The notes beneath the pieces were generated by a model that was not told the DNA's origin, did no database searches, and saw only the letters and a list, made by a program, of their open reading frames with translations. From positions 2,472,501 through 2,536,500 of the forward strand of contig NZ_CP013661.2 in NCBI RefSeq assembly GCF_001465835.2: 64,000 nucleotides of DNA, in the 5' to 3' direction. Positions 1 to 64,000 of this stretch are shown piece after piece. Positions within the stretch are counted from its first letter, which is position 1. Each line of letters starts with the position of its first letter. Source of the DNA: Planococcus kocurii (GTDB lineage Bacteria; Bacillota; Bacilli; Bacillales_A; Planococcaceae). A program made the translations under genes and the position numbers.

Positions 1-786
<786 letters not shown>

Positions 787-1024
787 AGAAAAGTGAAAAC
801 GGCCGCACAGCTCCGACAGGCATAAGACAGACCAGTAGTGTGGCGTTCTTTGCCACATAGCTGGGTTGGCTTATGACCCGAGGAGTTGGCCGTTGGAACT
901 GGATCGTAAGAAAAGTGAAAGCGGCCGCACAGCTCCGACAGGCATAAGGCAGACCAACAGTGTGGCGTTCTTTGCCACATAGCTGGGTTGGCTTATGACC
1001 CGAGGAGTTGGCCGTTGAAACTAG
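787..1024 (+). repeat. Two tandem copies of a 122-nt structured repeat
   Basis: Two copies with a period of 122 bases (787-908 and 909-1024) differ at only a few positions, apart from the divergent 3' ends. Each can fold into one long interrupted hairpin. In copy 1, CGGCC 800-804 pairs with GGCCG 888-892, CTCC 811-814 with GGAG 882-885, CATAAG 821-826 with CTTATG 870-875, and TGTGGC 839-844 with GCCACA 852-857 around a 7-nt loop. From memory, the CCGACAGGCATAAG / CTTATGACCC-GAG layout resembles a repeat scattered through Bacillaceae and Planococcaceae genomes. It lies in the atp operon 3' end before the terminator. No plausible protein is encoded here. Confidence 0.85.
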
Positions 1025-1042
1025 AAAATAAAGAAAAGCAGA

Positions 1043-1080
1043 AGCGGGCAAAAGGGCAATTGACTTTTGTCCGCTTTTTC
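1043..1080 (+). terminator. Rho-independent terminator of the atp operon
   Basis: Stem AGCGG-G-CAAAAG / CTTTTG-T-CCGCT with a 9-nt loop, followed by TTTTTC. It lies after the tandem repeats and just before ywzB. Confidence 0.8.
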
Positions 1081-1102
1081 AATTTATGAAAGGATGGATA
1101 AC

Positions 1103-1336
1103 ATGGAAAACATGATTGGACAAACAGCATTGATTTCTATTTTTAGCCATATTTTCTTCACCGGGGTTGCTTTTTATGCGATGCGTGCATTAATGTTTGA
1201 AAAATTTATTCACAAGCATCATGTGTTACAGGCCCAAATTCTATATATTTTTCTTAGTATTTCAATAGGGACAATGGTATCTACTTTTTTCCTAAATATT
1301 TCATCTTGGTCTAGGCAATTGCCTTATCTGTTTTAA
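1103..1336 (+). CDS. ywzB: DUF1146 family small membrane protein (YwzB-like)
   Basis: A 77-residue protein with two predicted membrane segments (about residues 8-28 and 44-66) and the conserved ending SRQLPYLF, which I recognise from the YwzB/DUF1146 family of Bacillales. The molecular role is unknown. The position directly after atpC and before murA is the same as in B. subtilis, which supports the call. The ATG at 1103 stands 9 bases after AAAGG; an ATG at 1094 would sit almost on the Shine-Dalgarno and is less likely. The gene lies between the atp terminator and a long hairpin, so it is probably transcribed on its own or by read-through. Confidence 0.85.
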   Translation: MENMIGQTALISIFSHIFFTGVAFYAMRALMFEKFIHKHHVLQAQILYIFLSISIGTMVSTFFLNISSWSRQLPYLF

Positions 1337-1340
1337 AATT

Positions 1341-1385
1341 GCCGTTTTGCCATGGCCTTGAAGTTCATAGCTGTGGCAAAACGGC
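1341..1385. other. Long inverted repeat downstream of ywzB
   Basis: Perfect 12-bp arms GCCGTTTTGCCA / TGGCAAAACGGC separated by 21 bases, beginning 4 bases after the ywzB stop. The run after the right arm is AAAATTAATATTTCC, not a clean T tract, so this may be an mRNA-stabilising or weak termination hairpin. The rest of the gap up to murA (about 300 bases, AT-rich) shows no gene; I see no convincing promoter hexamers there. Confidence 0.6.
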
Positions 1386-1686
1386 AAAATTAATATTTCC
1401 GGGGAAATAAAAGAGTGTATAAGGTTTACGCTAATGACAGAGGGGAAAAGGTTTAGTAGAAATACTTTTAAAACATGACTTTTAGCCTTAACGGACATAA
1501 AAGTGAATAGGTATACGAACAATGTAGTGTTCCGATTAATAATAGAACAAAATGAGAGTATAGTTGCTTGTTTTTTATTAAAAAAAAAGGTAATATGAAT
1601 AAGGTTTTGGTTCTAAATAATGACATTGGACTTTTAATTGTAGATGAGATATATAGATGAATATTAAACATATGGAGGGCATATTA

Positions 1687-2985
1687 GTGGATCAGATTAT
1701 TGTAAAAGGCGGCCAAAAGTTAAAAGGAAAGGTACGGGTAGAAGGTGCTAAAAACGCAGTTCTCCCTGTATTGGCTGGAGCATTATTGGCTTCTAAAGGC
1801 TCAAGTGTAATTAAAGAAGTACCGAATTTAGCAGATGTATACACAATCCAAGAGGTCTTGAAAAGCTTGAACGTTTCCATTGAGTATTTCCCAGAAAAAA
1901 ATGAAATGTTAATTGATTCTTCTGCAACGTTATCGAGCGAAGCACAATTTGAATATGTACGTAAAATGCGTGCCTCAATTTTGGTAATGGGACCAGTTCT
2001 TGCGCGTAATGGTTTTGCTCGTGTAGCGTTGCCAGGTGGCTGTGCAATTGGATCACGTCCCATCGATCAGCACTTAAAAGGTTTTGAAGCAATGGGTGCG
2101 AGCATTACATTTGGGAACGGATTTGTTGAAGCAAAAACAGTAGGTCGTTTACGTGGTGCGAAAATCTATTTGGATTTTCCGAGTGTAGGCGCAACTGAAA
2201 ATATTATGATGGCTGCTGCTTTAGCAGAAGGCACAACACTTATCGAAAATGCTGCTAAAGAACCTGAAATTGTTGATTTAGCTAATTACATAAATGAGAT
2301 GGGTGGTCGCGTTATTGGCGCGGGTACAGATACGATGCGCATCGAAGGGGTAGAAGAGATGCATGGTGCTGAACATTACATCATCCCAGATCGTGTTGAA
2401 GCAGGAACGTTTATGGTCGCAGCTGCAATTACAGAAGGCGATGTAACGATCGAAAACGCTGTGCCAGAACATATGACAGCATTGATTTCTAAAATGGGTG
2501 AAATGGGTGTTGATATTCAAGAAACAGCAGAGGGATTGCGTATCCGTGCAAGTCGTCCGCTCCGTTCAATCGATATCAAAACAATGCCACATCCAGGATT
2601 CCCAACAGATATGCAATCGCAGATGATGTCATTAATGCTAACTGCAACTGGCAATGGTATTTTGACGGAAACTGTTTTTGAAAATCGCTTTATGCATGTG
2701 GAAGAATTCCGTCGCATGAATGCTGCAGTTAAAATTGAAGGACGTTCGGTAATTATGGAAGGTCCCTCAAAGCTTCAAGGAGCTGAAGTTGCGGCTACAG
2801 ATTTAAGAGCTGCGGCTGCATTGATTCTTGCGGGACTTGCTGCAGATGGAATTACACGAGTAAACGAACTTTATCATTTGGATCGCGGCTATGTTAACTT
2901 TCATTTAAAACTAGCAGCTTTAGGCGCAGACATTGAGCGTGTAACTACTGAACAGATTGATGTTAAAGTTGAGCAATTGGTCTAA
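1687..2985 (+). CDS. murA: UDP-N-acetylglucosamine 1-carboxyvinyltransferase MurA
   Basis: Catalyses the first committed step of peptidoglycan synthesis in the cytosol, transferring enolpyruvate from PEP to UDP-GlcNAc. The 432-residue length is normal. Family marks: [25 protein letters not shown] near the N-terminus (with the conserved Lys/Asn of the UDP-GlcNAc site) and the catalytic loop [13 protein letters not shown], with the nucleophilic/fosfomycin-reactive Cys at about residue 119. The GTG at 1687 is chosen because GGAGGG lies 8 bases upstream; an in-frame ATG at 1657 has no ribosome site. The location next to ywzB matches B. subtilis murAA. In B. subtilis spoIID follows; here it is missing and a terminator comes instead. 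Confidence 0.95.
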
Positions 2986-2997
2986 TACGTTTATAAA

Positions 2998-3036
2998 GGG
3001 CTTGCGGCACTGTTTACCAGTCCCGCAAGCTTTTTC
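2998..3036 (+). terminator. Terminator after murA
   Basis: GCTTGCGG / CCGCAAGC stem with a 15-nt loop followed by TTTTTC. Confidence 0.9.
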
Positions 3037-3063
3037 AATTGGTGTGAATAAATCGAGGAATTT

Positions 3064-3093
3064 TTGTCAATGAGATCTACATTATGATAAAAT
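3064..3093 (+). promoter_or_regulatory. Candidate sigma-A promoter for mbl
   Basis: TTGTCA (3064-3069) and TAAAAT (3088-3093) with an 18-base spacer, about 190 bases before the mbl start. Each hexamer has one mismatch to consensus. The phrase TTTTGTCAATGAG recurs at about 3142, so the leader carries a short direct repeat of unknown meaning. The prediction is from sequence only. Confidence 0.4.
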
Positions 3094-3279
3094 ACTCTGT
3101 TAAGAGAATCTTTTTGAAGGTACATAAAAATGGCGGGAAATTTTGTCAATGAGGAGTTTTCTATCGTTGAGTAGTAGGGAAGTCAAACTGATTTGTGCAT
3201 TTTGTACATATGCCGTTCGAAAAGCGCTAGATTATAAGTCGTCAAACGGAATAACTGGTTTAAAAGGAGTGCGAGCTTA

Positions 3280-4278
3280 ATGTTTTCTAAAGATATCGGA
3301 ATCGATCTAGGGACTGCAAATGTATTAATATATGTTAAAGGCAAAGGAATCATTTTGAACGAACCTTCAGTAGTAGCCATGGATAAGAAAACAAATGAAA
3401 TCGTGGCTATTGGAAAAGAAGCGCATAAAATGATTGGTAGAACGCCAAAACACATTGTGTCTGTCCGTCCATTGAGAGATGGAGTAATCCACGATTTTGA
3501 TGTTACTGAAGCAATGCTGAAGCACTTTATTCATATTTTAAAGTTAAAGGGTTTTATGTCAAAGCCACGCATTCTAATATGTTGTCCGACGAATGTCACG
3601 AGTATTGAACAAAATGCAATCCGTGAAGTCGCAGAAAAAGCAGGTGCCAAAAAAGTGTACGTGGAAGTCGAACCAAAAGTAGCGGCAATTGGTGCCGGTC
3701 TTGATATCTATCGACCAAACGCCAGCATGGTCATTGATATTGGTGGTGGGACGACGGATATCGCAGTTTTATCCATGGGGGATATTGTCACAAGTGAAAC
3801 CATTAAAATAGCCGGTGACCGCTTTGATCAGCAGATAATGACTTATATTAAACATCACCATAAGTTGTTGATTGGTGAAAAAACTGCCGAAAAGATTAAG
3901 CAGGAAATTGGGACAGCAGTATCGTGTACCAAAGCAAAAGAAATAGAAATACGTGGACGTGATCTGTTAACGGCTTTTCCAAAAACGTTGATCATTACTT
4001 CACCGGAAATCGAAACTGCTTTACGGGATTCGATTCAATCGATAGTTGAAGCAGCGCGAATGGTATTGGAGAAAACGCCACCTGAACTAGCGTCAGACAT
4101 TGTGGAAAGTGGCGCAATTTTAACGGGTGGTGGCGCATTAGTGGACGGGCTGGATCAGTTATTAGCCGAAAAATTAGAAATCCCTGTTTCAATTGCCGAA
4201 AATCCATTGGAATGTGTTGTGTTGGGAACGGGTCTGATGCTGGAGGCAAAAGAAAATATTTTTCGTCACAGAAAATAA
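3280..4278 (+). CDS. mbl: MreB-family actin-like cell-shape protein Mbl
   Basis: Bacterial actin homologue that guides lateral-wall peptidoglycan synthesis from the inner face of the membrane. Of 332 residues, the actin-ATPase motifs are clear: phosphate 1 (IGIDLGTANVLIYV, residues 6-19), phosphate 2 (VIDIGGGTTDIAVLS), connect motifs and the adenosine motif (ILTGGGALVDGLDQLL). Sequence and place (between murA and fabZ) fit Mbl better than MreB or MreBH. Start: AAAGGAG about 13 bases upstream of the ATG. In B. subtilis spoIIID directly precedes mbl and flhO/flhP follow; neither is present here. Probably has its own promoter upstream. Confidence 0.9.
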   Translation: MFSKDIGIDLGTANVLIYVKGKGIILNEPSVVAMDKKTNEIVAIGKEAHKMIGRTPKHIVSVRPLRDGVIHDFDVTEAMLKHFIHILKLKGFMSKPRILICCPTNVTSIEQNAIREVAEKAGAKKVYVEVEPKVAAIGAGLDIYRPNASMVIDIGGGTTDIAVLSMGDIVTSETIKIAGDRFDQQIMTYIKHHHKLLIGEKTAEKIKQEIGTAVSCTKAKEIEIRGRDLLTAFPKTLIITSPEIETALRDSIQSIVEAARMVLEKTPPELASDIVESGAILTGGGALVDGLDQLLAEKLEIPVSIAENPLECVVLGTGLMLEAKENIFRHRK

Positions 4279-4392
4279 GGGCAATCGGCAGATAGTCAAA
4301 GTAGAATATTCTAGTTATACTAACTACAGTTTATCTATTCGAGTTTTGTTTGGAATTCGATAATTCAGTAGATGGAAAGGTTGACGGAGTGA

Positions 4393-4656
4393 ATGGCTGA
4401 ACTGAAGAAAAACTTTTCTCTTCGAAAAAAAACGTCTAAAGATGCAGCAAGTACAGAGAATCCGAAAAAGACGTGGTGGGTTCAAATACGGCTGTTTCCA
4501 ATCTGGCTTCGTATTATCATTGTCATTGCATTGATTGCGTTAGCGGTTGTTTTAGGCGTCATGATTGGCTTTGGTGTCATTGGCGATGGTGAACCGGCTG
4601 ATGCGCTGAAATGGGAAACTTGGCAGCATATAGTAGATATCATGAGTGGCAAATAA
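4393..4656 (+). CDS. EpuA-type small membrane protein (often named RNA polymerase subunit beta)
   Basis: An 87-residue protein: a basic N-terminal 35 residues (LKKNFSLRKKTSKDA), one membrane helix (about residues 38-58, IWLRIIIVIALIALAVVLGVMIGFGVIGDG), and a short extracytoplasmic tail. The pattern FPIWLRI..IGFGVIGDG is that of the EpuA family, which databases commonly label DNA-directed RNA polymerase subunit beta; nothing in the sequence resembles RpoB and that label should not be read as a function. The location before fabZ is common in Bacillales. The Shine-Dalgarno ACGGAGTGA is close to the ATG. Confidence 0.8.
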   Translation: MAELKKNFSLRKKTSKDAASTENPKKTWWVQIRLFPIWLRIIIVIALIALAVVLGVMIGFGVIGDGEPADALKWETWQHIVDIMSGK

Positions 4657-4735
4657 CGAAAAACTTCACCTAGTAGATGGCACTTGAAAAAAGAGTAGTA
4701 GACACTGTAAAGTAAGATAAAAGGAGCTGGATCAA

Positions 4736-5176
4736 TTGTTGACAACAGAACAAATTCAAGCAATTTTACCTCATCGCTACCCATTTTTGATGGTAGACCG
4801 CATTTTAGAAATTGAAGCTGGCAAGAAAGCTGTTGGCTTAAAAAACGTATCGGCAAACGAAGAGTTTTTTAATGGGCATTTTCCAGGGTACCCTGTTATG
4901 CCGGGTGTTTTAATTGTTGAAGCGCTCGCACAAGTTGGTGCAGCCGCTGTTCTACAATTAGATGCCAATAAAGGCCGTCTAGCATTTTTTACAGGCATCG
5001 ACAACTGTCGATTTAAAAGACAAGTTGTGCCGGGTGATCAGTTGCGTTTAGAGGTAGTATTGACAAAATTGCGCGGTTCAATGGGCAAAGGTCATGCAAT
5101 TGCTACAGTGGATGGGGAAATTGCGTGCGAATGCGATATTCTCTTTGCACTGGGACCAGTAGCTTCAGCAGAGTAA
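4736..5176 (+). CDS. fabZ: 3-hydroxyacyl-ACP dehydratase FabZ
   Basis: Dehydrates 3-hydroxyacyl-ACP to trans-2-enoyl-ACP in type II fatty acid synthesis (cytosol). The 146 residues form the usual hot-dog fold. Catalytic His48 lies in [15 protein letters not shown] and catalytic Glu62 in [11 protein letters not shown]; the N-terminal [12 protein letters not shown] is diagnostic. The start is TTG with AAGGAG 9 bases upstream; a second TTG follows immediately at 4739. The next gene follows with about 50 bases between them. Confidence 0.96.
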
Positions 5177-5228
5177 GTTGCTAAAGCTGCACATCTAAAT
5201 TTGGCGTTTGGAAATGGAGGCTAGTCAT

Positions 5229-5615
5229 ATGTACAAATCACTGCCACCAAGTGTGAAAAGCAGTATTACAAAATCCATCTCGAAAGTATTCGAAAAATAT
5301 ATGACTCAAATTGAATGGCAAGAAGAGAAATACCAGTTAGTCGACTTTATGGCTGCTTGGAAAGCATATATTGAAAATGAGGCAAAGTGGTATAAACAAG
5401 TACCGGAAGAAACGAAGCTTGCTCCTGCATTTCACGAAAGTATTGCAGAAAGAATCAATCAAACAATTGAACGGATAGTAAACGAACCCCCTTCTGAAGA
5501 ACAAGTTGCCCGCATTGAAGCCAAACAGGAACTTTTACATACCTCTTATGACTATGCATGCAGAGCAGAAGCGGATTTTATTGAAGAAAAGCTGGTAAAA
5601 AAATCACTCGATTAA
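5229..5615 (+). CDS. Conserved hypothetical protein, 128 residues
   Basis: I do not recognise this protein. It is soluble, predicted almost all-helical, rich in Glu/Lys, with no signal peptide or membrane segment (MYKSLPPSVKSSITKSISKVF at the N-terminus; a C-terminal helix with EAKQELLHTSYDYACRAEADFIEEKL). The ATG at 5229 is preferred because TGGAGG ends 8 bases before it; an in-frame ATG at 5212 overlaps that site. It lies between fabZ and a convergent ywpF, so it is probably co-transcribed with fabZ. In B. subtilis this interval holds other genes (mscL, ywpD, ywpE). Confidence 0.75.
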   Translation: MYKSLPPSVKSSITKSISKVFEKYMTQIEWQEEKYQLVDFMAAWKAYIENEAKWYKQVPEETKLAPAFHESIAERINQTIERIVNEPPSEEQVARIEAKQELLHTSYDYACRAEADFIEEKLVKKSLD

Positions 5616-5660
5616 AGTTTGAGTAAACGAATAAACATCGCTTCCATTCATTTAAGAATA

Positions 5661-5710
5661 AAAAAGCTGTTCCTGAAAGTCAGAATGTAGACTTTCAGGA
5701 ACAGCTTTTT
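5661..5710. terminator. Bidirectional terminator
   Basis: Perfect 21-bp arms AAAAAGCTGTTCCTGAAAGT(C) / (G)ACTTTCAGGAACAGCTTTTT with an 8-nt loop, between convergent genes. A-rich 5' and T-rich 3' ends let it work on both strands. Confidence 0.93.
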
Positions 5711-5731
5711 ATATGGGATTTTAAGGTGCCA

Positions 5732-6163
5732 TTAAGTTTCGTCTTTACGAAGCCCTGGCCGCGTACGCATATCGATTTCAAAGCGTTCGAGTAAGTCTTG
5801 GCCTTCAAGTCCATCTTCTAGCAACTCTGACAGCAAAGTTTCTGCGTATTTTCGACGAGCTCGTTTTAGTGTACCTTTCATTAAGACTGAAACATGATCA
5901 CCCATGATTTTCACATCATGAACTTCTACTTCAAAAGGGGCAGGTTCGTTTCCAGGATAAGAAATGACAACTTGGACGGCGACCGTCTCTTTTGTTTTTT
6001 TTAGCTGATCAAACGTATCTTGATGTTCTAAATCAATCAGCATTTCAAGAATCCACGAGCGTTCACTATTTTCTTGGTTGATGATGATGCCGTCATTTAC
6101 CGGATAATCCGTCACTTGGTCATCTTTTTCAATACCCAATGACAGCATTTTAAATGTTTTCAT
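5732..6163 (-). CDS. ywpF: YwpF-like protein
   Basis: A 143-residue cytosolic protein without membrane segments. The start MKTFKMLSLGIEKDD, the central DHVSVLMKGTLKRARRKYAETLLSELLEDGL and the overall length match my memory of the YwpF-like family of Bacillales, whose role is not established. It is divergent from ssbB and convergent with the hypothetical gene at 5229-5615. The start is supported by GGAGGC 8 bases upstream of the ATG on the minus strand. Synteny (fabZ..ywpF..ssbB) agrees with B. subtilis. Confidence 0.8.
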   Translation of the reverse strand: MKTFKMLSLGIEKDDQVTDYPVNDGIIINQENSERSWILEMLIDLEHQDTFDQLKKTKETVAVQVVISYPGNEPAPFEVEVHDVKIMGDHVSVLMKGTLKRARRKYAETLLSELLEDGLEGQDLLERFEIDMRTRPGLRKDET

Positions 6164-6452
6164 TTAGCAATGCCTCCTATACAACTTTGTTTCAGTATAG
6201 CATATAGAAGATTTGGCTGGCATACTGAAAAAGCTTGTTTGGAAATATCCAGATTCTACTAAAAATCAGTTTTGATTTGCGGTGCACTCGTATGAAAACT
6301 GAACAAACTCAACTAATAGCAGCGAAAACTATTTTTAGCAATCGATCAAAAATGAAATATGATAGAGGAAAAGCCCCAAAAAATTATTTTTCCTACTTTG
6401 CAAAGAATTCAATCTTCTTAGTATGCTCTAGTTAAGTAAAGGGGGTGAGAAA

Positions 6453-6863
6453 ATGAATCAAGTTGGGATTGTAGGGCGTTTAACAAAAGATCCATCCATG
6501 CGCGTCATGAATGAAGGTCGGATACATACTTCCTTCATCGTTGCAGTTTCGAGAAACTACAAAAATCAGAAAGGAGAAATAGAAACAGATTTTGTACTTT
6601 GTTCCAGCTGGGGAAAACCGGCGCATAATGTCTCGAAATACTGCGTCAAAGGTTCACTCGTCGCAGTTACGGGACGTCTTCAGTCACGCTCCTACGATAA
6701 AGAAGACGGCACACGTATTTATGTGACAGAAGTACTCGGTGATCAAATTCGATTCCTCGATAAAAGAAAGTCACAAGAAGAAAATGCTCCGCAGTCAGAA
6801 GTGCCGCAAAACGATGCAGACTTCGATTTCCAACCGCCACAAACTGAACAAATCAATGCATAA
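6453..6863 (+). CDS. ssbB: Single-stranded DNA-binding protein, SsbB type
   Basis: Binds single-stranded DNA through an OB fold (about residues 1-103; VGIVGRLTKDPSMR, FVLCSSWGKPAHNVSKYCVKGSLVAVTGRLQSRSYD). The 136-residue protein has only a short tail ending QTEQINA and lacks the DDDIPF-like acidic tip by which SsbA recruits partners, which fits the SsbB class used in natural transformation. The gene order ywpF-ssbB-ywqA is that of B. subtilis ssbB. AAAGGGGGTGAG precedes the ATG. The 290-base gap upstream is AT-rich with no gene. Confidence 0.9.
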   Translation: MNQVGIVGRLTKDPSMRVMNEGRIHTSFIVAVSRNYKNQKGEIETDFVLCSSWGKPAHNVSKYCVKGSLVAVTGRLQSRSYDKEDGTRIYVTEVLGDQIRFLDKRKSQEENAPQSEVPQNDADFDFQPPQTEQINA

Positions 6864-6890
6864 ATGAGTAAACAAAGGAGGCACTTAGCT

Positions 6891-7034
6891 ATGCCAAAAG
6901 ATGTGCAGCTGCAGCTAGAAGTGCATATGGAGCAATTAATCAAACTAACGGCTTTGCTCCATCAACGATTGGCAGAGGCCGAGCGGGAACTAAGTGAACT
7001 GAAAGTGATTTTCCGTTCGATTCAAAAAGGGTGA
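6891..7034 (+). CDS. Small coiled-coil protein, 47 residues
   Basis: A short gene translating to MPKDVQLQLEVHMEQLIKLT and continuing through a Leu/Glu-rich helix to IQKG. Heptad-like spacing of Leu/Ile suggests a single amphipathic or coiled-coil helix. Strong support for translation comes from AAAGGAGG 9 bases before the ATG and from the position 27 bases after the ssbB stop and just before a terminator. It is probably the last gene of the ssbB transcript. Function unknown. Confidence 0.7.
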   Translation: MPKDVQLQLEVHMEQLIKLTALLHQRLAEAERELSELKVIFRSIQKG

Positions 7035-7055
7035 GTATTCGCGTCTAAAAGGGGA

Positions 7056-7085
7056 AATCCGGCCAGGTGGGGACCTGGCCGGATT
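7056..7085. terminator. Bidirectional terminator between ssbB unit and ywqA
   Basis: AATCCGGCCAGGT / ACCTGGCCGGATT perfect 13-bp arms with a 4-nt loop; ATTT on the + side and A/T-rich on the other. It separates convergent transcription units. Confidence 0.85.
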
Positions 7086-7097
7086 ATTTAACGCTAA

Positions 7098-9821
7098 TTA
7101 AAGTGTGTAAGTAAATAATTCTTTCAAGTCGTGATCAGAAAGGTCGGTCATCCATTGACTCGATTGAATAAATTCTTCTGACATCGATTGTTTTTGAACC
7201 AATAACGAATCAATTTTCTCCTCAATCGTCCCGATTGTCACAAATTTATGAACATGAACAAATTGGGTTTGACCAATCCGGTAAGCACGGTCAGTCGCCT
7301 GATTTTCCACAGCTGGATTCCACCATCTGTCTGCATGTAAGACATGCGTTGCGGCTGTTAAGTTAAGGCCCGTACCGCCTGCTTTTAAAGACAAGATGAA
7401 AATCGGGAATTTTCCAGCTTGGAACTGAGCCACTAAGGTATCCCGTTGTTGTTTTGGCATGCTGCCTGTTAAGAATGGCACTTCGTGTCCGTATAATTCA
7501 TTGATTGCCTGTTGCAACAAATGTCCCATCCCGATGTATTGCGTGAAAATCAAACATTGTTCCCCGCGTTCAGCAATTTCTCCGGCCAAGGTCACAATGC
7601 GCTCCAGTTTTTGAGAACGAGGCAAAACTTCAGCAGCGTTGGTATACGGCTCTTTCAAGTAAAGAGACGGATGATTACATAGCTGCTTTAATTTACTAAG
7701 CATTTTCAAGACTAGTCCTTTTTTCTCGAATCCTGTGAGCGTCTCCATTTTCTGCACCGTATCCTGGACAAGTCCTTCGTAAAGAGCCGCTTGCTCTGGT
7801 GTTAGTGGACAATATTCCAGCTGTTCTTGTTTTTCAGGCAAGTTTAACTGAAGATCCGGATCTTTTTTCGTCCGGCGTAGCAGGAACGGCTGAATCCGCT
7901 GACGCAATTTTTCTTTGTGTTCTTCAGAATTATCCCGTTCAATTGGAATCATAAAGTTCTCCTGGAATTGCTTAATCCGATAGAGATAGCCTTTGTTGAT
8001 AAAATCGAAAATTGACCACAATTCAGACAAACGGTTTTCAATTGGTGTTCCTGTCAAGGCAATGTGATGGTCACCTTTGAATTTTCGAATGGTCCGGGAT
8101 TGTTTTGTGTACATATTCTTGATGTTCTGCGCTTCATCGAGTGTAATACTCGACCAGTGCAAGCTTTGCATTTCCTCACCATCCGAAGAGGCGATGCCAT
8201 AAGTCGATAAAACAACATCCGGTTTTTCTTCAGCTAAGAAGGCATTAAATTCTTCGCCTTTCGGACGGATGCTTCCGTAATGAGTGACGACCTTTAGCTC
8301 AGGCGCAAAACGTTCTAATTCTTTTTGCCAGTTGCCGAGCACTGAAGTTGGGCAGACGATGAGCGATGGTTGATCGGGATTTTTTCCATGGACATGAAGC
8401 AAGTAGGTGATCAACTGAACCGTTTTTCCAAGCCCCATATCATCTGCCAAACAAAGTCCAAAGCCTTCTTCACGCATAAACACCAAATAATCGAAACCAA
8501 TTTTCTGGTAAGGACGTAGCTCTGTCAATAAATTCTGTGGCAAGGGTGTCTCAGGTAAGTCGCGTTTGTCCAGTAGTTTATCCAGCAATGTTTTTAGCGA
8601 TCGGTTCAAATGGAATTCAACTAATGGATCTTCTTCATCAGCCGTTTCCTCCAACATGATATCAGGGACATTTTGGAACAACATATCTTTGATTGTCCAA
8701 TCAGCATCTTCTGCTTCTTCAATCATCTTCCGCAATTGCATCAATAAGTTTGAATCGACACGCACCCATTCGTTCCCAATACGAATAAATTCTTTGTTCT
8801 CAGACACTAAGCGTTGGAAATCTTGCATGCTCAGCTCATGACCATTTAAGGAAAACTGCCAGTCAAAATTAATGATTTGATCAAGCCCGACAACCGATGC
8901 TTTTTTGATCGGTGAATTGACATTCGCTTTGACGCGGATTTTTGATTCTTGAACAACTTTCAACCAAGACGGAATGGACACTTCAATACCAAAAGCTTGC
9001 AAAATTTCTGCATCATTGCGCAGAAACTCAAGAATTTCTGCGTCTGTCCATTCGGTATGATAAAAGCGATCTTCATCAAAACTTTCTATAGAAGGGCATA
9101 AACTCAGTAGCAACGATTGACGTTTTTTGATATCTTCAGCAAAAGAGCGCCATTTCTCTGGTAAAGCTTTATCAATGAGTTCATCTGCACGGCGCTTAGA
9201 AGGAGACCAGTAAACACTGCCACGCTTCGAACGCATAACCACTTTAAAAGACCAAAATTCATTAGCATCCGGTTCGCTCAGCTGCACTGCTACGACATAA
9301 TCGTCAGCATCCGGTAACCCTTGCCAACCTGCTTGTTGAACAAAGCCTTGAATATAAGGAAGTTGGGCTACTGATAATCCTTTTTGGCGCAATTGATGTT
9401 GAATGGTATCAGCAAGAAACGTTCGAATTTCACTATCTCCATAGGCATCGTGAATGATAATATTATTTTCTTCAATTGTCACATGATCCCATAGCTTAGG
9501 ATCACTTAACGAGTCTGCCACTTTTCCGGCAAGCTTCAACCAGCCTTCATCTTCAGCGCGCTGTCCGACAAATGTAACGTAATGGTGAGGTTCGCTTTGA
9601 AATAGACGAACAAAATCAGCGGGAGTCAAGACCAAATCCAGGCCATCAGTCTGTGCAGTCAAGCCAAAAAAGCTGTCTTTATCCAGAAAATATAAATACG
9701 ACTTCCAGATTTCAGGAGGAATCCGGTTGCCGGCTTCATTGACCGCTTGAATACGGAAAAGTTCTCCACGGGTAATGGTTAAATAATAGAGACGGCTTCC
9801 TTCAGTTTGGAATTGATTCAT
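7098..9821 (-). CDS. ywqA: SNF2-family DNA-dependent ATPase (YwqA-like)
   Basis: A 907-residue Swi2/Snf2 helicase-like protein. Residues 1 to about 430 are the long N-terminal region typical of bacterial SNF2 proteins with an SNF2-associated domain. The motor follows: Walker A DMGLGKT at about 457, DEAQ box at about 564, TGTPIENRLSELWS, and motif VI DRAYRIGQ at about 844. Such proteins translocate on duplex DNA; the cellular role of YwqA is not known. The ATG overlaps the stop codon of the upstream SWIM gene by four bases (ATGA), showing translational coupling. AAAGGAA precedes the start. Synteny matches ywqB-ywqA of B. subtilis. Confidence 0.9.
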   Translation of the reverse strand: MNQFQTEGSRLYYLTITRGELFRIQAVNEAGNRIPPEIWKSYLYFLDKDSFFGLTAQTDGLDLVLTPADFVRLFQSEPHHYVTFVGQRAEDEGWLKLAGKVADSLSDPKLWDHVTIEENNIIIHDAYGDSEIRTFLADTIQHQLRQKGLSVAQLPYIQGFVQQAGWQGLPDADDYVVAVQLSEPDANEFWSFKVVMRSKRGSVYWSPSKRRADELIDKALPEKWRSFAEDIKKRQSLLLSLCPSIESFDEDRFYHTEWTDAEILEFLRNDAEILQAFGIEVSIPSWLKVVQESKIRVKANVNSPIKKASVVGLDQIINFDWQFSLNGHELSMQDFQRLVSENKEFIRIGNEWVRVDSNLLMQLRKMIEEAEDADWTIKDMLFQNVPDIMLEETADEEDPLVEFHLNRSLKTLLDKLLDKRDLPETPLPQNLLTELRPYQKIGFDYLVFMREEGFGLCLADDMGLGKTVQLITYLLHVHGKNPDQPSLIVCPTSVLGNWQKELERFAPELKVVTHYGSIRPKGEEFNAFLAEEKPDVVLSTYGIASSDGEEMQSLHWSSITLDEAQNIKNMYTKQSRTIRKFKGDHHIALTGTPIENRLSELWSIFDFINKGYLYRIKQFQENFMIPIERDNSEEHKEKLRQRIQPFLLRRTKKDPDLQLNLPEKQEQLEYCPLTPEQAALYEGLVQDTVQKMETLTGFEKKGLVLKMLSKLKQLCNHPSLYLKEPYTNAAEVLPRSQKLERIVTLAGEIAERGEQCLIFTQYIGMGHLLQQAINELYGHEVPFLTGSMPKQQRDTLVAQFQAGKFPIFILSLKAGGTGLNLTAATHVLHADRWWNPAVENQATDRAYRIGQTQFVHVHKFVTIGTIEEKIDSLLVQKQSMSEEFIQSSQWMTDLSDHDLKELFTYTL

Positions 9822-11356
9822 ATAAGATTTCCTTTCTCGATCTCTTCTTGCAGTGCACGCAGGCGTTTGTTCTGTGTCCGGATTTCAGCAATATAAGCAG
9901 TCCAAAAGTCCAGTTGACCACTTTTTTTACAGGCTGCTTTCATCTTTTTCCAGATTCGGACCGCTTGTTTGTAGCTTGGACGGTTCCGTTCTTCAAGGTG
10001 AGCCAGCGCGTATCGGTGAAAGAGCGGCAGCACATAGTCAGGTGCCTCATTCTGTACTTCTTTAAGACCGCACTCCTCTGCAAAATACAAAGGGGAATTG
10101 TGAAGGTGATGCAATTCTGCCCACTGTTTATACAATTGCTTTTCGATTAAATAAGCAGAGTACGCAGGCAACCCATAATGACCAAACTGCTTGAATAGAT
10201 CTTCCCAGTCTAATTCGCTTAATTCGATTTGTGAAAACAAGCGACTGAGCGTTCGAACATATTGATGCCGGTATTGTGTATAGAGTCCTTCAAAGAGAAA
10301 TGTTTTTACGTGAGGCTTGATGGCCAAGAGAATACTGGTCAGCGCTTGTAAGTGCCCTTCATTTTCAGCAAGAACAGCTAAAGCGACCCAGTCGTGTGTT
10401 TCGTTTGGCGATATTTTTTTAACGTCCAATTCTCTCTTTAACAAAACGGCAAAAAAAGTTTTTAAACGTTCATCCGGATTTTTAAATGCCAACAGTTCTT
10501 CTTCACGCAATCTGCTCGTAGTAAACAAGGTAGTCCAAAATAATTCGTAAAGTGAAAAACGCTGTGAAAATGATTGATCTTTTTCTTCTATAAACTCTCG
10601 GATTAAGATTTTCAAGTGTTCAAAAAAAGCATCTGTTTCGAATGTCCGGTGCTGCACGCGCAGTTGCTCAAGCAAATCCCGCAATGCATGGATTTCGTCA
10701 TCAAACCAAGTCTTAAAAAACGAATGGTGAACTTCTTGTGTACCCGTGATAAAAGTCGCCCATACTTCCGTCAAAGAAATAAAATGAGCATAAGTGCGGT
10801 AAAGAACCTTCCATTCACGTTCTAAGGGCATATAAGACAATGCGTTTTTCAAACGACCATCATACATTTGTTCAAAATAAAAATAATTGCGTGTTGTGTA
10901 ATCTGGAATTTCATCGCGCCAGATGCTGCGGATTAGCTTTGTCCACTGCTCAGGAGAGCGCTTCTCAGCTAATAAGGTAAGTTGTTTATTTTCAGGTTCA
11001 CGCCAAGAGGCCACCCATTCAGAAAGAGAACCGATTTTTTGATACAGCGCAAAAATGACCGCCAATCGGTGGCGGCACATCGGCTCCTGTGGACAAGCAC
11101 AAATTGCCGTAAGCTTGTCAAAGTTCAAAATAACCTTCACTGCATGAGCATCTTTTACAATAGCTTCAAGTAATAAGCGTTCTTCGTTAAATGATTGAAT
11201 TTGTACACCATCGTGTCGCACTAAAAAGACTGCTTTTCGAACCATTTCTTCATCCAACGCACGAGTCGGTAGAAGTGATTTGTCGATAGCAGCCATATAA
11301 TTGTGAATCGTATCTTCGAATCTTTTCGCTAGGGATTGAACCGTAGCCATATGCAT
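9818..11356 (-). CDS. ywqB: SWIM zinc-finger protein (YwqB-like)
   Basis: A 512-residue cytosolic protein with a SWIM-type zinc-binding motif CxC..CxH near the N-terminus (ICACPQEPMCRHRLAVIF, about residues 85-100); the remainder is helical with no other motif I recognise. SWIM domains bind DNA or partner proteins. The 4-base overlap with the downstream SNF2 gene, also seen in B. subtilis (ywqB-ywqA), indicates a two-component complex. A candidate sigma-A promoter lies directly upstream. The ATG at 11356 and an ATG two codons later are both possible starts; neither has a perfect ribosome site. Confidence 0.82.
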   Translation of the reverse strand: MHMATVQSLAKRFEDTIHNYMAAIDKSLLPTRALDEEMVRKAVFLVRHDGVQIQSFNEERLLLEAIVKDAHAVKVILNFDKLTAICACPQEPMCRHRLAVIFALYQKIGSLSEWVASWREPENKQLTLLAEKRSPEQWTKLIRSIWRDEIPDYTTRNYFYFEQMYDGRLKNALSYMPLEREWKVLYRTYAHFISLTEVWATFITGTQEVHHSFFKTWFDDEIHALRDLLEQLRVQHRTFETDAFFEHLKILIREFIEEKDQSFSQRFSLYELFWTTLFTTSRLREEELLAFKNPDERLKTFFAVLLKRELDVKKISPNETHDWVALAVLAENEGHLQALTSILLAIKPHVKTFLFEGLYTQYRHQYVRTLSRLFSQIELSELDWEDLFKQFGHYGLPAYSAYLIEKQLYKQWAELHHLHNSPLYFAEECGLKEVQNEAPDYVLPLFHRYALAHLEERNRPSYKQAVRIWKKMKAACKKSGQLDFWTAYIAEIRTQNKRLRALQEEIEKGNLI

Positions 11357-11380
11357 CGCCCCAAAATAGACTTTCCTTCT

Positions 11381-11409
11381 ATTATACGACTTTCAGACTG
11401 CTCCGTAAA
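11381..11409 (-). promoter_or_regulatory. Candidate sigma-A promoter for ywqB-ywqA
   Basis: On the minus strand TTTACG (11409-11404) and a consensus TATAAT (11386-11381) are 17 bases apart, ending 24 bases before the ywqB start. Confidence 0.55.
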
Positions 11410-11547
11410 CGGTGAACAATCGTTTAATGCAGCATAGCCTAAAAAATAGCAAATTTATTTCTGCTTAGTCCTCTTTTTGTGTAAGATAAATGGTATTATA
11501 AAAGTTATAAAGACCTAATTATATCGTTTTGGATAGGAGAATGATAG

Positions 11548-11919
11548 TTGTTCAATTCGTTTGTTTTAGAAATCCCCGACTTGCGTTCTGTTTTGCATCC
11601 GAAGGACGTTGGGGCTTGGGAAGTAGTCTATACGAAGGATGAATTGGTGTTTGGTAAAATCAGTTGGCAAATTTCATCAGATGGTGATTGTTACAGTATC
11701 CATAACCCTCAATTGTTTCCAGAGCACCTAGCGCAAATACAGATTGATTTCAAAATGAACCGAATCGTTTTTTACAAACGGCAATTATCTGATGAGGAGT
11801 TTCGTGTTTTGGTGGCATGTATTTTGGAACAACTATGTATTTATATTGAGCCAAACGAAATGCATTTTATGGTCACCACTCCACGTCACCGACATCAACG
11901 AACACGCACGAAAAAATAA
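11548..11919 (+). CDS. Hypothetical protein, 123 residues
   Basis: I do not recognise this protein. It is soluble, mixed alpha/beta, with a histidine/arginine-rich basic tail (TPRHRHQRTRTKK) that could touch nucleic acid; this is only a guess. The start is TTG with AGGAGA 7 bases upstream. It stands alone between the divergent ywqB and a good terminator. The track of aromatic and hydrophobic residues (FVLEIPDLRSVLHP, EEFRVLVACILEQLCIYIEP) suggests a compact single domain. Confidence 0.65.
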   Translation: MFNSFVLEIPDLRSVLHPKDVGAWEVVYTKDELVFGKISWQISSDGDCYSIHNPQLFPEHLAQIQIDFKMNRIVFYKRQLSDEEFRVLVACILEQLCIYIEPNEMHFMVTTPRHRHQRTRTKK

Positions 11920-11936
11920 CAACGCGATTCTCCTGT

Positions 11937-11978
11937 GCCTACCAGCTAACCTATTTTGGTTAGTTGGTAGGCTTTTTC
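11937..11978 (+). terminator. Terminator after the 123-residue hypothetical gene
   Basis: GCCTACCAGCTAACC / GGTTAGTTGGTAGGC with a 6-nt loop and TTTTTCG. One G-T pair; strong. Confidence 0.9.
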
Positions 11979-12233
11979 GTATTAAGTATTCTCTTGGCAC
12001 AGGTAGATCGGTATAGAGTGCGATTTTGTAAGTAGTCGTGTGTGAGGAAGAACCTTTGTTAATCGTACTTAGTGAAAGAAATCTGTGCTTCAACTTCGTG
12101 AGAAAAAATTTGGGAGGATCATAAAGAACGATGAATCACAGAAATAGCATAAAAGTTGTGACAAAAAATGTTCATAAACGTCTACTATATAAGAAGGTTG
12201 TTATGCAATTCTATATTCGAGAAGAAACTTTTA

Positions 12234-12242
12234 TGCTATAAT
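12234..12242 (+). promoter_or_regulatory. Extended -10 promoter element for the IDEAL-domain gene
   Basis: TGCTATAAT is an extended -10 with consensus TATAAT; the -35 region at the proper distance is poor. It lies 44 bases before the start codon. The rest of the 300-base gap upstream contains no gene I can support. Confidence 0.5.
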
Positions 12243-12285
12243 TTATGTAATCAGAATATTACAAATAATTAGGGGGGTGAGTCAT

Positions 12286-12756
12286 ATGTTGCATGTAAAA
12301 CTCATGAAGCCATTCTATACAAAGAAAGAAGGGCATCTAGTAAAGTTTGTGTTTGCTTATCAGTACTTTTCAATTATGAAAGATGATGAGTTGTTTCACT
12401 TTATTCCCGTAGAAGGCAAAGAGATTATCGTCAACCTCAATACCTTTCAAGTAGAAAACCTTTCGGAAGTGTTCGTCTTTCAAAAAGGCAATCGCTTTAT
12501 CCGCTTGCCTTTGTATCAATTGCTGCTCGTGTCGGATATCCACAAGCATCTTCAAGCAATAGTGCAAGAAGAAAGAGATGAATTGATTGAAGTGAACGAA
12601 CAAACACGAAAAGAAGCAACCGATGCTATTTACTTTTTAGAGCAGGAAAACTACAGTCGCCTGATCGATGAAGCATTGAGTACAGGAAACCGAGCGATGT
12701 TCGATGAGTTATTAATTCAGCAGCGCGAATTACAACAATTACATGGAGGTTTGTAA
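12286..12756 (+). CDS. IDEAL-domain protein
   Basis: A 156-residue cytosolic protein. The C-terminal segment YSRLIDEALSTGNRAMFDEL carries the IDEAL motif (Pfam IDEAL), found at the C-termini of many small Bacillales proteins such as YpiB and ComK-related regulators; in some it mediates protein contacts. The N-terminal 100 residues (VFAYQYFSIMKDDELFHFIP..) are not recognised. The ATG at 12286 follows AGGGGGGTG by 7 bases; the in-frame GTG at 12277 lies inside that ribosome site. An extended -10 promoter precedes it and two hairpin terminators follow. Confidence 0.75.
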   Translation: MLHVKLMKPFYTKKEGHLVKFVFAYQYFSIMKDDELFHFIPVEGKEIIVNLNTFQVENLSEVFVFQKGNRFIRLPLYQLLLVSDIHKHLQAIVQEERDELIEVNEQTRKEATDAIYFLEQENYSRLIDEALSTGNRAMFDELLIQQRELQQLHGGL

Positions 12757-12780
12757 AGTGGAATTAGTAGCCTATGGATA

Positions 12781-12820
12781 AAAAACGTCTTTCCGGATTG
12801 TAAGGGGGAAGGCGTTTTTG
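12781..12820 (+). terminator. Terminator after the IDEAL-domain gene
   Basis: AAAAACG-T-CTTTCC / GGAAGG-CGTTTTT stem with one bulge and one wobble pair, ending in TTTTTG. Confidence 0.75.
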
Positions 12821-12840
12821 AATGCAAAAAAAAAAGCATG

Positions 12841-12881
12841 TTAAAAGCTCTTTTCCATTTGAATCGGAAAAGAGCTTTTAA
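12841..12881. terminator. Second hairpin, likely terminator for the small minus-strand gene
   Basis: TTAAAAGCTCTTTTCC / GGAAAAGAGCTTTTAA, 16-bp perfect arms and a 9-nt loop, preceded on the + strand by a run of nine A residues. On the minus strand that run becomes a T tract, so it should stop transcription of the 34-residue gene. Confidence 0.8.
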
Positions 12882-12908
12882 GTATCTACGTTAATCATAT
12901 GTCACCCC

Positions 12909-13013
12909 TTACATTAAAGTGTAGAAATTGATAAATAGCATAACGGCTGTTGAGCCAGCTACTCCGATTGCAAGATCTCCCCAACCTAATTCAAGTACTT
13001 TATCGAAATTCAT
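12909..13013 (-). CDS. Tiny single-span membrane protein, 34 residues
   Basis: The minus strand reads MNFDKVLELGWGDLAIGVAG followed by a hydrophobic stretch ending NFYTLM. Residues 13-33 can form one membrane helix; the N-terminus is amphipathic and acidic/basic mixed. Translation is supported by AAGGAG about 9 bases before the ATG and by a dedicated terminator downstream. I do not know the family. Lack of a basic C-terminus argues against a classic Fst/Ldr type I toxin. It could be a small membrane-protein regulator. Confidence 0.6.
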   Translation of the reverse strand: MNFDKVLELGWGDLAIGVAGSTAVMLFINFYTLM

Positions 13014-13272
13014 AATCATCCGCTCCTTTTTTGTTTTTTTATGGAGATCTTACAGGTAAGTTACGGTGTTTGCTAACTTGTTTTTAGTATAAATGAATGA
13101 TTTGTGATAAACATCGTACAAAATAACTAAAAATTCTAAAAAATAAAATAAAAAGGCTCTTTTTATCCTGTTCTTGGATAATCTCGGCGTCCGGTGGATT
13201 GAACTATGTTATGTGTATTGGTACATTGAATCATAAGAACGGAACAGAAATGAATAGCAAAGGAGTTTTTCA

Positions 13273-14094
13273 ATGAAATTTTATTTGTCTATGGACATGG
13301 AAGGCGTCACAGCATTGCCGGACTATACCTATGTAGATGCTAAAGAAAAAAATTACGAACGTGGACGTCGTTTGATGACAGCAGATGCCAATGCGATTAT
13401 TCATGGTTCAGTGGATGCAGGTGCTGACAAGTTGTTGGTCAACGACAGTCACTCGAAGATGAATAACCTAATTGCTGAGGAGTTGCATGAAAGAGCGGAG
13501 TTGATTACGGGTGGAGTTAAAGCGTATTCTATGGTTGAAGGTTTAGATAGTAGTTTTACAGGTGCTTTTTTTGCATATCATGCATGAGCAGGACAAAAAG
13601 GGGTTATGGCTCATTCCATGGTTTTTGCGGTGCGATCAATGTGGATTGATGACGTCGAAATTGGTGAGCTTGGTTTTAATGCCTATGTTGCCGGCTACTA
13701 AGGGGTACCCGTATTGTTAGTAGCAGGAGACGATTGTGCGTGCAAAGAAGCACAAGCATTAATTCCGAACATTACCACAGCAGCTGTTAAACAATCTCTA
13801 ACGCGTTCAGCGGTGCAAACTTTGCATCCGAAAAAAGCACAACAGCTTCTACAAGCACAAACTATACGCGCAATTGAGAACCGGGAAAATGTTAAACCAC
13901 TCGTTCCACCAGACAAACCGCTATTAAAAATCGAGTTTACCAATTACGGTGAAGCAGAACTTGCCGCCATGATGCCGGGGTGCGAATTACAACAACAGAC
14001 GACCATTGTTCATTTTCAAGCGAAAGATATACTAGAAGCTTACCGTGCCATGTTAGTAATGACGGAACTTGCGATGCAAGCAAAGTTCTGTTGA
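13273..14094 (+). pseudogene. dppA: dppA (D-aminopeptidase) with two in-frame stop codons
   Basis: One uninterrupted reading frame of 273 sense codons matches DppA along its length, broken by TGA at 13585-13587 and TAA at 13699-13701. DppA is a zinc-dependent decameric peptidase that hydrolyses D-Ala-D-Ala type peptides. Family marks remain on both sides: metal-site MDMEG (D8, E10), NDSHSKMN, YHA directly before the TGA, MAHSM and GELGFNAYVAGY directly before the TAA, then VAGDD and the terminal MLVMTELAMQAKFC. The TGA sits where homologues have Arg or Lys (CGA to TGA is one change); the TAA replaces a Tyr codon of AGYY. RBS AAAGGAG is intact. An active product is unlikely unless there is a sequencing error. 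Confidence 0.88.
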
Positions 14095-14170
14095 ATCCCG
14101 ATTTCAGTAAACAGTGTGTCTGAAGGGGTATACTGAAAAAAACGTTAGTACATAAAAGGAGTAGATGATT

Positions 14171-15094
14171 TTGCGTAAATTACCAAGTCGATTAAAAAAA
14201 GGGGACTTAGTAGGTGTCATCGCGCCTTCGAGTCCACCCAATCAAGAAAGTCTTCAGAAAGCTTTACCGTTTTTAGAAGAGCTCGGCCTAAGAGTCAAAC
14301 TGGGAAACTCCGTGACTGCGGTCAATGGTTATTTGGCAGGAACGGATGAAGAACGTTTGGCCGATTTGCACGCGATGTTTGAAGACCCAGAAGTGTCGGG
14401 CATTTTTTGTGCGGGTGGCGGCTACGGGGCGGCGCGTATAGCAGACCAAATTGATTACGCCATGATTAAAGAAAACCCGAAAGTGTTCTGGGGCTATTCG
14501 GATATTACCTTTTTACATACAGCTATCGGGGAATACGCCGATTTGGTGACGTTCCACGGACCAATGTTAGCTTCAGATGTTGGCAAACCAGAATTCCATG
14601 AACGCAGTCGCCGCATGTTCAATCAATTGTTTGAACCATTCGAATTGCATTACACAGAAGAAGTCACGCCTCTCGAAACACTGGTCGGAGGGGTCGCTCA
14701 AGGCGAACTTGTCGGAGGCAATTTGTCTTTAGTCCGCAGTGCAATTGGCACCAAGTTCGATTTGGATGTGAAGGGGAAGATTTTACTGATCGAAGAAATA
14801 GATGAGGAACCGTATGAAGTGGATGAAATTTTAAACCAGCTGCGCATGGCGCGGAAATTTGATGAAGCAGCAGGCATTGTTATTGGCGATTTCAAAAACG
14901 CTGAGCCAAATAAACGACAACCTTCATTGACATTAGATCAGGTAGTCGATCATTACTTTAGTCAATTGAAGATACCTGTTGTCAAAGGCTTTAAAATTGG
15001 CCATTGTGAACCCCATTTTTCTGTACCACTTGGTGCGCTTGCACGTTTAGATGGCGATGCCAAAACCTTGACTATTCTTCCTGGTGTCGAATAA
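14171..15094 (+). CDS. ykfA: LD-carboxypeptidase, S66 family (YkfA-like)
   Basis: Cytosolic serine peptidase of the LdcA/S66 family, which trims the terminal D-Ala from murein tetrapeptides during cell-wall recycling. Of 307 residues, the nucleophile is Ser at about 110 in WGYSDITFLH; the partner Glu lies in IEEIDEEPYEVDE (about 206) and His in KIGHCEPHFSVPLG (about 278). The TTG at 14171 has AAAGGAG 9 bases upstream; an ATG at 14165 is too close to it. It follows the broken dppA and precedes a ykfC-like gene, the remains of the dpp-ykf arrangement of B. subtilis, but with no dppBCDE transporter and no ykfB epimerase. Confidence 0.88.
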   Translation: MRKLPSRLKKGDLVGVIAPSSPPNQESLQKALPFLEELGLRVKLGNSVTAVNGYLAGTDEERLADLHAMFEDPEVSGIFCAGGGYGAARIADQIDYAMIKENPKVFWGYSDITFLHTAIGEYADLVTFHGPMLASDVGKPEFHERSRRMFNQLFEPFELHYTEEVTPLETLVGGVAQGELVGGNLSLVRSAIGTKFDLDVKGKILLIEEIDEEPYEVDEILNQLRMARKFDEAAGIVIGDFKNAEPNKRQPSLTLDQVVDHYFSQLKIPVVKGFKIGHCEPHFSVPLGALARLDGDAKTLTILPGVE

Positions 15095-15130
15095 CTGGTT
15101 CTAAATTAGAACAGAAATGGAGTGAATCGT

Positions 15131-16063
15131 TTGTTGCAGACAGAATCCACGGCATGGGTATGTCGTGTTCCGGTTGCAACCGTTTGGACAGCACCAGAAA
15201 AAGCGCGTGCGGTCGATGCGGAAGGAATTGCGGAACACCCTAATTTGAACAACTGGCTACGAACTATGAGCCGGGAAGACAAACAAGACTTAGTTGATAG
15301 CAACCGAATCCAAACGCAACTCCTATACGGGGAACCTGTGTTGATTGAGGAGGTAGTAAACGGCTGGGCGAAAATCATGGCGCTTTGGCAACCATGCCAA
15401 AAAGATGAACGTGGCTATCCAGGATGGGTACCTAGTAGTCAATTAAAAGAAGTCGAAAACTTAACAGAACTTGGCTATGCCCGTGTTACGCATCATAAAG
15501 CACAACTGTGGACAGAGAATTTCAAGCCGCTAAAAGTGGTGTCGTTTAATACAATGTTACCCGTCAAAGAAATAGCTGACTTTATTCGTTTGCAAACGCC
15601 TGATGGAGATGCATTTATTATGGCAAATACGGTGGAAATAGTTAGTGCGTATAACCAAAGTCCAAAAGGAAATGGATTGGACATCGCCAATCTTGGAGCG
15701 GAGTTTTTGGATTTGCCTTATTTATGGGCAGGGATGTCGAGCTATGGCTATGACTGTTCAGGTTTTACGTATAATTTAATGAAAGCCAATGGCGTCATTA
15801 TTTCGCGTGATGCGGTAGACCAAGTACTTGAAGGCATTGAAATTGACCTGCATGCACAAAACACGTGGCACATTGGTGATTTGCTGTTTTTTGCTTACGA
15901 GGAAGGACGAGGCAAACTTCATCATGTGGGTGTTTATTACGGCAATGGTTTAATGCTTCATTCGCCTACTCCTGGAAAATCGGTTGAGATCATTGAATTG
16001 GCAGGAACAAAGCATGCCACCGAGTTATGTGCAGTCCGCCGATTTGTAGATGAAGAAGCGTAG
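15131..16063 (+). CDS. ykfC: NlpC/P60 endopeptidase, YkfC-like
   Basis: Predicted gamma-D-glutamyl-L-diamino acid endopeptidase acting on released murein peptides. The 310 residues have no signal peptide, so it is cytosolic like YkfC. SH3b-like segments occupy about residues 1-175 (VCRVPVATVWTAP, GYPGWVPSSQL), followed by the NlpC/P60 domain with Cys209 in YGYDCSGFTYN and His264/265 in HHVGVYYGNGLMLHSP. The TTG at 15131 follows TGGAG by 8 bases. It probably shares a transcript with the ykfA-like gene 36 bases upstream. Confidence 0.88.
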   Translation: MLQTESTAWVCRVPVATVWTAPEKARAVDAEGIAEHPNLNNWLRTMSREDKQDLVDSNRIQTQLLYGEPVLIEEVVNGWAKIMALWQPCQKDERGYPGWVPSSQLKEVENLTELGYARVTHHKAQLWTENFKPLKVVSFNTMLPVKEIADFIRLQTPDGDAFIMANTVEIVSAYNQSPKGNGLDIANLGAEFLDLPYLWAGMSSYGYDCSGFTYNLMKANGVIISRDAVDQVLEGIEIDLHAQNTWHIGDLLFFAYEEGRGKLHHVGVYYGNGLMLHSPTPGKSVEIIELAGTKHATELCAVRRFVDEEA

Positions 16064-16219
16064 CGTTAACGAAAAAACGCCTCATTTTATTTCAAACGCC
16101 ACCGAATGATGGATACTTACTGCGTAAATTTGTCTGGATAGCCTATTTGTTTAAAGGTGAAATAGAAGCTGAATTGTGGTACAATAAGCAGATAGCGTTT
16201 TAAAAAGAGAGGCGTGGTA

Positions 16220-16450
16220 ATGATGGCATTCCAACCCCATGAAAAAGAAGTATCTGAATTCGTAGCAGCGCGCTACATAGGCGAATGGATTTCGTTCACT
16301 CGCAACGGCGTCGATGTTAACGGCACAATCTTTAAAATTATGGACAACTCGGTGATTGTTGAAATTTCACCAGAAGACGCAAAAGAAATTGGTGCGGCAT
16401 CCAACATGACCGTAATTTCACATAAGAAATACCGGATCACGGAAGCGTGA
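16220..16450 (+). CDS. DUF2187 family protein (YkvS-like)
   Basis: A 76-residue cytosolic protein with a small beta-barrel pattern (WISFTRNGVDVNGTIFKIMDNSVIVEISPEDAKEIGA..TVISHKKYRI) that I associate with DUF2187/YkvS. The KOW/Tudor-like alternation of strands is suggestive, but the function is unknown. GAGAGG precedes the ATG; GTG at 16214 and ATG at 16223 are alternative starts. A strong terminator follows at once, so it is monocistronic. Confidence 0.75.
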   Translation: MMAFQPHEKEVSEFVAARYIGEWISFTRNGVDVNGTIFKIMDNSVIVEISPEDAKEIGAASNMTVISHKKYRITEA

Positions 16451-16462
16451 TTCGGTGATAAG

Positions 16463-16496
16463 GAGGCTGTTCGCCATGAACAGCCTCTTTTTTTTT
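16463..16496 (+). terminator. Terminator after the DUF2187 gene
   Basis: GAGGCTGTTC / GAACAGCCTC with a 5-nt loop and nine T residues. The following 300 bases up to 16810 contain no gene I can support. Confidence 0.95.
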
Positions 16497-16810
16497 GAGT
16501 GTTTTGGTTTCAATCCGTCCCTCCCGTAACGCGCTTTTGCTAGAGAGCGGAGGTGTCTGTAGTTTTTAAGAAACTGTGGCGATAGTTATGATGGGGAGCC
16601 ATCAGCATGGCCCATATGGTCGATTCGAAAGCGTTCGCTTAAAGCAATTTCTTCGTTTTCACGCGTAGATGTCAGACCAGATATCTAAGTCTTTCGACTC
16701 AAAGCGATTAAAAAATGGAAAATGTACCAGCTAATTCATTCCAAAGGTGACGCTTTTTTGGTAAAGTAAAGTGAAGCAGAACGTTAATTGCCTTGAAAGG
16801 AACTATACGC

Positions 16811-17503
16811 ATGATATCGGACTTTAAATTCTGGCATTTTTTCTCTAGACAAGGGCAACTTATACATAATATACAAATGACTGAAATGCGCAATGTCAAC
16901 AAACGCATTGCCTGCATCATTGCCATCGGTCTGTTGGTTTTTGCCATCGGTGAAGTTTGGGGCATGAATACTTCTTCATTGACGCCACTGTTATCAGCGG
17001 GGATGTGGGACGCTTATACGTTGGCACGTTGGACTTCGCTTATGGGCACACTTCTTTGGGCTGGGTTTTATGTAGCTTTCCATTTATATGGAGCTTCTTT
17101 TTTATTCAGCAAAATTCTGAAGATGCCGTGGCGAGCCGCGATCATCATGCAAATGTATGTGACTGCTTTACTGGTCATCGAAAAAGGGTTGATTTTCTTA
17201 CTGTTTGCTGTGACTGGTTTTACGACGTCTGTTTCATTTTTCTCGTTCGGACCGATTGCCGCGACGTTTTTGGATAATCATTTCTTGATTTATTTCTTTA
17301 ACCAACTGACTGTATTTACTTCCTTAATCATCGCTGTACAATATCGTTTTATCCGCAGCTTTACAAAAACCAGCCCGAAACTGATTTTATTCGGCTTGAT
17401 TATGCTGCATATTTTCGTAGCACTGTTCGTAGCCTTGTTTAGCCTGGTTCCGGTAAACGACATGTTGAGTGGTTTCATGGAAGGGGGCAACCCATTTGAA
17501 TAA
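16811..17503 (+). CDS. Polytopic membrane protein paired with an HlyD-like adaptor
   Basis: A 230-residue protein with about five to six membrane helices (IACIIAIGLLVFAIG, SLMGTLLWAGFYVAFHLYG, IIMQMYVTALLVIEKGLIFLLFAV, LTVFTSLIIAVQY, LILFGLIMLHIFVALFVALF) and a soluble N-terminus. The layout is like the Yip1 group of membrane proteins, but I cannot assign it firmly. It overlaps the following adaptor gene by 8 bases, so the two are translationally coupled and probably form one export or envelope complex. AAAGGA lies 9 bases before the ATG at 16811. Confidence 0.7.
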   Translation: MISDFKFWHFFSRQGQLIHNIQMTEMRNVNKRIACIIAIGLLVFAIGEVWGMNTSSLTPLLSAGMWDAYTLARWTSLMGTLLWAGFYVAFHLYGASFLFSKILKMPWRAAIIMQMYVTALLVIEKGLIFLLFAVTGFTTSVSFFSFGPIAATFLDNHFLIYFFNQLTVFTSLIIAVQYRFIRSFTKTSPKLILFGLIMLHIFVALFVALFSLVPVNDMLSGFMEGGNPFE

Positions 17504-18794
17504 GTTCTTTTTTGTCGGTTTATCGGTAGCAGTTGTTGCTTTTTTGACAGCTAATGCTCTTTTGCTATTTGGTGAGAAAAGCATTTTGCCGAAAAGCGTG
17601 TATGTCAGTGATTATGAACAAAGTTATGCCCGTACATACGATACGGAATTGTTCAAAGAAGCTCTAACAGCTCCGCAAGGAATCGTGGAAATTTATGTTC
17701 AAGATCATGAAGCACTTGAACAATGGACCGTGAGTGAAGGAGACCGCGTAACAGCAGGATCTGAGCTAGCGCTATTAAACGAAGCAGAAACAGAAGAACA
17801 GCGTGCGGCGTGGGAAACACAGAAAACGGCTTTAGAAGGGCAGCAAACCGAAGTGAGAAGCTCGCTTGCCACACTTCAACAGGCTAAAAACGCTCAAAGC
17901 GGCCCTGTATCACAAGATGCGTCGAATAATTCCGAAGTTACCAACGAAGACGGTGAAACCATCGAGTTTGACGTCAATGTGTCTGTCGGTGTAGCGGTTC
18001 CACAAGATGGCTCTTACGCTGCAGGCATTGCTCAAGCAGAACAACAATTGGCTTCTATTGAATCACAATTAGCGGTATTGAATGCGCAATTGTCACAAAG
18101 CTTGTCGAACCCGTCTGTCATCAGTCCCGTAGATGGAACGGTGTCCAAAATCAACCGCGACACAGCACCGTTAAGTATTGAAATTTATTCCGATGAAAAA
18201 GTATTTCTTAGCTATGTGTTAGAAGATGAATGGCCGTTAGTCCAAGTCGCAGATGCAGTTAAAATTCAAGGCGAAGGCATTGATGGGATAGCTACGGGGA
18301 CAGTCCAAAGCGTTTCTGAAGTGCCAGCTGAAAAATCCAAATGGCTAGAAGCCTATCATCAGTTAGATCCAAAAAAGCAAAACAACCCACTGGCGTATTA
18401 CGAAATTCGAGTGGTGGCGGATACGCCGATTGAAGAGGTAATGCCCTTTGGCACTAACGTCAACACGTCGATTACAGTAGAAAAAGCTGAAAATGCGGTT
18501 GCATTACCGACAGCTTGGCTTTTCGATTACGACGGAGTAGATGGCAAAACACATGTATTGAACATTAACGGTCGTCCGCAGACATTGCCTGTAACTACCG
18601 ATTTTGAAGACGGTGCGAAAGCCGTATTGTCAAAAGGGCCAGAAGCCGGAACGGTTATTATTCATGAAGACAAGCTCGAGACTTTTGTCTCGCCGCCAAA
18701 AGTCTTTATGCCATTCCCAGGACGTCAACCCAATTTTGAAGATGCGAAAAATACGTCTTGGCGTGCTTATGTTGAATACGTCTTGGCGCGTTAA
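17496..18794 (+). CDS. HlyD/RND-type membrane-fusion (efflux adaptor) protein
   Basis: A 432-residue protein with one N-terminal membrane helix (about residues 3-23) and an extracytoplasmic part. A lipoyl/barrel-sandwich half (GIVEIYVQDHEALEQWTVSEGDRVTAGSELALL) leads into a coiled coil (about residues 95-200, with ETEEQRAAWETQKTALEGQQ), then the second lipoyl half (SPVDGTVSKINRD) and a beta-barrel domain. Adaptors of this fold connect a membrane pump to the outside layers. The TTG start has AAGGGGG upstream and lies inside the previous gene. No ATPase or RND pump gene is adjacent; the partner is the polytopic protein before it. Confidence 0.8.
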   Translation: MNKFFFVGLSVAVVAFLTANALLLFGEKSILPKSVYVSDYEQSYARTYDTELFKEALTAPQGIVEIYVQDHEALEQWTVSEGDRVTAGSELALLNEAETEEQRAAWETQKTALEGQQTEVRSSLATLQQAKNAQSGPVSQDASNNSEVTNEDGETIEFDVNVSVGVAVPQDGSYAAGIAQAEQQLASIESQLAVLNAQLSQSLSNPSVISPVDGTVSKINRDTAPLSIEIYSDEKVFLSYVLEDEWPLVQVADAVKIQGEGIDGIATGTVQSVSEVPAEKSKWLEAYHQLDPKKQNNPLAYYEIRVVADTPIEEVMPFGTNVNTSITVEKAENAVALPTAWLFDYDGVDGKTHVLNINGRPQTLPVTTDFEDGAKAVLSKGPEAGTVIIHEDKLETFVSPPKVFMPFPGRQPNFEDAKNTSWRAYVEYVLAR

Positions 18795-18802
18795 ACAAGC
18801 AA

Positions 18803-18834
18803 AAAACCCGGAAGCAACAGCTTTCGGGTTTTTG
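18803..18834 (+). terminator. Terminator after the adaptor gene
   Basis: AAAACCCGGAAGC / GCTTTCGGGTTTTT, 4-nt loop, one wobble pair, T-rich end. Confidence 0.85.
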
Positions 18835-18948
18835 ACTGTTTTAGAAAGACTGGATATCATCAGTTAGAACGGGCAATCATGTACGATGGAGTAAGAAAAG
18901 ACGTAAATTTCGACTTGCCGTTAAAAGTAGACGAACGGAGTGTGTAGA

Positions 18949-19215
18949 ATGGAAAAAACAGATTGGCGGTTTAAAATAGCTCACAAAGAAGCGTGGATTG
19001 GCGTCGGCTTGGCATTGTTTAATTTTATTTGGTGGTTTGGCTTTGCGTATGGTCTCGGTTCACGACCTGTTGATGAGTACAGCTACATTTTCGGTTTGCC
19101 AGATTGGTTTTTTTACAGTTGTGTCGTTGGCTTTTTGCTGATTTCGGTATTGGTCATCGTCGTGGTCCATTTTTTTTTCACAGAAGTACCGTTTGACGAA
19201 GAGGAGGATTCATGA
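18949..19215 (+). CDS. yhdT: DUF997 family membrane protein (YhdT-like)
   Basis: An 88-residue protein with two membrane helices (about residues 17-37 and 53-75) and an acidic C-terminus EVPFDEEEDS. It resembles YhdT/DUF997, which in Escherichia coli also lies directly before panF. The ATG stands 8 bases after ACGGAG. Its stop codon overlaps the start region of panF (ATGATG around 19212), showing tight coupling. Likely an accessory partner of the symporter; the role is not established. Confidence 0.85.
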   Translation: MEKTDWRFKIAHKEAWIGVGLALFNFIWWFGFAYGLGSRPVDEYSYIFGLPDWFFYSCVVGFLLISVLVIVVVHFFFTEVPFDEEEDS

Positions 19216-20675
19216 TGAATTATGCAGTATTGGTGCCGATGATTGTCTTTTTACTGGTCATTTTCTTTATCGGCTATTGGTCGAGTCGTAAGTTGTCGAC
19301 GTCTTCCAATTTCATTAGTGATTATTTCCTCGGCGGTCGTGAACTTGGTGGCTTCGTGCTGGCGATGACGATGGTCGCGACTTACGGCAGTGCCTCGAGT
19401 TTTCTTGGTGGTCCCGGCACAGCCTATACGATGGGATTTGGTTGGGTGCTGCTCGCCATGGCACAAGTCGTAACCGGTTATTTTGTGTTAATGATCCTCG
19501 GTAAAAAATACGCCATTATGGCACGCCGCTACAAAGCGATTACGATGATTGATTTTTTGAAATCACGTTACAACAGTTCAGCTGTCGTATTGCTATCTGC
19601 TTTTAGCATTATTGTTTTTCTTTTCTCAGCGATGGCAGCACAGTGGATAGGCGGGGCACGCCTTGTCGAGTCACTAACGGGTTTATCGTATAATTCAGCG
19701 CTGTTTTTGTTTGCGGTTAGTGTACTTGTTTACGTTACAATTGGCGGTTTCCGCGCAGTTGCACTGACAGATGCTGTTCAAGGCGCCGTTATGCTAGTCG
19801 GGACACTGGTGTTGTTGGTCGCAGTTATTAGTGCAGGCGGCGGCATTCCGAATATCGTGAATGACCTGATCAATGAAAACCCGAATTTGGTGACGCCTTA
19901 TGGTGCAACTGGTGATTTAACGGCCGCTTACGTGTCATCATTTTGGATTTTGGTTGGTGTCGGCGTAGTTGGCTTGCCGCAAATTGCGGTGCGTGCCATG
20001 TCTTATAAAAATTCGCGTTCGATGCACCGAGCTTTGATTATTGGAACCCTTGTCACCGGTGTGATTATGCTCAATATGCATTTGATCGGCGTCTTTGCAC
20101 GCCCCGTGATGCCAGGTATTGAAATTGGCGACAAAGTGATTCCACTGATTGCACTGGAAACCTTGCCGCCTTGGGTAGCGGGCATCGTTCTTGCCGCTCC
20201 AATGGCTGCCATTATGTCAACAGTCGACTCGTTGCTCCTGCTAGTTAGCTCGTCGATTGTGAAAGATGTTTACTTAAATTACGTAAAACCTGACGCCACG
20301 ATCCAAACGATCAAGCGCATTTCTTTTGGTGTGACAGGGGTTCTTGGCGTTATTGTCTTTTTACTAGCATTAAATCCACCAGAACTATTAATTTTCTTGA
20401 ATCTATTTGCCTTCGGTGGCCTAGAAGCCGCTTTTATTTGGCCGATTGTTCTTGGGTTGTACTGGAAGTGGGGCAATAAATACGGCGCGATTGCATCGAT
20501 GGCAACAGGGATTAGTAGCTATATCGCTTTGCATTTTTATAACCTGGAAAACGGCAATCTGTTCGGTGTGCACACAGTGACCATGCCGGTGCTGTTATCA
20601 CTCGCTGCTTTTGTTGTATTTAGTTTATTGATTGACAGAAAGGCCTATCAGTATAATGTTCCTACACTTAAATAA
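19215..20675 (+). CDS. panF: Sodium/pantothenate symporter PanF
   Basis: A 486-residue solute:sodium symporter family (SSF) protein with about 13 membrane helices that imports pantothenate, the precursor of coenzyme A. SSF features include GGRELGGFVLAMTMVATYGSASSFLGGPGTAY near the first helices and YVTIGGFRAVALTDAVQGAVML in the middle. The call to PanF rather than another SSF member rests on the adjacent yhdT and overall resemblance. ATG codons at 19212 and 19215 are adjacent; the second is better spaced (7 bases) from AGGAGG. Confidence 0.85.
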   Translation: MNYAVLVPMIVFLLVIFFIGYWSSRKLSTSSNFISDYFLGGRELGGFVLAMTMVATYGSASSFLGGPGTAYTMGFGWVLLAMAQVVTGYFVLMILGKKYAIMARRYKAITMIDFLKSRYNSSAVVLLSAFSIIVFLFSAMAAQWIGGARLVESLTGLSYNSALFLFAVSVLVYVTIGGFRAVALTDAVQGAVMLVGTLVLLVAVISAGGGIPNIVNDLINENPNLVTPYGATGDLTAAYVSSFWILVGVGVVGLPQIAVRAMSYKNSRSMHRALIIGTLVTGVIMLNMHLIGVFARPVMPGIEIGDKVIPLIALETLPPWVAGIVLAAPMAAIMSTVDSLLLLVSSSIVKDVYLNYVKPDATIQTIKRISFGVTGVLGVIVFLLALNPPELLIFLNLFAFGGLEAAFIWPIVLGLYWKWGNKYGAIASMATGISSYIALHFYNLENGNLFGVHTVTMPVLLSLAAFVVFSLLIDRKAYQYNVPTLK

Positions 20676-20739
20676 GGGCTAGGTACAAAATGGTAAAATA
20701 AATGCTTGTCCTAGGATAGGCGAAAGAAGGTCTGTACAA

Positions 20740-21654
20740 TTGACTCCTTGGAAAATTTACGGCATCTTAACAGCTGTTATGATTGTGTGGGGCTTTAACT
20801 TATCTGCTGTTAAATACATGTTGGAATTTATCGACCCCGTCACTTTAACGGCATTTCGAATTTTGTTGGCGGGAATATCGGTAATGGCGATACTCGCGAG
20901 CTTTAGAATGCTCAGATGGCCAGCCAAAAGTGAATGGAAATTTATCTTCCTCGGTTCGTTACTCAATGTAGTGGCCCACCATTATTTCTTGTCAAACGGC
21001 TTGTCTATTACGACCGGTTCGAATGCAGGGCTAATTCTAGGTACGGGGCCAATGCTAACAGCCGTGCTGGTGTCTCTAATCATGCGCAATTATCCGTCTA
21101 AACTGCAGTGGCTCGGAGTAGTGGTTGGCTTTGCCGGAGTGGCGGCTACCGTCATGGTAGGAAATGGTACAGCTAGCGGATTGAACACGGGTGACATTTT
21201 TGTCTTTATCTCGATTTTAGCGCAAGTCTTAAGTTACATTGTGATCGCTAACGCTGCACGTACCTTAGACCCGCGCATATTGACGGGGTATATGTTTGTG
21301 ACAGGTGCACTCGTGTTGTTCGTTATTTCACTCCTACAAGAACCCGGTGAAATCCAAGCGTTTGCTGCTGTACCTGTATCCTTTTGGGTTGCATTCGGGT
21401 TTTCCGCGATGATTGGAACGGCCGTTGGTCACATGCTCTACAATTATTCAATTGGACAAGCAGGACCAACAAAAGCAGCTATTTTCATGAACTTGAATAC
21501 TTTGTTTTCGTTAGTAGGAGCCAGTGTGATTTTAAATGAAAAAATCACAGTCGGTCATATTTATGGATTGGTGCTCATTGTAATCGGCGTGCTGTTCGGT
21601 TCTGGTGCCGCTGAAGACTTATTAAAAAAACGTAAAAAGCGGCTCTCGTCTTGA
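20740..21654 (+). CDS. EamA/DMT-family transporter
   Basis: A 304-residue protein with ten predicted membrane helices in two EamA repeats (about residues 5-140 and 155-295). Typical marks are the N-terminal WGFNLSAVKYMLEFIDPVTLTAFRILLAG, and in the second repeat GTAVGHMLYNYSIGQAGPTKAAIFMNLNTLFSLVGASVILNEKIT. The family exports or imports amino acids and other small metabolites; the substrate cannot be read from sequence. TTG start with AAGAAGG 9 bases upstream. The terminator hairpin begins inside the last codons. Confidence 0.85.
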   Translation: MTPWKIYGILTAVMIVWGFNLSAVKYMLEFIDPVTLTAFRILLAGISVMAILASFRMLRWPAKSEWKFIFLGSLLNVVAHHYFLSNGLSITTGSNAGLILGTGPMLTAVLVSLIMRNYPSKLQWLGVVVGFAGVAATVMVGNGTASGLNTGDIFVFISILAQVLSYIVIANAARTLDPRILTGYMFVTGALVLFVISLLQEPGEIQAFAAVPVSFWVAFGFSAMIGTAVGHMLYNYSIGQAGPTKAAIFMNLNTLFSLVGASVILNEKITVGHIYGLVLIVIGVLFGSGAAEDLLKKRKKRLSS

Positions 21655-21665
21655 GCCGTTTTTTA
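21635..21665 (+). terminator. Terminator overlapping the EamA stop codon
   Basis: AAAAGCGGCTC / GAGCCGTTTTTT with a 7-nt loop. Confidence 0.8.
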
Positions 21666-21797
21666 TCTGTCTAAATCGGTATTGCGACAAGGAGACTTGC
21701 TATTTTTAAGTCGCCGCTCTTTTTATTTAGACGAAGTTTTACTATAATAAAATAAAGATAGATAGATAGCTTTAGACAACTAGAGGAGTGAAGAGCC

Positions 21798-23411
21798 GTG
21801 GCCACATTATGGGGGACGCCAGAGAAATTACAGGAATTATTGTGTGAACTTGTTAGTTGGAAAAGCTTAACGTTGACGGATGGAGAAGTGGAGTTTGCTT
21901 ACAAGCTTCAAGACAAATTAATGGAGCTGCCCTATTTTCAAGCAAACCCAGAACATATCGGCATGGGTGAAGTAAACTGGGGGCGTCAAAGCGTAACGGC
22001 TCTTTATAAACACCCAGAAGCGGTAGACACCATTGTCTTGCTGAGCCATTTTGATACGGTACACACAGGAGAATATGGAGATTTGGAACCTTTAGCATGC
22101 AGTCCCCAGTTACTAGGCGAAGCTTTTCAGCAGATTCGCGATGAACTCGATGCAGATACCGTACGTGATCTTGATTCTGGAGAATACCTCTTTGGCCGCG
22201 GAACGATGGACATGAAAGCAGGTCTTGCGCTTCACATGGCGTTGGTCGAAAAAGCATCAATCGAACAGTGGCCGATCAACTTATTGTTGATGACCGTTCC
22301 GGATGAAGAAGTAAACTCAGCAGGCATGCGCTACGGGGTAACTAGGCTGCTCGACCTCGAACGCGAACACGGGCTGGAATTTATTTTATTTCTAAACGGT
22401 GAACCGGTTTTTGCGATGAAGCCAGGTGACACAGCGCATTATTTATATACGGGGTCCATCGGTAAAATTATGCCATCGGCTCTTTTTTACGGCAAGGAAA
22501 CACATGTCGGCGAACCGCTTTCAGGCATCACGTCGAGCTATATTTCCACATACTTAACGCACCGGATGGAATGGAATTCTAGCTTTAGAGAAGTGGTTTA
22601 CGGCGAACCTACGCCGTTACCCGTGACATTGACGCAACGTGATATGAAAGAAGAATACTCAGCGCAAACACCTTACCGCACTTCTGCGATGTACAATGTC
22701 TTTACGATGGAACGCAATGCAGAAGAAGTATTCGACATTTTCGAAAATGTGGCAAAAGGAGCGGCTGCTCATTGCGAACGTGATTATTACGCCATGTGTG
22801 AACGTGAAAACATCGAACCTGTCGGTGGCATTAACGTCATGCGCTACGAAAAATTAATGGAATACGCACGCACTAAATTCGGCCACGATTATATTACAGA
22901 CTTACTGCGTGACACGTTAATGCATCCTGAGTGGGACGTTCGTGAAAAATCCATGCATGTTACAGACATTTTGCTCATCAACTGCCAAGAACTAACGCCA
23001 GCAATGGTGTTAATGTACGCACCGCCTTTTTACCCGCCAGTAAACTCATCTGAAAATGAACTGGTTAAACGCTGCGTTGCACAAGTCATAGAAAACGCCA
23101 AAGAAAAATTTGATTTAGATGTTAAACAAGGTCACTTTTTTAACGGCATCTCAGACCTCAGCTATGTTAGCTACAAAGACCAAAGCGACGGCTGGGTCAC
23201 TTATGAAAACAACACACCGGTTTACGGCGATTCCTACAGCATTCCGTTTCAAGCGATGAAACAATTATCTGCGCCTGTTCTCAATGTTGGGCCATACGGC
23301 AAAGACGCACATAAACGCACAGAACGACTGCACATCAAAAATACATTTGAAGAAATGCCGATTCTCTTAGAACAAATGATTTTATCCATTCCAGTAAAAA
23401 GTCGCCACTAA
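21798..23411 (+). CDS. M20 family metallopeptidase, RocB/YqjN-like
   Basis: A 537-residue cytosolic M20 peptidase. The dinuclear zinc-site pattern is visible: LLSHFDTVHTGEYG (H..D), GRGTMDMKAGLALH (Asp), VPDEEVNSAGMRYG (catalytic Glu-Glu). The length well above 400 and the long middle region match RocB/YqjN-type proteins, which in B. subtilis are tied to arginine use, although I see no other arginine genes here. GTG start with GAGGAG 9 bases upstream. It stands alone, with its terminator overlapping the stop. Confidence 0.8.
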   Translation: MATLWGTPEKLQELLCELVSWKSLTLTDGEVEFAYKLQDKLMELPYFQANPEHIGMGEVNWGRQSVTALYKHPEAVDTIVLLSHFDTVHTGEYGDLEPLACSPQLLGEAFQQIRDELDADTVRDLDSGEYLFGRGTMDMKAGLALHMALVEKASIEQWPINLLLMTVPDEEVNSAGMRYGVTRLLDLEREHGLEFILFLNGEPVFAMKPGDTAHYLYTGSIGKIMPSALFYGKETHVGEPLSGITSSYISTYLTHRMEWNSSFREVVYGEPTPLPVTLTQRDMKEEYSAQTPYRTSAMYNVFTMERNAEEVFDIFENVAKGAAAHCERDYYAMCERENIEPVGGINVMRYEKLMEYARTKFGHDYITDLLRDTLMHPEWDVREKSMHVTDILLINCQELTPAMVLMYAPPFYPPVNSSENELVKRCVAQVIENAKEKFDLDVKQGHFFNGISDLSYVSYKDQSDGWVTYENNTPVYGDSYSIPFQAMKQLSAPVLNVGPYGKDAHKRTERLHIKNTFEEMPILLEQMILSIPVKSRH

Positions 23412-23426
23412 GGCGGCTTTTTTTTA
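23400..23426 (+). terminator. Terminator overlapping the M20 peptidase stop
   Basis: AGTCGCC / GGCGGCT with wobble pairing and eight T residues; the stop codon sits in the loop. Confidence 0.75.
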
Positions 23427-23668
23427 TGGTTTTCGCTCGTGAAAAGAGTCTATGGGCTTTGGGCATATATGGATTTCAGAACGCTGAGCGAGCGTGTGGC
23501 AGAAGGCTGAAAAGTTCGGCTAGAGAACTAAAAATGGAACATTCACATAGCAATAGCCAGCTTCTAAATCTCAAATTTAAAAGCTATAACGCTCTCAAAA
23601 ACGATTTTTGGATATAAATGGGAACTATCTGAAAAACCTGTTAAACTACTTAAAAAAGGAGGAACTGT

Positions 23669-24613
23669 ATGATTATCAAATACCGAGAACTGCCAGCAAA
23701 AATTAACGGTTATGAAGCTTTACTGAAAAGACTATCGCCAAGGCACCCGAAACGAACAGCTATTAAAACGAGTCTTCATAAAGCAAGAGCCGATTATGGA
23801 GGTGAAGAGCGTCTAGACGAAGCGCTCTATTTTTTCGATCCACCATACGCATATCAAATGATCCAAGATTTTTCATTGGACGGACCGTTCAAAATTCAAG
23901 TCGATACTGTTTTGATTACACAAAGCTGCGTGATTTTACTGGAAGTCAAAAACATTACAGGCAAACTTCAATTCAAGCAAAATCCTAGCCTGCTGCATAC
24001 CATTTCGGCAGACGGAGAAGTTAAAAGCGATACAAGTCCAATCACGCAAATGGATGAGACCGCGCTGCGTGTAGAAAAAATTTTAAGAAAAGTGGGTTAT
24101 AAGTTGCCGGTTTCTAGCATAATGGTCGTTGCCCATCCCTCTCAAATCGTCGAAGAAGTACCACGAAACTGTCGAATACTAGCAGTCGGCGACATAAACT
24201 TCTATTTGTCTACCTTAAACTTACCCACACCGATCCTTTCAGTAGAAGAACTCCATGAACTCGGCAAAACACTCCTCACATTCCATCAAAACGTTCCGGC
24301 TTTTCCACTTGCTCCTAAGTTTCAAATCGAACAATCTGAAATCGAAACCGGCGTTTTCTGTCCACGTTGTCACCTTGGGAAAATGGAACGAACAACAATA
24401 GCATGGGAATGTGAAACATGCCGGTTGATCAGCAGAAACGCACACTTAACGGCACTCGACGAATGGTTTATGCTATTAAAATCATCAATTAGCACAGCAG
24501 AATGTTGTGGATTTATTGGGATGACAAATCTCGAAACAGCTAAACATTTTCTACTGAAAAACGGTTGTCAACCAGTAGGTGGAAGGCGATATCGCCATTA
24601 TACTCGTCAATAA
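23669..24613 (+). CDS. NERD-domain protein with C-terminal zinc ribbon
   Basis: A 314-residue protein. The NERD (nuclease-related) domain spans about residues 40-150; its restriction-enzyme-like core shows GEERLDEALYFF, the acidic IQVDTVLIT and EVKN. A zinc ribbon follows at about 230-255 (CPRCHLGKMERTTIAWECETC). NERD proteins are presumed to act on DNA, but few have been studied. No membrane segment or signal peptide. AAAGGAGG precedes the ATG. It stands alone; no helicase or defence genes adjoin, so a role in defence is not supported by context. Confidence 0.82.
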   Translation: MIIKYRELPAKINGYEALLKRLSPRHPKRTAIKTSLHKARADYGGEERLDEALYFFDPPYAYQMIQDFSLDGPFKIQVDTVLITQSCVILLEVKNITGKLQFKQNPSLLHTISADGEVKSDTSPITQMDETALRVEKILRKVGYKLPVSSIMVVAHPSQIVEEVPRNCRILAVGDINFYLSTLNLPTPILSVEELHELGKTLLTFHQNVPAFPLAPKFQIEQSEIETGVFCPRCHLGKMERTTIAWECETCRLISRNAHLTALDEWFMLLKSSISTAECCGFIGMTNLETAKHFLLKNGCQPVGGRRYRHYTRQ

Positions 24614-24652
24614 TAAACGGGAAACTTGAATTGTGAACACACGGATTGAATA

Positions 24653-24695
24653 GGGGAAATCTCCGTGTAGCAGCGCGGAATACGGAGGTTCCCCC
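24653..24695. other. Imperfect 14-bp hairpin upstream of amhX-like gene
   Basis: GGGGAAATCTCCGT / ACGGAGGTTCCCCC with a 15-nt loop, followed by a C run, not T. It could be a folded leader or a DNA-binding site; it does not look like a terminator. Confidence 0.5.
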
Positions 24696-24787
24696 CCCTC
24701 ACTTACAGCATTTCTTCACAACTTTCTCCTGTCCTCGTGTACAATCAAACTATAGTATTTAATTTTTCAGTTAAAGGAGTCGAGCCG

Positions 24788-25879
24788 ATGAATAGTGAAC
24801 AGCAAATAGTGGATTATTTTCATCATTTTCACGCGCATCCAGAAGTCAGTTGGAGAGAGGTAGAAACGACAAAAAAATTAGCAGCGATTATGACTGAACT
24901 GGGCGTCAAACATCATACGTTTCCAGATGTTACCGGGTTGATTGCTGAAATTGGTGAAGGACCAGAAGTAATTGCAATGCGGGCCGACATAGATGCGCTT
25001 TGGCAAGAAGTGGACGGGACATTGCAAGCTAATCATTCGTGCGGCCATGATGCCAATATGGCGATGGTGCTCGGTGCATTGCTGTATTTAAAAGATGAAA
25101 CACTAACGAAACGTGTACGTTTTATTTTTCAGCCGGCCGAAGAATTGGGCAATGGCTCACTGTCAATGATTGAACGTGGGGCAATTGATGAAGTTTCGCA
25201 ACTATATGGTGTTCATTTACGTCCTATCGAAGAGTTGCCATTTGGCCAAGTGACACCTGCACTTCATCACGGATCGGGTATTTTCTTAAGAGGAAAGATT
25301 CAAGGTGTCGATGCTCACGGGGCACGTCCGCATCAAGGAAAGAATGCTATCGATGTGATTGCAGCCATTCATCAATTTGTAAAATCGGTTTATTTCTCGC
25401 CGTTTGAATCTTATTCAGCAAAGCTGACTCATATCCAAACAGGTGGAGACAGCCTCAACATCATTCCGGGAGGAGCGAAATTTGCACTGGATGTTCGGTC
25501 GCAATCGAATGGATTAATGATAGAACTGCAGCAAAAAATTAGCGACGGCTTAACAGCGATTGCCAAACTGCATGATGTCGAAATCACTTTTGAGTGGACG
25601 GATTATACGCCTGCTGCGGAAGTGTCAGAAACCGCGATGCACATTGCGGATGCCGCTATTCGTCAGACACTTGGGGACGAAGCAACTGCACCACCTATTC
25701 AAACAACCGGTGCAGATGATTTTCATTTTTATACCATTAAAAAACCTGAACTTCATGCCGCGATGATTGGCATTGGAGCAGATTTGACGCCAGGGCTTCA
25801 TCATCCAATGATGAATTTTAACCTCAAAGCACTTGATATTGGTGCACGTGTTTTAGCCAATATAGCAAAGCACAAATAA
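24788..25879 (+). CDS. amhX: M20D amidohydrolase, AmhX-like
   Basis: A 363-residue metal-dependent amidohydrolase of the M20D group (N-acyl amino acid or peptide aminoacylase type). Metal-binding motifs: MRADIDAL, HSCGHDANMAM, FQPAEELGNGS, YGVHLRP and the C-terminal HHPMMNFN. The dimerisation domain contains VDAHGARPHQGKNAIDV. It resembles AmhX of B. subtilis more than the YxeP/hippurate hydrolase type, but the substrate is unknown. The ATG at 24788 has AAAGGAG 9 bases upstream; earlier in-frame codons lack a ribosome site. Confidence 0.8.
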   Translation: MNSEQQIVDYFHHFHAHPEVSWREVETTKKLAAIMTELGVKHHTFPDVTGLIAEIGEGPEVIAMRADIDALWQEVDGTLQANHSCGHDANMAMVLGALLYLKDETLTKRVRFIFQPAEELGNGSLSMIERGAIDEVSQLYGVHLRPIEELPFGQVTPALHHGSGIFLRGKIQGVDAHGARPHQGKNAIDVIAAIHQFVKSVYFSPFESYSAKLTHIQTGGDSLNIIPGGAKFALDVRSQSNGLMIELQQKISDGLTAIAKLHDVEITFEWTDYTPAAEVSETAMHIADAAIRQTLGDEATAPPIQTTGADDFHFYTIKKPELHAAMIGIGADLTPGLHHPMMNFNLKALDIGARVLANIAKHK

Positions 25880-25941
25880 AAATATAAAAAATGATAGAAA
25901 ACAAGGAAAAAGGGTATAGGTAAAACAGAGTAAAAAAAGCA

Positions 25942-25961
25942 TATTTGAGAGATCTCAAATA
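25942..25961. promoter_or_regulatory. Palindrome abutting the ribosome site of the SLH-CAP gene
   Basis: TATTTGAGA-GA-TCTCAAATA, 9-bp perfect arms with a 2-base centre, ending where AGGAAGGAGG starts. The short centre fits a dimeric protein operator better than an RNA hairpin. Confidence 0.45.
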
Positions 25962-25974
25962 GGAAGGAGGGCAT

Positions 25975-27009
25975 ATGAAAAAAAATGTTGTTTCGATACT
26001 AATCGCTCTCTTATTTTTACTTCCTGTCTCATCTGTTCAAGCTCACCACTTTCCGGACTTGTCAAAATATCATTTTGCTTATTATTCAATCCATAATTTA
26101 TCCAAAGCGGGAATTTTAAATGGGTACAGTAACGGAAAATTTGGTCCTAATGATAATGTGACTAGAGCACAAGCAGCACTAATCTTAGCTAAAACCTTAA
26201 AAATCGATTTGAACACAAAGTTCAAACCCGCATTCACAGATGTACCAACTACTCACTATGCCTATAAAGAAATTGCCGCTTTAACTGAAAAAGGCGTATT
26301 TGCGGATGCTACGAAATTTAATCCAGACAATCCTTTACCAAGAGCGCAAATGGCAAAAATTGTAGTAGCAGGTTTTGATATTACGGTAGATGCTAACGAT
26401 GAAATTAGTTTTAAAGATGTTCCCTTAACGCATTGGGCACATTCTTATATAGTGACGATGGCGGAAGTTAATATTACCAGAGGGATAACAACAGCAACGT
26501 TTCAGCCAGAGACGTTAGTAACACGCGCACAATTGGCTGCTTTTATTGAACGGTCTATTCAATTCTCAGAACGTGTCAATGCAAAAACGATTACTTACGA
26601 CAAGGCAAAAAAAGCATATTCAGGTGTGACATCAGTTGCTTACGACACCATCGCAATGGTCAATGAAATCAGACAAGCAGCAGGTGCAGGAAAGCTACAG
26701 GAAGACTCAGCTTTGACCAAAATTGCTCAACTAAAAGCAGAAGACATGGCGCGCAATAATTATTTTGCCCATAGCTCTCCAACTTATGGCTTGCCGTGGG
26801 AAATGGCAATTGATTTAGGTTACCCAACCAATCAAGTAGGCGAAAATTTGGCGAGTGGGTACATAACTGCAAACGAAACAGTGGATGCATGGATGGAGTC
26901 TTCAGGCCATAAAGACAATCTTTTATTAAAATCGTATACAGTAATTGGCGTAGGGTATACGGAAGATTCAGATGGATTCCCTTATTGGGTGCATATTGTA
27001 TGCGATTAG
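25975..27009 (+). CDS. SLH-anchored CAP/SCP-domain secreted protein
   Basis: A 344-residue exported protein: signal peptide (cleavage likely after VQA, residue 23), three SLH motifs (about 25-200; key tetrapeptides TRAQ, PRAQ, TRAQ), and a CAP (SCP/PR-1, YkwD-like) domain at about 220-344 with MVNEIRQAAG, NNYFAHSSP, GENLASGY and the closing HIVCD. The SLH part should bind pyruvylated cell-wall polymer; CAP domains bind lipids or cleave unknown targets. GGAAGGAGG lies upstream with a palindrome against it. It is the first of seven SLH proteins in the window. Confidence 0.9.
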   Translation: MKKNVVSILIALLFLLPVSSVQAHHFPDLSKYHFAYYSIHNLSKAGILNGYSNGKFGPNDNVTRAQAALILAKTLKIDLNTKFKPAFTDVPTTHYAYKEIAALTEKGVFADATKFNPDNPLPRAQMAKIVVAGFDITVDANDEISFKDVPLTHWAHSYIVTMAEVNITRGITTATFQPETLVTRAQLAAFIERSIQFSERVNAKTITYDKAKKAYSGVTSVAYDTIAMVNEIRQAAGAGKLQEDSALTKIAQLKAEDMARNNYFAHSSPTYGLPWEMAIDLGYPTNQVGENLASGYITANETVDAWMESSGHKDNLLLKSYTVIGVGYTEDSDGFPYWVHIVCD

Positions 27010-27130
27010 GTAACGAAGAGGTATATAAATCTGTACACGAAGCCATCAATATTCCCTGGGAAATAACTTAAAATACTAAAAATTCTCATCACCTTTAATC
27101 AGGTGATATAATGAGAGTGAGCCGATATCC

Positions 27131-27161
27131 GAGACCCTCTTTTACAGAGGGTCTCATTTTT
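27131..27161 (+). terminator. Terminator after the SLH-CAP gene
   Basis: GAGACCCTC / GAGGGTCTC with a 7-nt loop and ATTTTTAT. A smaller hairpin (TCACCT / AGGTGA) lies about 30 bases before. Confidence 0.85.
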
Positions 27162-27239
27162 ATATCTAGTAGCAGAAAAATGTTTTAGCTACTGGTGACA
27201 GGGTATTGATAACAAGTTGAGTAAAAGGGGAGAATTTAA

Positions 27240-28658
27240 ATGGATGCTTTTTTAGATGGGATCACGTGGTTCGTTGATAACGTCAATACTTTACTGTGGA
27301 CATACATATTAATTGCATTACTGATGGGCCTCGGCCTTTATTTCACCATTCGTACCAAATTCGTCCAAGTTCGCTTGTTTGGCGAGATGTTCCGAGTGAT
27401 TACTGAGAAAAAAGACGGGGACAGCGGCGTATCTGCTTTCCAAGCTTTTACCATCTCAACTGCATCACGTGTAGGAACTGGGAACATCACTGGTGTCGCT
27501 TTGGCAATTGCCATTGGGGGACCTGGAGCTGTTTTTTGGATGTGGATGGTCGCGATTATCGGAATGGCTACTGCATTCATCGAAAGTACATTGGCTCAAG
27601 TTTACAAAGTTCGTGACGGTGAACAATTCCGTGGCGGTCCCGCTTATTATATGGAAAAAGCGTTGGGTAACCGCAAATTAGGAATCGTTTTTGCGATTCT
27701 CTTAACGTTGGCGTTTGGATTTATCTTCAACTCGGTTCAATCAAACACCATCGCGCAATCATTTGAAGATGTCTTCAATATTCCCGATTGGTCGGTTGGA
27801 TTGGGACTTGTTCTTTTGACAGCGGTCGTTATTTTCGGTGGCGTTAAACGAATCGCCAGTGTCACACAAATAGTCGTACCGATCATGGCAACTGTGTACA
27901 TCATTGTGGCCTTGTATATTGTCATCATGAATTTTACTGAAATTCCGGCTGTCTTTAGTTTGATTATGAAAAGTGCTTTCGGCTTAGAAGAAGCAGTAGG
28001 CGGCGGTATTGGTGCAGCCATCATGCAAGGTGTTCGTCGGGGATTATTTTCCAACGAAGCCGGTATGGGTTCTGTACCGAACGCCGCAGCATCTGCCAAC
28101 GTTTCGCATCCAGCGAAGCAAGGACTTGTTCAAAGTTTAGGTGTATTCTTCGATACAATCGTTATTTGTTCGGCAACAGCTTTTATCATCATCTTAGCCG
28201 GACTGTATTCAACGAGTGAAAAAGAAGGAATTCTTTTGACACAGGCTTCACTAGATGTCCACTTAGGTAGCTGGGCGCCCTACTTTTTAGCAATTGCTAT
28301 TTTGTTCTTTGCCTTTAGTTCAATTATTGGTAATTATTATTACGGTGAAACGAATATTGAATTTATCAATGCGCATAGCGGTTGGTTAATGGCTTACCGT
28401 TTTGGTGTCTTGGCGATGGTCATGTTCGGTGCACTCGCTCAAGTTCAATTGGTTTGGAATATGGCTGATCTGTTCATGGGCTTCATGGCCGTACTCAATT
28501 TGGTCGTCATTGCGCTGCTTGGCAAAACGGCTTTCAAGGTACTCGACGATTATACAGAACAACGGAAAGCTGGAAAAAATCCAGTATTCTTTGCGAAAAA
28601 CATTCCCGGTTTAAAAAACACAGAATGTTGGGGTGAAGGTGAAAGCCGTCACGAATAA
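27240..28658 (+). CDS. Alanine/glycine:sodium symporter, AGCS family
   Basis: A 472-residue AlsT-type symporter with about ten membrane helices that takes up alanine or glycine with sodium. Family signatures: FQAFTISTASRVGTGNITGVALAIAIGGPGAVFWMW, GGPAYYMEKALG, and GVRRGLFSNEAGMGSVPNAAA. Length and domain order are normal. GGGGAG lies before the ATG. Monocistronic, bounded by terminators on both sides. Confidence 0.93.
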   Translation: MDAFLDGITWFVDNVNTLLWTYILIALLMGLGLYFTIRTKFVQVRLFGEMFRVITEKKDGDSGVSAFQAFTISTASRVGTGNITGVALAIAIGGPGAVFWMWMVAIIGMATAFIESTLAQVYKVRDGEQFRGGPAYYMEKALGNRKLGIVFAILLTLAFGFIFNSVQSNTIAQSFEDVFNIPDWSVGLGLVLLTAVVIFGGVKRIASVTQIVVPIMATVYIIVALYIVIMNFTEIPAVFSLIMKSAFGLEEAVGGGIGAAIMQGVRRGLFSNEAGMGSVPNAAASANVSHPAKQGLVQSLGVFFDTIVICSATAFIIILAGLYSTSEKEGILLTQASLDVHLGSWAPYFLAIAILFFAFSSIIGNYYYGETNIEFINAHSGWLMAYRFGVLAMVMFGALAQVQLVWNMADLFMGFMAVLNLVVIALLGKTAFKVLDDYTEQRKAGKNPVFFAKNIPGLKNTECWGEGESRHE

Positions 28659-28664
28659 TAAAGA

Positions 28665-28699
28665 AAAACCCTTTTGCTAATTGGCAAAAGGGTTTTTTA
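28665..28699 (+). terminator. Terminator after the symporter gene
   Basis: AAAACCCTTTTGC / GCAAAAGGGTTTT with TTAG tail. The 275 bases that follow, up to the next gene, hold no gene I can support. Confidence 0.92.
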
Positions 28700-28974
28700 G
28701 ATTTCAAGAAAATAGAAGGGATGAATTTTTAAATGGGATCCCTCGCTTTTTGCGAAGTAGAATCGAGCGTTACCATCGGTTTTATGAAGTCCCTCAACAA
28801 GAGTCGAGTAAACGCCTAGCTAAATAGTAGAGCCGAAACATGAGTGAGTCATTTAACCTACAGAACAATTAAAAGAATAATGTGTTTTTTGTGTAAATTG
28901 TCTAGCTGGACCTTGTTTATTTTGGTAAAGTAGAAGAGCAATGAGAAACATAATCCTTAAGGAGGAAAGAGCAC

Positions 28975-31152
28975 ATGACAAATGTCTTACAGAACAAAAA
29001 ATTCATCGCTTCGGCAATCGCTGTAACAATGGTGGCTTCCGCAGTTTCAACCGTATCAGCGGATACGACGAAATTTCAAGATGTTTCCGACCGTTACATG
29101 AAAGCGGTTAATTTTTTAGTTGAAAATGGCATTACCAATGGTATTTCTGAAACACATTACGGTACGGCGGAAAATATAAAAAGACAAGATGCAGCTGTAA
29201 TGATTGCGCGGGCAATAGGATTTAATTCAAATCAAGATTTTAACGATTCCGGATTTACAGACGTTCCGGCTTCAGCCAAATGGGCTGTAGATGCTTTAGT
29301 ACAAGCAGGTATTGTTCACGGGAAAACAGCAAAACGCTTTGGTTCAACAGATTTGCTGACACGAGACGAACTGTCGAAAATCTTGGCAGGCGCTGCACAA
29401 TACGATATAGATGACAAAGTAACAAAAACACAATTTACTGATGTTAACGCCAAATTTGCAAAATACGTAGACGCATTACTTAAAAATGGCATTACAGTAG
29501 GAAAATCTGAAACGCAATACGGTTCAGAATTCAATCTAACACGTGGCGAAATGGCCTTGTTTATTTTCCGAGCAAAAGAAGATTTGAAGAGAGAGTTATT
29601 CTCGATGTCTTTGATGCATACAAATGATACACATGCTCGCTTAGCGTCAGCCCCTAAACGCGTATCGGCTGTGAAGGAATTCCGAGCAAAAAATCCGGAT
29701 GCTTTATTGCTAGATGCTGGAGATGTATTTTCTGGAACGTTGTATTTTAACGAGTTCACAGGTGAACCGGATGTTAAAATGATGAATTTAATGGGCTATG
29801 ATGCCATGACTTTCGGAAACCATGAGTTTGACTTAGGTTCTTCTGATGAAGGACATCAGGCATTAAAAGATTTCGTCACAGCTGCCACATTCCCATTCTT
29901 ATCTGCCAATACAGATTTTTCGAAGAATCCGTTGTTTGAAGGCTTGTTCCAAGCAAAAATTCCAACAAAAGCAGATTCGGGAAATATTTATTCCGGTATG
30001 GTGAAGGAAATTAATGGCGAAAAAGTAGGGATATTTGGTCTTACAACAGAAGATACAGCTGCTATTTCCAGCCCGGGCGATATCACGTTCTCAAATTACA
30101 TCGATGAAGCTCAAAAAATGGTAGACGAATTTGAAAAAATGGGAATTGATAAAGTAGTCGCTCTGACGCACATTGGATTTGATGACAACGCTGCCGTAGA
30201 TAACGATCAAGAATTAGCAAAAGCAGTCGAAGGAATTGACGTCATTGTAGGAGGGCATACGCATACAAAGTTAACTAATCCTGTCTTGGTGAATAAGTTT
30301 GAGGCGCCAACAATTATTGTTCAAACGGGACAATACGGCGATAGTTTAGGAACCTTGAATGTGGAATTTGATGAGCATGGCGAAGTGTATGCATATGGCG
30401 GCGAGTTGATCAAAATTGAGGCGCAAGCTGAAGATGCAGAAGCGCTGAAAATCCTTAAACCTTATACAGACAGAGTAAAAGAAATTGAAGAAGAAGAAAC
30501 GGCAGCAGTTGCTGTATCGGCTCTCCTCAATCCACGATCGGGTGATGAAGGCAATACAACTGGAGCTAGCGTGCGCAGTAACGAGACACCATTAGGCAAT
30601 ATTATTACGGACGGCATGCTGGCAAAAGCAAGAACTTTTAGTCCAGAAACTGTAATGGCTTTCCAAAATGGTGGCGGGATTCGCTCTGGGATTAACGCGG
30701 GACCAATTACAGTGGGAGAAGTCATCACTGTATTACCATTTGGCAACACATTAGCGACAATGGATTTAACAGGTGCTGAAATCAAACAAGCATTTGAAAT
30801 CAGTGTAGGTCAGTATCCAAACGAAAATGGCGGATTCTTGCATGTGGCTGGAGCCGAAATTCGTTTTGATGCATCAAAACCTGCCGGATCGAAAATTGTG
30901 TCAATTACGTTTGTTGATGCGAACGGAGTCAAAACACCTTTAGTAGATTCAACAACATACAAAGTGGCTACTAATGCCTTTACAGCTAAAGGCGGAGATG
31001 GTTATGACGTGTTAGCGAAAGCCTACGCTGAAGGTCGCGCGATTGATTTGGGCATCTCAGATTGGATTAACTTCCAAGAAGAGTTAGAGCGGATTGGTCA
31101 AATCACACCTAAAGTTGAAGGACGTATTGTAGAAATTAACACACCTCAATAA
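28975..31152 (+). CDS. SLH-anchored 5'-nucleotidase / UDP-sugar hydrolase
   Basis: A 725-residue exported enzyme: signal peptide cleaved after VSA (residue 29), three SLH motifs (about 33-200; KRQD, TRDE, TRGE), a metallophosphatase domain (about 210-480) and a 5'-nucleotidase C-terminal domain (about 510-715). Metal ligands: MHTNDTHAR, DAGDVFSGT, FGNHEFDLG, THIGFDD, GGHTHT. The C-terminal domain has the substrate motifs FQNGGGIRSG and GGDGYDVL. It would release phosphate and nucleosides from nucleotides at the cell surface. AAGGAGG precedes the ATG. Confidence 0.93.
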   Translation: MTNVLQNKKFIASAIAVTMVASAVSTVSADTTKFQDVSDRYMKAVNFLVENGITNGISETHYGTAENIKRQDAAVMIARAIGFNSNQDFNDSGFTDVPASAKWAVDALVQAGIVHGKTAKRFGSTDLLTRDELSKILAGAAQYDIDDKVTKTQFTDVNAKFAKYVDALLKNGITVGKSETQYGSEFNLTRGEMALFIFRAKEDLKRELFSMSLMHTNDTHARLASAPKRVSAVKEFRAKNPDALLLDAGDVFSGTLYFNEFTGEPDVKMMNLMGYDAMTFGNHEFDLGSSDEGHQALKDFVTAATFPFLSANTDFSKNPLFEGLFQAKIPTKADSGNIYSGMVKEINGEKVGIFGLTTEDTAAISSPGDITFSNYIDEAQKMVDEFEKMGIDKVVALTHIGFDDNAAVDNDQELAKAVEGIDVIVGGHTHTKLTNPVLVNKFEAPTIIVQTGQYGDSLGTLNVEFDEHGEVYAYGGELIKIEAQAEDAEALKILKPYTDRVKEIEEEETAAVAVSALLNPRSGDEGNTTGASVRSNETPLGNIITDGMLAKARTFSPETVMAFQNGGGIRSGINAGPITVGEVITVLPFGNTLATMDLTGAEIKQAFEISVGQYPNENGGFLHVAGAEIRFDASKPAGSKIVSITFVDANGVKTPLVDSTTYKVATNAFTAKGGDGYDVLAKAYAEGRAIDLGISDWINFQEELERIGQITPKVEGRIVEINTPQ

Positions 31153-31174
31153 TTCAGTAACTTTACTATTGTCG

Positions 31175-31212
31175 AAAGCTTTGTCCTGAGTAAAAAGGGC
31201 AAAGCTTTTTTT
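31175..31212 (+). terminator. Terminator after the nucleotidase gene
   Basis: AAAGCTTTG / CAAAGCTTT with a 16-nt loop and seven T residues. The remaining 325 bases up to 31537 are AT-rich; a WalR-like site with one mismatch (GTTACA-TAGAA-TTTATA at 31468-31484, read on the other strand) is the only pattern seen. Confidence 0.85.
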
Positions 31213-31537
31213 ATGATCAAAATTTTTTTTAGAAAATGAAAGAAATGTATGGTCGCTAAGATAAATTTACTATGAGTCAAAAGACAGAGTGTTTTCTTCT
31301 CACCGGAATGCAATTAAACGAGATGTCTCAATAAGTTAAAAAGAAGAACAAGATGAAAAAAAAGTAATAAAACCGAAACACTGACGTTTAAGTAAAGATC
31401 CAATAAGTGACTTTTGGTTCACTATAGTTCTTAAATTTAATTGTTAAATAAAGTAAATAGTCTTAAAGTTACATAGAATTTATATGATTTATAGTTTAAA
31501 GTGTTGATTAACAAAGTCATCTAGGAGGAATATAAGT

Positions 31538-33001
31538 TTGAAAAAGTGGATAATTTTACTATGTATAGCACTCATTTCTTCAGTAATAGTCCCTAACAGT
31601 CATGTGGAAGCAAGTGGAAATTTTCAAGATATTGGGGATAGTCACCGTGCTGTAACTGAAATATCTTATTTGGTGAACAAGAACATCATCAACGGTGTAA
31701 CGTCAACTCACTTTGTGCCTGATAGAGAAGTGACAAGAGGAGAAGCTGCTGCAATGATTGGCAGATCTTTAGGGTTGAATGGTACGAAACGTGATACGGG
31801 CTTTAAGGATGTTGGAGCTGGCAACATGGCTTCAGGTTATATCGTGGAACTTGTTAATAAAAAAGTAATTAGCGGCTATAGCGATGGAACGTTCCGTCCG
31901 AATGCTAAGTTAAATCGTGGTGAAATGGCAATTTTAATCAATCGTGCTTTTAATCTCGGAGGCACCAATTCATCAAACTCTGCTCAGATTCTCATGGATA
32001 AAGGAATTGCACAAGGAATGACAGATGGCAGCTTTGGAACGAACGTTACAATTATTCGTTCAGACTTTGCTGTATTCTTAGCAAGAACACTCAATGCGGA
32101 TTTCCGTGTACAGAGTGGAGATACCTCTATTTTTAAAACAACACAATACGTGAATGTAGGATCGACTACATTGAATATGCGCTCTAAACCACAAATTACC
32201 AATTCGCCTTCAAATGTTATTGCGAAACTTACACACGGACAAGCAGTAAGTGTTGCAAGTTACACTGGCAACTGGGCATATATTAAAGTCAATAACCTTA
32301 AAGGATATGTTGACAAATCCTATTTACAATCAAAAAAACCATCTGCTGTACTGCCGATTCTTCCCCCAGCAGCTGGCAATGATATCACAGTAATTATTGA
32401 TCCCGGGCACGGTGGTAGTGACCCAGGAGCAGATGGTTTTGGATTTTTAGAAAAAAACGTTGTGCTAAATGTTGGCAATCACATGAAAGCTTATTTCGAC
32501 AAGACGGCGATTCAAGTGAAAATGACGCGGACAGGTGATACATTCCCGAGTTTAACGGAACGCGCTCAATTTGCTGGGAAATACGGCGGCGATTTATTTG
32601 TTAGTATTCATGCCAATGCTTTCAACAACTCGGCTAATGGACAAGAGTCGTTTTACTATAGTTCAAGAGCTGCAACAAATCCTTATACAAATCAGTCTAA
32701 AGCGCTGTCTATCTATATGCTTGGTAGAATGCAAGAAGCTTGGCCGTTAGTTAATCGCGGAGTAAAAAAAGGCAATTTAGCCGTATTGCGTCAAAATACA
32801 GTGCCTGCCACTTTAGTTGAAATGGGCTTTATTGACAGTGCAACAGATATTAAATACATTCAATCAGAAACTCATCGTAAAAATATGGGCAGAGCCTTAT
32901 TCTTAGCCACTCTGGATTACTACTATCATTACGAAGGACGCACGGATTTAGCTCAGTATTACAGTGTAGCTGGATCTTCACCAAGTAAACGACTTCACTA
33001 A
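31538..33001 (+). CDS. SLH-anchored N-acetylmuramoyl-L-alanine amidase (Amidase_3)
   Basis: A 487-residue exported zinc amidase that cuts the bond between MurNAc and L-Ala in peptidoglycan. Order: signal peptide (to VEA, residue 25), three SLH motifs (about 27-190; TRGE, NRGE, IRSD), a bacterial SH3 domain (about 205-265; TLNMRSKPQ, GYVDKSYLQ) and Amidase_3 (about 283-465). Zinc ligands His291 (DPGHGG), Glu305 and His358 (SIHAN), catalytic Glu428 (VEMGFI) are all present. TTG start with AGGAGGA 8 bases upstream. Likely a wall-turnover enzyme; possibly under WalRK control. Confidence 0.93.
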   Translation: MKKWIILLCIALISSVIVPNSHVEASGNFQDIGDSHRAVTEISYLVNKNIINGVTSTHFVPDREVTRGEAAAMIGRSLGLNGTKRDTGFKDVGAGNMASGYIVELVNKKVISGYSDGTFRPNAKLNRGEMAILINRAFNLGGTNSSNSAQILMDKGIAQGMTDGSFGTNVTIIRSDFAVFLARTLNADFRVQSGDTSIFKTTQYVNVGSTTLNMRSKPQITNSPSNVIAKLTHGQAVSVASYTGNWAYIKVNNLKGYVDKSYLQSKKPSAVLPILPPAAGNDITVIIDPGHGGSDPGADGFGFLEKNVVLNVGNHMKAYFDKTAIQVKMTRTGDTFPSLTERAQFAGKYGGDLFVSIHANAFNNSANGQESFYYSSRAATNPYTNQSKALSIYMLGRMQEAWPLVNRGVKKGNLAVLRQNTVPATLVEMGFIDSATDIKYIQSETHRKNMGRALFLATLDYYYHYEGRTDLAQYYSVAGSSPSKRLH

Positions 33002-33016
33002 TATGGATTCTTTTCC

Positions 33017-33058
33017 ACAAAACCTCCACCAGTATTATCATCAGGTGGGGGTTTTGTA
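33017..33058 (+). terminator. Terminator after the amidase gene
   Basis: ACAAAACCTCCACC / GGTGGGGGTTTTGT with a 13-nt loop and one wobble pair. Confidence 0.85.
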
Positions 33059-33185
33059 TTCAAGGGATAGCATATTAAAATTTGAAGAGAAATACTATCA
33101 ACTAAACAAAAGGGCCTCGATTCAGAAAAAATATATACCCTTTTATTGTAATTATTAAACATTTAAAAGCGACTTGTTACACAAA

Positions 33186-33202
33186 TGTAATGAAAATGTA
33201 AC
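33186..33202 (+). promoter_or_regulatory. WalR (YycF) box upstream of the SLH-NlpC/P60 gene
   Basis: TGTAAT-GAAAA-TGTAAC fits the WalR consensus TGTWAH-N5-TGTWAH at every position. It lies 109 bases before the start of a cell-wall endopeptidase gene, the type of gene WalR activates in B. subtilis (lytE, cwlO). It is also nested in an inverted repeat TTGTTACA / TGTAACAA (33175-33204). Confidence 0.6.
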
Positions 33203-33310
33203 AATAACTGTGAGAATTGTCTGTTAAAATCAAAATTAGGTTAACAGCACGATTCGATAATTCGGCGCTTGATCAGCCAACCGGATCAAAAAACAATAAG
33301 AGGTGACAAA

Positions 33311-34357
33311 TTGAAGAATCGCATATTGCTAATAATGATGATGGTACTACTATTTTCAGTAGTCAGTCCGTTTTTATCTACTGAAGCTAAGGCAACAGCA
33401 CCAGACGATATTGCCAGTTATGCTCTTAAATTTAAAGGAACACCTTACAAATTTGGTGGCACTACTACAGCGGGATTCGATTGTTCAGGTTATATCCTGC
33501 ATGTATTCAAAAATTTCGGTATTTCGTTACCAAGAACGTCAGCAGAACAATTTAATGTAGGGACACCTGTTTCGAAGAGTAACCTTCAAGAAGGTGACCT
33601 AGTATTCTTTGCCAATACATATAAGCCGGGAATTTCTCATACAGGTATTTATTTGGGAGACGGCGACGTAATTTCAGCAGAAAGTAAAGGTGTAGCAATT
33701 TCGAACCTTGATACAAATCCTTACTGGGGCCCTAAATACGCGGGTGCCAAACGCTTAAGTGGTGCAACAAGTGTTACGCCACCTATTCAAGCGGTGTTGC
33801 CACCAGTAACAGATGGTGAATTTGTAGATGTGGCTGCGACGCATCCAGCTTATAAAGCGATTAAATCATTAAATACTTCTGGAATTATTAATGGTTTTGA
33901 AAAGCAGGACTTCCGTCCAAATGAATCAATCACGCGTGGGCAAGCAGCAGCTATGGTGAATCGTGTGTTGCAACTTGAACCATCAGGCGCTGTTAAGTTC
34001 ACAGATGTTTCAACGACACATCGTTTTGCAAAAGACATTGCAGCGATGAATCAGTCAGGAATTATACTCGGGTACACAAATGGCGCATACGGCGTAGATG
34101 ATACGTTAACAAAAACGCAATTGGCAGTTATTTTAGATCGTGCCTTTAAAATGTCTGAGTCCAGCAAAGCACAAGCGAGTACATCGTCTGTAAAATATTT
34201 AGATATTCCTTCAACATTCTGGGCGCACAAGCCTATCGTTACCCTTAAAGCAATTGATCAAACAACGGTTTTCCAAACATCAAGATATTATGAGTCCAAA
34301 AATGCAAATCGGTCAGAATTTGCAGCTGGGTTATACAGTGCAATGAGAGTAAAGTAA
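33311..34357 (+). CDS. NlpC/P60 D,L-endopeptidase with C-terminal SLH motifs
   Basis: A 348-residue exported peptidoglycan endopeptidase. Signal peptide ends at AKA (about residue 27). The NlpC/P60 domain (about 30-145) has Cys58 in GFDCSGY, His110 in SHTGIYLGDG and the third polar residue shortly after. Three SLH motifs follow (about 170-345; TRGQ, TKTQ, NRSE), the third degenerate. The SLH part is C-terminal, unlike the other six SLH proteins here. TTG start after AAGAGGTG by about 7 bases; an earlier in-frame start lacks a site. A perfect WalR box lies upstream. Confidence 0.92.
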   Translation: MKNRILLIMMMVLLFSVVSPFLSTEAKATAPDDIASYALKFKGTPYKFGGTTTAGFDCSGYILHVFKNFGISLPRTSAEQFNVGTPVSKSNLQEGDLVFFANTYKPGISHTGIYLGDGDVISAESKGVAISNLDTNPYWGPKYAGAKRLSGATSVTPPIQAVLPPVTDGEFVDVAATHPAYKAIKSLNTSGIINGFEKQDFRPNESITRGQAAAMVNRVLQLEPSGAVKFTDVSTTHRFAKDIAAMNQSGIILGYTNGAYGVDDTLTKTQLAVILDRAFKMSESSKAQASTSSVKYLDIPSTFWAHKPIVTLKAIDQTTVFQTSRYYESKNANRSEFAAGLYSAMRVK

Positions 34358-34367
34358 TCGAATACGC

Positions 34368-34407
34368 AAAAGAACCTTTCTCTACAAGGGAAAAGGTTCT
34401 TTTTTTA
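34368..34407 (+). terminator. Terminator after the SLH-NlpC/P60 gene
   Basis: AAAAGAACCTTTC / GAAAAGGTTCTTTT with a 9-nt loop and T run. Confidence 0.92.
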
Positions 34408-34647
34408 GTACTAGAGATAGGTATAAAGAATTAGATTAAAAATCTTTTTTTGATATAGTTAAATCACATTAGGCATAAGGATCTTATTTTAATGTATTCC
34501 CAGATTCTCCTTCTTTAAAACATATTTTTACTATAAACTATGTATAAAAGAGGTTTATATTGGCAACTAATGAACTATTAGGATGATTCAAAACTACGAG
34601 TAGGATGCGTTGCAAAACGCTATTCGTACACTCAACAGGGGGCACAT

Positions 34648-36651
34648 ATGAAGACAGTCAATAAGTTAGCAGTCATTATTTTACTAATTACCGGTATTTT
34701 TGGCTTTGCCTCAAGCAGTGAAGCTACTGACATTGTACCTGGCAGTGCGCTAGAAAAAGAAATGAAAGAAATGGTGCAAAAAGGAATTTTGACAGGGTAC
34801 AAAGACGGTACATATAAGCCGACAGCTAATGTAACCCGGGAACAATTTGCTGCATTTATTAACCGTGCATTAAATTTACCAGCAGGAATCCACCCGTTTA
34901 AAGACGTTCCAAAAAATTCTAGCCTTTCAAATGAAATTGGAGCAGCCTATAGTGCAGGCTTGATGGTCGGAGTTACAGACAGCACATTCCGGCCAACTGC
35001 TAACATTACACGCGAACAAATGGCTCAAACCTTAAAAAATGTTCTTGAATACCAAGACATGGAGTTAATAGAAAAGCGCATCGAGTTTTCAGATGCTGAA
35101 GACTTTGTTTCTTCTGGCGGGATTCGCGCAGTATTTGCGATTGTTCATTACGAGATTACAGAAGGTATGCCGGATGGGAAAGGCGGTTTAAAATACGGAC
35201 CGAAAGATATTGCTAGCCGTGAACAAGCTGCTGCTTTTATCTATCGCTTCTTGTTGGCTCATGAAAAAGCAAGTGTGCCACCGATTTTGCCAGACATACC
35301 AAATGATGGATCGTTGTATTATCTTGGGTATGTAGATAAAGGCGTACTCGTCAAACAGCAGTACGGTCATAAAGACTATCAGCTAGCGGTCGAATCGTTT
35401 AAAAAGGTTCCAACTGCACAAGTCATTTTCCATGGAGATGAAATCATTCAGATGAAGAGTGGATTGGCTTTTGGTAATCGAGTTTCAGGAAGCGGTACAA
35501 AAGAAGTGACCACCATTTATTATGATTCTCAATTCACCAAACAAGCTACATACATCGAACACGGCAGAGAATTGCGTTATATCGATTCAACTGAAGAATT
35601 TGTAAAAGTTCAAGTGGGTGGAACGATTGGGTATGCAAAACATAGCGAAGTGGATTTTGTTCCTTCAGAACTAATTACAAATCAAGACTATTACTTGAAA
35701 AACAAATGGGGAACGCTAGAGCATTACCAATACAATTACGTTAGTAAAACTCGCGCTAGCCATTCAATTGGGCCTGCGCCTTCAGAAATGGCTGAAGGAG
35801 TAAAATACTACAGCAAAGACGGGATACATTTTGCCAATGCAGCAGGAGTTACTCAGTTTGTTCACTACCCTTATTTCCAGTATCAATCTGTTCGCACAAC
35901 TACCAATTACACTGCTGAACAGCTAGATCAATATGTGATGAGCAAACTAAAAGCAGTCACGACGAGTTCAGGAACATATAAAGATGCGGTAAACAAGTCG
36001 AAGTTAATTGGTACGGGTAAATATTTTATTGCGATGCAAAACAAATACAATGTCAACGCTTTGTTCATGCTATCTGCTGCCATGCACGAAAGTGCTTATG
36101 GCATGAGTGGCAATGCACAGACCAAAAACAATTTGTTCGGAATTCGTGTTTTTGACGGCTCTCCACATGAAGGCACGGTTTACTCTAAACCCGAAGCAAG
36201 TATCGATGCTTTTGCACGTGAGTACATGAACCGCAATTATGCAAATCCGCTCGGTGGCTATGCAAACGGAGCAAGTCCTGGCAACAAGACGACAGGCTTT
36301 AACGTTAGCTATGCTTCAGATCCGACATGGGGTGCGAAAGTAGCGGGACACATGTTCCGTGCAGATTTAGAATTAGGCAAAAAAGACATCGGGCAACACA
36401 AATTAGGCATTACCAATACCGCTTCAACAAACGTTCGAAACGCGCCAAACGGTCCGACGGTATTGTATCAATTCAAGCGTGGAAACCTAGGTGTCAACAA
36501 TGCGTTTGGTTATCCTGTCGTCATTCTAGACACTCAAAAAGCAACGGATGGCTATACTTGGTACAAAGTCATTTCTGACTTGAATCCTGAGGCAGATACG
36601 AATAACGGTGTAGGGTGGATTCGTTCCGACTTAGTTGATCCTATTAATTGA
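34648..36651 (+). CDS. SLH-anchored glucosaminidase with C-terminal SH3-like domain
   Basis: A 667-residue exported wall hydrolase. Signal peptide to about SEA (residue 26); three SLH motifs (about 30-205; TREQ in the first two, SREQ in the third); a middle region (about 220-430) of unknown fold; an N-acetylglucosaminidase domain (about 435-575, glycoside hydrolase 73 type) with catalytic Glu481 in AAMHESAYG and NNLFGIRVFDG; an SH3-like tail with NVRNAPNG and GWIRSDLVD. It would cut the glycan between GlcNAc and MurNAc. ATG with a GGGGG ribosome site. Monocistronic. Confidence 0.9.
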   Translation: MKTVNKLAVIILLITGIFGFASSSEATDIVPGSALEKEMKEMVQKGILTGYKDGTYKPTANVTREQFAAFINRALNLPAGIHPFKDVPKNSSLSNEIGAAYSAGLMVGVTDSTFRPTANITREQMAQTLKNVLEYQDMELIEKRIEFSDAEDFVSSGGIRAVFAIVHYEITEGMPDGKGGLKYGPKDIASREQAAAFIYRFLLAHEKASVPPILPDIPNDGSLYYLGYVDKGVLVKQQYGHKDYQLAVESFKKVPTAQVIFHGDEIIQMKSGLAFGNRVSGSGTKEVTTIYYDSQFTKQATYIEHGRELRYIDSTEEFVKVQVGGTIGYAKHSEVDFVPSELITNQDYYLKNKWGTLEHYQYNYVSKTRASHSIGPAPSEMAEGVKYYSKDGIHFANAAGVTQFVHYPYFQYQSVRTTTNYTAEQLDQYVMSKLKAVTTSSGTYKDAVNKSKLIGTGKYFIAMQNKYNVNALFMLSAAMHESAYGMSGNAQTKNNLFGIRVFDGSPHEGTVYSKPEASIDAFAREYMNRNYANPLGGYANGASPGNKTTGFNVSYASDPTWGAKVAGHMFRADLELGKKDIGQHKLGITNTASTNVRNAPNGPTVLYQFKRGNLGVNNAFGYPVVILDTQKATDGYTWYKVISDLNPEADTNNGVGWIRSDLVDPIN

Positions 36652-36662
36652 TATCGACAAAT

Positions 36663-36711
36663 AAAAAACAAAAGGCGCGTTGGATAAAATCCAACACGCC
36701 TTTTGTTTTTT
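36663..36711. terminator. Bidirectional terminator
   Basis: AAAAAACAAAAGGCGCGTTGGA and its near-complement TCCAACACGCC-TTTTGTTTTTT form a long stem between convergent genes. The gap that follows, to 36962, shows no supported gene. Confidence 0.88.
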
Positions 36712-36962
36712 CGGGTCGTAGACAAAAGAATTTTTATAATCACTTCATCATTGATATATAAGACTCTGCGCTCCATGCTGACGCGATGTCAGTTGCCGAG
36801 GATGAAGCTTGAGCCTCCTGATCGCATTGTGCTCCAAATCCTTGAGAGAGTGCTTATGAAAACTAGATTCGGTGGTCAAACCGGTTGACTTATACACAGT
36901 TATTCATTTTGATTAGATATTTTTCTTTTTGCATACCACTTAATTCAAAATGACTCCTAACA

Positions 36963-38534
36963 CTACTCCATCAGAATCGTCACTTTTTCAATCAATTCAA
37001 TGTTCTCTTCCTCTAAATAAAGAAGTTTCGAATCAATCATGTCATCAAAATAGGCATTGCGTTCCATCCCCAGTTTTTCTAACAATAATTGCGTTTCCAG
37101 TAAATCCAGTAACGTCAGCTGAGGATAATCATCTCCGCTAAATGTCCCATCAGGACGCGCCTGGTACCAGAGATCCCCGTTTTCGCGAATCCATCCGCCA
37201 GCATTCTGACCGAATTCTTCGATGCCGCTCGTTACGCTTTCGGCTGCCTCTAAATAATCCTTATTTTCTGTATCCCCATAGGCCTGTAGCAAAATCTTTA
37301 AGCCGCCTAATTCGTGGTTTAACGAAGCATGCGTTAACGGCGTTTGGTCATCTTCATCAAAATAATCAACGATTAAAAATCCGCTAGCAGTAGGAAGTGT
37401 TTGTTCGGCGTTGATCTGCGTTAACAAATAATCAGCATAAGTTTCCACGGCTAACTCATTTTGCTCAATTTGGTCGTCATACAGTTCAGCAGTTTCATCC
37501 AAGTAAAATGCGACGTATTCGTTATAACGAGTATCCACATAAGGTGCCGTGACTTCATAAGCGTTTTTTAACCATGTGCTGGTATATTCAGTGGGCCAAC
37601 GCGATCCGTCAAACTCAGCCAAGTAATAAAGTAAGTTGACACGTGAGTTTAAAATCATCGTTTCGTGAAAAGCAGAAGGGTCTTTTTGGTTCCAGCGTAA
37701 GGCCTCATCGTCTTCGAAACGACCAATTGCGCGGCCATAGCCCATTTTGGAGCTAGGTTCAATCGAAAAAGGCAGTTTGGTGTAAGGGCCGTCGGTTGTC
37801 AGCCAGTTTAGTTGAACGGTTTGATTGTTCAAGGAATGATCAATCCACTCTTCTTCAGATGCGGTTGACGAAAACAACGGCTTTTCTGAAATCATCGCCC
37901 AAGATTCAGCCAGCTGAAGGGGCTGTAACCAAAACTTCTTGACGAGGGTGTTGCCCGAAATTTCTAGGTCTCGTACTTCTTTAGAAAGCTTGCGAAGATG
38001 ACTGCTTGTTCCGTCATCGTAGTCGGTTTGCATTTTTTTAGACACATAGACATTGCTTTGAAGAAGCTCGAAATCGGAATTTTTCAGTGTACCAAACGGA
38101 TTAACAGTAGGGTCCATTCCGAAAACATCATGGTACTCATGTTCAATAATAGCAGGATTCCAACTGGTGAATTCAGGGTCTTCTAACCCCGATACAACGA
38201 CCGTAGCAGGAAAGAACAACCAGCTATTGTTTTCAAAGCGTTCAAAAAGAAAGGTAGAACCATTGCCTAAAGTTCGTTCCGTAATATCAACAAAGCCCAC
38301 TTCCGCGCCAAACAACTCGATGTGTACACGGTGACTTTTGTCTATCGTGTTTTCAACTGTACGTTCTGTTTTTTCAGGTGGCATGATCGTAAATAGAGCT
38401 GGCAATTCAATGGTCACAGCCAATTCATCGCCTTCGTAAATAACGCGATTTTCTGTGACGAAGAAAAACGCAGCGAGTAGGAGCGAAGCAACCAGTAAAA
38501 AAAGGCCAGCTCCCCAAAAGACTTTCTTCAACAC
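36963..38534 (-). CDS. Membrane-anchored extracytoplasmic helical-toroid protein, unknown activity
   Basis: A 523-residue protein with one N-terminal membrane helix (about residues 5-27) and a large outside part. The second half alternates helices with aromatic/Gly segments (GGWIRENGDLWYQARPDGTF, LTHASLNHELGGLKILLQAYGDTENKDYLEAAESV) as in (alpha/alpha)6-toroid glycosidases, polysaccharide lyases and glucuronyl C5-epimerases. I cannot name the family. It follows the flippase gene with four bases between, inside the wall-polymer locus, so a role in trimming or modifying that polymer is a reasonable inference. GTG start with AAAGGA 7 bases upstream. Confidence 0.7.
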   Translation of the reverse strand: MLKKVFWGAGLFLLVASLLLAAFFFVTENRVIYEGDELAVTIELPALFTIMPPEKTERTVENTIDKSHRVHIELFGAEVGFVDITERTLGNGSTFLFERFENNSWLFFPATVVVSGLEDPEFTSWNPAIIEHEYHDVFGMDPTVNPFGTLKNSDFELLQSNVYVSKKMQTDYDDGTSSHLRKLSKEVRDLEISGNTLVKKFWLQPLQLAESWAMISEKPLFSSTASEEEWIDHSLNNQTVQLNWLTTDGPYTKLPFSIEPSSKMGYGRAIGRFEDDEALRWNQKDPSAFHETMILNSRVNLLYYLAEFDGSRWPTEYTSTWLKNAYEVTAPYVDTRYNEYVAFYLDETAELYDDQIEQNELAVETYADYLLTQINAEQTLPTASGFLIVDYFDEDDQTPLTHASLNHELGGLKILLQAYGDTENKDYLEAAESVTSGIEEFGQNAGGWIRENGDLWYQARPDGTFSGDDYPQLTLLDLLETQLLLEKLGMERNAYFDDMIDSKLLYLEEENIELIEKVTILME

Positions 38535-38538
38535 GTGA

Positions 38539-40059
38539 TCATCCTTTCTTTTTCCGTTTGATTAATCCCACAAAACGTACAAATCCGGCTGGGTGCATGA
38601 ACCGCAGCAGCACGCCGTAAACGACAATTCCAATAGGAACAAGAACAGCCAGTTGAACAAGTGCAGGCCATTCAGATGCTGACAAGGCTGTCTTTGCGCC
38701 CCATACAGCAAGCCCCATCGCCGTAGCCGGTACAATCACACGAACTGCCATGGACACGAAGCGTTTAAATTCGTGCATGCCTAAATCTTTGTAGACAACG
38801 ACCATTGATAAAGTGAAGTAGTAGATCGAAACGATAGAGGCAGCAAAAGCCAACGCCAAATAGCCATAATCATCTACTAAGAACCAGTTTAACAAGAAGT
38901 TCAGTACGATGGTCGTCACGCTAATCCGAAGAACCACTGCCGTTTTACCGCGAGCATACATCGATTTTGACAGCATCAATTGCATACCTTGGAAAATGAT
39001 GATAGGCAAATAGAACAGTAAGGCCATATACGTATAGTCTGCGTCTTGTGCAGTAAACGCGCCGCCTTCGTAGATGAACGAAATAATGGCATCACCCACG
39101 ACTAACAAACCAACAGAAATCGGCACAAGCGTAACAAACGAAATTTCCATGCCTAAAAACAAAGTATCTTTGAATTTGGCTGGATCAGTTGCTTGTTCAG
39201 ACATTAAGGTGAAAATGATTGCTGCCAAAGTAGCCGCATAAATGGCCGTTGGGATGCTAATGATCAACGAAGCGTTATTCAAATAAGAAACAGCCGCTTC
39301 AATCGTCCCTGAGGCAAAAGCTTTATTGACGAACAAATTTACTTGCCCGACAACCGAATTTAAAAGAGAAGGGATGATTAAAATAACGAAAGCTTTTCGG
39401 AAATCAGACTCCAACTTTAACGTTGGCTGCCAGCTGTAATTTGATTTGATCAAATAATACATCTGGATGATGGCACCGATAATGGTTCCTGTCACAAATC
39501 CATAAGCTAATGCATAAATGCCCCATATGTCACTAAACAACAACGCGAACATGGCGGACATGAATGTCGCCAGTAGCTTGGATACAAGAGTCGGAACAAA
39601 AATGCGGCGTGATTGAAGGTAAGATTCTAAAAGTCCTGCTAATGCGATAAACGTCATAAAGATAAAAAAGACTTCCGTCATCTGAATCGCAATAACTTCC
39701 GTTTCTGGCAGCATGTTGCCATAGATGAGCGGCACGATCCAACCGGCAGTGGACCAGCCGACAATCGACACACCGATAAACAGCAACATCGTCCAGTTTA
39801 AAAGCGCATTTGCGTTGCGATCGGTTACATCCAATTTACTTTGTCGCCGTTTAATATACAGCGGCAAGAAGACGTTATTAAAGCCAGTAGCGATCATGGC
39901 CACTACTAATGTAATAAAGGAAAAAGCCAAAAAATAACCATCTGTTTCAGCAGAAGCACCGAATTCCCGGGCGACAATCGATTCGCGTAGTAATCCCGAT
40001 AGTTTTAATAACAGAGCCAGGCCAGTCGTCCAAATAGCCGCTTTTTTAAGACTCGACAT
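38539..40059 (-). CDS. MurJ/MVF-family lipid-linked oligosaccharide flippase
   Basis: A 506-residue protein with about 14 membrane helices. The N-terminus LALLLKLSGLLRESIVAREFGASAETDGYFLAF is the MurJ/MviN signature. Members flip lipid II or other undecaprenyl-linked sugars. Here it lies between a glycosyltransferase and a periplasmic toroid protein and shares a locus with csaB, so it more probably serves the secondary wall polymer than lipid II, though this cannot be read from sequence. A hairpin lies between it and the upstream glycosyltransferase gene. Confidence 0.85.
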   Translation of the reverse strand: MSSLKKAAIWTTGLALLLKLSGLLRESIVAREFGASAETDGYFLAFSFITLVVAMIATGFNNVFLPLYIKRRQSKLDVTDRNANALLNWTMLLFIGVSIVGWSTAGWIVPLIYGNMLPETEVIAIQMTEVFFIFMTFIALAGLLESYLQSRRIFVPTLVSKLLATFMSAMFALLFSDIWGIYALAYGFVTGTIIGAIIQMYYLIKSNYSWQPTLKLESDFRKAFVILIIPSLLNSVVGQVNLFVNKAFASGTIEAAVSYLNNASLIISIPTAIYAATLAAIIFTLMSEQATDPAKFKDTLFLGMEISFVTLVPISVGLLVVGDAIISFIYEGGAFTAQDADYTYMALLFYLPIIIFQGMQLMLSKSMYARGKTAVVLRISVTTIVLNFLLNWFLVDDYGYLALAFAASIVSIYYFTLSMVVVYKDLGMHEFKRFVSMAVRVIVPATAMGLAVWGAKTALSASEWPALVQLAVLVPIGIVVYGVLLRFMHPAGFVRFVGLIKRKKKG

Positions 40060-40079
40060 AAATTCACTTCTTTCTCAGC

Positions 40080-40119
40080 AAAAAGCGGCTGGCTCAAAAT
40101 AGAGAACCGGCCACTTTTT
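40080..40119 (-). terminator. Attenuator-like terminator between glycosyltransferase and flippase genes
   Basis: On the minus strand the stem GTGGCCGGTTCTC / GAGCCAGCCGC, with wobble pairs, is followed by TTTTTG. It lies 10 bases after the glycosyltransferase stop and 20 before the flippase start, so read-through is probable. Confidence 0.6.
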
Positions 40120-40129
40120 CTTTGGATAC

Positions 40130-41305
40130 TCAGTTTGTTGTGAGCGCTTGTTGATAGATCTTTTCGTATTTCTCAGCAGCCGCAAAATGCGAATACTGCT
40201 CGATAATTTTAGTGCGGGCAGCTGTTGCCAGTTTTTCGCCTTCTTGTGGATTCGCCAGTAAATAAATCATCGCGTCCGACAGTTGCTCTACATTTTGCTC
40301 TTCAACGAGCAGTCCGTCCGTGTTATGATCCACAATTTCTTTTAATCCACCCACCGCACAAGCAATCAAAGGAATACCTGAGCCCATAGCTTCTAAAGCA
40401 GAAATCGACGTCGCTTCTTCGACACCCGCGGAATAGATAGAAGGGACAAGCGCGATGTCACTAAGTGCATAATACTGAATCATGTCTTTGTGATCGACTG
40501 CACCGAGCATGGTGACGTTTTTATCGATACCAAGCTCTTTTGCTTTGGCTTTCATCTGTTCCATCATTTCGCCAGTACCGGCAAAAACCAAGCGAGCATT
40601 CGGGTATTTTTCGAGTACCGGTGGAAACGACAAGATCGGATAAATGACACCGTTTTTCTTTGTTAACCTGCGAGGGATAAAGAAAATCAGCTCGTCTTGC
40701 GCGATGCCGTATTTCGTCCGGAATTCGGCGCGACGTTCGAGTTCGGGTTTGAAATCTTCCACATCGATAAAGTTTTTGATCATCGACGCTTCTACATTCG
40801 CTTCGCGCTTTATATATTCCTTGATTCGTGTATCAACCGTAATCACAGCGCGCGTTTTTTTGTACATGCTGTATTCCACATCTAGTAATTTTTGTGCGTG
40901 CTTGCTGCCTTCTGCAACAGAACCTTTAGAGATGCCTTCAAACGTTAAGTAACCGTGAGTCGTCGTCACTGTAGGAAGTCCCACGTTGAGCGCGGCACGT
41001 GTTGCGAATACGTCTTGCGCATTAATCACATCAAATGACTTGTAAGCTTCATCTTTTAAAATCTGCTCCAGAAATTCCTGGCGGCGATTTAAGGTCCAAA
41101 CGTAACCTGCTCCAAGGGATGCTTTATTCAGTAAAAAAGAAGGGCCACGTGCGATAAAATCACGGCGCCATTTAGGGACGTCTGAAAAAGACAGTGTTTC
41201 AACAGTATGTCCTAAATTTTCAAGACCCGTTTTTAATGTCGTCATATGTGTTGAAAGTCCACCTAAATGGGGATAGTCGTAAGTTGTTGCCAATAAAATT
41301 TTCAT
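40130..41305 (-). CDS. GT4-family glycosyltransferase
   Basis: A 391-residue retaining glycosyltransferase of GT-B fold. The N-terminal half begins MKILLATTYDYPHLGGLSTHM (nucleotide-sugar proteins with a GG loop); the C-terminal donor domain has IFFIPRRLTKKNGV, LVFAGTGEMMEQM and the EX7E motif region EEATSISALEAMGSGIPLIAC. It is cytosolic and peripheral, adding a sugar to a lipid-linked acceptor. It lies 23 bases after csaB, so both probably act on the same polymer. AAGGAA lies before the ATG. Confidence 0.88.
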   Translation of the reverse strand: MKILLATTYDYPHLGGLSTHMTTLKTGLENLGHTVETLSFSDVPKWRRDFIARGPSFLLNKASLGAGYVWTLNRRQEFLEQILKDEAYKSFDVINAQDVFATRAALNVGLPTVTTTHGYLTFEGISKGSVAEGSKHAQKLLDVEYSMYKKTRAVITVDTRIKEYIKREANVEASMIKNFIDVEDFKPELERRAEFRTKYGIAQDELIFFIPRRLTKKNGVIYPILSFPPVLEKYPNARLVFAGTGEMMEQMKAKAKELGIDKNVTMLGAVDHKDMIQYYALSDIALVPSIYSAGVEEATSISALEAMGSGIPLIACAVGGLKEIVDHNTDGLLVEEQNVEQLSDAMIYLLANPQEGEKLATAARTKIIEQYSHFAAAEKYEKIYQQALTTN

Positions 41306-41328
41306 TTGACAGTTCCTTCCTAAAAAGC

Positions 41329-42438
41329 TTATTTCACAAAATTTTCTTGTAACAATTCGATATTGCGCATCGCTTCAGCGTGAAGCTTGGCCACATTCGG
41401 TTCCATAATTTGCTGTGCTTGTGTTTTGTTATCCAATAGGTATAACGCATTGGTTAATAGTTTGGTTTCATCTATCTCACCTAAACGGAAAGAATAGTCC
41501 CACATTCCTGAACGTTTCAAGAAACTTTCTACTTTTTTGTCGTAGCTGAATCCAAGATGAGGCACATTTGATAAAGCCGAGAAGATTAACGCGTGTAAGC
41601 GCAAACCGACAGTTAGTTCGGCATGGCGAATGAAATTCAAAAACTCATTCGGCGTAAAATCAGAACCGAGCAAGTAGGTTTTGTCTGCGTGTTTCATTTT
41701 TGCCATGACGTCTTTTGAAGCGGGCACATCGTATTTGCCTTCCATTGGAACAAATACCGGTGTCACGCCGCGCTGTTCGATCAATTGATCGAGTAAGTGA
41801 GCTGTTTTCTCAATATAATCCGGATGACTAAACCACGGACGAATCGTAACGGCCACAATTTTTTCGTCGCCGGTCAGCGGCAGAGACTGATACGCACGAT
41901 CTTCTTCGTCTGCTTTAAACGCAAAAACGATATCAGCAGTCACAACTGTTTCGGGACGCGTCACACCAAGCTTTTTCAAATAATCTTTCGAATACTGATC
42001 ACGTACCGTAATAAAATCTGCGCGGTTCGCAAAGAGCTTCATCAAGATTTTACCCCAAGTTGATGTCACAGGGCCAATCCCTTGTGAAAAGAACATGACT
42101 TTTGTGCCGCAAAGTTTCGCTAGCATGACAATCAACAAGTAATAAGGAAGTGGACCAAACAAAAATTTCGTCGGGTAGGTGTCTTGCAACAAGCCGCCGC
42201 CTCCAGAAATCATCAAATCTGCACTCCGTAACGCTTTTACTTTTTCTTTGTTTTCACGTCTCCATGCGCGGTATACCGATTTGACGCCATATTCTTTTGC
42301 CGTCTGGTCTGGGGATAAGGAAAACACAGTAATTTCGGGGTTGGTTAATTCGGCTCTTAAATTATCAATAATCGCTTTTAGGATGGCTTCATCGCCAGTA
42401 TTGCCCAATCCATAAAAGCCAGATAGTACTATTTTCAC
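41329..42438 (-). CDS. csaB: Polysaccharide pyruvyl transferase CsaB
   Basis: A 369-residue cytosolic enzyme that transfers a pyruvate ketal from PEP to ManNAc in the secondary cell-wall polymer. The pyruvylated sugar is the ligand of SLH domains, so CsaB is needed to hold the S-layer. Family marks: MKIVLSGFYGLGNTGDEAIL, MISGGGGLLQDTYPTKFLF, FFSQGIGPVTS, VGLRLHALIFSALSNVPHLGFSYDKKV. GTG start with GGAGGAA about 8 bases upstream. It is the first gene of a minus-strand unit and faces the divergent TagA-like gene. Confidence 0.93.
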   Translation of the reverse strand: MKIVLSGFYGLGNTGDEAILKAIIDNLRAELTNPEITVFSLSPDQTAKEYGVKSVYRAWRRENKEKVKALRSADLMISGGGGLLQDTYPTKFLFGPLPYYLLIVMLAKLCGTKVMFFSQGIGPVTSTWGKILMKLFANRADFITVRDQYSKDYLKKLGVTRPETVVTADIVFAFKADEEDRAYQSLPLTGDEKIVAVTIRPWFSHPDYIEKTAHLLDQLIEQRGVTPVFVPMEGKYDVPASKDVMAKMKHADKTYLLGSDFTPNEFLNFIRHAELTVGLRLHALIFSALSNVPHLGFSYDKKVESFLKRSGMWDYSFRLGEIDETKLLTNALYLLDNKTQAQQIMEPNVAKLHAEAMRNIELLQENFVK

Positions 42439-42528
42439 ACTATTTCCTCCTCAAACTAAAGCTCTCAAGCCTTGTCCTTGCTAAATTCTATCACTTGTTA
42501 AACAGCCTATGCAACTACTGTTGAAATC

Positions 42529-42537
42529 TGCTATACT
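42529..42537 (+). promoter_or_regulatory. Extended -10 promoter for the tagA-wecC unit
   Basis: TGCTATACT, an extended -10 (TG-N-TATACT), 35 bases before the start of the TagA-like gene, in the 133-base divergent gap with csaB. The -35 region is weak. Confidence 0.4.
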
Positions 42538-42571
42538 AATAAAATTGAAAGCTAGCGAATAGAGGGTACTC

Positions 42572-43288
42572 ATGATGAAAGAAAGCTATTTAGGGGTGAA
42601 TGTTTCACCTCTGTCATATGAAGGTATAATAGAAGATTTAAGACAGCGGATTCTAAATGGAGATCAGTCGACCATCATCGCTGTTAATCCGGAAAAAGTC
42701 ATTGCCGCTGAGCGGGATCCGCAAGTGAAACAACTGATCAATTCGTCAACTTACCAGATTGCGGACGGCATTGGCATTTTGCTCGCCGCTAAAATAAAAG
42801 GCGGCAACATCACTTCACGTGTAACAGGTGTCGATATGATGGCGAAGTTACTAGAATTTGCGACTGCAGAAAAACTTCCCGTGTATTTTTACGGTGCACA
42901 AGAAGAAGTGGTCACAAAAGCAATTAGCAGCATTCAAGAAACCAATCCGGGAATCCTTGTCGCGGGATACACCAACGGTTTTGAAAAAGATGAAGATGCA
43001 CTCGTTGAGCGGATTAACACGAGCGGTGCAAAACTCATTTTTGTTGCACTTGGTAGTCCAAAACAAGAATTGTGGATTCAACGAAACATGGGGCGACTCC
43101 AAAACGTCCAAGTATTCCAAGGAGTCGGCGGCAGTTTTGACGTCTTTTCCGGAACCGTTAAACGAGCGCCGTTACTTTTTCGCAAGCTCGGAATTGAATG
43201 GCTTTACCGATTAATTTCCAGTCCGTCTCGCATCAAACGACAAATGAATTTGCCCATTTTTTTAATGAAAGTATTACGATCACGCTAA
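42572..43288 (+). CDS. tagA: WecG/TagA/CpsF glycosyltransferase (ManNAc transferase)
   Basis: A 238-residue GT26 enzyme. TagA-type members add ManNAc to undecaprenyl-PP-GlcNAc, the linkage step shared by teichoic acid and pyruvylated wall polymers. Motifs: ADGIGILLAAKIKGGNITSRVTGVDMM (with the catalytic Asp region) and FVALGSPKQELWI, GVGGSFDVFSGTVKRAPLLFRKLGIEWLYRLI. Two ATG codons are adjacent (42572, 42575). It faces csaB across a shared promoter region and is followed after 16 bases by the dehydrogenase gene. Confidence 0.9.
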   Translation: MMKESYLGVNVSPLSYEGIIEDLRQRILNGDQSTIIAVNPEKVIAAERDPQVKQLINSSTYQIADGIGILLAAKIKGGNITSRVTGVDMMAKLLEFATAEKLPVYFYGAQEEVVTKAISSIQETNPGILVAGYTNGFEKDEDALVERINTSGAKLIFVALGSPKQELWIQRNMGRLQNVQVFQGVGGSFDVFSGTVKRAPLLFRKLGIEWLYRLISSPSRIKRQMNLPIFLMKVLRSR

Positions 43289-43304
43289 AGGAGCTAATGT
43301 AAAA

Positions 43305-44576
43305 ATGAAGAAGTCTATCTGTGTTGTCGGTCTTGGCTATATCGGTTTGCCGACAGCTGTTATGTTTGCCAATCACGGACATCAGGTCCACGGTGTTGAT
43401 ATAAATGAAAAAGCAGTAAAAATGATCGGAAATAAAGAACTTCATATAGAAGAAGATGGATTGCAAGAGCGTTTAGACACAGCAATCGACAACGGTGCTT
43501 TTACGGTTGGCACAAAACCTGTAGAGGCAGATGTATTCATTATTGCGGTGCCTTCACCGATCAATCCGGATAAAACAGCGGAACTTGAATACGTGCGTCA
43601 AGCAACGGCTTCTGTTGTGCCGTTTTTGAAAAAAGGCAATCTGGTTATTCTTGAATCGACTGTGCCACCTAAAACGGTGGAAAACGTCATGATCCCTGAA
43701 CTCATTCAATCAGGTCTTAACATGGGAACGGAATTATTTGTTTCTCATTCACCTGAACGTGTGATTCCAGGCAAAGTATTTACTGAATTGGTCTCTAATG
43801 ACCGGATTATTGGCGGCATTAACGAACAATCTGCTCGCGTGACGTCGGAGTTATACAATTCGTTCGTCGAAGGACGTATGCACGAAACGGATACGACCAC
43901 GGCTGAACTTGTAAAAGTCATGGAAAACACATACCGAGATGTCAACATTGCATTCGCAAACGAACTAGCCATGATTGCGCAAAACATCGGTGTCAATATT
44001 TGGGAAGCGATCCAGTTGGCGAACTACCATCCGCGTGTCAATATTCATACGCCAGGACCAGGTGTGGGCGGACATTGTATCGCTGTCGACCCATGGTTCT
44101 TAGTTGAATTAGATCCGCAGAAGTCGAAAATGATCCATTTGGCTCGTCAAACAAATGACGGCATGCCGGCTTATACAGCTCAGCTAACAGCAGACATTTT
44201 AAAAGCTAAAGGCATTGTTGATCCGAAAATCGCTATTTTTGGCTTAGCGTTCAAAGGCAATATTGACGACATGCGCGAAAGCCCTTCAGTAGATGTTGTC
44301 GAGCAGTTCACGTTGCGCAACTTCAATGTGAAGGCATTCGATCCGCATATTAAAGTTAATAATATTGACCAGCAAACGCAACATGCAGAAGAAGCCTTAA
44401 AAGACGCGTCTGCACTCGTTATCGTAACGGATCATCAAGTATTTAAAGACTTAGATCCGATGACGTTGACTTCGATGAAAAACAAAATCATTGTCGATAC
44501 AAAAAACTGCATAAGCCGTGAAAAATGGCAAGCTGCTGGTTTTGATGTGTATGTACTTGGTGATTCGAAGAACTAA
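43305..44576 (+). CDS. wecC: UDP-N-acetyl-D-mannosamine dehydrogenase-like (WecC)
   Basis: A 423-residue NAD-dependent nucleotide-sugar dehydrogenase that oxidises C6 of a UDP-sugar to the uronic acid. The Rossmann start CVVGLGYIGLPTAVMFANHG, ESTVPPKTVENVM, SPERVIPG, and catalytic Cys at about 258 (GPGVGGHCIAVDPWFL) are present. The N-linked patterns fit WecC/WbpA (UDP-ManNAc to UDP-ManNAcA) better than UDP-glucose dehydrogenase; substrate needs testing. AAAGGAG lies before the ATG. A repeat region separates it from galU. Confidence 0.88.
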   Translation: MKKSICVVGLGYIGLPTAVMFANHGHQVHGVDINEKAVKMIGNKELHIEEDGLQERLDTAIDNGAFTVGTKPVEADVFIIAVPSPINPDKTAELEYVRQATASVVPFLKKGNLVILESTVPPKTVENVMIPELIQSGLNMGTELFVSHSPERVIPGKVFTELVSNDRIIGGINEQSARVTSELYNSFVEGRMHETDTTTAELVKVMENTYRDVNIAFANELAMIAQNIGVNIWEAIQLANYHPRVNIHTPGPGVGGHCIAVDPWFLVELDPQKSKMIHLARQTNDGMPAYTAQLTADILKAKGIVDPKIAIFGLAFKGNIDDMRESPSVDVVEQFTLRNFNVKAFDPHIKVNNIDQQTQHAEEALKDASALVIVTDHQVFKDLDPMTLTSMKNKIIVDTKNCISREKWQAAGFDVYVLGDSKN

Positions 44577-44603
44577 AATAAGAAGGGAACTTTGAGGTAT
44601 GGG

Positions 44604-44672
44604 TTGGAAGAAATCGCCCCAAGTGGACGCTTTCGGGCCCGCAGGAGTCGCCACCTTCCGCTCTTTCTTCTA
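44604..44672. repeat. Short GC-rich hairpin repeat, element A
   Basis: GAAGAAA / TTTCTTC ends enclose a segment with GACGCTTTCGGGCCCGCAGG, which resembles the complement of one arm of element B. It looks like a remnant, in opposite orientation, of the same repeat family. Confidence 0.55.
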
Positions 44673-44727
44673 GGAGTCATATTAAATAAATAAAAGTTCT
44701 AATATTTAACTGCCATTAAGATATGGA

Positions 44728-44833
44728 GCAAAACAATGGAGACTCCAGCGGGATAGCGAAGTGCCGAAATCCACTCGGGCGTTAAGCCCGAGTTAGTTCG
44801 GCGCAAGCCCGCAGGAAAGCGGAATTGTTTTGC
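44728..44833. repeat. Intact 106-nt Bacillaceae-style hairpin repeat, element B
   Basis: Outer arms GCAAAACAAT / ATTGTTTTGC are perfect; inside them come GCGGG..CCCGC, GCCGAA / TTCGGC and CTCGGGC-GTTAA-GCCCGAG. The phrase GGAGACTCCAGCGGGA is, from memory, typical of an interspersed repeat common in Bacillaceae. It sits 52 bases before galU and may fold in the transcript and act as an attenuator. Confidence 0.75.
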
Positions 44834-44884
44834 GGAATATCGACTATAAAATTAAAAATTTCAACCAAACGAGGAGACAAGCCT

Positions 44885-45757
44885 ATGAAAAAAGTAAGGA
44901 AAGCGATTATTCCCGCTGCTGGATTAGGTACGCGTTTTTTACCAGCAACAAAAGCGATGCCAAAAGAAATGCTGCCGATTGTAGACAAACCGACCATTCA
45001 ATACATTGTGGAAGAAGCAATTGCTTCGGGTATTGAAGACATTATTATCGTGACGGGAAAAGACAAACGGGCAATTGAAGATCATTTTGATTCGGCTCCT
45101 TTTCTGGAAGCGCGTCTTGAGGAATCCGAAAAGTTTGAATTGCTGAATGCCGTTCAGTTATCCAGCAAAGTGGATATTCACTATATCCGTCAAAAATCAC
45201 CTCTGGGTCTTGGTCATGCAGTTTGGACTGCACGGAAATTTATCGGCGATGAACCTTTTGCTGTGTTGCTCGGCGATGATATTATTCAATCAGAAGTTCC
45301 AGGACTTCAGCAGTTGATGGCGCAATACAACAAAACGCAGTCTTCGGTCATTGGTGTTATGGAAGTTCCAGAAGAAGAAACCTATCGTTACGGTATTATG
45401 GATCCGTCCACAGTAGAAGGGCGGCTATACAAAGCCAATAAATTCGTCGAAAAACCACGAGCGGGTACGGCTCCCTCCAATTTAGCCATTATTGGGCGTT
45501 ACGTCTTCACTCCAGAAATTTTCGGGTTTTTAGATAAGATGAAAGTCGGCGCGAACGGAGAAATCCAACTAACCGATGCCATTGAACAATTAAACGCAGT
45601 GCAAGATGTTTACGGATACGCGTTCGAAGGAAAGCGTTATGACGTAGGAGAAAAACGTGGATTTGTTGAAACAACACTGGAATTTGCTTTGGCACGTCCA
45701 GAACTTCGTGAAGATTTACTGAATTTCATGAAACGGAAACTAGAAGAATACAAGTAA
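44885..45757 (+). CDS. galU: UTP-glucose-1-phosphate uridylyltransferase GalU
   Basis: A 290-residue cytosolic enzyme making UDP-glucose from UTP and glucose-1-phosphate. The N-terminus [40 protein letters not shown] is the nucleotide-binding signature; [10 protein letters not shown] and FVEKPR are also typical. Length normal. GAGGAG lies 8 bases before the ATG; an in-frame codon at 44825 lies in the repeat and has no site. Supplies UDP-Glc for envelope glycans; followed after 22 bases by a glycosyltransferase gene. Confidence 0.95.
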
Positions 45758-45779
45758 AGTTCGAAAGGAAGGCCTATCT

Positions 45780-46895
45780 TTGAAAATTTTGCTCGTATCA
45801 AACATGTACCCTTCAGAAGAATTTCCGAGCTTCGGCGTTTTTGTAAAAAACACCGAAGCCATTTTAACGGATGAAGGATTTATTGTAGACAAAGCGGTTG
45901 TAACAAAGTCCATTAAAAAATCACAAAAAATAGCGGCTTATCTTGGCCATTATGCTAACGTTCTTCGGAAAGGGCTAACAGGTAACTACGATGCGATTTA
46001 TGTGCATTATGCAGCTCACAATGCTTTTCCGCTTTTACTATTGAAAAAACTAAAGCCATCTGTCAAAATTATGACAAATGTTCATGGCAGTGACGTGGTT
46101 CCGGAAGTAGCCTCTCAAGAAAAATTCCAACCTTATGTTAAAAAGCTATTGCAGCAATCCACGATGATTATTACGCCATCACATTATTACAAAGAGCTTG
46201 TTCACGAGAAATATGCCGTTACGACACCGATTGAAATTTTTCCGTCAGGTGGCGTAAACTCAGCAGTCTTTTATCCGAATCCCGGTGCACGACAACGCCA
46301 GCTAGAACAATTAGCATTAGATTCGACGATGCGTTATTTTGGTTACGTTGGACGGATGGATGTCGGCAAAGGCTGGGACCATTTACTAAAAGGGTTTTCT
46401 GCTTTTCTTGAGCAGAATCCAGCTGAAAAAAGCAAAACACGGTTAATCATGGTTGGTTCAGGCAAAGACGACGATGCATTTTTTCAAATGAGATCAGATC
46501 TCGGCTTAGACGACATAGTGGTGCATTTTCCGTTGATGAAACACCAAGATTTAGCGGCCATTTATAACATCATTGAACTTTTCATATTCCCGACGACGAG
46601 AAAAGGGGAAAGTCTCGGATTGGTTGGTCTCGAAGCAATGGCTTGTGGCACACCGATTCTAGCAAGCCGAATTGGTGGCATACTGGACTATGTCCAAGAT
46701 GGTGCCAACAGCTGGTTATTTACTGCTGGTGAGTGGGAAGATTTGGTTAAACAGTTGGAGCTGTATAACCAATTAACAATGGAAGAAAAGCAACAAATCG
46801 CTAAAGCTGCCTATGAAACAGCGCAAAATTATGATCAGCGAAAGATTCAATCGAAACTTTCTGCGATATTTCATAAATTAGAGCTAACTAAATGA
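45780..46895 (+). CDS. GT4-family glycosyltransferase
   Basis: A 371-residue GT-B glycosyltransferase. Acceptor half: MKILLVSNMYPSEEFPSFGVFVKN and NVHGSDVVPE; donor half: RYFGYVGRMDVGKGWDHLL, LIMVGSGKDDD and the EX7E-type ESLGLVGLEAMACGTPILAS. TTG start with AAAGGAAGG 7 bases upstream. It lies between galU and a polymerase-like membrane protein, in what appears to be an operon for a surface glycan. The sugar it transfers is unknown. Confidence 0.88.
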   Translation: MKILLVSNMYPSEEFPSFGVFVKNTEAILTDEGFIVDKAVVTKSIKKSQKIAAYLGHYANVLRKGLTGNYDAIYVHYAAHNAFPLLLLKKLKPSVKIMTNVHGSDVVPEVASQEKFQPYVKKLLQQSTMIITPSHYYKELVHEKYAVTTPIEIFPSGGVNSAVFYPNPGARQRQLEQLALDSTMRYFGYVGRMDVGKGWDHLLKGFSAFLEQNPAEKSKTRLIMVGSGKDDDAFFQMRSDLGLDDIVVHFPLMKHQDLAAIYNIIELFIFPTTRKGESLGLVGLEAMACGTPILASRIGGILDYVQDGANSWLFTAGEWEDLVKQLELYNQLTMEEKQQIAKAAYETAQNYDQRKIQSKLSAIFHKLELTK

Positions 46896-46909
46896 AAGAG
46901 GATTTAACT

Positions 46910-48310
46910 ATGGACTCTAAAAAAATTCTACTATTTTTTATCGCATTTATTGCCGTACAACCGATCATCGATATTTTAACGACGGCTTCTATTTTTATGG
47001 TAGATACAAGTCTAACTGTAGGAGTACTTCTTCGAACGGCATATATGGCGTTAGCGATCGTATTTCTTTTGTGGATGGCAAGGACCAGCAAAAACAGCCG
47101 TCTTTTTACTGGGTATTTAATCGGTTTAGCGTTGCTAATTGGTATTAACATCGTCAGTAATCTTCAACTTAAAGACCCTTATTATTTGTTCCAGGAACTT
47201 AAGTTTTTCAACAAAGCTATTTATTTCCACATCGTCTTATTTGGGTTGTTAGTTGTTTACCGTCAGCTGAAAGATAAAAAGTACGACATCGCTAGTCAAA
47301 CGACCAAGTATTTATGGGTTGCTGGACTATTCATTGGTGTTATTTTTATCGTTGCCCAATTGACGGGTACGAGTTTGTCTAATTATTCGCATACGAAAAC
47401 GGGATTTACAGGTTGGTTTTATGCCGGTAATGAAATAGGTGCCATCATGGCAATTATTTTGCCTATCATGGCTTTGTATGCAATTGAGAAAACCGATGAC
47501 TGGAAAAAATCTTGGTCGTGGATCCCTTTTATCCTGTTAGCTGTTGGCATGCTAGCGTTAGGAACAAAAGTGGGCTATGGCGGCATTATTATTGTCTTAT
47601 TATCAGTTGTGATCGGTAGTTTACTCATGCTCGCTATGAAAAAACGCACGGCGACCATTAAAATTAATTTGCTCATTGCGACGTTCTTAACCGTTGTCTT
47701 AATTGCGGTGACGCCGGTCACGCCGGTGTTCGGCAACATGTTCGCTCACATCACTTCTCTCGGCATCAATTTCGGAGAACCAGTTGACCGTCCTGGAGAT
47801 GAAGTGTTAGTAGAAGGTGACGAAGGATTTGAAGAACAACAAGAAGAGGAAGAAGATACCGGAATAACAAGTGCACAAGTACAGAATTTAGTGTTTAGTT
47901 CGCGTGAAACCTATGCACAATTTATGAAGGAAGATTTTCAAGATTCGCCGATGATGCAGCAATTATTCGGTTTAGGCTTTGCAGGGAATTATGAAACGCC
48001 AGCCCCTGGCAAGTCGCCAACGATGATCGAAATGGACTTTCATGACTGGTTTTATTCGTTCGGTTGGGTGACCTTCATTTATATGATGATTCCGTTCGTT
48101 TGGTTTACCGGTAAATTCCTGCTTCACTTTTTGTTCAATATCAAAACCCATTTTACCTATTTTTATATTTTGTACGGCGTTGCCTTTCTTCTTGGCATCG
48201 GCATTGCGTACACTGCGGGACATGTATTAACGGCACCTGCTGTTTCAATTTATGTCGCAGCAATTTTGGCCATGTTAGTCGTAAATGAAGATTTGCTCGA
48301 ATCAAAATAA
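46910..48310 (+). CDS. O-antigen ligase/polymerase-like membrane protein
   Basis: A 466-residue protein with about 10-12 membrane helices, a Wzy/WaaL-type O-antigen ligase candidate (MDSKKILLFFIAFIAVQPIIDILTTASIF; FTGWFYAGNEIGAIMAIILPI). The large loop before the last helices holds an unusual acidic run (GDEGFEEQQEEEEDTG). Such proteins polymerise or ligate lipid-linked glycans outside the membrane. The ATG at 46910 has GAGG 8 bases upstream; an ATG at 46892 overlaps the previous stop by four bases and is the alternative. A strong terminator follows, ending the locus. Confidence 0.8.
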   Translation: MDSKKILLFFIAFIAVQPIIDILTTASIFMVDTSLTVGVLLRTAYMALAIVFLLWMARTSKNSRLFTGYLIGLALLIGINIVSNLQLKDPYYLFQELKFFNKAIYFHIVLFGLLVVYRQLKDKKYDIASQTTKYLWVAGLFIGVIFIVAQLTGTSLSNYSHTKTGFTGWFYAGNEIGAIMAIILPIMALYAIEKTDDWKKSWSWIPFILLAVGMLALGTKVGYGGIIIVLLSVVIGSLLMLAMKKRTATIKINLLIATFLTVVLIAVTPVTPVFGNMFAHITSLGINFGEPVDRPGDEVLVEGDEGFEEQQEEEEDTGITSAQVQNLVFSSRETYAQFMKEDFQDSPMMQQLFGLGFAGNYETPAPGKSPTMIEMDFHDWFYSFGWVTFIYMMIPFVWFTGKFLLHFLFNIKTHFTYFYILYGVAFLLGIGIAYTAGHVLTAPAVSIYVAAILAMLVVNEDLLESK

Positions 48311-48325
48311 CCAATCGTAAGTTTT

Positions 48326-48373
48326 GCCCCGAAAGGTAGCGTTGTAATGACGCGGTCTTTCGGGGCTTTTTTT
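48326..48373 (+). terminator. Terminator ending the glycan locus
   Basis: GCCCCGAAAG / CTTTCGGGGC with a 21-nt loop and seven T residues. Confidence 0.93.
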
Positions 48374-48710
48374 ATGAAGCGCAATTGCAAGTTTAAAAAC
48401 AAGGCTAAACAAGGGAGAGGGGAGGTCCTTACTAGGAGAGGGTACAAAGACTAGTTGAATTTGAAGAAACTTTTTATTGAAACTAGTTAAGAAAAGAGGT
48501 GGTAAGTAAAAAGTCTTTGTTTTATTCGACAGAAATAGGAGTTAAAAGTTTTAAATTATTATTTTAATAAATATTTGTTATTTTAGATGAGGTTTAAAAA
48601 GATGGATTCCAACAAAAAATCATTTTTATTGGAATTGTATGATAAATGGGTTGATTATCTAGGTACTAATTGCCATTTTAAGGTTTCAATATTTAGAGAA
48701 TCGTATTAAA

Positions 48711-48738
48711 TGTAATTCTTTTGTATTATTTTTGTAAG
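48711..48738 (+). promoter_or_regulatory. Three phased TGTAA-type half-sites upstream of the S-layer gene
   Basis: TGTAAT-N5-TGTATT-N5-TGTAAG, an exact 11-base period. It resembles WalR boxes but the second and third sites each break the consensus once. It may be an operator or chance in AT-rich DNA. Confidence 0.35.
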
Positions 48739-48775
48739 TATTAGTAAATTTTTTGATATATTATTACATTAGTGG

Positions 48776-48803
48776 TTGATTAAACTTAATTCTTTGGTAA
48801 ACT
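48776..48803 (+). promoter_or_regulatory. Candidate promoter in the S-layer gene leader
   Basis: TTGATT and TAAACT are separated by 16 bases, about 190 bases upstream of the S-layer start; a second candidate (TTGTAA..TATATT, 19-base spacer) lies 45 bases before. The 678-base gap from 48311 to 48988 holds no gene and suggests a long leader, usual for S-layer genes. Confidence 0.35.
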
Positions 48804-48988
48804 AAGTAAGAGTTTAGTTATCTGTACAAAAACTTTCATCTGATCCACAAGAGGTAGGACCTTTGCTTCGTTCATAAGACGTTGTTAATCTACAAATAGT
48901 GGAAATGTGATGGTAAAACGGATAATTGAATTGAGTTATATGACTCAATATAGTTATAGCACCACAAACCCAAGGAGGAATTACATTA

Positions 48989-51439
48989 ATGGCTTACCAA
49001 CCAAAAAATTACAAGAAATTCGTAGCAACTGCAGCAACGGCTACTTTAGTAGCAACGGCAATCGCTCCAGCAGCATTCGCAGACCAAGCTTCAACTTCAG
49101 CTTTCACTGATGTGGGAGATCGTTATACAGACGCAGTTGATTACGTAGTATCTGGCGGAATTGCAATCGGTATTACTCCGACTCAATTCGGTGTTAGCGC
49201 TTCAATCACTCGTGGCGATGCAGCGATCATGATCGCTACTGCAGCAGGTTTGATGAACGAAAAAGCTCCAGCTTCAGGTTTCTCTGACGTTCCTAAACGT
49301 GGTGCGGTTGCAGTCAACTCTCTTAAAGAAGCAGGAATCATCAACGGCGTTTCAGCTACAAAATTCGGCTGGGATCAAACAATCACTCGTGGACAAGCAG
49401 CATTCATGCTTGCACAAGCTTATGACCTAAAAGACGGCGACGTTTCTAAATTAAACTTTACTGACGTTGGTTCAAAACACCGTTTCGCAACTGAAGTTGC
49501 ATCATTAGTTGAAAACAAAATCACTGATGGCGAAACTGCAACTAAGTTCGGAATCGAATCATCAATCAAACGTGGAGATTTCGCAATCTTCCTTCATAGA
49601 TTACATGAGTTAACTAAAGCTCCTATGGCACCTACAGTATCATCTGTGACTGGTCTTAACACTAACCAGGTTCAAGTTAACTTCAACACAACTTTGAACG
49701 CTGATGATAAAGTTGCTGGAGATGCAACTGAAGTTGCAAACTATAAATTAGGTTCAGCAACTCCAACTAAAGCAGAATTGTCAACTGACAAGCGTTCAGT
49801 AGTCTTAACTTTTGCAGCATCAGTTGAAGGCAAAGATCAAGTGCTTGTAGTTGAGCCAACTGCTACAAACGTAAAAGACACAGACGGTAAATGGGTAAAC
49901 ACTGAGAAATTTAGCGGCGTATTCACTTATACGGATACTGTTAAACCAGTTATCACTAGCACTGTTTACGAAAACGGTAAAATTACTTTGACTTTCTCTG
50001 AAGACCTTGGAACAAACCCAACGGTAATCCGTGTAAACGGTGAGCCAGTTACAGGTACGACTACTGGAAACAAAGTTGTAATCTCTAAATCATTAAACGC
50101 TAGCCAAACAGCTACTCTTTACGTTGCAGGAGCTAAAGATACGTCTAAAGCTGCCAACGAAATGGTTATCTACAATGGTTCTGTAACTGCTCCATCAGCA
50201 GATATGGAAAAACCACGCGTAACAAGTGTACAAGTAGTTGATCAAAAAACTGCTAAAGTTACGTTGAGCGAAGATATTGTTGAAGACAACGTATCTGTTA
50301 AATTGCAACAAGGTGGAACACAAACTACAGCTACTTTAGTTCGTGATACTACTGACACAACTGGCAAAACGTATTTGTTAAATGTAGGGGAATTATTCCC
50401 AGCAGGTTCTACAGCAACTTCACAAACTTTCACTTTGTACGCTGAAGCTGGAGTTATGACAGATCTTGCTGCAAACAAAAACGAATTTTACAGTACTTCA
50501 GTAACTTTCGCTAAAGACTTGACTGCACCAACACTTTCTTCTACACGTGTTTCTGCTGAAAACGAAAAATTAGAATTCACTTTCAACGAGAAACTTGTTG
50601 TTGCAGGTTCTGATAGCCAAATCACTATCCGCAACTCACAAGGTGTAAACTTCACAGCTGTTGATGCAGAATCTATGCTGAAAACTGATGACGCTTCTAC
50701 TTACTTAGTAGATTTCAAATCAACTACAGCAGCTTTGGACGCTGGAACTTACACGGTAACATTCCCAGCTGGATTCTTCACAGATGTACAAGGGAACAAA
50801 TCTGCAGCAGTTTCATCAACAATCACTGTACCTGGAACTCCAGCAGCAGTTGATAACAAGAAACCAACTGCTTCAGTAGTTACTACAGGCACTAACGAAT
50901 TCACTGTTTCTTACAGCGAAGAAGTTGCTGCTAACGGAATCAGCCTTTCAAGCTACCGTCTAGACGGACAAGCTTTACCTGCTGGAACGGACATCTACTT
51001 CACTGGTACTGACAAAATGACAGCAGTAATCAAATTGCCTGCTGGATCTGTAAACATCGGTAACCAAACAGCTGGTACTCCAGCAGTATTAACAGTATTG
51101 AACACTACTGACAAAGCAGGAAACGTAATTGTTACTGCTAACTCTGAAGTAACAATCAAAGACAACACACCTGCAAAAATCACTTCAGTACAAACTGCTG
51201 GTGACGTTGTAGTTGTAACATTTGATGAAGTTATCTCAATTCCTAACGTTGATGCAAACTCTGTATTCGATGTTAAGGTTGGATCAACTGAAGCAAATGC
51301 TGGTAATTTGGTAGTTGTTGACGGTAACGAAACTCAAGTAAGATTCACGCTTGATACAGCTCCAACTGGTACAGTAAGTGCTACAGTTAAAGCTGGACAA
51401 ACTGAATTGGTTGACAGAAACGGCGTTCTTGTAAAATAA
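48989..51439 (+). CDS. Major S-layer protein with three SLH motifs
   Basis: An 816-residue exported protein, probably the main S-layer subunit. Signal peptide to AFA (residue 31), three SLH motifs (about 36-210; TRGD, TRGQ, KRGD), then repeated Ig-like/SbsA-type beta domains with VTLSEDIVED, FTFNEKLVV, VSYSEEVAAN, VTFDEVISI. Codon use is strongly biased (GCT/GCA, ACT/ACA, GTA/GTT, few rare codons), unlike neighbours, as expected for very high expression. AAGGAGG lies 10 bases before the ATG; a long leader precedes it. The strong terminator downstream agrees. Confidence 0.9.
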   Translation: MAYQPKNYKKFVATAATATLVATAIAPAAFADQASTSAFTDVGDRYTDAVDYVVSGGIAIGITPTQFGVSASITRGDAAIMIATAAGLMNEKAPASGFSDVPKRGAVAVNSLKEAGIINGVSATKFGWDQTITRGQAAFMLAQAYDLKDGDVSKLNFTDVGSKHRFATEVASLVENKITDGETATKFGIESSIKRGDFAIFLHRLHELTKAPMAPTVSSVTGLNTNQVQVNFNTTLNADDKVAGDATEVANYKLGSATPTKAELSTDKRSVVLTFAASVEGKDQVLVVEPTATNVKDTDGKWVNTEKFSGVFTYTDTVKPVITSTVYENGKITLTFSEDLGTNPTVIRVNGEPVTGTTTGNKVVISKSLNASQTATLYVAGAKDTSKAANEMVIYNGSVTAPSADMEKPRVTSVQVVDQKTAKVTLSEDIVEDNVSVKLQQGGTQTTATLVRDTTDTTGKTYLLNVGELFPAGSTATSQTFTLYAEAGVMTDLAANKNEFYSTSVTFAKDLTAPTLSSTRVSAENEKLEFTFNEKLVVAGSDSQITIRNSQGVNFTAVDAESMLKTDDASTYLVDFKSTTAALDAGTYTVTFPAGFFTDVQGNKSAAVSSTITVPGTPAAVDNKKPTASVVTTGTNEFTVSYSEEVAANGISLSSYRLDGQALPAGTDIYFTGTDKMTAVIKLPAGSVNIGNQTAGTPAVLTVLNTTDKAGNVIVTANSEVTIKDNTPAKITSVQTAGDVVVVTFDEVISIPNVDANSVFDVKVGSTEANAGNLVVVDGNETQVRFTLDTAPTGTVSATVKAGQTELVDRNGVLVK

Positions 51440-51473
51440 TTGAACGTTAGTTGAGCGCTTTGTGCTCATAATA

Positions 51474-51513
51474 AAAAAAGTGATACCAGGCTAATACCTG
51501 GTATCACTTTTTT
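51474..51513 (+). terminator. Strong terminator after the S-layer gene
   Basis: AAAAAAGTGATACCAGG / CCTGGTATCACTTTTTT with a 6-nt loop. Confidence 0.95.
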
Positions 51514-51515
51514 GC

Positions 51516-51557
51516 TATTTGGTGCCTGGCACGCACGAAATTCACACACAATTCAAT
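51516..51557 (+). repeat. REP-like palindromic element 1
   Basis: Core ATTTGGTGCC-T-GGCAC, then a tail with AATTC and CAATTC downstream. The outer arms do not pair. The first 16 bases (ATTTGGTGCCTGGCAC) are identical to the reverse complement of element 5. Confidence 0.75.
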
Positions 51558-51603
51558 AAATGGTAAGATACGTATAAAAGAGTGGAAGAAAGGTGAAAAT
51601 CAC

Positions 51604-52944
51604 ATGAGGTTTCCTCAAAAATGTAACGCTGCCGTTATCTTTACGGGACTGCTGTCAATACTCTTGTTTTTTTCGACGATAACTACGTCGGCTAGTGCCG
51701 CTGCGCCACTAAAAGATGTGGCTACAACGCATTGGGCTTATCAAGACATTCAGTCGCTGCTCGGAAAAAACGTCTTGACTGGCTATTCGAATGGAACGTT
51801 CAAACCAGAACAAGACGTGACGCGTGCACAAGCGGCGAAAATTATTGCACTGGCTGCGGGTATTGAGCCGCTCAATCCGAAAACAGCGAGTTATCCTGAT
51901 GTGGCGACGGGTCACTGGGCATTTGGTTATATTGAAGCATTGAAAAAAGAAGGTGTTATTCATGGCAAAGGCAATGGGCTGTATGCTCCGGATGACAAGT
52001 TAACGCGTGGACAAATGGCCAAGATTTTGACAGAAGGTTTTGATCTTGTTGGGCACTCCGCGAATTTCTTTACCGACGTGACCACAACAGATTGGATGTT
52101 TACGTATGTCTTAGCACTGCGTGATAACGGCATTACGGTTGGGTATCCGGAAGACAATACCTACCGGCCAAACGGCATCGTCACACGTGCGCAAATGGCT
52201 GCGTTTGCCAATCGCGCGATGGAATGGAAAGCTCTTCAACAACCAGCACTTCCGAGTAAAGTTATTGGATTTGGAGACAGCAATACGTCAGGTTCTTATT
52301 TACCGAAAGAATTTCCCGACTACCCGAATCACAATTGGCCAACGTTAGCAGGAATCACCAATGCCGGTGTCAGTGGCAATACGACAGCAATTGCCTTGAA
52401 AAGATTCAAACAAGACGTGTTGGATCAACAGCCATCTACGGTCGTCATGATGTTCGGGTTGAACGACGCATTAATGCGTGCAGATACGAAACAACCACAA
52501 GTCAGTAAGGAGCAATTTGAAAAAAATATCTCGCAAATGACAACGCAAATGGTGGCAAAAGGCATAACGGTTGTTTTGATGACCAATTTGCCCGTCAATG
52601 AACGTGTGTACTACCAGTCTCAAGCAGCGCAAAACCCAGGTATTGAAAAACTCTATGCCAGTAAGGGGGGCCTTCATGCGTGGCAAGACAGCTACAATGA
52701 TATTATTCGCAAAGTCGCTGAACAACAAGGTGTTGAACTCATCGATAATTATGCCAACGCGGTGCAAAAAGCAGGAGGCGCAACAGACACTGATCTTGCA
52801 AGCAGCGGATTAGTCGATCCACTTCTCGGATTTCATTGGACGCCGCGCGGGCATATGATGGTGGCGCATTCCGTAAATGTGTGGGTGCCAGGCACCCACA
52901 CAACTCTCGCGCAATTCAACAACAAAACCCCCACAAGCCGGTAA
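51604..52944 (+). CDS. SLH-anchored SGNH/GDSL hydrolase
   Basis: A 446-residue exported esterase-like protein. Signal peptide to ASA (about residue 32), three SLH motifs (about 36-205; TRAQ, TRGQ, TRAQ), then an SGNH hydrolase: Ser in GFGDSNTSG, Gly in GVSGNTT, Asn in FGLNDALM and His in FHWTPRGHMM (the Asp lies five residues before the His, not the usual three). It may deacetylate wall glycans. The last ~21 residues (from VWVPGTHTT) are encoded by a REP element and the terminator arm, so the native C-terminus was probably replaced. AAAGGTG lies before the ATG. Confidence 0.88.
   Translation: MRFPQKCNAAVIFTGLLSILLFFSTITTSASAAAPLKDVATTHWAYQDIQSLLGKNVLTGYSNGTFKPEQDVTRAQAAKIIALAAGIEPLNPKTASYPDVATGHWAFGYIEALKKEGVIHGKGNGLYAPDDKLTRGQMAKILTEGFDLVGHSANFFTDVTTTDWMFTYVLALRDNGITVGYPEDNTYRPNGIVTRAQMAAFANRAMEWKALQQPALPSKVIGFGDSNTSGSYLPKEFPDYPNHNWPTLAGITNAGVSGNTTAIALKRFKQDVLDQQPSTVVMMFGLNDALMRADTKQPQVSKEQFEKNISQMTTQMVAKGITVVLMTNLPVNERVYYQSQAAQNPGIEKLYASKGGLHAWQDSYNDIIRKVAEQQGVELIDNYANAVQKAGGATDTDLASSGLVDPLLGFHWTPRGHMMVAHSVNVWVPGTHTTLAQFNNKTPTSR
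52879..52917 (+). repeat. REP-like palindromic element 2
   Basis: Perfect 11-bp arms GTGTGGGTGCC-A-GGCACCCACAC followed by a tail AACTCTCGCGCAATTC. It lies in frame within the 3' end of the SGNH hydrolase gene. The 35 bases 52882-52916 are identical, inverted, to 54932-54966. Confidence 0.9.
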
Positions 52945-52962
52945 TTCGGCGTGTGGGGGTTT
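52925..52962. terminator. Bidirectional terminator overlapping the SGNH gene stop
   Basis: AAACCCCCACA-A-GCCG / CGGC-G-TGTGGGGGTTT with the stop codon TAA in the loop; between convergent genes. Confidence 0.88.
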
Positions 52963-52978
52963 AACTGTGGTTTTAGGG

Positions 52979-54835
52979 TTAGTTACCAAACAGTTTTTCG
53001 AGTGAGTATTGATCTCCGAACAGCAGGTCGTATTGAATCATTTCGTATTGCTGTTTGGTGGTCTCCACTTTATCGGGAGTCACTTTATAAAGTTCGCCAT
53101 CTGCGTCTATTTTCACTTCGTTGGTGTAGCCCGGCATTTCCGCTTGGAAGTTTTCCAGTACTGCGTGATACAAAGGCTGCTCAATTCCAGCTAGGTCAAA
53201 GACGGTTGGTGCTAGGAAAGAGGGGCTGATTGTACCAAGGTCTGGAACTTCAGTGCCGTAGTTATTCCAAATAGCCAGCGGTGTGGATCTCATTTTCTTT
53301 TGATCTTCTAGGCTCCAATTAATGTCTCCTGCTCCGCGAGGGACATATCCAGCTTGCTTGAATAATTTATAGTCATTGCCGATCGCAGGTAAATGGTCTC
53401 CGAAAAAGACGACAATGGTTGGTTCGTCAGACGTTTCGTAATAATCGATCAAGCTCTTAAATGCAGCATCAGCGTCTGCGACTCCTTGTGTGTACGACCG
53501 CAACAATAAATTGAAAACGGGATCCACTCCAGGAGGTGTCTGCGTTTCGACAGTGAAATCTGGGTATTTATCCACGTTGTAACTCGTGTGGTTTTGCATC
53601 GTAATTGCATAGATAAATGACGGATCTTCATTCGCTTCTGTTTGTTCGATGATGGTATCGGTCACTTGCTGGTCAGAAACGTAAGGTCCTCGGTAGACAG
53701 GATCGGTAAACCCGTCAATATCAATGAATTCATCAAAACCGATATGTTTATACACTTCTTCCCGGTTCCAAAACCATTTCGGGTAAGGGTGAATGGCCGT
53801 CGTCTCATACCCGAGACTTGCCAAATAGTTAGGCATCGCCGGAATTTCACTTTTAATGTATTGCTGGTACGGAACGGAACCAGGCGGTAGGAACATATTG
53901 GTAAAACCCGTCAGCGCTTCGAACTCGACGTTACTCGTGCCGCCGCCAAAAGCAGGAGCCAAAATATGACCATCTTGCTGTGCTCTGACGTTTGGCATAG
54001 GGTCTTCATTAAACGACAACCCTTCAATCGACGTCGGGTCCCAGAAAGATTCGCTCATGATAAAGATGATGTTCGGATCTTGCTTAGCCGTTGAATTGGA
54101 TTGCGGTTCGACTTTAGTCAAGTTGTCAACAATATCCATCACGTTTTTTTCGTTGTAGCCACTTGGTGGCAGCACGATGGCACTTTGCATATTCAACATA
54201 AACGTCAACAAAAAGCCATTGGTTTTGTAATTGCGTTCTTGATCAAATGTCAGGTTGTTAATGTCGACATCTTTTAACGTGGACTCTACTTCAGGAATGG
54301 ACCGATAGAAAACAAAAATGCTCAAGTACGCGGCACCTAAACCAATAAACAGCATACGAACCCATGGGTTTAAGCGAATCCAGCGCTTTGGCTTTTTGAT
54401 AAACAGAAACACCGAAATGGCGACAATGACCGCCACGATAAGTCCGAAAACAAGAATAACTTGTGTCAAGTTGATCGTTTCATATAAATTTGGCAATAAA
54501 TTCAATACATTATTATAAAGCAACAAATCCCAAGGGTATAAAAATTCCCCTAAGAAACTGAATTTATAATAGCTGAAAACAGCCAGAGTCACCACTAACG
54601 CATTGGTGACGACAAAACTAACAAAATAACGATTAAAGATTCCTAAAAACACGATGAACAAGCTAAAAACAATCATGTAATTAAAGAAAAAGGCTTCTTT
54701 GTGATCACTGCGCCACACAGCGCGTTCAGCGTAACTACCGTTCAAATAGGTTTCAATTCCATTCACCAACAAAAAGAAATAAAACATGGTGGCTAACATC
54801 ACCAAAACCGGCTTGTAGCTCCATTTGACTTTCAT
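52979..54835 (-). CDS. ltaS: LtaS-type lipoteichoic acid synthase / sulfatase-fold phosphoglycerol transferase
   Basis: A 618-residue membrane enzyme: five N-terminal helices (to about residue 190) and an extracytoplasmic sulfatase-fold domain that polymerises glycerol phosphate from phosphatidylglycerol. Metal and catalytic motifs: IIFIMSESFWDPT (Glu), Thr300 nucleophile in GGGTSNVEFEALTG, FVVFFGDHLP (Asp-His). Thr300 matches the nucleophile number of Staphylococcus LtaS. The ATG at 54835 follows GAGGTG; upstream in-frame codons lack a site. Whether it is LtaS proper or a paralogue cannot be told. It is flanked by inverted REP elements. Confidence 0.87.
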   Translation of the reverse strand: MKVKWSYKPVLVMLATMFYFFLLVNGIETYLNGSYAERAVWRSDHKEAFFFNYMIVFSLFIVFLGIFNRYFVSFVVTNALVVTLAVFSYYKFSFLGEFLYPWDLLLYNNVLNLLPNLYETINLTQVILVFGLIVAVIVAISVFLFIKKPKRWIRLNPWVRMLFIGLGAAYLSIFVFYRSIPEVESTLKDVDINNLTFDQERNYKTNGFLLTFMLNMQSAIVLPPSGYNEKNVMDIVDNLTKVEPQSNSTAKQDPNIIFIMSESFWDPTSIEGLSFNEDPMPNVRAQQDGHILAPAFGGGTSNVEFEALTGFTNMFLPPGSVPYQQYIKSEIPAMPNYLASLGYETTAIHPYPKWFWNREEVYKHIGFDEFIDIDGFTDPVYRGPYVSDQQVTDTIIEQTEANEDPSFIYAITMQNHTSYNVDKYPDFTVETQTPPGVDPVFNLLLRSYTQGVADADAAFKSLIDYYETSDEPTIVVFFGDHLPAIGNDYKLFKQAGYVPRGAGDINWSLEDQKKMRSTPLAIWNNYGTEVPDLGTISPSFLAPTVFDLAGIEQPLYHAVLENFQAEMPGYTNEVKIDADGELYKVTPDKVETTKQQYEMIQYDLLFGDQYSLEKLFGN

Positions 54836-54903
54836 GTAAATCACCTCAAAAAAATTTTTCGACTTTGCTGCTCCTGCTGCAATCGGAATATCGACTACCC
54901 TCA

Positions 54904-54932
54904 AGTATAAAGGAAGTACAAGAGGCAAGCAA
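54904..54932 (-). promoter_or_regulatory. Candidate promoter for the ltaS-like gene
   Basis: On the minus strand TTGCTT (54932-54927) and TATACT (54909-54904) are 17 bases apart. The -35 touches the end of REP element 3. Confidence 0.4.
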
Positions 54933-54969
54933 ATTGCGCGAGAGTTGTGTGGGTGCCTGGCACCCATAC
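54932..54969 (-). repeat. REP-like palindromic element 3
   Basis: Arms GTGTGGGTGCC-T-GGCACCCATAC with one G-T mismatch; the tail AATTGCGCGAGAGTT is on the left, toward ltaS. It is a 35-base identical inverted copy of element 2. Confidence 0.9.
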
Positions 54970-55109
54970 AATATACCCAAAATTTAAAGAAAAAACGGTC
55001 AACAAGATAGCTTTGGAACCATGGACTTTTGATGTGTAAAATGGAAAAATGAAGGTGAATTAATTAATTGATAATTTCGATAATTTTATCTTGAAAGGGA
55101 GGAACCAAG

Positions 55110-58100
55110 ATGAGGGAAACAAGTTTTTGGTTAATGGTGTTCATCTTATTGATCAGTAGTGTCACAGGGTTCAGTAGTCCGGTCGCATCAAAAGCGCCAA
55201 ATCCCGAAGTGAAGCTGTCGAAAACCTTAGTAAAGCCGCAGTCACCAAAAGAAAAAGTGCGAATCATCATTGAATTACAAGAACAGCCGACGATTGAAAT
55301 CGCAACGACGAAGGGTGTTCTTTACAAAGAGTTGCCGGAAAGTCAGAAACAACGCATTGAAGCGGCTGCCGCTAAAAAACAAAAAACGGCACAAACAGCT
55401 ATTACGAAAGTGGCACCCAAAATCGATTATCTTCAAACGTTTACAGCGGTCTTTAACGGTTTCTCAGCAGAAGTTATTGCGGGACAAGTAGCCGAAATCG
55501 CGGAGTTGCCAAGTGTTAAAGCTGTATATGAAGCGACGGAGTATAAACGTCCTGCAGTCCAGCCGACGATGAAATACGCCAAAGAACTGGTTCAAGCGCA
55601 ACAAGCCTGGCGTGATTATGGCTTTAAAGGAGAAGGCATGATTGTCGGAGTAATCGATACAGGCATTGACTCGGGACATCGCGACATGAAACTGAGCGAT
55701 AACAAGACGGCTACCTTAACAAAAGGCCAAGTCGATGCGTTTGTCTCGGATCACGCAATTGAAGAAGGTGCATTTTTCACAGAAAAAGTACCGTTTGGTT
55801 ACAATTATATGGACGCCAACACTGAAATTCGTGACGTGGCACCGGGTGCTTCGATGCACGGCATGCACGTAGCCGGAACGATTGGTGCAAATGGCGATGA
55901 AAAAAAGGGCGGCATTAAAGGTGTTGCTCCGGAAGCGCAATTGTTGGCACTGAAAGTGTTCGGCAACGACGCTTTATACCCAACAACTTTCGGTGATATT
56001 TACATTAAAGCGATGGACGACGCCATTAAACTTGGTGCAGACGTTATCAACATGTCGCTCGGCGCCACCGCTGGATTTGTCGATACGTCGAGTCCTGAAC
56101 AGCAAGCAGTAGAACGTGCGACAAATAATGGGATTTTAGTAGCGATTTCTGCTGGCAACGAAGACATGCTGGGGTCTGGTTTTCAAGCACCTTTTGCCAA
56201 AAACCAAGACTACGGTTTGATTGGTACACCGGGAACTTCGGTGGATTCGTTCGGGGTAGCGTCATTTGAAAATACAGTGATTACAACGGAGAGTTTTGTC
56301 TACAGCGTAGACGGCAAAGTGTCGGCTCGTGCGCTATACTTGCCGGCAAACGAAGTCGACCCGCAAAAACTACCAGATGCTTCTTATCAAATGGTTGAAG
56401 TTGGACTCGGTATGCCTGAGGATTTTGAAGGCAAAGACTTGACCGATAAATTCGCGTTGATTGCACGCGGCACCATTCCATTTGCGGAAAAAGCTTTTGC
56501 AGCGCAGTCTGCTGGAGCAGCAGGGGTTATTATTTACAACAACACGACAGGACCCGTTAATATGGAATGGGATCCGTCTATTACCATTCCGTTTTTGTCG
56601 ACACTTCAAAAAGATGGATTGGCCATGAAAGCAGCATTACAAGCTGGAAAAGCGGTCACCATTGCGTTTGACGGAAAAGAGCTTGAGACGCCGAATCCAA
56701 ATGCCGGTAAAATGAGTGATTTTACGTCTTGGGGACCAACACCCAACTTGGATTTTAAGCCAGAAATCACTGCACCTGGAGGTAATATTTTCTCGACGCT
56801 AAATGACAACGACTACGGGTTGATGAGTGGTACATCGATGGCGGCACCACACGTAGCAGGAGGAACGGCATTGATTTTTCAGCGCATTGAAGAGCTTGGC
56901 TTAGCAGGCAGAGACCGCGTTGAGTTCGCCAAAAACTTGCTGATGAATACGGCCAATCCAGTTGAACTGGTAGCGGGTCAATTCGTGTCACCAAGACGTC
57001 AAGGCGCAGGACTGATGCAGTTGCACGACGCCTTATCGACCGACGTAATCGTCACGGACGGAGCGACTGGTGACGCCAAAGTCGCGTTAAAAGAACTGAC
57101 AAAAAATCAACTCACCATCAAGTTGCAAGCTGAAAATTTCTCAGACACGGCAGCAACTTACGCAATCACAGTTAACGTTCAAACCGATGCAATTGCAAAA
57201 CACAAAAAGCGCAAGATCAACACGACCGATCCTAATCGAGCAGGATCAAAAGTGGTAACAGATCTCGTCAACATTACCGCACCCGACCTTGTGACGGTAC
57301 CAGCAAATGGCACGACAGAAATTCAAGTGACGATCGATGCGTCAACTTTAGTAGGACGTCCCGAATTTAAAGCGTTCACTAACGGCTTTTTCATCGACGG
57401 GTTTATTACATTAACCGATGCGAGCGAAGAAGTGACCGGCAACACGCCGCTGACTGTGCCATATTTTGGCTTTAATGGCAAATGGGACGCAGCGTCGATT
57501 TTTGATGACGTCGCATGGAGCCCAGAAACGTTTTACGCTTCGACATTTTTAACGGACGATTTTGGATTGATCGTCAACGGCGGCAGCCACCAACAAGGTT
57601 TTGTTCCTGAGCGTTTTGCTTTTTCACCAAATGGCGACGGGAGCCGGGAGTCGATTATTCCCGTATTTTCGCTGTTGCGTAACGCCAAAGCGTTGGAAGT
57701 AAACGTGCTGGACGCGGATGGCAAGAAACTCCGGACCTTGCAGACAGGAAAAAACCTAGTGAAAAACTTCACGGAAAGCTTCTCCTATTATTATGATTTT
57801 TTCAACGAATGGAACGGCGAAGTGCTCGGCAAGCCAGTTAAAGACGGCCAGTATCAACTGCAAATGCGTGCGGTTATTGATTATCCAGGTGCTAAATGGC
57901 AGTCACGAGTCATGCCGATTTTAGTGGATACCGTGGCACCTAAAGCAACTGCTACGTTGGATACGAAAACGGGCACGGTGAAAGTCACCAGCTTTACCGA
58001 TAACAAAGAAGGCGGAGGACCTGACCGTTGGGAAGTGTTCCATAACGGTGTGGAACTAACGCAAGCTCCGGACAGCTTTGAAGACCAGTCGTTATCACCG

Positions 58101-58769
58101 AGCGTCAAGAGCTACAAATTGCCTGTGGCCATCAAAAAAGGCGACAAGCTAAACGCGGTATTCCATGATACCGCCGGCAATAAAATCACAGTGCCACTAA
58201 CCGGTATTGTTGCAGATACACAACAACCAGCAGTGTCCATCATCTCGCCGGGGCTTTTCGAAGTGCTAAGTACGAAGAGAGTCGGCGTATTCGGTGTCGT
58301 AGAAGACCAGTCACGTATCGTCTCAGTAACCGTTAACGGTGAAAAAGCCGAACGCTTTGACGGACTGTTTTTCCAACACACCTTAACACTCAAAGACGGG
58401 CGTAACGACATCTTCGCTAAAGCCGTCGACGAAGCTGGCAACGAACTCGAAGTACGCAGCCAAGTGTTAATCGATACACAGCCGGCGCTACTGAAATTTT
58501 TGGATCTGCCAGAAACTGTGGGTGCAGAAGCAGATTCTGCAGAAGTAAGGTTTAATGTCTCAGACAACATGAACGCCATCCAAGTGTATGTAATCGACAG
58601 CGAAGTTTTTCGCCAAGACATGACCGAGCCCTACGGCGAAGTCGGCTTTGATGAAGACATCACCATCACGGTTCCAGTTGCTGCTCTAGGTGATAACAAA
58701 TTCACCTTGAAAGTCATCGACGCAGCAGGACATGTCACAGAAGAAAGCTTCACGATCAAGAAACAGTGA
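55110..58769 (+). CDS. Large secreted subtilisin-family (S8) protease, lactocepin-like
   Basis: A 1219-residue exported serine protease. Signal peptide to about residue 27; inhibitor I9 propeptide (about 50-145); S8 domain with Asp183 (GVIDTGIDS), His250 (HGMHVAGT), oxyanion Asn region (AISAGNED) and Ser576 (GTSMAAPHVAGG). A PA insert lies between (FALIARGTIPFAEKAFAAQSAGAAGVIIYN, about 430-530). C-terminal Fn3-like and Ig-like repeats follow (about 640-1219; the last three are AVSIISPGLFEVLSTKRVG.., etc.). No SLH, LPXTG or other anchor seen, so it may be released. GGGAGG lies before the ATG. Confidence 0.92.
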   Translation: MRETSFWLMVFILLISSVTGFSSPVASKAPNPEVKLSKTLVKPQSPKEKVRIIIELQEQPTIEIATTKGVLYKELPESQKQRIEAAAAKKQKTAQTAITKVAPKIDYLQTFTAVFNGFSAEVIAGQVAEIAELPSVKAVYEATEYKRPAVQPTMKYAKELVQAQQAWRDYGFKGEGMIVGVIDTGIDSGHRDMKLSDNKTATLTKGQVDAFVSDHAIEEGAFFTEKVPFGYNYMDANTEIRDVAPGASMHGMHVAGTIGANGDEKKGGIKGVAPEAQLLALKVFGNDALYPTTFGDIYIKAMDDAIKLGADVINMSLGATAGFVDTSSPEQQAVERATNNGILVAISAGNEDMLGSGFQAPFAKNQDYGLIGTPGTSVDSFGVASFENTVITTESFVYSVDGKVSARALYLPANEVDPQKLPDASYQMVEVGLGMPEDFEGKDLTDKFALIARGTIPFAEKAFAAQSAGAAGVIIYNNTTGPVNMEWDPSITIPFLSTLQKDGLAMKAALQAGKAVTIAFDGKELETPNPNAGKMSDFTSWGPTPNLDFKPEITAPGGNIFSTLNDNDYGLMSGTSMAAPHVAGGTALIFQRIEELGLAGRDRVEFAKNLLMNTANPVELVAGQFVSPRRQGAGLMQLHDALSTDVIVTDGATGDAKVALKELTKNQLTIKLQAENFSDTAATYAITVNVQTDAIAKHKKRKINTTDPNRAGSKVVTDLVNITAPDLVTVPANGTTEIQVTIDASTLVGRPEFKAFTNGFFIDGFITLTDASEEVTGNTPLTVPYFGFNGKWDAASIFDDVAWSPETFYASTFLTDDFGLIVNGGSHQQGFVPERFAFSPNGDGSRESIIPVFSLLRNAKALEVNVLDADGKKLRTLQTGKNLVKNFTESFSYYYDFFNEWNGEVLGKPVKDGQYQLQMRAVIDYPGAKWQSRVMPILVDTVAPKATATLDTKTGTVKVTSFTDNKEGGGPDRWEVFHNGVELTQAPDSFEDQSLSPSVKSYKLPVAIKKGDKLNAVFHDTAGNKITVPLTGIVADTQQPAVSIISPGLFEVLSTKRVGVFGVVEDQSRIVSVTVNGEKAERFDGLFFQHTLTLKDGRNDIFAKAVDEAGNELEVRSQVLIDTQPALLKFLDLPETVGAEADSAEVRFNVSDNMNAIQVYVIDSEVFRQDMTEPYGEVGFDEDITITVPVAALGDNKFTLKVIDAAGHVTEESFTIKKQ

Positions 58770-58788
58770 GTGAATAATAGAGTGTTTG

Positions 58789-58833
58789 ATTGTTTGGGTG
58801 CCAGGCACCCAAACAATTCAAACACAATTCAAA
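58789..58833 (+). repeat. REP-like palindromic element 4
   Basis: Perfect 14-bp arms ATTGTTTGGGTGCC-A-GGCACCCAAACAAT, followed by a tail with ATTC and CAATTC, toward the transposase gene. It lies 20 bases after the protease stop and may act as its 3' hairpin. Confidence 0.92.
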
Positions 58834-59009
58834 AAAATATTTTGAAAGAGAATTTGCAGGTTATCGAGTGGTTTCACAGTGAAAAATTAGTTTTGAGTCA
58901 GTATGCGTACATAAATCCAAGTTATTGTCTTTTTAGAACAATTGACGAACCTCAATCTTATTTCTACTATAGTTATAATCAGTAGTTGAAAAGGAAGGAG
59001 CGTGAAACG

Positions 59010-59591
59010 ATGGGGAGAAGTCGACGTATTTGGACTCCGCATGCATACGAACATGTTGTGATGAGAGGCAACAACAGGCAAGCGATTTTTCAAGAGAAAT
59101 CAGATATCGACGCTTTTTTTAGAGTCTTAACGTATGCACACGAAAAGTACCCGTTTACCATGTTGGCCTATTGCTTAATGACCAACCATTACCACTTATT
59201 GATCCGCTCACCCGAAGTCCCGTTAAGCAAGCTAATGGCGCTCATCAACAAACGCTACAGCGATTATCACAAGAAAAAATACAACTACAGCGGCTATTTT
59301 TACGAAAGCCGTTATTATTCGGGCAAAGCCATAACCCACAAAAGCATCCTCGCAGTTAGCCGATACGTCCACAGAAACCCCATAGATACCAGTACCCCCA
59401 TGGTAGCCACAATGAAAGACTATCCACACAGCTCGTACCGATTATACGCAGATGCGCTACAAGCCCCCTATCAATTCCTCGATTTAAGTTATTTGCCAAC
59501 CCTTCTGCCAAGGCCATATTCCAAATGCTTAACGGGTTATTTGATGTACTGCGAAGAACGGGATCTTCCGGAGAGGAGAGATGGGGAATAG
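59010..59591 (+). CDS. REP-associated tyrosine transposase (RAYT, Y1_Tnp family)
   Basis: A 193-residue HUH-superfamily single-strand transposase. N-terminal MGRSRRIWTPHAYEHVVMRGNNRQAIFQ is typical of RAYTs; the metal-binding HUH pair is His60-Tyr-His62 (MTNHYHLLIRS) and the nucleophile is Tyr83 or Tyr86 in NKRYSDYHKK; the GYFYESRYYS motif follows. Such enzymes nick and join palindromic REP sequences and are usually domesticated single-copy genes. The ATG at 59010 lies 9 bases after AAGGAG; a TTG at 58986 is less likely. Inverted REP elements stand on both sides with tails facing in. Confidence 0.93.
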   Translation: MGRSRRIWTPHAYEHVVMRGNNRQAIFQEKSDIDAFFRVLTYAHEKYPFTMLAYCLMTNHYHLLIRSPEVPLSKLMALINKRYSDYHKKKYNYSGYFYESRYYSGKAITHKSILAVSRYVHRNPIDTSTPMVATMKDYPHSSYRLYADALQAPYQFLDLSYLPTLLPRPYSKCLTGYLMYCEERDLPERRDGE

Positions 59592-59632
59592 AATTGTACG
59601 AGAATTGAGCGGGTGCCAGGCACCAAATAAGA
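59591..59632 (-). repeat. REP-like palindromic element 5
   Basis: Tail GAATTG..GAGAATTG first, then GGTGCC-A-GGCACC-AAATAA. The orientation is opposite to element 4; the tail begins at the last base of the transposase stop codon. Only the 6-bp inner arms pair. Confidence 0.85.
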
Positions 59633-59727
59633 AAATTATTTCATTATTTGCATAAATTTAATAAAGCGTTTACAATTTTGCGCTATACTTGATAAGTAAC
59701 TCATTCTATTCAAAGGAAGTGGAGCTT

Positions 59728-62700
59728 TTGTCGAGAAACACATGGACGAAGATTTTTTTGAGTTTACTACTGGTTTTGTCTGCAGTACTGCCTTACACAG
59801 CAGCAACTGCAACTGCTGCAGAACCGATTACGGTAGCTGAAGCCATTGCGAATAATTCCGGTTCGGCTACGGTGAAAGGATTTATCGTCGGGACAGTCAT
59901 TAGCAACACTAGCTACGACCAAGAAGCGCCTTTTGCAGCTGCTTCAAATCTAGGGCTTGCTGATTCACCAAATGAAACCGATCCGACGAAAATTCTTCCA
60001 GTTCAGTTGCCATCAAGTTCCGCAATTCGTGCAGGTTTAAACTTGGTGAACAATCCAACTAAGTTTAAAGCAGAAGTGACCATTACAGGTTCATTAGAAA
60101 CTTACTTTACAACAGCAGGTCTAAAGTCTCCAACGGCTTTCACGATTCTGTCTGAAGGTGAAGTACCACCTGAGGCAACTGTCGTCGATACGTTGGCACA
60201 AGCGCGCACGATGTCGGGCAAACTCGTCCAAGTTGACGCCACGGTGACAACAGGCATAGGATTTTGGGGCGCGACTGCCTTTTATGTACAAGACGATACA
60301 GCTGGCATGTACGTTTATGCTTCAAACGCCACCGTTGCACCGGGAGACAAGGTGCGGTTGACGGGAACGGTCGCGGAGTATAGCGGCGAGCTTCAGCTGC
60401 AGCCGAATACAATAGAAGTTCTTTCTACAGGCAACGACTTGCCGTCCGCTCAAACCGTTACACCGACCGCTATCAATGAACAGACACAAGGCGAGCGTAT
60501 TGAATTAGAAAATGTGACCATCACAAACTTGAAATCCGTTAACGATTTTGGAACGTTTGAGTTTTCGGCAACAGCTGAAAACGGTGAAACGGTCACCATT
60601 CGTAACGATAACCGCAACGGACTAAACTTCGAACAATTTACGAAGCAATACAAAGAAGGCGATTTAATCCATGTCAGCGGAATCGCTTCAAAGTTCAACG
60701 CTTCTTATCAGGTGAAAACACTCGGCTTCGAGAGCTTTGACCTTGTGAATAAGCCAGCTGTCTATGTGGATGTGTTTCCAGGTGTCGTTTCGGAAGGCAC
60801 TGAAATCACGCTAGCTTCAGGCTGGAAAAACGCCGCTATTTACTATACGCTTGACGGTTCCACACCAACTGCCGCAAGCACCAAATACACAGCGCCAATC
60901 GTTTTGACAAAAGACGTAACGATCAAAGCCATCGCCATCACGGACGAAACGTCTGAGATTTTTACTTTTACTTACACCGTTTTGAAAACAGGCGCCTTGA
61001 AAATCCGTGATATTCAAGGCGCGAATCATTACTCAGATTACCAAGGTGTCGTTGTCAATGAAATCGTCGGTGTCGTGACACACGTCTACAACTCGGCAAA
61101 CTTCGTCATTCAAGACATCAATCCAGATGATGATGTGACAACTTCAGAAGCATTGATGGTCAATAAAGCATCAAATGGTCTTCAACTTGGTGACCTGGTT
61201 ACCATCACCGGAACTGTAGAAGAGCATTTCCAAGAAGGCTATTCAGATGCAAAAGATAACGATTTACCAATCACGCGTATTCGTGCGACTGACGCAACCA
61301 AAACAGCAACAGCCGCACTTCCTGAACCCATTGTCATTGGAAAAGACGTTCAACCGCCATCTGAGATTATCGATAACGATGGCTTAACATCGTTTGATCC
61401 GACAGAAGACGGCGTTGATTTCTGGGAATCCCTTGAACTTATGCGCTTAGCTGTACCAAACGCACAGGTTGTGGGACCACAAAACTACGGCGAAGTGGTC
61501 GTCGTTGCTGAAAACTCACCAGGCACAGAATTCCATAAACAAGGTGGAATTTTGCTTTCAGAAAATGACTATAACCCAGAACGCATTACCGTCGATTTCA
61601 ACAATGAAAACTACGTAGCCAAGGCAGGCGACTCGTTTACCGGTAATATTATCGGCGTAATGGGCTTCGGCTTTGGTAACTACAAGCTATGGGCGACAGA
61701 AAATGATTTACCAACGCTTAAAGACGGCGGCACGAAGCCGGAACAAACATGGATTGCTAAGCAAAAAGACGAACTGACGGTAGCCGCTTATAATGTAGAA
61801 AATTTTTCTGCAGATCCGAGTCATACATCTGATACCAAAGCACAGCGCATTGCAGAGTCGTTCGTTAACGACTTAAACTCACCAGACATCATCGTTATGG
61901 TAGAAGTACAAGACAATGACGGCCCGGTTGCATCAGGAAACAGTGACGCAACGTTAAGCTATGAACGGTTGATTCAAGACATCAAAACAGCAGGCGGTCC
62001 AACATATGCCTGGACTGACATCGCACCTGAATACAACAAAGACGGTGGGCAACCAGGTGGCAACATCCGTGTCGGGTATTTGTATAATCCTGAACGCGTA
62101 ACCTTGTCAGAAGGAACAAAAGGCACTGCAACTCAAGACAACTCGTGGGTAGACGGCGAACTGGCTTTGAATCCAGGACGCGTTCAACCAATCGCAATGC
62201 CAAACACCCGTAAACCAATTGCTGCACAATTTGACTTCCAAGGTGAGCAGGTCGTCGTTATTGGCGCTCACTTAAACTCAAAAGGTGGAGACCAGCCACT
62301 ATTCGGCAAAAACCAGCCGCCTGTTCTTGGCTCTGTTGCAGAGCGCATTGAACTGGCAACAGCGATTAACGGCTTTATCGCGGATGGACTTAAACAAAAT
62401 CCAGACTTGAACGTGATCGTTGCAGGAGACATGAATGATTTCGAATTTACGCCTGCGCTAGCCGCATTAAAAGGCGATATTTTAACGAATAAAGTCGAAG
62501 ATGTGCCAGTAGAAGATCGCTTTTCGTATTATTACCAAGGAAATTCACAAGTACTCGATCACTTGCTTGTGACGAACAACTTGGCACAACGTACAGAACT
62601 GGATATGGTCCACATTAACGCGATGTTCATGGAACAACAGGGCCGCGCATCAGATCATGATCCGCTACTAGCACAAATTGCCTTCGAAAAACCATCAGTT

Positions 62701-63225
62701 CCGGGCGAACAACAAGCAAATCCTGACTTTTCAGGTGACCAGGCTGTCGTTACAGCGGGCGAACCGAATAAAGATGGAGAACTTGCCATTACATTTACTG
62801 AAAGAAATCTAGTTGAACTGCTGAAGAGCGGCAAAGACTTACGGGTCGACATGCCGACAGCAGCTGTCAGCTTTTCAGCTGAAAACATTCAGCAAATTGT
62901 CTCAGCTGCAGGATCTGCATTTGTATTAGAGCTAGTAGTGGCAGACGCAAAAGAAGTCGACAAACGCCCAACTCTTACGAAACAAATCGACTTGTCGGTA
63001 ACGGATGCAGCAGGAAAAGACCTTGCTTTGACATTCACTTCACCGGTGACACTGGCATTTGACACAACGAAAGACGTGAAAATCCAGTTTGGTGCGCGTG
63101 AAGATCGTAAAGGCAAGTGGAAAATCATGCAAGGAACATTAAAAGGGTCAACGTTTACTCTTCATGTGAACGAGTTAGGAAACTACACAGTCGTTACAAA
63201 TAAAGGCCAAATAAAGAAAAAATAA
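59728..63225 (+). CDS. Large secreted endonuclease/exonuclease/phosphatase-family nuclease
   Basis: A 1165-residue exported nuclease. Signal peptide to ATA (about residue 31); an N-terminal repeat region (about 40-130) followed by OB-fold nucleic-acid modules (about 150-330; ARTMSGKLVQVDATVTTGIG, ISEQTQGERIELENVTITN type); a chitobiase-like beta segment (about 345-410, IYYTLDGSTPTAASTKYTAPI); a third OB fold (about 420-520); and the EEP catalytic domain (about 680-1000) with AAYNVENFS, VMVEVQD, GAHLNSKGG, AGDMNDFEF, DHLL, SDHDP. Resembles YhcR/ExeM-type extracellular nucleases. TTG start after AAGGAAG by 9 bases. No SLH or LPXTG anchor. Confidence 0.9.
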   Translation: MSRNTWTKIFLSLLLVLSAVLPYTAATATAAEPITVAEAIANNSGSATVKGFIVGTVISNTSYDQEAPFAAASNLGLADSPNETDPTKILPVQLPSSSAIRAGLNLVNNPTKFKAEVTITGSLETYFTTAGLKSPTAFTILSEGEVPPEATVVDTLAQARTMSGKLVQVDATVTTGIGFWGATAFYVQDDTAGMYVYASNATVAPGDKVRLTGTVAEYSGELQLQPNTIEVLSTGNDLPSAQTVTPTAINEQTQGERIELENVTITNLKSVNDFGTFEFSATAENGETVTIRNDNRNGLNFEQFTKQYKEGDLIHVSGIASKFNASYQVKTLGFESFDLVNKPAVYVDVFPGVVSEGTEITLASGWKNAAIYYTLDGSTPTAASTKYTAPIVLTKDVTIKAIAITDETSEIFTFTYTVLKTGALKIRDIQGANHYSDYQGVVVNEIVGVVTHVYNSANFVIQDINPDDDVTTSEALMVNKASNGLQLGDLVTITGTVEEHFQEGYSDAKDNDLPITRIRATDATKTATAALPEPIVIGKDVQPPSEIIDNDGLTSFDPTEDGVDFWESLELMRLAVPNAQVVGPQNYGEVVVVAENSPGTEFHKQGGILLSENDYNPERITVDFNNENYVAKAGDSFTGNIIGVMGFGFGNYKLWATENDLPTLKDGGTKPEQTWIAKQKDELTVAAYNVENFSADPSHTSDTKAQRIAESFVNDLNSPDIIVMVEVQDNDGPVASGNSDATLSYERLIQDIKTAGGPTYAWTDIAPEYNKDGGQPGGNIRVGYLYNPERVTLSEGTKGTATQDNSWVDGELALNPGRVQPIAMPNTRKPIAAQFDFQGEQVVVIGAHLNSKGGDQPLFGKNQPPVLGSVAERIELATAINGFIADGLKQNPDLNVIVAGDMNDFEFTPALAALKGDILTNKVEDVPVEDRFSYYYQGNSQVLDHLLVTNNLAQRTELDMVHINAMFMEQQGRASDHDPLLAQIAFEKPSVPGEQQANPDFSGDQAVVTAGEPNKDGELAITFTERNLVELLKSGKDLRVDMPTAAVSFSAENIQQIVSAAGSAFVLELVVADAKEVDKRPTLTKQIDLSVTDAAGKDLALTFTSPVTLAFDTTKDVKIQFGAREDRKGKWKIMQGTLKGSTFTLHVNELGNYTVVTNKGQIKKK

Positions 63226-63234
63226 TACCCAAAC

Positions 63235-63288
63235 AAGCATCCCGTTTGAATCGTGCCTAAAAAGCACGGTTTAACGGGATGCTTTTTC
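63235..63288 (+). terminator. Terminator after the nuclease gene
   Basis: AAGCATCCCGTTT..TCGTGC / GCACGG..TTAACGGGATGCTTTTT, a long two-part stem. Confidence 0.92.
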
Positions 63289-63355
63289 TTTGCGCGCACA
63301 AGACCTTTTATCAGCGAGTTGATATAATGAACACAAAAAGAAGCGAGTGAACACG

Positions 63356-64000
63356 ATGAATCAACTCTCGAGCTATAAAAAAATACGGCCAGTTCTTTTA
63401 TTTTTTGTTGTTGTCATGAGTGCCTGTCAAGCACCAAAAGAGGACACGCGACCAGTTCCAGAAGAAACTGAAATGGTAGAGCAAAGCCAAGCAACGATGA
63501 TCGCCCATGCTAAAACGCATGTCTACACACTGTATACCGATCTTGAACAAGGTTCGGGTTTTTTGATTAACAACAAAGGGGACATCTTGACCAATGCCCA
63601 CGTCGTTTTAGATGCATCCTACATCACCGTCAAAAATAGCGACGGTCAAGAGTTTAATGGCAACGTGATCGGTATATCTGAAACGGAGGATCTTGCCATT
63701 GTTCGTGTCGCTGAACTGGCGGGGAAAGAGCCGTTAGCGATTAAAATGGAGCCCGTGGAAATCGGTACGCCAGTCGTCGCAATCGGCAGTCCAAACGACC
63801 AAAGCAACACCGCAACAACCGGTGAAATCACAGCAACCGATCTCGATTTTTCGGATCAATACCAATACACAGACCTTTACGAAATGACCGCAGAAATCGC
63901 CCAAGGATCGAGTGGTGGGCCGCTCATCGCAGCAGATACAGGAGAAATTCTTGGCATCAACTCGATTATTCTCGAAGAAAAACCAGGATCTGGCTACAGC
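63356..64000 (+). CDS. Trypsin-like serine protease lipoprotein (partial, 3' end outside window)
   Basis: The first 215 residues of a surface serine protease of HtrA/DegP (S1C) or V8 type. An N-terminal hydrophobic stretch ends in a lipobox-like MSAC (Cys at about 23), so it is a lipoprotein candidate. The catalytic triad is visible: His in ILTNAHVV, Asp in SETEDLAIVRV and Ser in AQGSSGGPLI. A full HtrA would have a PDZ domain after this; the window ends before it. The ribosome site (AAGCGAG) is weak. It may serve in quality control of the many secreted proteins nearby; that is inference. Confidence 0.85.
   Translation, partial: MNQLSSYKKIRPVLLFFVVVMSACQAPKEDTRPVPEETEMVEQSQATMIAHAKTHVYTLYTDLEQGSGFLINNKGDILTNAHVVLDASYITVKNSDGQEFNGNVIGISETEDLAIVRVAELAGKEPLAIKMEPVEIGTPVVAIGSPNDQSNTATTGEITATDLDFSDQYQYTDLYEMTAEIAQGSSGGPLIAADTGEILGINSIILEEKPGSGYS

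What the first reader, a model, noticed from the sequence alone, without database searches (positions are those of the whole stretch)
51516..59632. Five REP-like palindromes arranged as nested inverted pairs around a RAYT gene in a surface-protein region
Five elements share the core GGTGCC-A/T-GGCACC and an asymmetric AATTC-rich tail. Elements 4 and 5 flank the RAYT gene in inverted orientation with tails inward. Elements 2 and 3 flank the ltaS-like gene in the same way, and 1 and 5 bracket the whole 8 kb and share 16 identical bases. The outer arms of 2 (GTGTGG/CCACAC) and 4 (TTGTTTGG/CCAAACAA) differ but stay complementary, a compensatory change that points to selection on the hairpin. RAYT-REP systems are established in Proteobacteria; a compact cluster with REP pairs around an unrelated envelope gene in a Planococcaceae-like genome is unusual and suggests RAYT-dependent movement of REPs, or of a REP-bounded segment.
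Basis: partly seen in the sequence, partly recalled or inferred. Interest (0 to 1): 0.75.

Follow-up and report, generated by a model that had tools for sequence, protein, structure and literature searches.

The report
RAYT-anchored palindromes that bound gene blocks
In Planococcus bacteria, short DNA palindromes and the single-strand DNA transposase gene (RAYT) they flank form chromosomal arrays whose palindromes often mark the ends of whole genes and operons that differ between species, which hints at a gene-capture platform, although no activity has been shown.

Summary
The five palindromes are real (5 matches; none of 100 shuffles gave 5); two flank a RAYT with intact HUH and tyrosine motifs. 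The genome has 12 exact cores, 11 in an 82-kb stretch containing this locus. Among 60 genomes only the three others with a close RAYT orthologue hold more than two copies (22, 11, 8): a RAYT with cognate REPs, by its motifs probably of a subclass reported to lack them. A second Planococcus RAYT type has another hairpin, confined to two clusters in each of five genomes listed in full. The new point is comparative: REPs bound gene blocks. Of 127 simple indels in pairwise comparisons of five species (pairs not independent), 67 fall at a REP (intergenic control mean 27, maximum 40); 34 distinct REP-bounded inserts are 0.7-32 kb long. A nag operon lies in one array in two species and in another array in a third. 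Beside this window's RAYT, five species carry four different contents. Whether RAYT or host recombination does the joining is untested.

The parts
51521..51554 (+). REP element 1 (one-sided; core has one mismatch)
   Evidence: counterpart at G012 851673
52880..52918 (+). REP element 2, inside the 3' end of the SLH-GDSL reading frame
   Evidence: in G012 this site is REP-[Excalibur-domain gene]-REP
54929..54969 (-). REP element 3; left end of the S8 protease-RAYT block and next to a synteny break with G028 and G020
   Evidence: no counterpart in G012
58790..58831 (+). REP element 4, 5' flank of the RAYT
   Evidence: REP at the same place in G012, G028, G020
59588..59624 (-). REP element 5, 3' flank of the RAYT; beyond it gene content differs between species
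59010..59591 (+). RAYT (Y1 HUH single-strand transposase, 193 aa)
   Evidence: PF01797 1.1e-14; NF047646 REP_Tyr_transpos 62.2 bits, under its cut-off of 80; NHYH and YVHRNP; 4er8 TnpArep E 1e-6 with the profile of 9 relatives
55110..58769 (+). S8 family protease gene, between REP 3 and REP 4
   Evidence: PF00082 5.2e-53
59689..63225 (+). ExeM/NucH-like nuclease gene in the interval between REP 5 and the conserved trypsin-like gene; also there in G012, not there in G028, G020 and G007, elsewhere in G028 and G020
   Evidence: NF033681 5.9e-49, under its cut-off
52979..54835 (-). ltaS-like sulfatase-family gene between REP 2 and REP 3
   Evidence: PF00884; start inferred from the G012 orthologue
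51604..52944 (+). SLH-domain GDSL hydrolase whose 3' end overlaps REP 2
   Evidence: PF00395, PF13472

Best explanation
A RAYT with its own family of REP palindromes. The REPs are single-strand hairpins that the RAYT can be expected to recognise (inferred). Shown: copies are concentrated in one or two chromosomal arrays, one attached to the RAYT, and REPs are frequent junctions at which whole genes and operons are present in one species and absent in another, often with one REP at the vacant site and REPs at both ends of the occupied one. Proposed mechanism: a gene block between two same-orientation REPs is equivalent to an IS200/IS605-like element with REPs as its two ends; strand exchange between REPs takes it out and puts it in at another REP, leaving one REP behind. 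Repeated insertion at REPs would make an array that grows from the RAYT's 3' REP with its copies in one orientation. Catalysis by RAYT, helped or replaced by host recombination for long blocks, is inferred.
For: RAYT-REP link: the four genomes with the close RAYT hold 12, 22, 11 and 8 exact copies; the other 56 of 60 hold 0-2. The hairpin changes with the RAYT: GGTGACWGTCACC in P. halotolerans, TGTACCNGGTACA in Ureibacillus and Lysinibacillus, GGTGCCTGTCACY in six other genomes, TGTCCC type beside the second RAYT. Confinement: 11 of 12 in 82 kb; the exact TGTCCC C-variant lies in two clusters in G021 (24+24 of 48), G009 (24+25 of 49), G019 (20+28 of 48), G024 (19+23 of 42) and G004 (13+17 of 30). 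Orientation: 177 of 183 TGTCCC REPs on the RAYT's 3' side point to it in five genomes, with 18 on the 5' side. REP-bounded indels: 67 of 127 at a REP against a null mean of 27.3, maximum 40 in 1000 draws; 34 distinct inserts with REPs at both ends; 11 of 18 in the first test. A nag operon bounded by REP dimers in the second array of G009 and G021, one dimer at the vacant site in G011 and G019, and the operon in the RAYT array of G019, orientation kept relative to the adjoining REP. RAYT-adjacent site: four contents in five species.
Against: No cleavage, excision or circle has been seen. Blocks of 5-32 kb are long for single-strand transposition at a replication fork (recalled). The indels could all be losses by recombination between REPs. 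In G019 the nag operon has a REP at its 3' end only: at the other end a 115-residue frame follows, which G011, G021 and G022 carry beside a REP without the operon, and no REP with up to 6 mismatches lies between; the nag copies are only about 70% identical between arrays, so they may be separate acquisitions. 60 of 127 indels do not fall at REPs. Same-orientation ends (30 of 34) are near background (128 of 158). The orientation bias is weak in the window's own family outside this genome: on the RAYT's 3' side 8 of 9 point to it here but 17 of 26 in G012, 5 of 9 in G028 and 2 of 3 in G020 (many copies are two-sided). G004 and G025 carry REPs without a RAYT match, and the second array has none in G022 and G011.
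Confidence: 0.47

Rival explanations
1. Host recombination only. RAYT spread the REPs long ago; since then RecA, annealing or slippage between REPs deletes or adds the DNA between them, and RAYT plays no part in the gene blocks.
For: TGTCCC REPs are mostly dimers (65-bp spacing 124 times), long enough for homologous recombination (recalled); the REP-bounded indels can each be read as a deletion; arrays persist without a detected RAYT.
Against: In the GGTGCC family REPs are single and about 35-45 bp, yet bound indels too (4 of 5 simple indels between G000 and G012 have a REP at the short side); an operon in different arrays in different species and the changing content next to the RAYT are more than deletion.
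Confidence: 0.35
2. Ordinary REP amplification with local hopping: RAYT copies REPs near itself, as proposed for Marinomonas, and REPs merely mark gaps between genes where indels are tolerated.
For: Local accumulation near rayt genes is reported in gammaproteobacteria (PMC2817692 section 8); one-sided copies share a T-rich left flank, T at -1 in 15 of 18, as a target preference would give; copy orientation is mixed in G012 and G028.
Against: Random hopping does not predict 177 of 183 in one orientation on one side, nor REPs at both ends of inserts; the control with pseudo-REPs in intergenic gaps gave at most 40 against 67.
Confidence: 0.12
3. Hairpins kept by selection at gene ends as terminators or mRNA stabilisers in a surface-protein region.
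For: Several REPs lie just after stop codons and the outer arms covary.
Against: They also sit among sugar-utilisation operons, no T-run follows the hairpins of the window, and the GGTGCC hairpin occurs in number only with the close RAYT.
Confidence: 0.05

Closest known systems
REPtrons of gammaproteobacteria (rayt gene with REPs; E. coli TnpAREP; Marinomonas REPtrons Ma and Mb)
   Same: RAYT flanked by inverted REPs, copy number tied to RAYT; in three marine gammaproteobacteria and Thauera REPs accumulate near the gene, in regions of at most about 200 kb (PMC2817692 section 8, PMC8266576 section 10).
   Different: Here the hairpin has no GTAG foot but an AATTC tail, the host is Planococcus (Bacillota), arrays are collinear between several species and so not recent, and REPs bound variable gene blocks.
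TIRYT/TIRtron of Di Nocera 2013; TnpAREP subclass 2.1 of Quentin 2018
   Same: NH[YF]H and a Y[IV]H-NP motif; some TIRs are self-complementary and belong to moderately repeated families (PMC3733652 passages, PMC6006769 sections 12 and 15).
   Different: Quentin 2018 reports no REP-like sequences with subclass 2.1; the TIR motif GGGGWSAS is not part of the hairpin here; no gene units are described in the parts read.
IS200/IS605 transposons
   Same: Related HUH-Y transposase; hairpin ends in direct orientation (end layout recalled).
   Different: No tnpB-like gene was noticed at the RAYT (no dedicated search); one or a few RAYT genes per genome; the blocks between REPs carry ordinary metabolic and surface genes.
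Integron cassette arrays
   Same: Folded single-strand sites, a recombinase gene at one end, gene blocks between repeats, variable content next to the recombinase gene (integron features recalled; attC folding also mentioned in PMC8266576).
   Different: The enzyme is an HUH-Y1 protein, not a tyrosine integrase; blocks include whole operons with genes on both strands.

Membership tests
RAYT/TnpAREP (class 2) | HUH plus single tyrosine with Y---NP | tested here: met
   N59, H60, H62 and Y119, H121, R122, N123, P124 are invariant in the 9 sequences aligned; 4er8 TnpArep E 1e-6
RAYT/TnpAREP (class 2) | gene flanked by inverted copies of a repeated palindrome | tested here: met
   REP on both sides of the RAYT in G012, G028, G020 and, with the GAC hairpin, G007; many copies in the relatives are two-sided, so their orientation is uncertain
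RAYT/TnpAREP (class 2) | NCBI equivalog cut-off of NF047646 | tested here: not met
   62.2 bits against 80; so filed as RAYT-like by motif and fold relatives, not by this model
TnpAREP subclass 2.1 / TIRYT | subclass motifs NH[YF]H and Y[IV]HLNP | tested here: inconclusive
   NHYH met; YVHRNP has R where the motif has L (against the table); the subclass profiles were not run
Canonical GTAG REP | GT[AG]G at the foot of the hairpin | tested here: not met
   conserved flank is CAMACAATTC
REPIN/BIME | short inverted REP doublets as the repeated unit | tested here: not met
   closest spacing of the 13 copies in the 2.52-2.61 Mb region of this genome is 815 bp; TGTCCC dimers are mostly direct, 65-bp spacing 124 times. 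In more distant relatives close inverted doublets do occur, e.g. G064 C2 272386+/272413-
REP mobilised by RAYT | specific cleavage of single-stranded REP by the protein | not testable with these tools
   needs biochemistry
Integron | tyrosine integrase IntI and attC sites | not tested
   no search for either was run; the enzyme at the locus is an HUH-Y1 protein

The most novel reading that the evidence does not exclude
RAYT plus REP is a gene-capture platform: an HUH single-strand recombinase with folded hairpin sites that takes in, stores and exchanges whole genes and operons at chromosomal arrays, an integron-like function reached with unrelated chemistry. The REP at the RAYT's 3' end is the main entry site.
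Probability: 0.22. Interest if true: 0.92.

Novelty: new variant of a known kind. Interest (0 to 1): 0.72.

Why it matters
Why bacteria keep domesticated RAYTs and REPs is an open question. If REPs bound exchangeable gene blocks, the system has a use for the host, and Planococcus offers a testable model: genomes with vacant and filled sites, an operon found in different arrays, and two RAYT types with different hairpins. It would also extend REP-bearing RAYTs to Bacillota and probably to a subclass in which the papers read here report none.

Tried and rejected
Clean vacant sites for single GGTGCC REPs were sought between G000, G012, G028 and G020; intergenic divergence made most junctions unreadable. 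A mirror-image position of the second cluster about the replication origin was considered after dnaA was located: distances agree in G000 but differ by about 200 kb in G022, so it is left unexplained. REP orientation set by replication direction alone was set aside, because the two families appear to have opposite sense relative to the inferred fork direction in G000 and G022. Rfam gave no match in six 20-kb loci, so the ~200-bp repeat next to some REPs is no known RNA at gathering threshold. The second RAYT of this genome has no flanking palindrome of 8 or more paired bases within 500 bp.

Literature: searches (topics; hairpin letters) listed no paper that by title or abstract describes these hairpins in Bacillota or REP-bounded gene units. 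Listings (20 of 240; 25 of 49; 15 of 68; 15 of 750; 10 of 19) were cut; subscription papers are not held. Seen: PMC6006769 outline, passages, sections 10 and 12 and part 1 of section 15; PMC3733652 passages; PMC2817692 passages and section 8; PMC8266576 passages and section 10. Bertels 2017 was not read.

Rows dropped or not seen: the 65 elements are those in the stretches fetched from four species; element counts allow 1 mismatch (GGTGCC) or 3 (TGTCCC). The listing was cut: no rows for G013, G022 and G027, one of 39 for G025; G019, G024 and G004 were then listed in full. In one search I examined 36 of the 80 loci. The local-density figures cover 7 of the 9 genomes for which I had whole-genome counts (G060 and G064 left out), with local counts typed by hand.
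Full report
The observation. The window holds five copies of GGTGCCWGGCACC with at most two mismatches; 100 shuffles never gave five. Each has a tail on at least one side. The gene between copies 4 and 5 encodes a 193-residue Y1 transposase (PF01797) that resembles the NCBI model for REP-associated tyrosine transposase below its cut-off; a profile of nine relatives finds the TnpAREP structure 4er8. HUH and tyrosine motifs are intact.

Genome scale. The genome (3.49 Mb) has 12 exact cores; 11 lie in 2525384-2606961 of contig C2, which contains this locus, and one at 959061. Copies with one mismatch are at 2524021 and 2555884 in the same region and at 987588 and 2919639 elsewhere. Of 60 genomes searched, 25 encode a RAYT relative. 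Three others have a close orthologue (83, 81 and 78% identity) and hold 22, 11 and 8 exact cores; the remaining 56 hold 0 to 2. The genus is Planococcus: contigs of P. halotolerans, P. citreus and P. glaciei have the same lengths as contigs of G007, G011 and G006.

Element anatomy. Among 65 copies from four species, 38 have the tail on both sides, 18 on one side and 9 fit neither class. In one-sided copies the edge of the core is preceded by a T-rich stretch (T at -1 in 15 of 18, T at -5 in 14 of 18), which looks like a target preference; some of these copies are orthologues of each other. Arm pairs covary beyond shuffles, which fits selection on the hairpin but also palindrome correction by template switching.

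A wider family. Of 36 RAYT loci from Bacillota examined, 12 hold a GGTGCC core with at most one mismatch; fourteen loci were read in detail, one of which (L104) had no match. Hairpins differ by compensated changes while the gene stays flanked, with tails inward in those I could orient (L073, L074, L084, L088, L092) but not in L086. Copies genome-wide: GGTGACWGTCACC 3 in P. halotolerans, 1 each in G005 and G036, none in the other 33 of 36 genomes; TGTACCNGGTACA 20 in Ureibacillus and 21 in Lysinibacillus; GGTGCCTGTCACY 18 to 104 in six genomes. In 6 of 7 genomes tested the copies within about 10 kb of the RAYT, less two for the flanking pair, exceed the genome density (P 0.024 or less); Ureibacillus does not. 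In Cerasibacillus 16 of 24 copies lie in 67 kb around the RAYT; in other genomes, such as G064, copies are spread widely.

A second RAYT type. In 9 Planococcus loci the paralogous RAYT (45-49% identical to the window's) is flanked by TGTCCCTGTG[CT]NNNNCACAATT-type repeats, often as direct dimers 65 bp apart. Eight paralogues that follow a gene I read as ComM/YifB (label recalled), one of them in this genome, have no shared inverted repeat of 12 or more bases. The exact C-variant lies only in two clusters in all five genomes listed in full: G021 24 at 705-776 kb and 24 at 2504-2540 kb; G009 24 and 25; G019 20 and 28; G024 19 and 23 on two contigs; G004 13 and 17. In G004, G009, G019 and G024 the few exact T-variants lie in or within about 25 kb of the same clusters; G011 and G022 hold 23 and 25 of them, also in two places. 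One cluster starts at the RAYT and runs from its 3' side for 35-67 kb in the stretches fetched; 177 of 183 REPs there point to the RAYT, and of 18 on the 5' side 14 do (five genomes, up to 3 mismatches). The second cluster has no RAYT in G022 and G011.

REPs bound gene blocks. A first test on three alignments (two arrays of G022/G011, one of G000/G012) found 18 simple indels (500 bp or more on one side, 150 bp or less on the other); 11 have a REP at the short side and 8 have REPs at both ends of the long side, where 1-7% of positions are near a REP. Since REPs are intergenic, a stricter control placed pseudo-REPs in random intergenic gaps: over 20 alignments among five species, 67 of 127 indels fall at a REP against a mean of 27.3 and a maximum of 40 in 1000 draws. 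The alignments share species and are not independent. Of 82 distinct long-side intervals 35 show REP duplication, giving 34 distinct inserts of 0.7-32 kb, some nested. Blocks read in detail hold whole genes: 21.3 kb with alpha- and beta-galactosidases, an epimerase, galactokinase and aldose epimerase; a HUMPS-family and a SIS-domain gene; a single Excalibur-domain gene.

The nag operon. A PTS-amidohydrolase-glucosamine isomerase-GntR-SIS operon of about 5.5 kb lies between REP dimers in the second array of G009 and G021; G011 and G019 have one dimer there. G019 has the operon in its RAYT array instead. Its 3' end again adjoins a REP dimer in the same relative orientation; at the other end a 115-residue frame and then a REP dimer follow. 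G011, G021 and G022 have that frame beside a REP without the operon, no REP lies between operon and frame, and the order of flanks differs in G022, so the site there is not a clean vacant-filled pair. The copies are about 70% identical, so independent entry is as possible as a move. In the GGTGCC family, G012 has REP-[Excalibur gene]-REP where this genome has REP 2 alone; the gene's relatives in G000 and G028 lie next to other REPs.

The RAYT's own neighbourhood. Between the 3' REP of the RAYT and a conserved trypsin-like gene lie: the ExeM-like nuclease in G000; the nuclease with a further REP beyond it in G012; no gene in G028; three genes without Pfam match, closed by a REP, in G020; an S8 protease in G007. 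In G028 and G020 the nuclease gene is on the other side of the protease genes. The block bounded by REP 3 and REP 5 is where synteny with G028 and G020 starts and stops. The inverted pair 2-3 around the ltaS-like gene is not conserved.

Reading. Shown: cognate RAYT and REPs, concentration in arrays, orientation bias in the TGTCCC family (weak in the GGTGCC family outside this genome) and frequent REP-bounded presence or absence of gene blocks. Inferred: RAYT catalysis. Host recombination between REPs explains the losses at least as simply, above all for long blocks and REP dimers; the single short REPs of the GGTGCC family and the changing content beside the RAYT speak for an active process. 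Local REP accumulation itself is known from Marinomonas and relatives (PMC2817692, PMC8266576), where it is taken as a sign of recent arrival; here arrays are collinear between species of the genus.

Noticed in passing
L044:7896-8098 (G000:C2:2537895-2538097), beyond the window's end: A GC-rich repeat of about 200 bp, 25 matches in this genome and present in all 36 same-genus genomes searched (one further weak match outside the genus), with a stem that seems by eye to covary; no Rfam match at gathering threshold. In G012 several copies lie between REPs.
   Followed up: partly
L040 (G000:C2:2587840-2588370): A second RAYT directly follows a gene read as ComM/YifB and lacks flanking palindromes; the same linkage was found in 8 of 30 loci scanned.
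   Followed up: partly
G022:C1:683817-729602 and matching places in G009, G011, G019, G021: A second REP array on the other replication arm, at a similar but not equal distance from the origin; no RAYT in it in G022 and G011.
   Followed up: partly
G004 and G025: 30 and 39 exact TGTCCC-type REPs but no RAYT match at E 0.001; RAYT may have been lost.
   Followed up: no
L099 (Bacillus sp. AFS073361): 14 copies of a GGTGTCAGGCACC-like palindrome in 20 kb around a RAYT relative; genome-wide distribution not checked.
   Followed up: no
window 51473-51513: An inverted repeat followed by a T-run just after the SLH surface-protein gene, next to REP 1, looks like an ordinary terminator.
   Followed up: no
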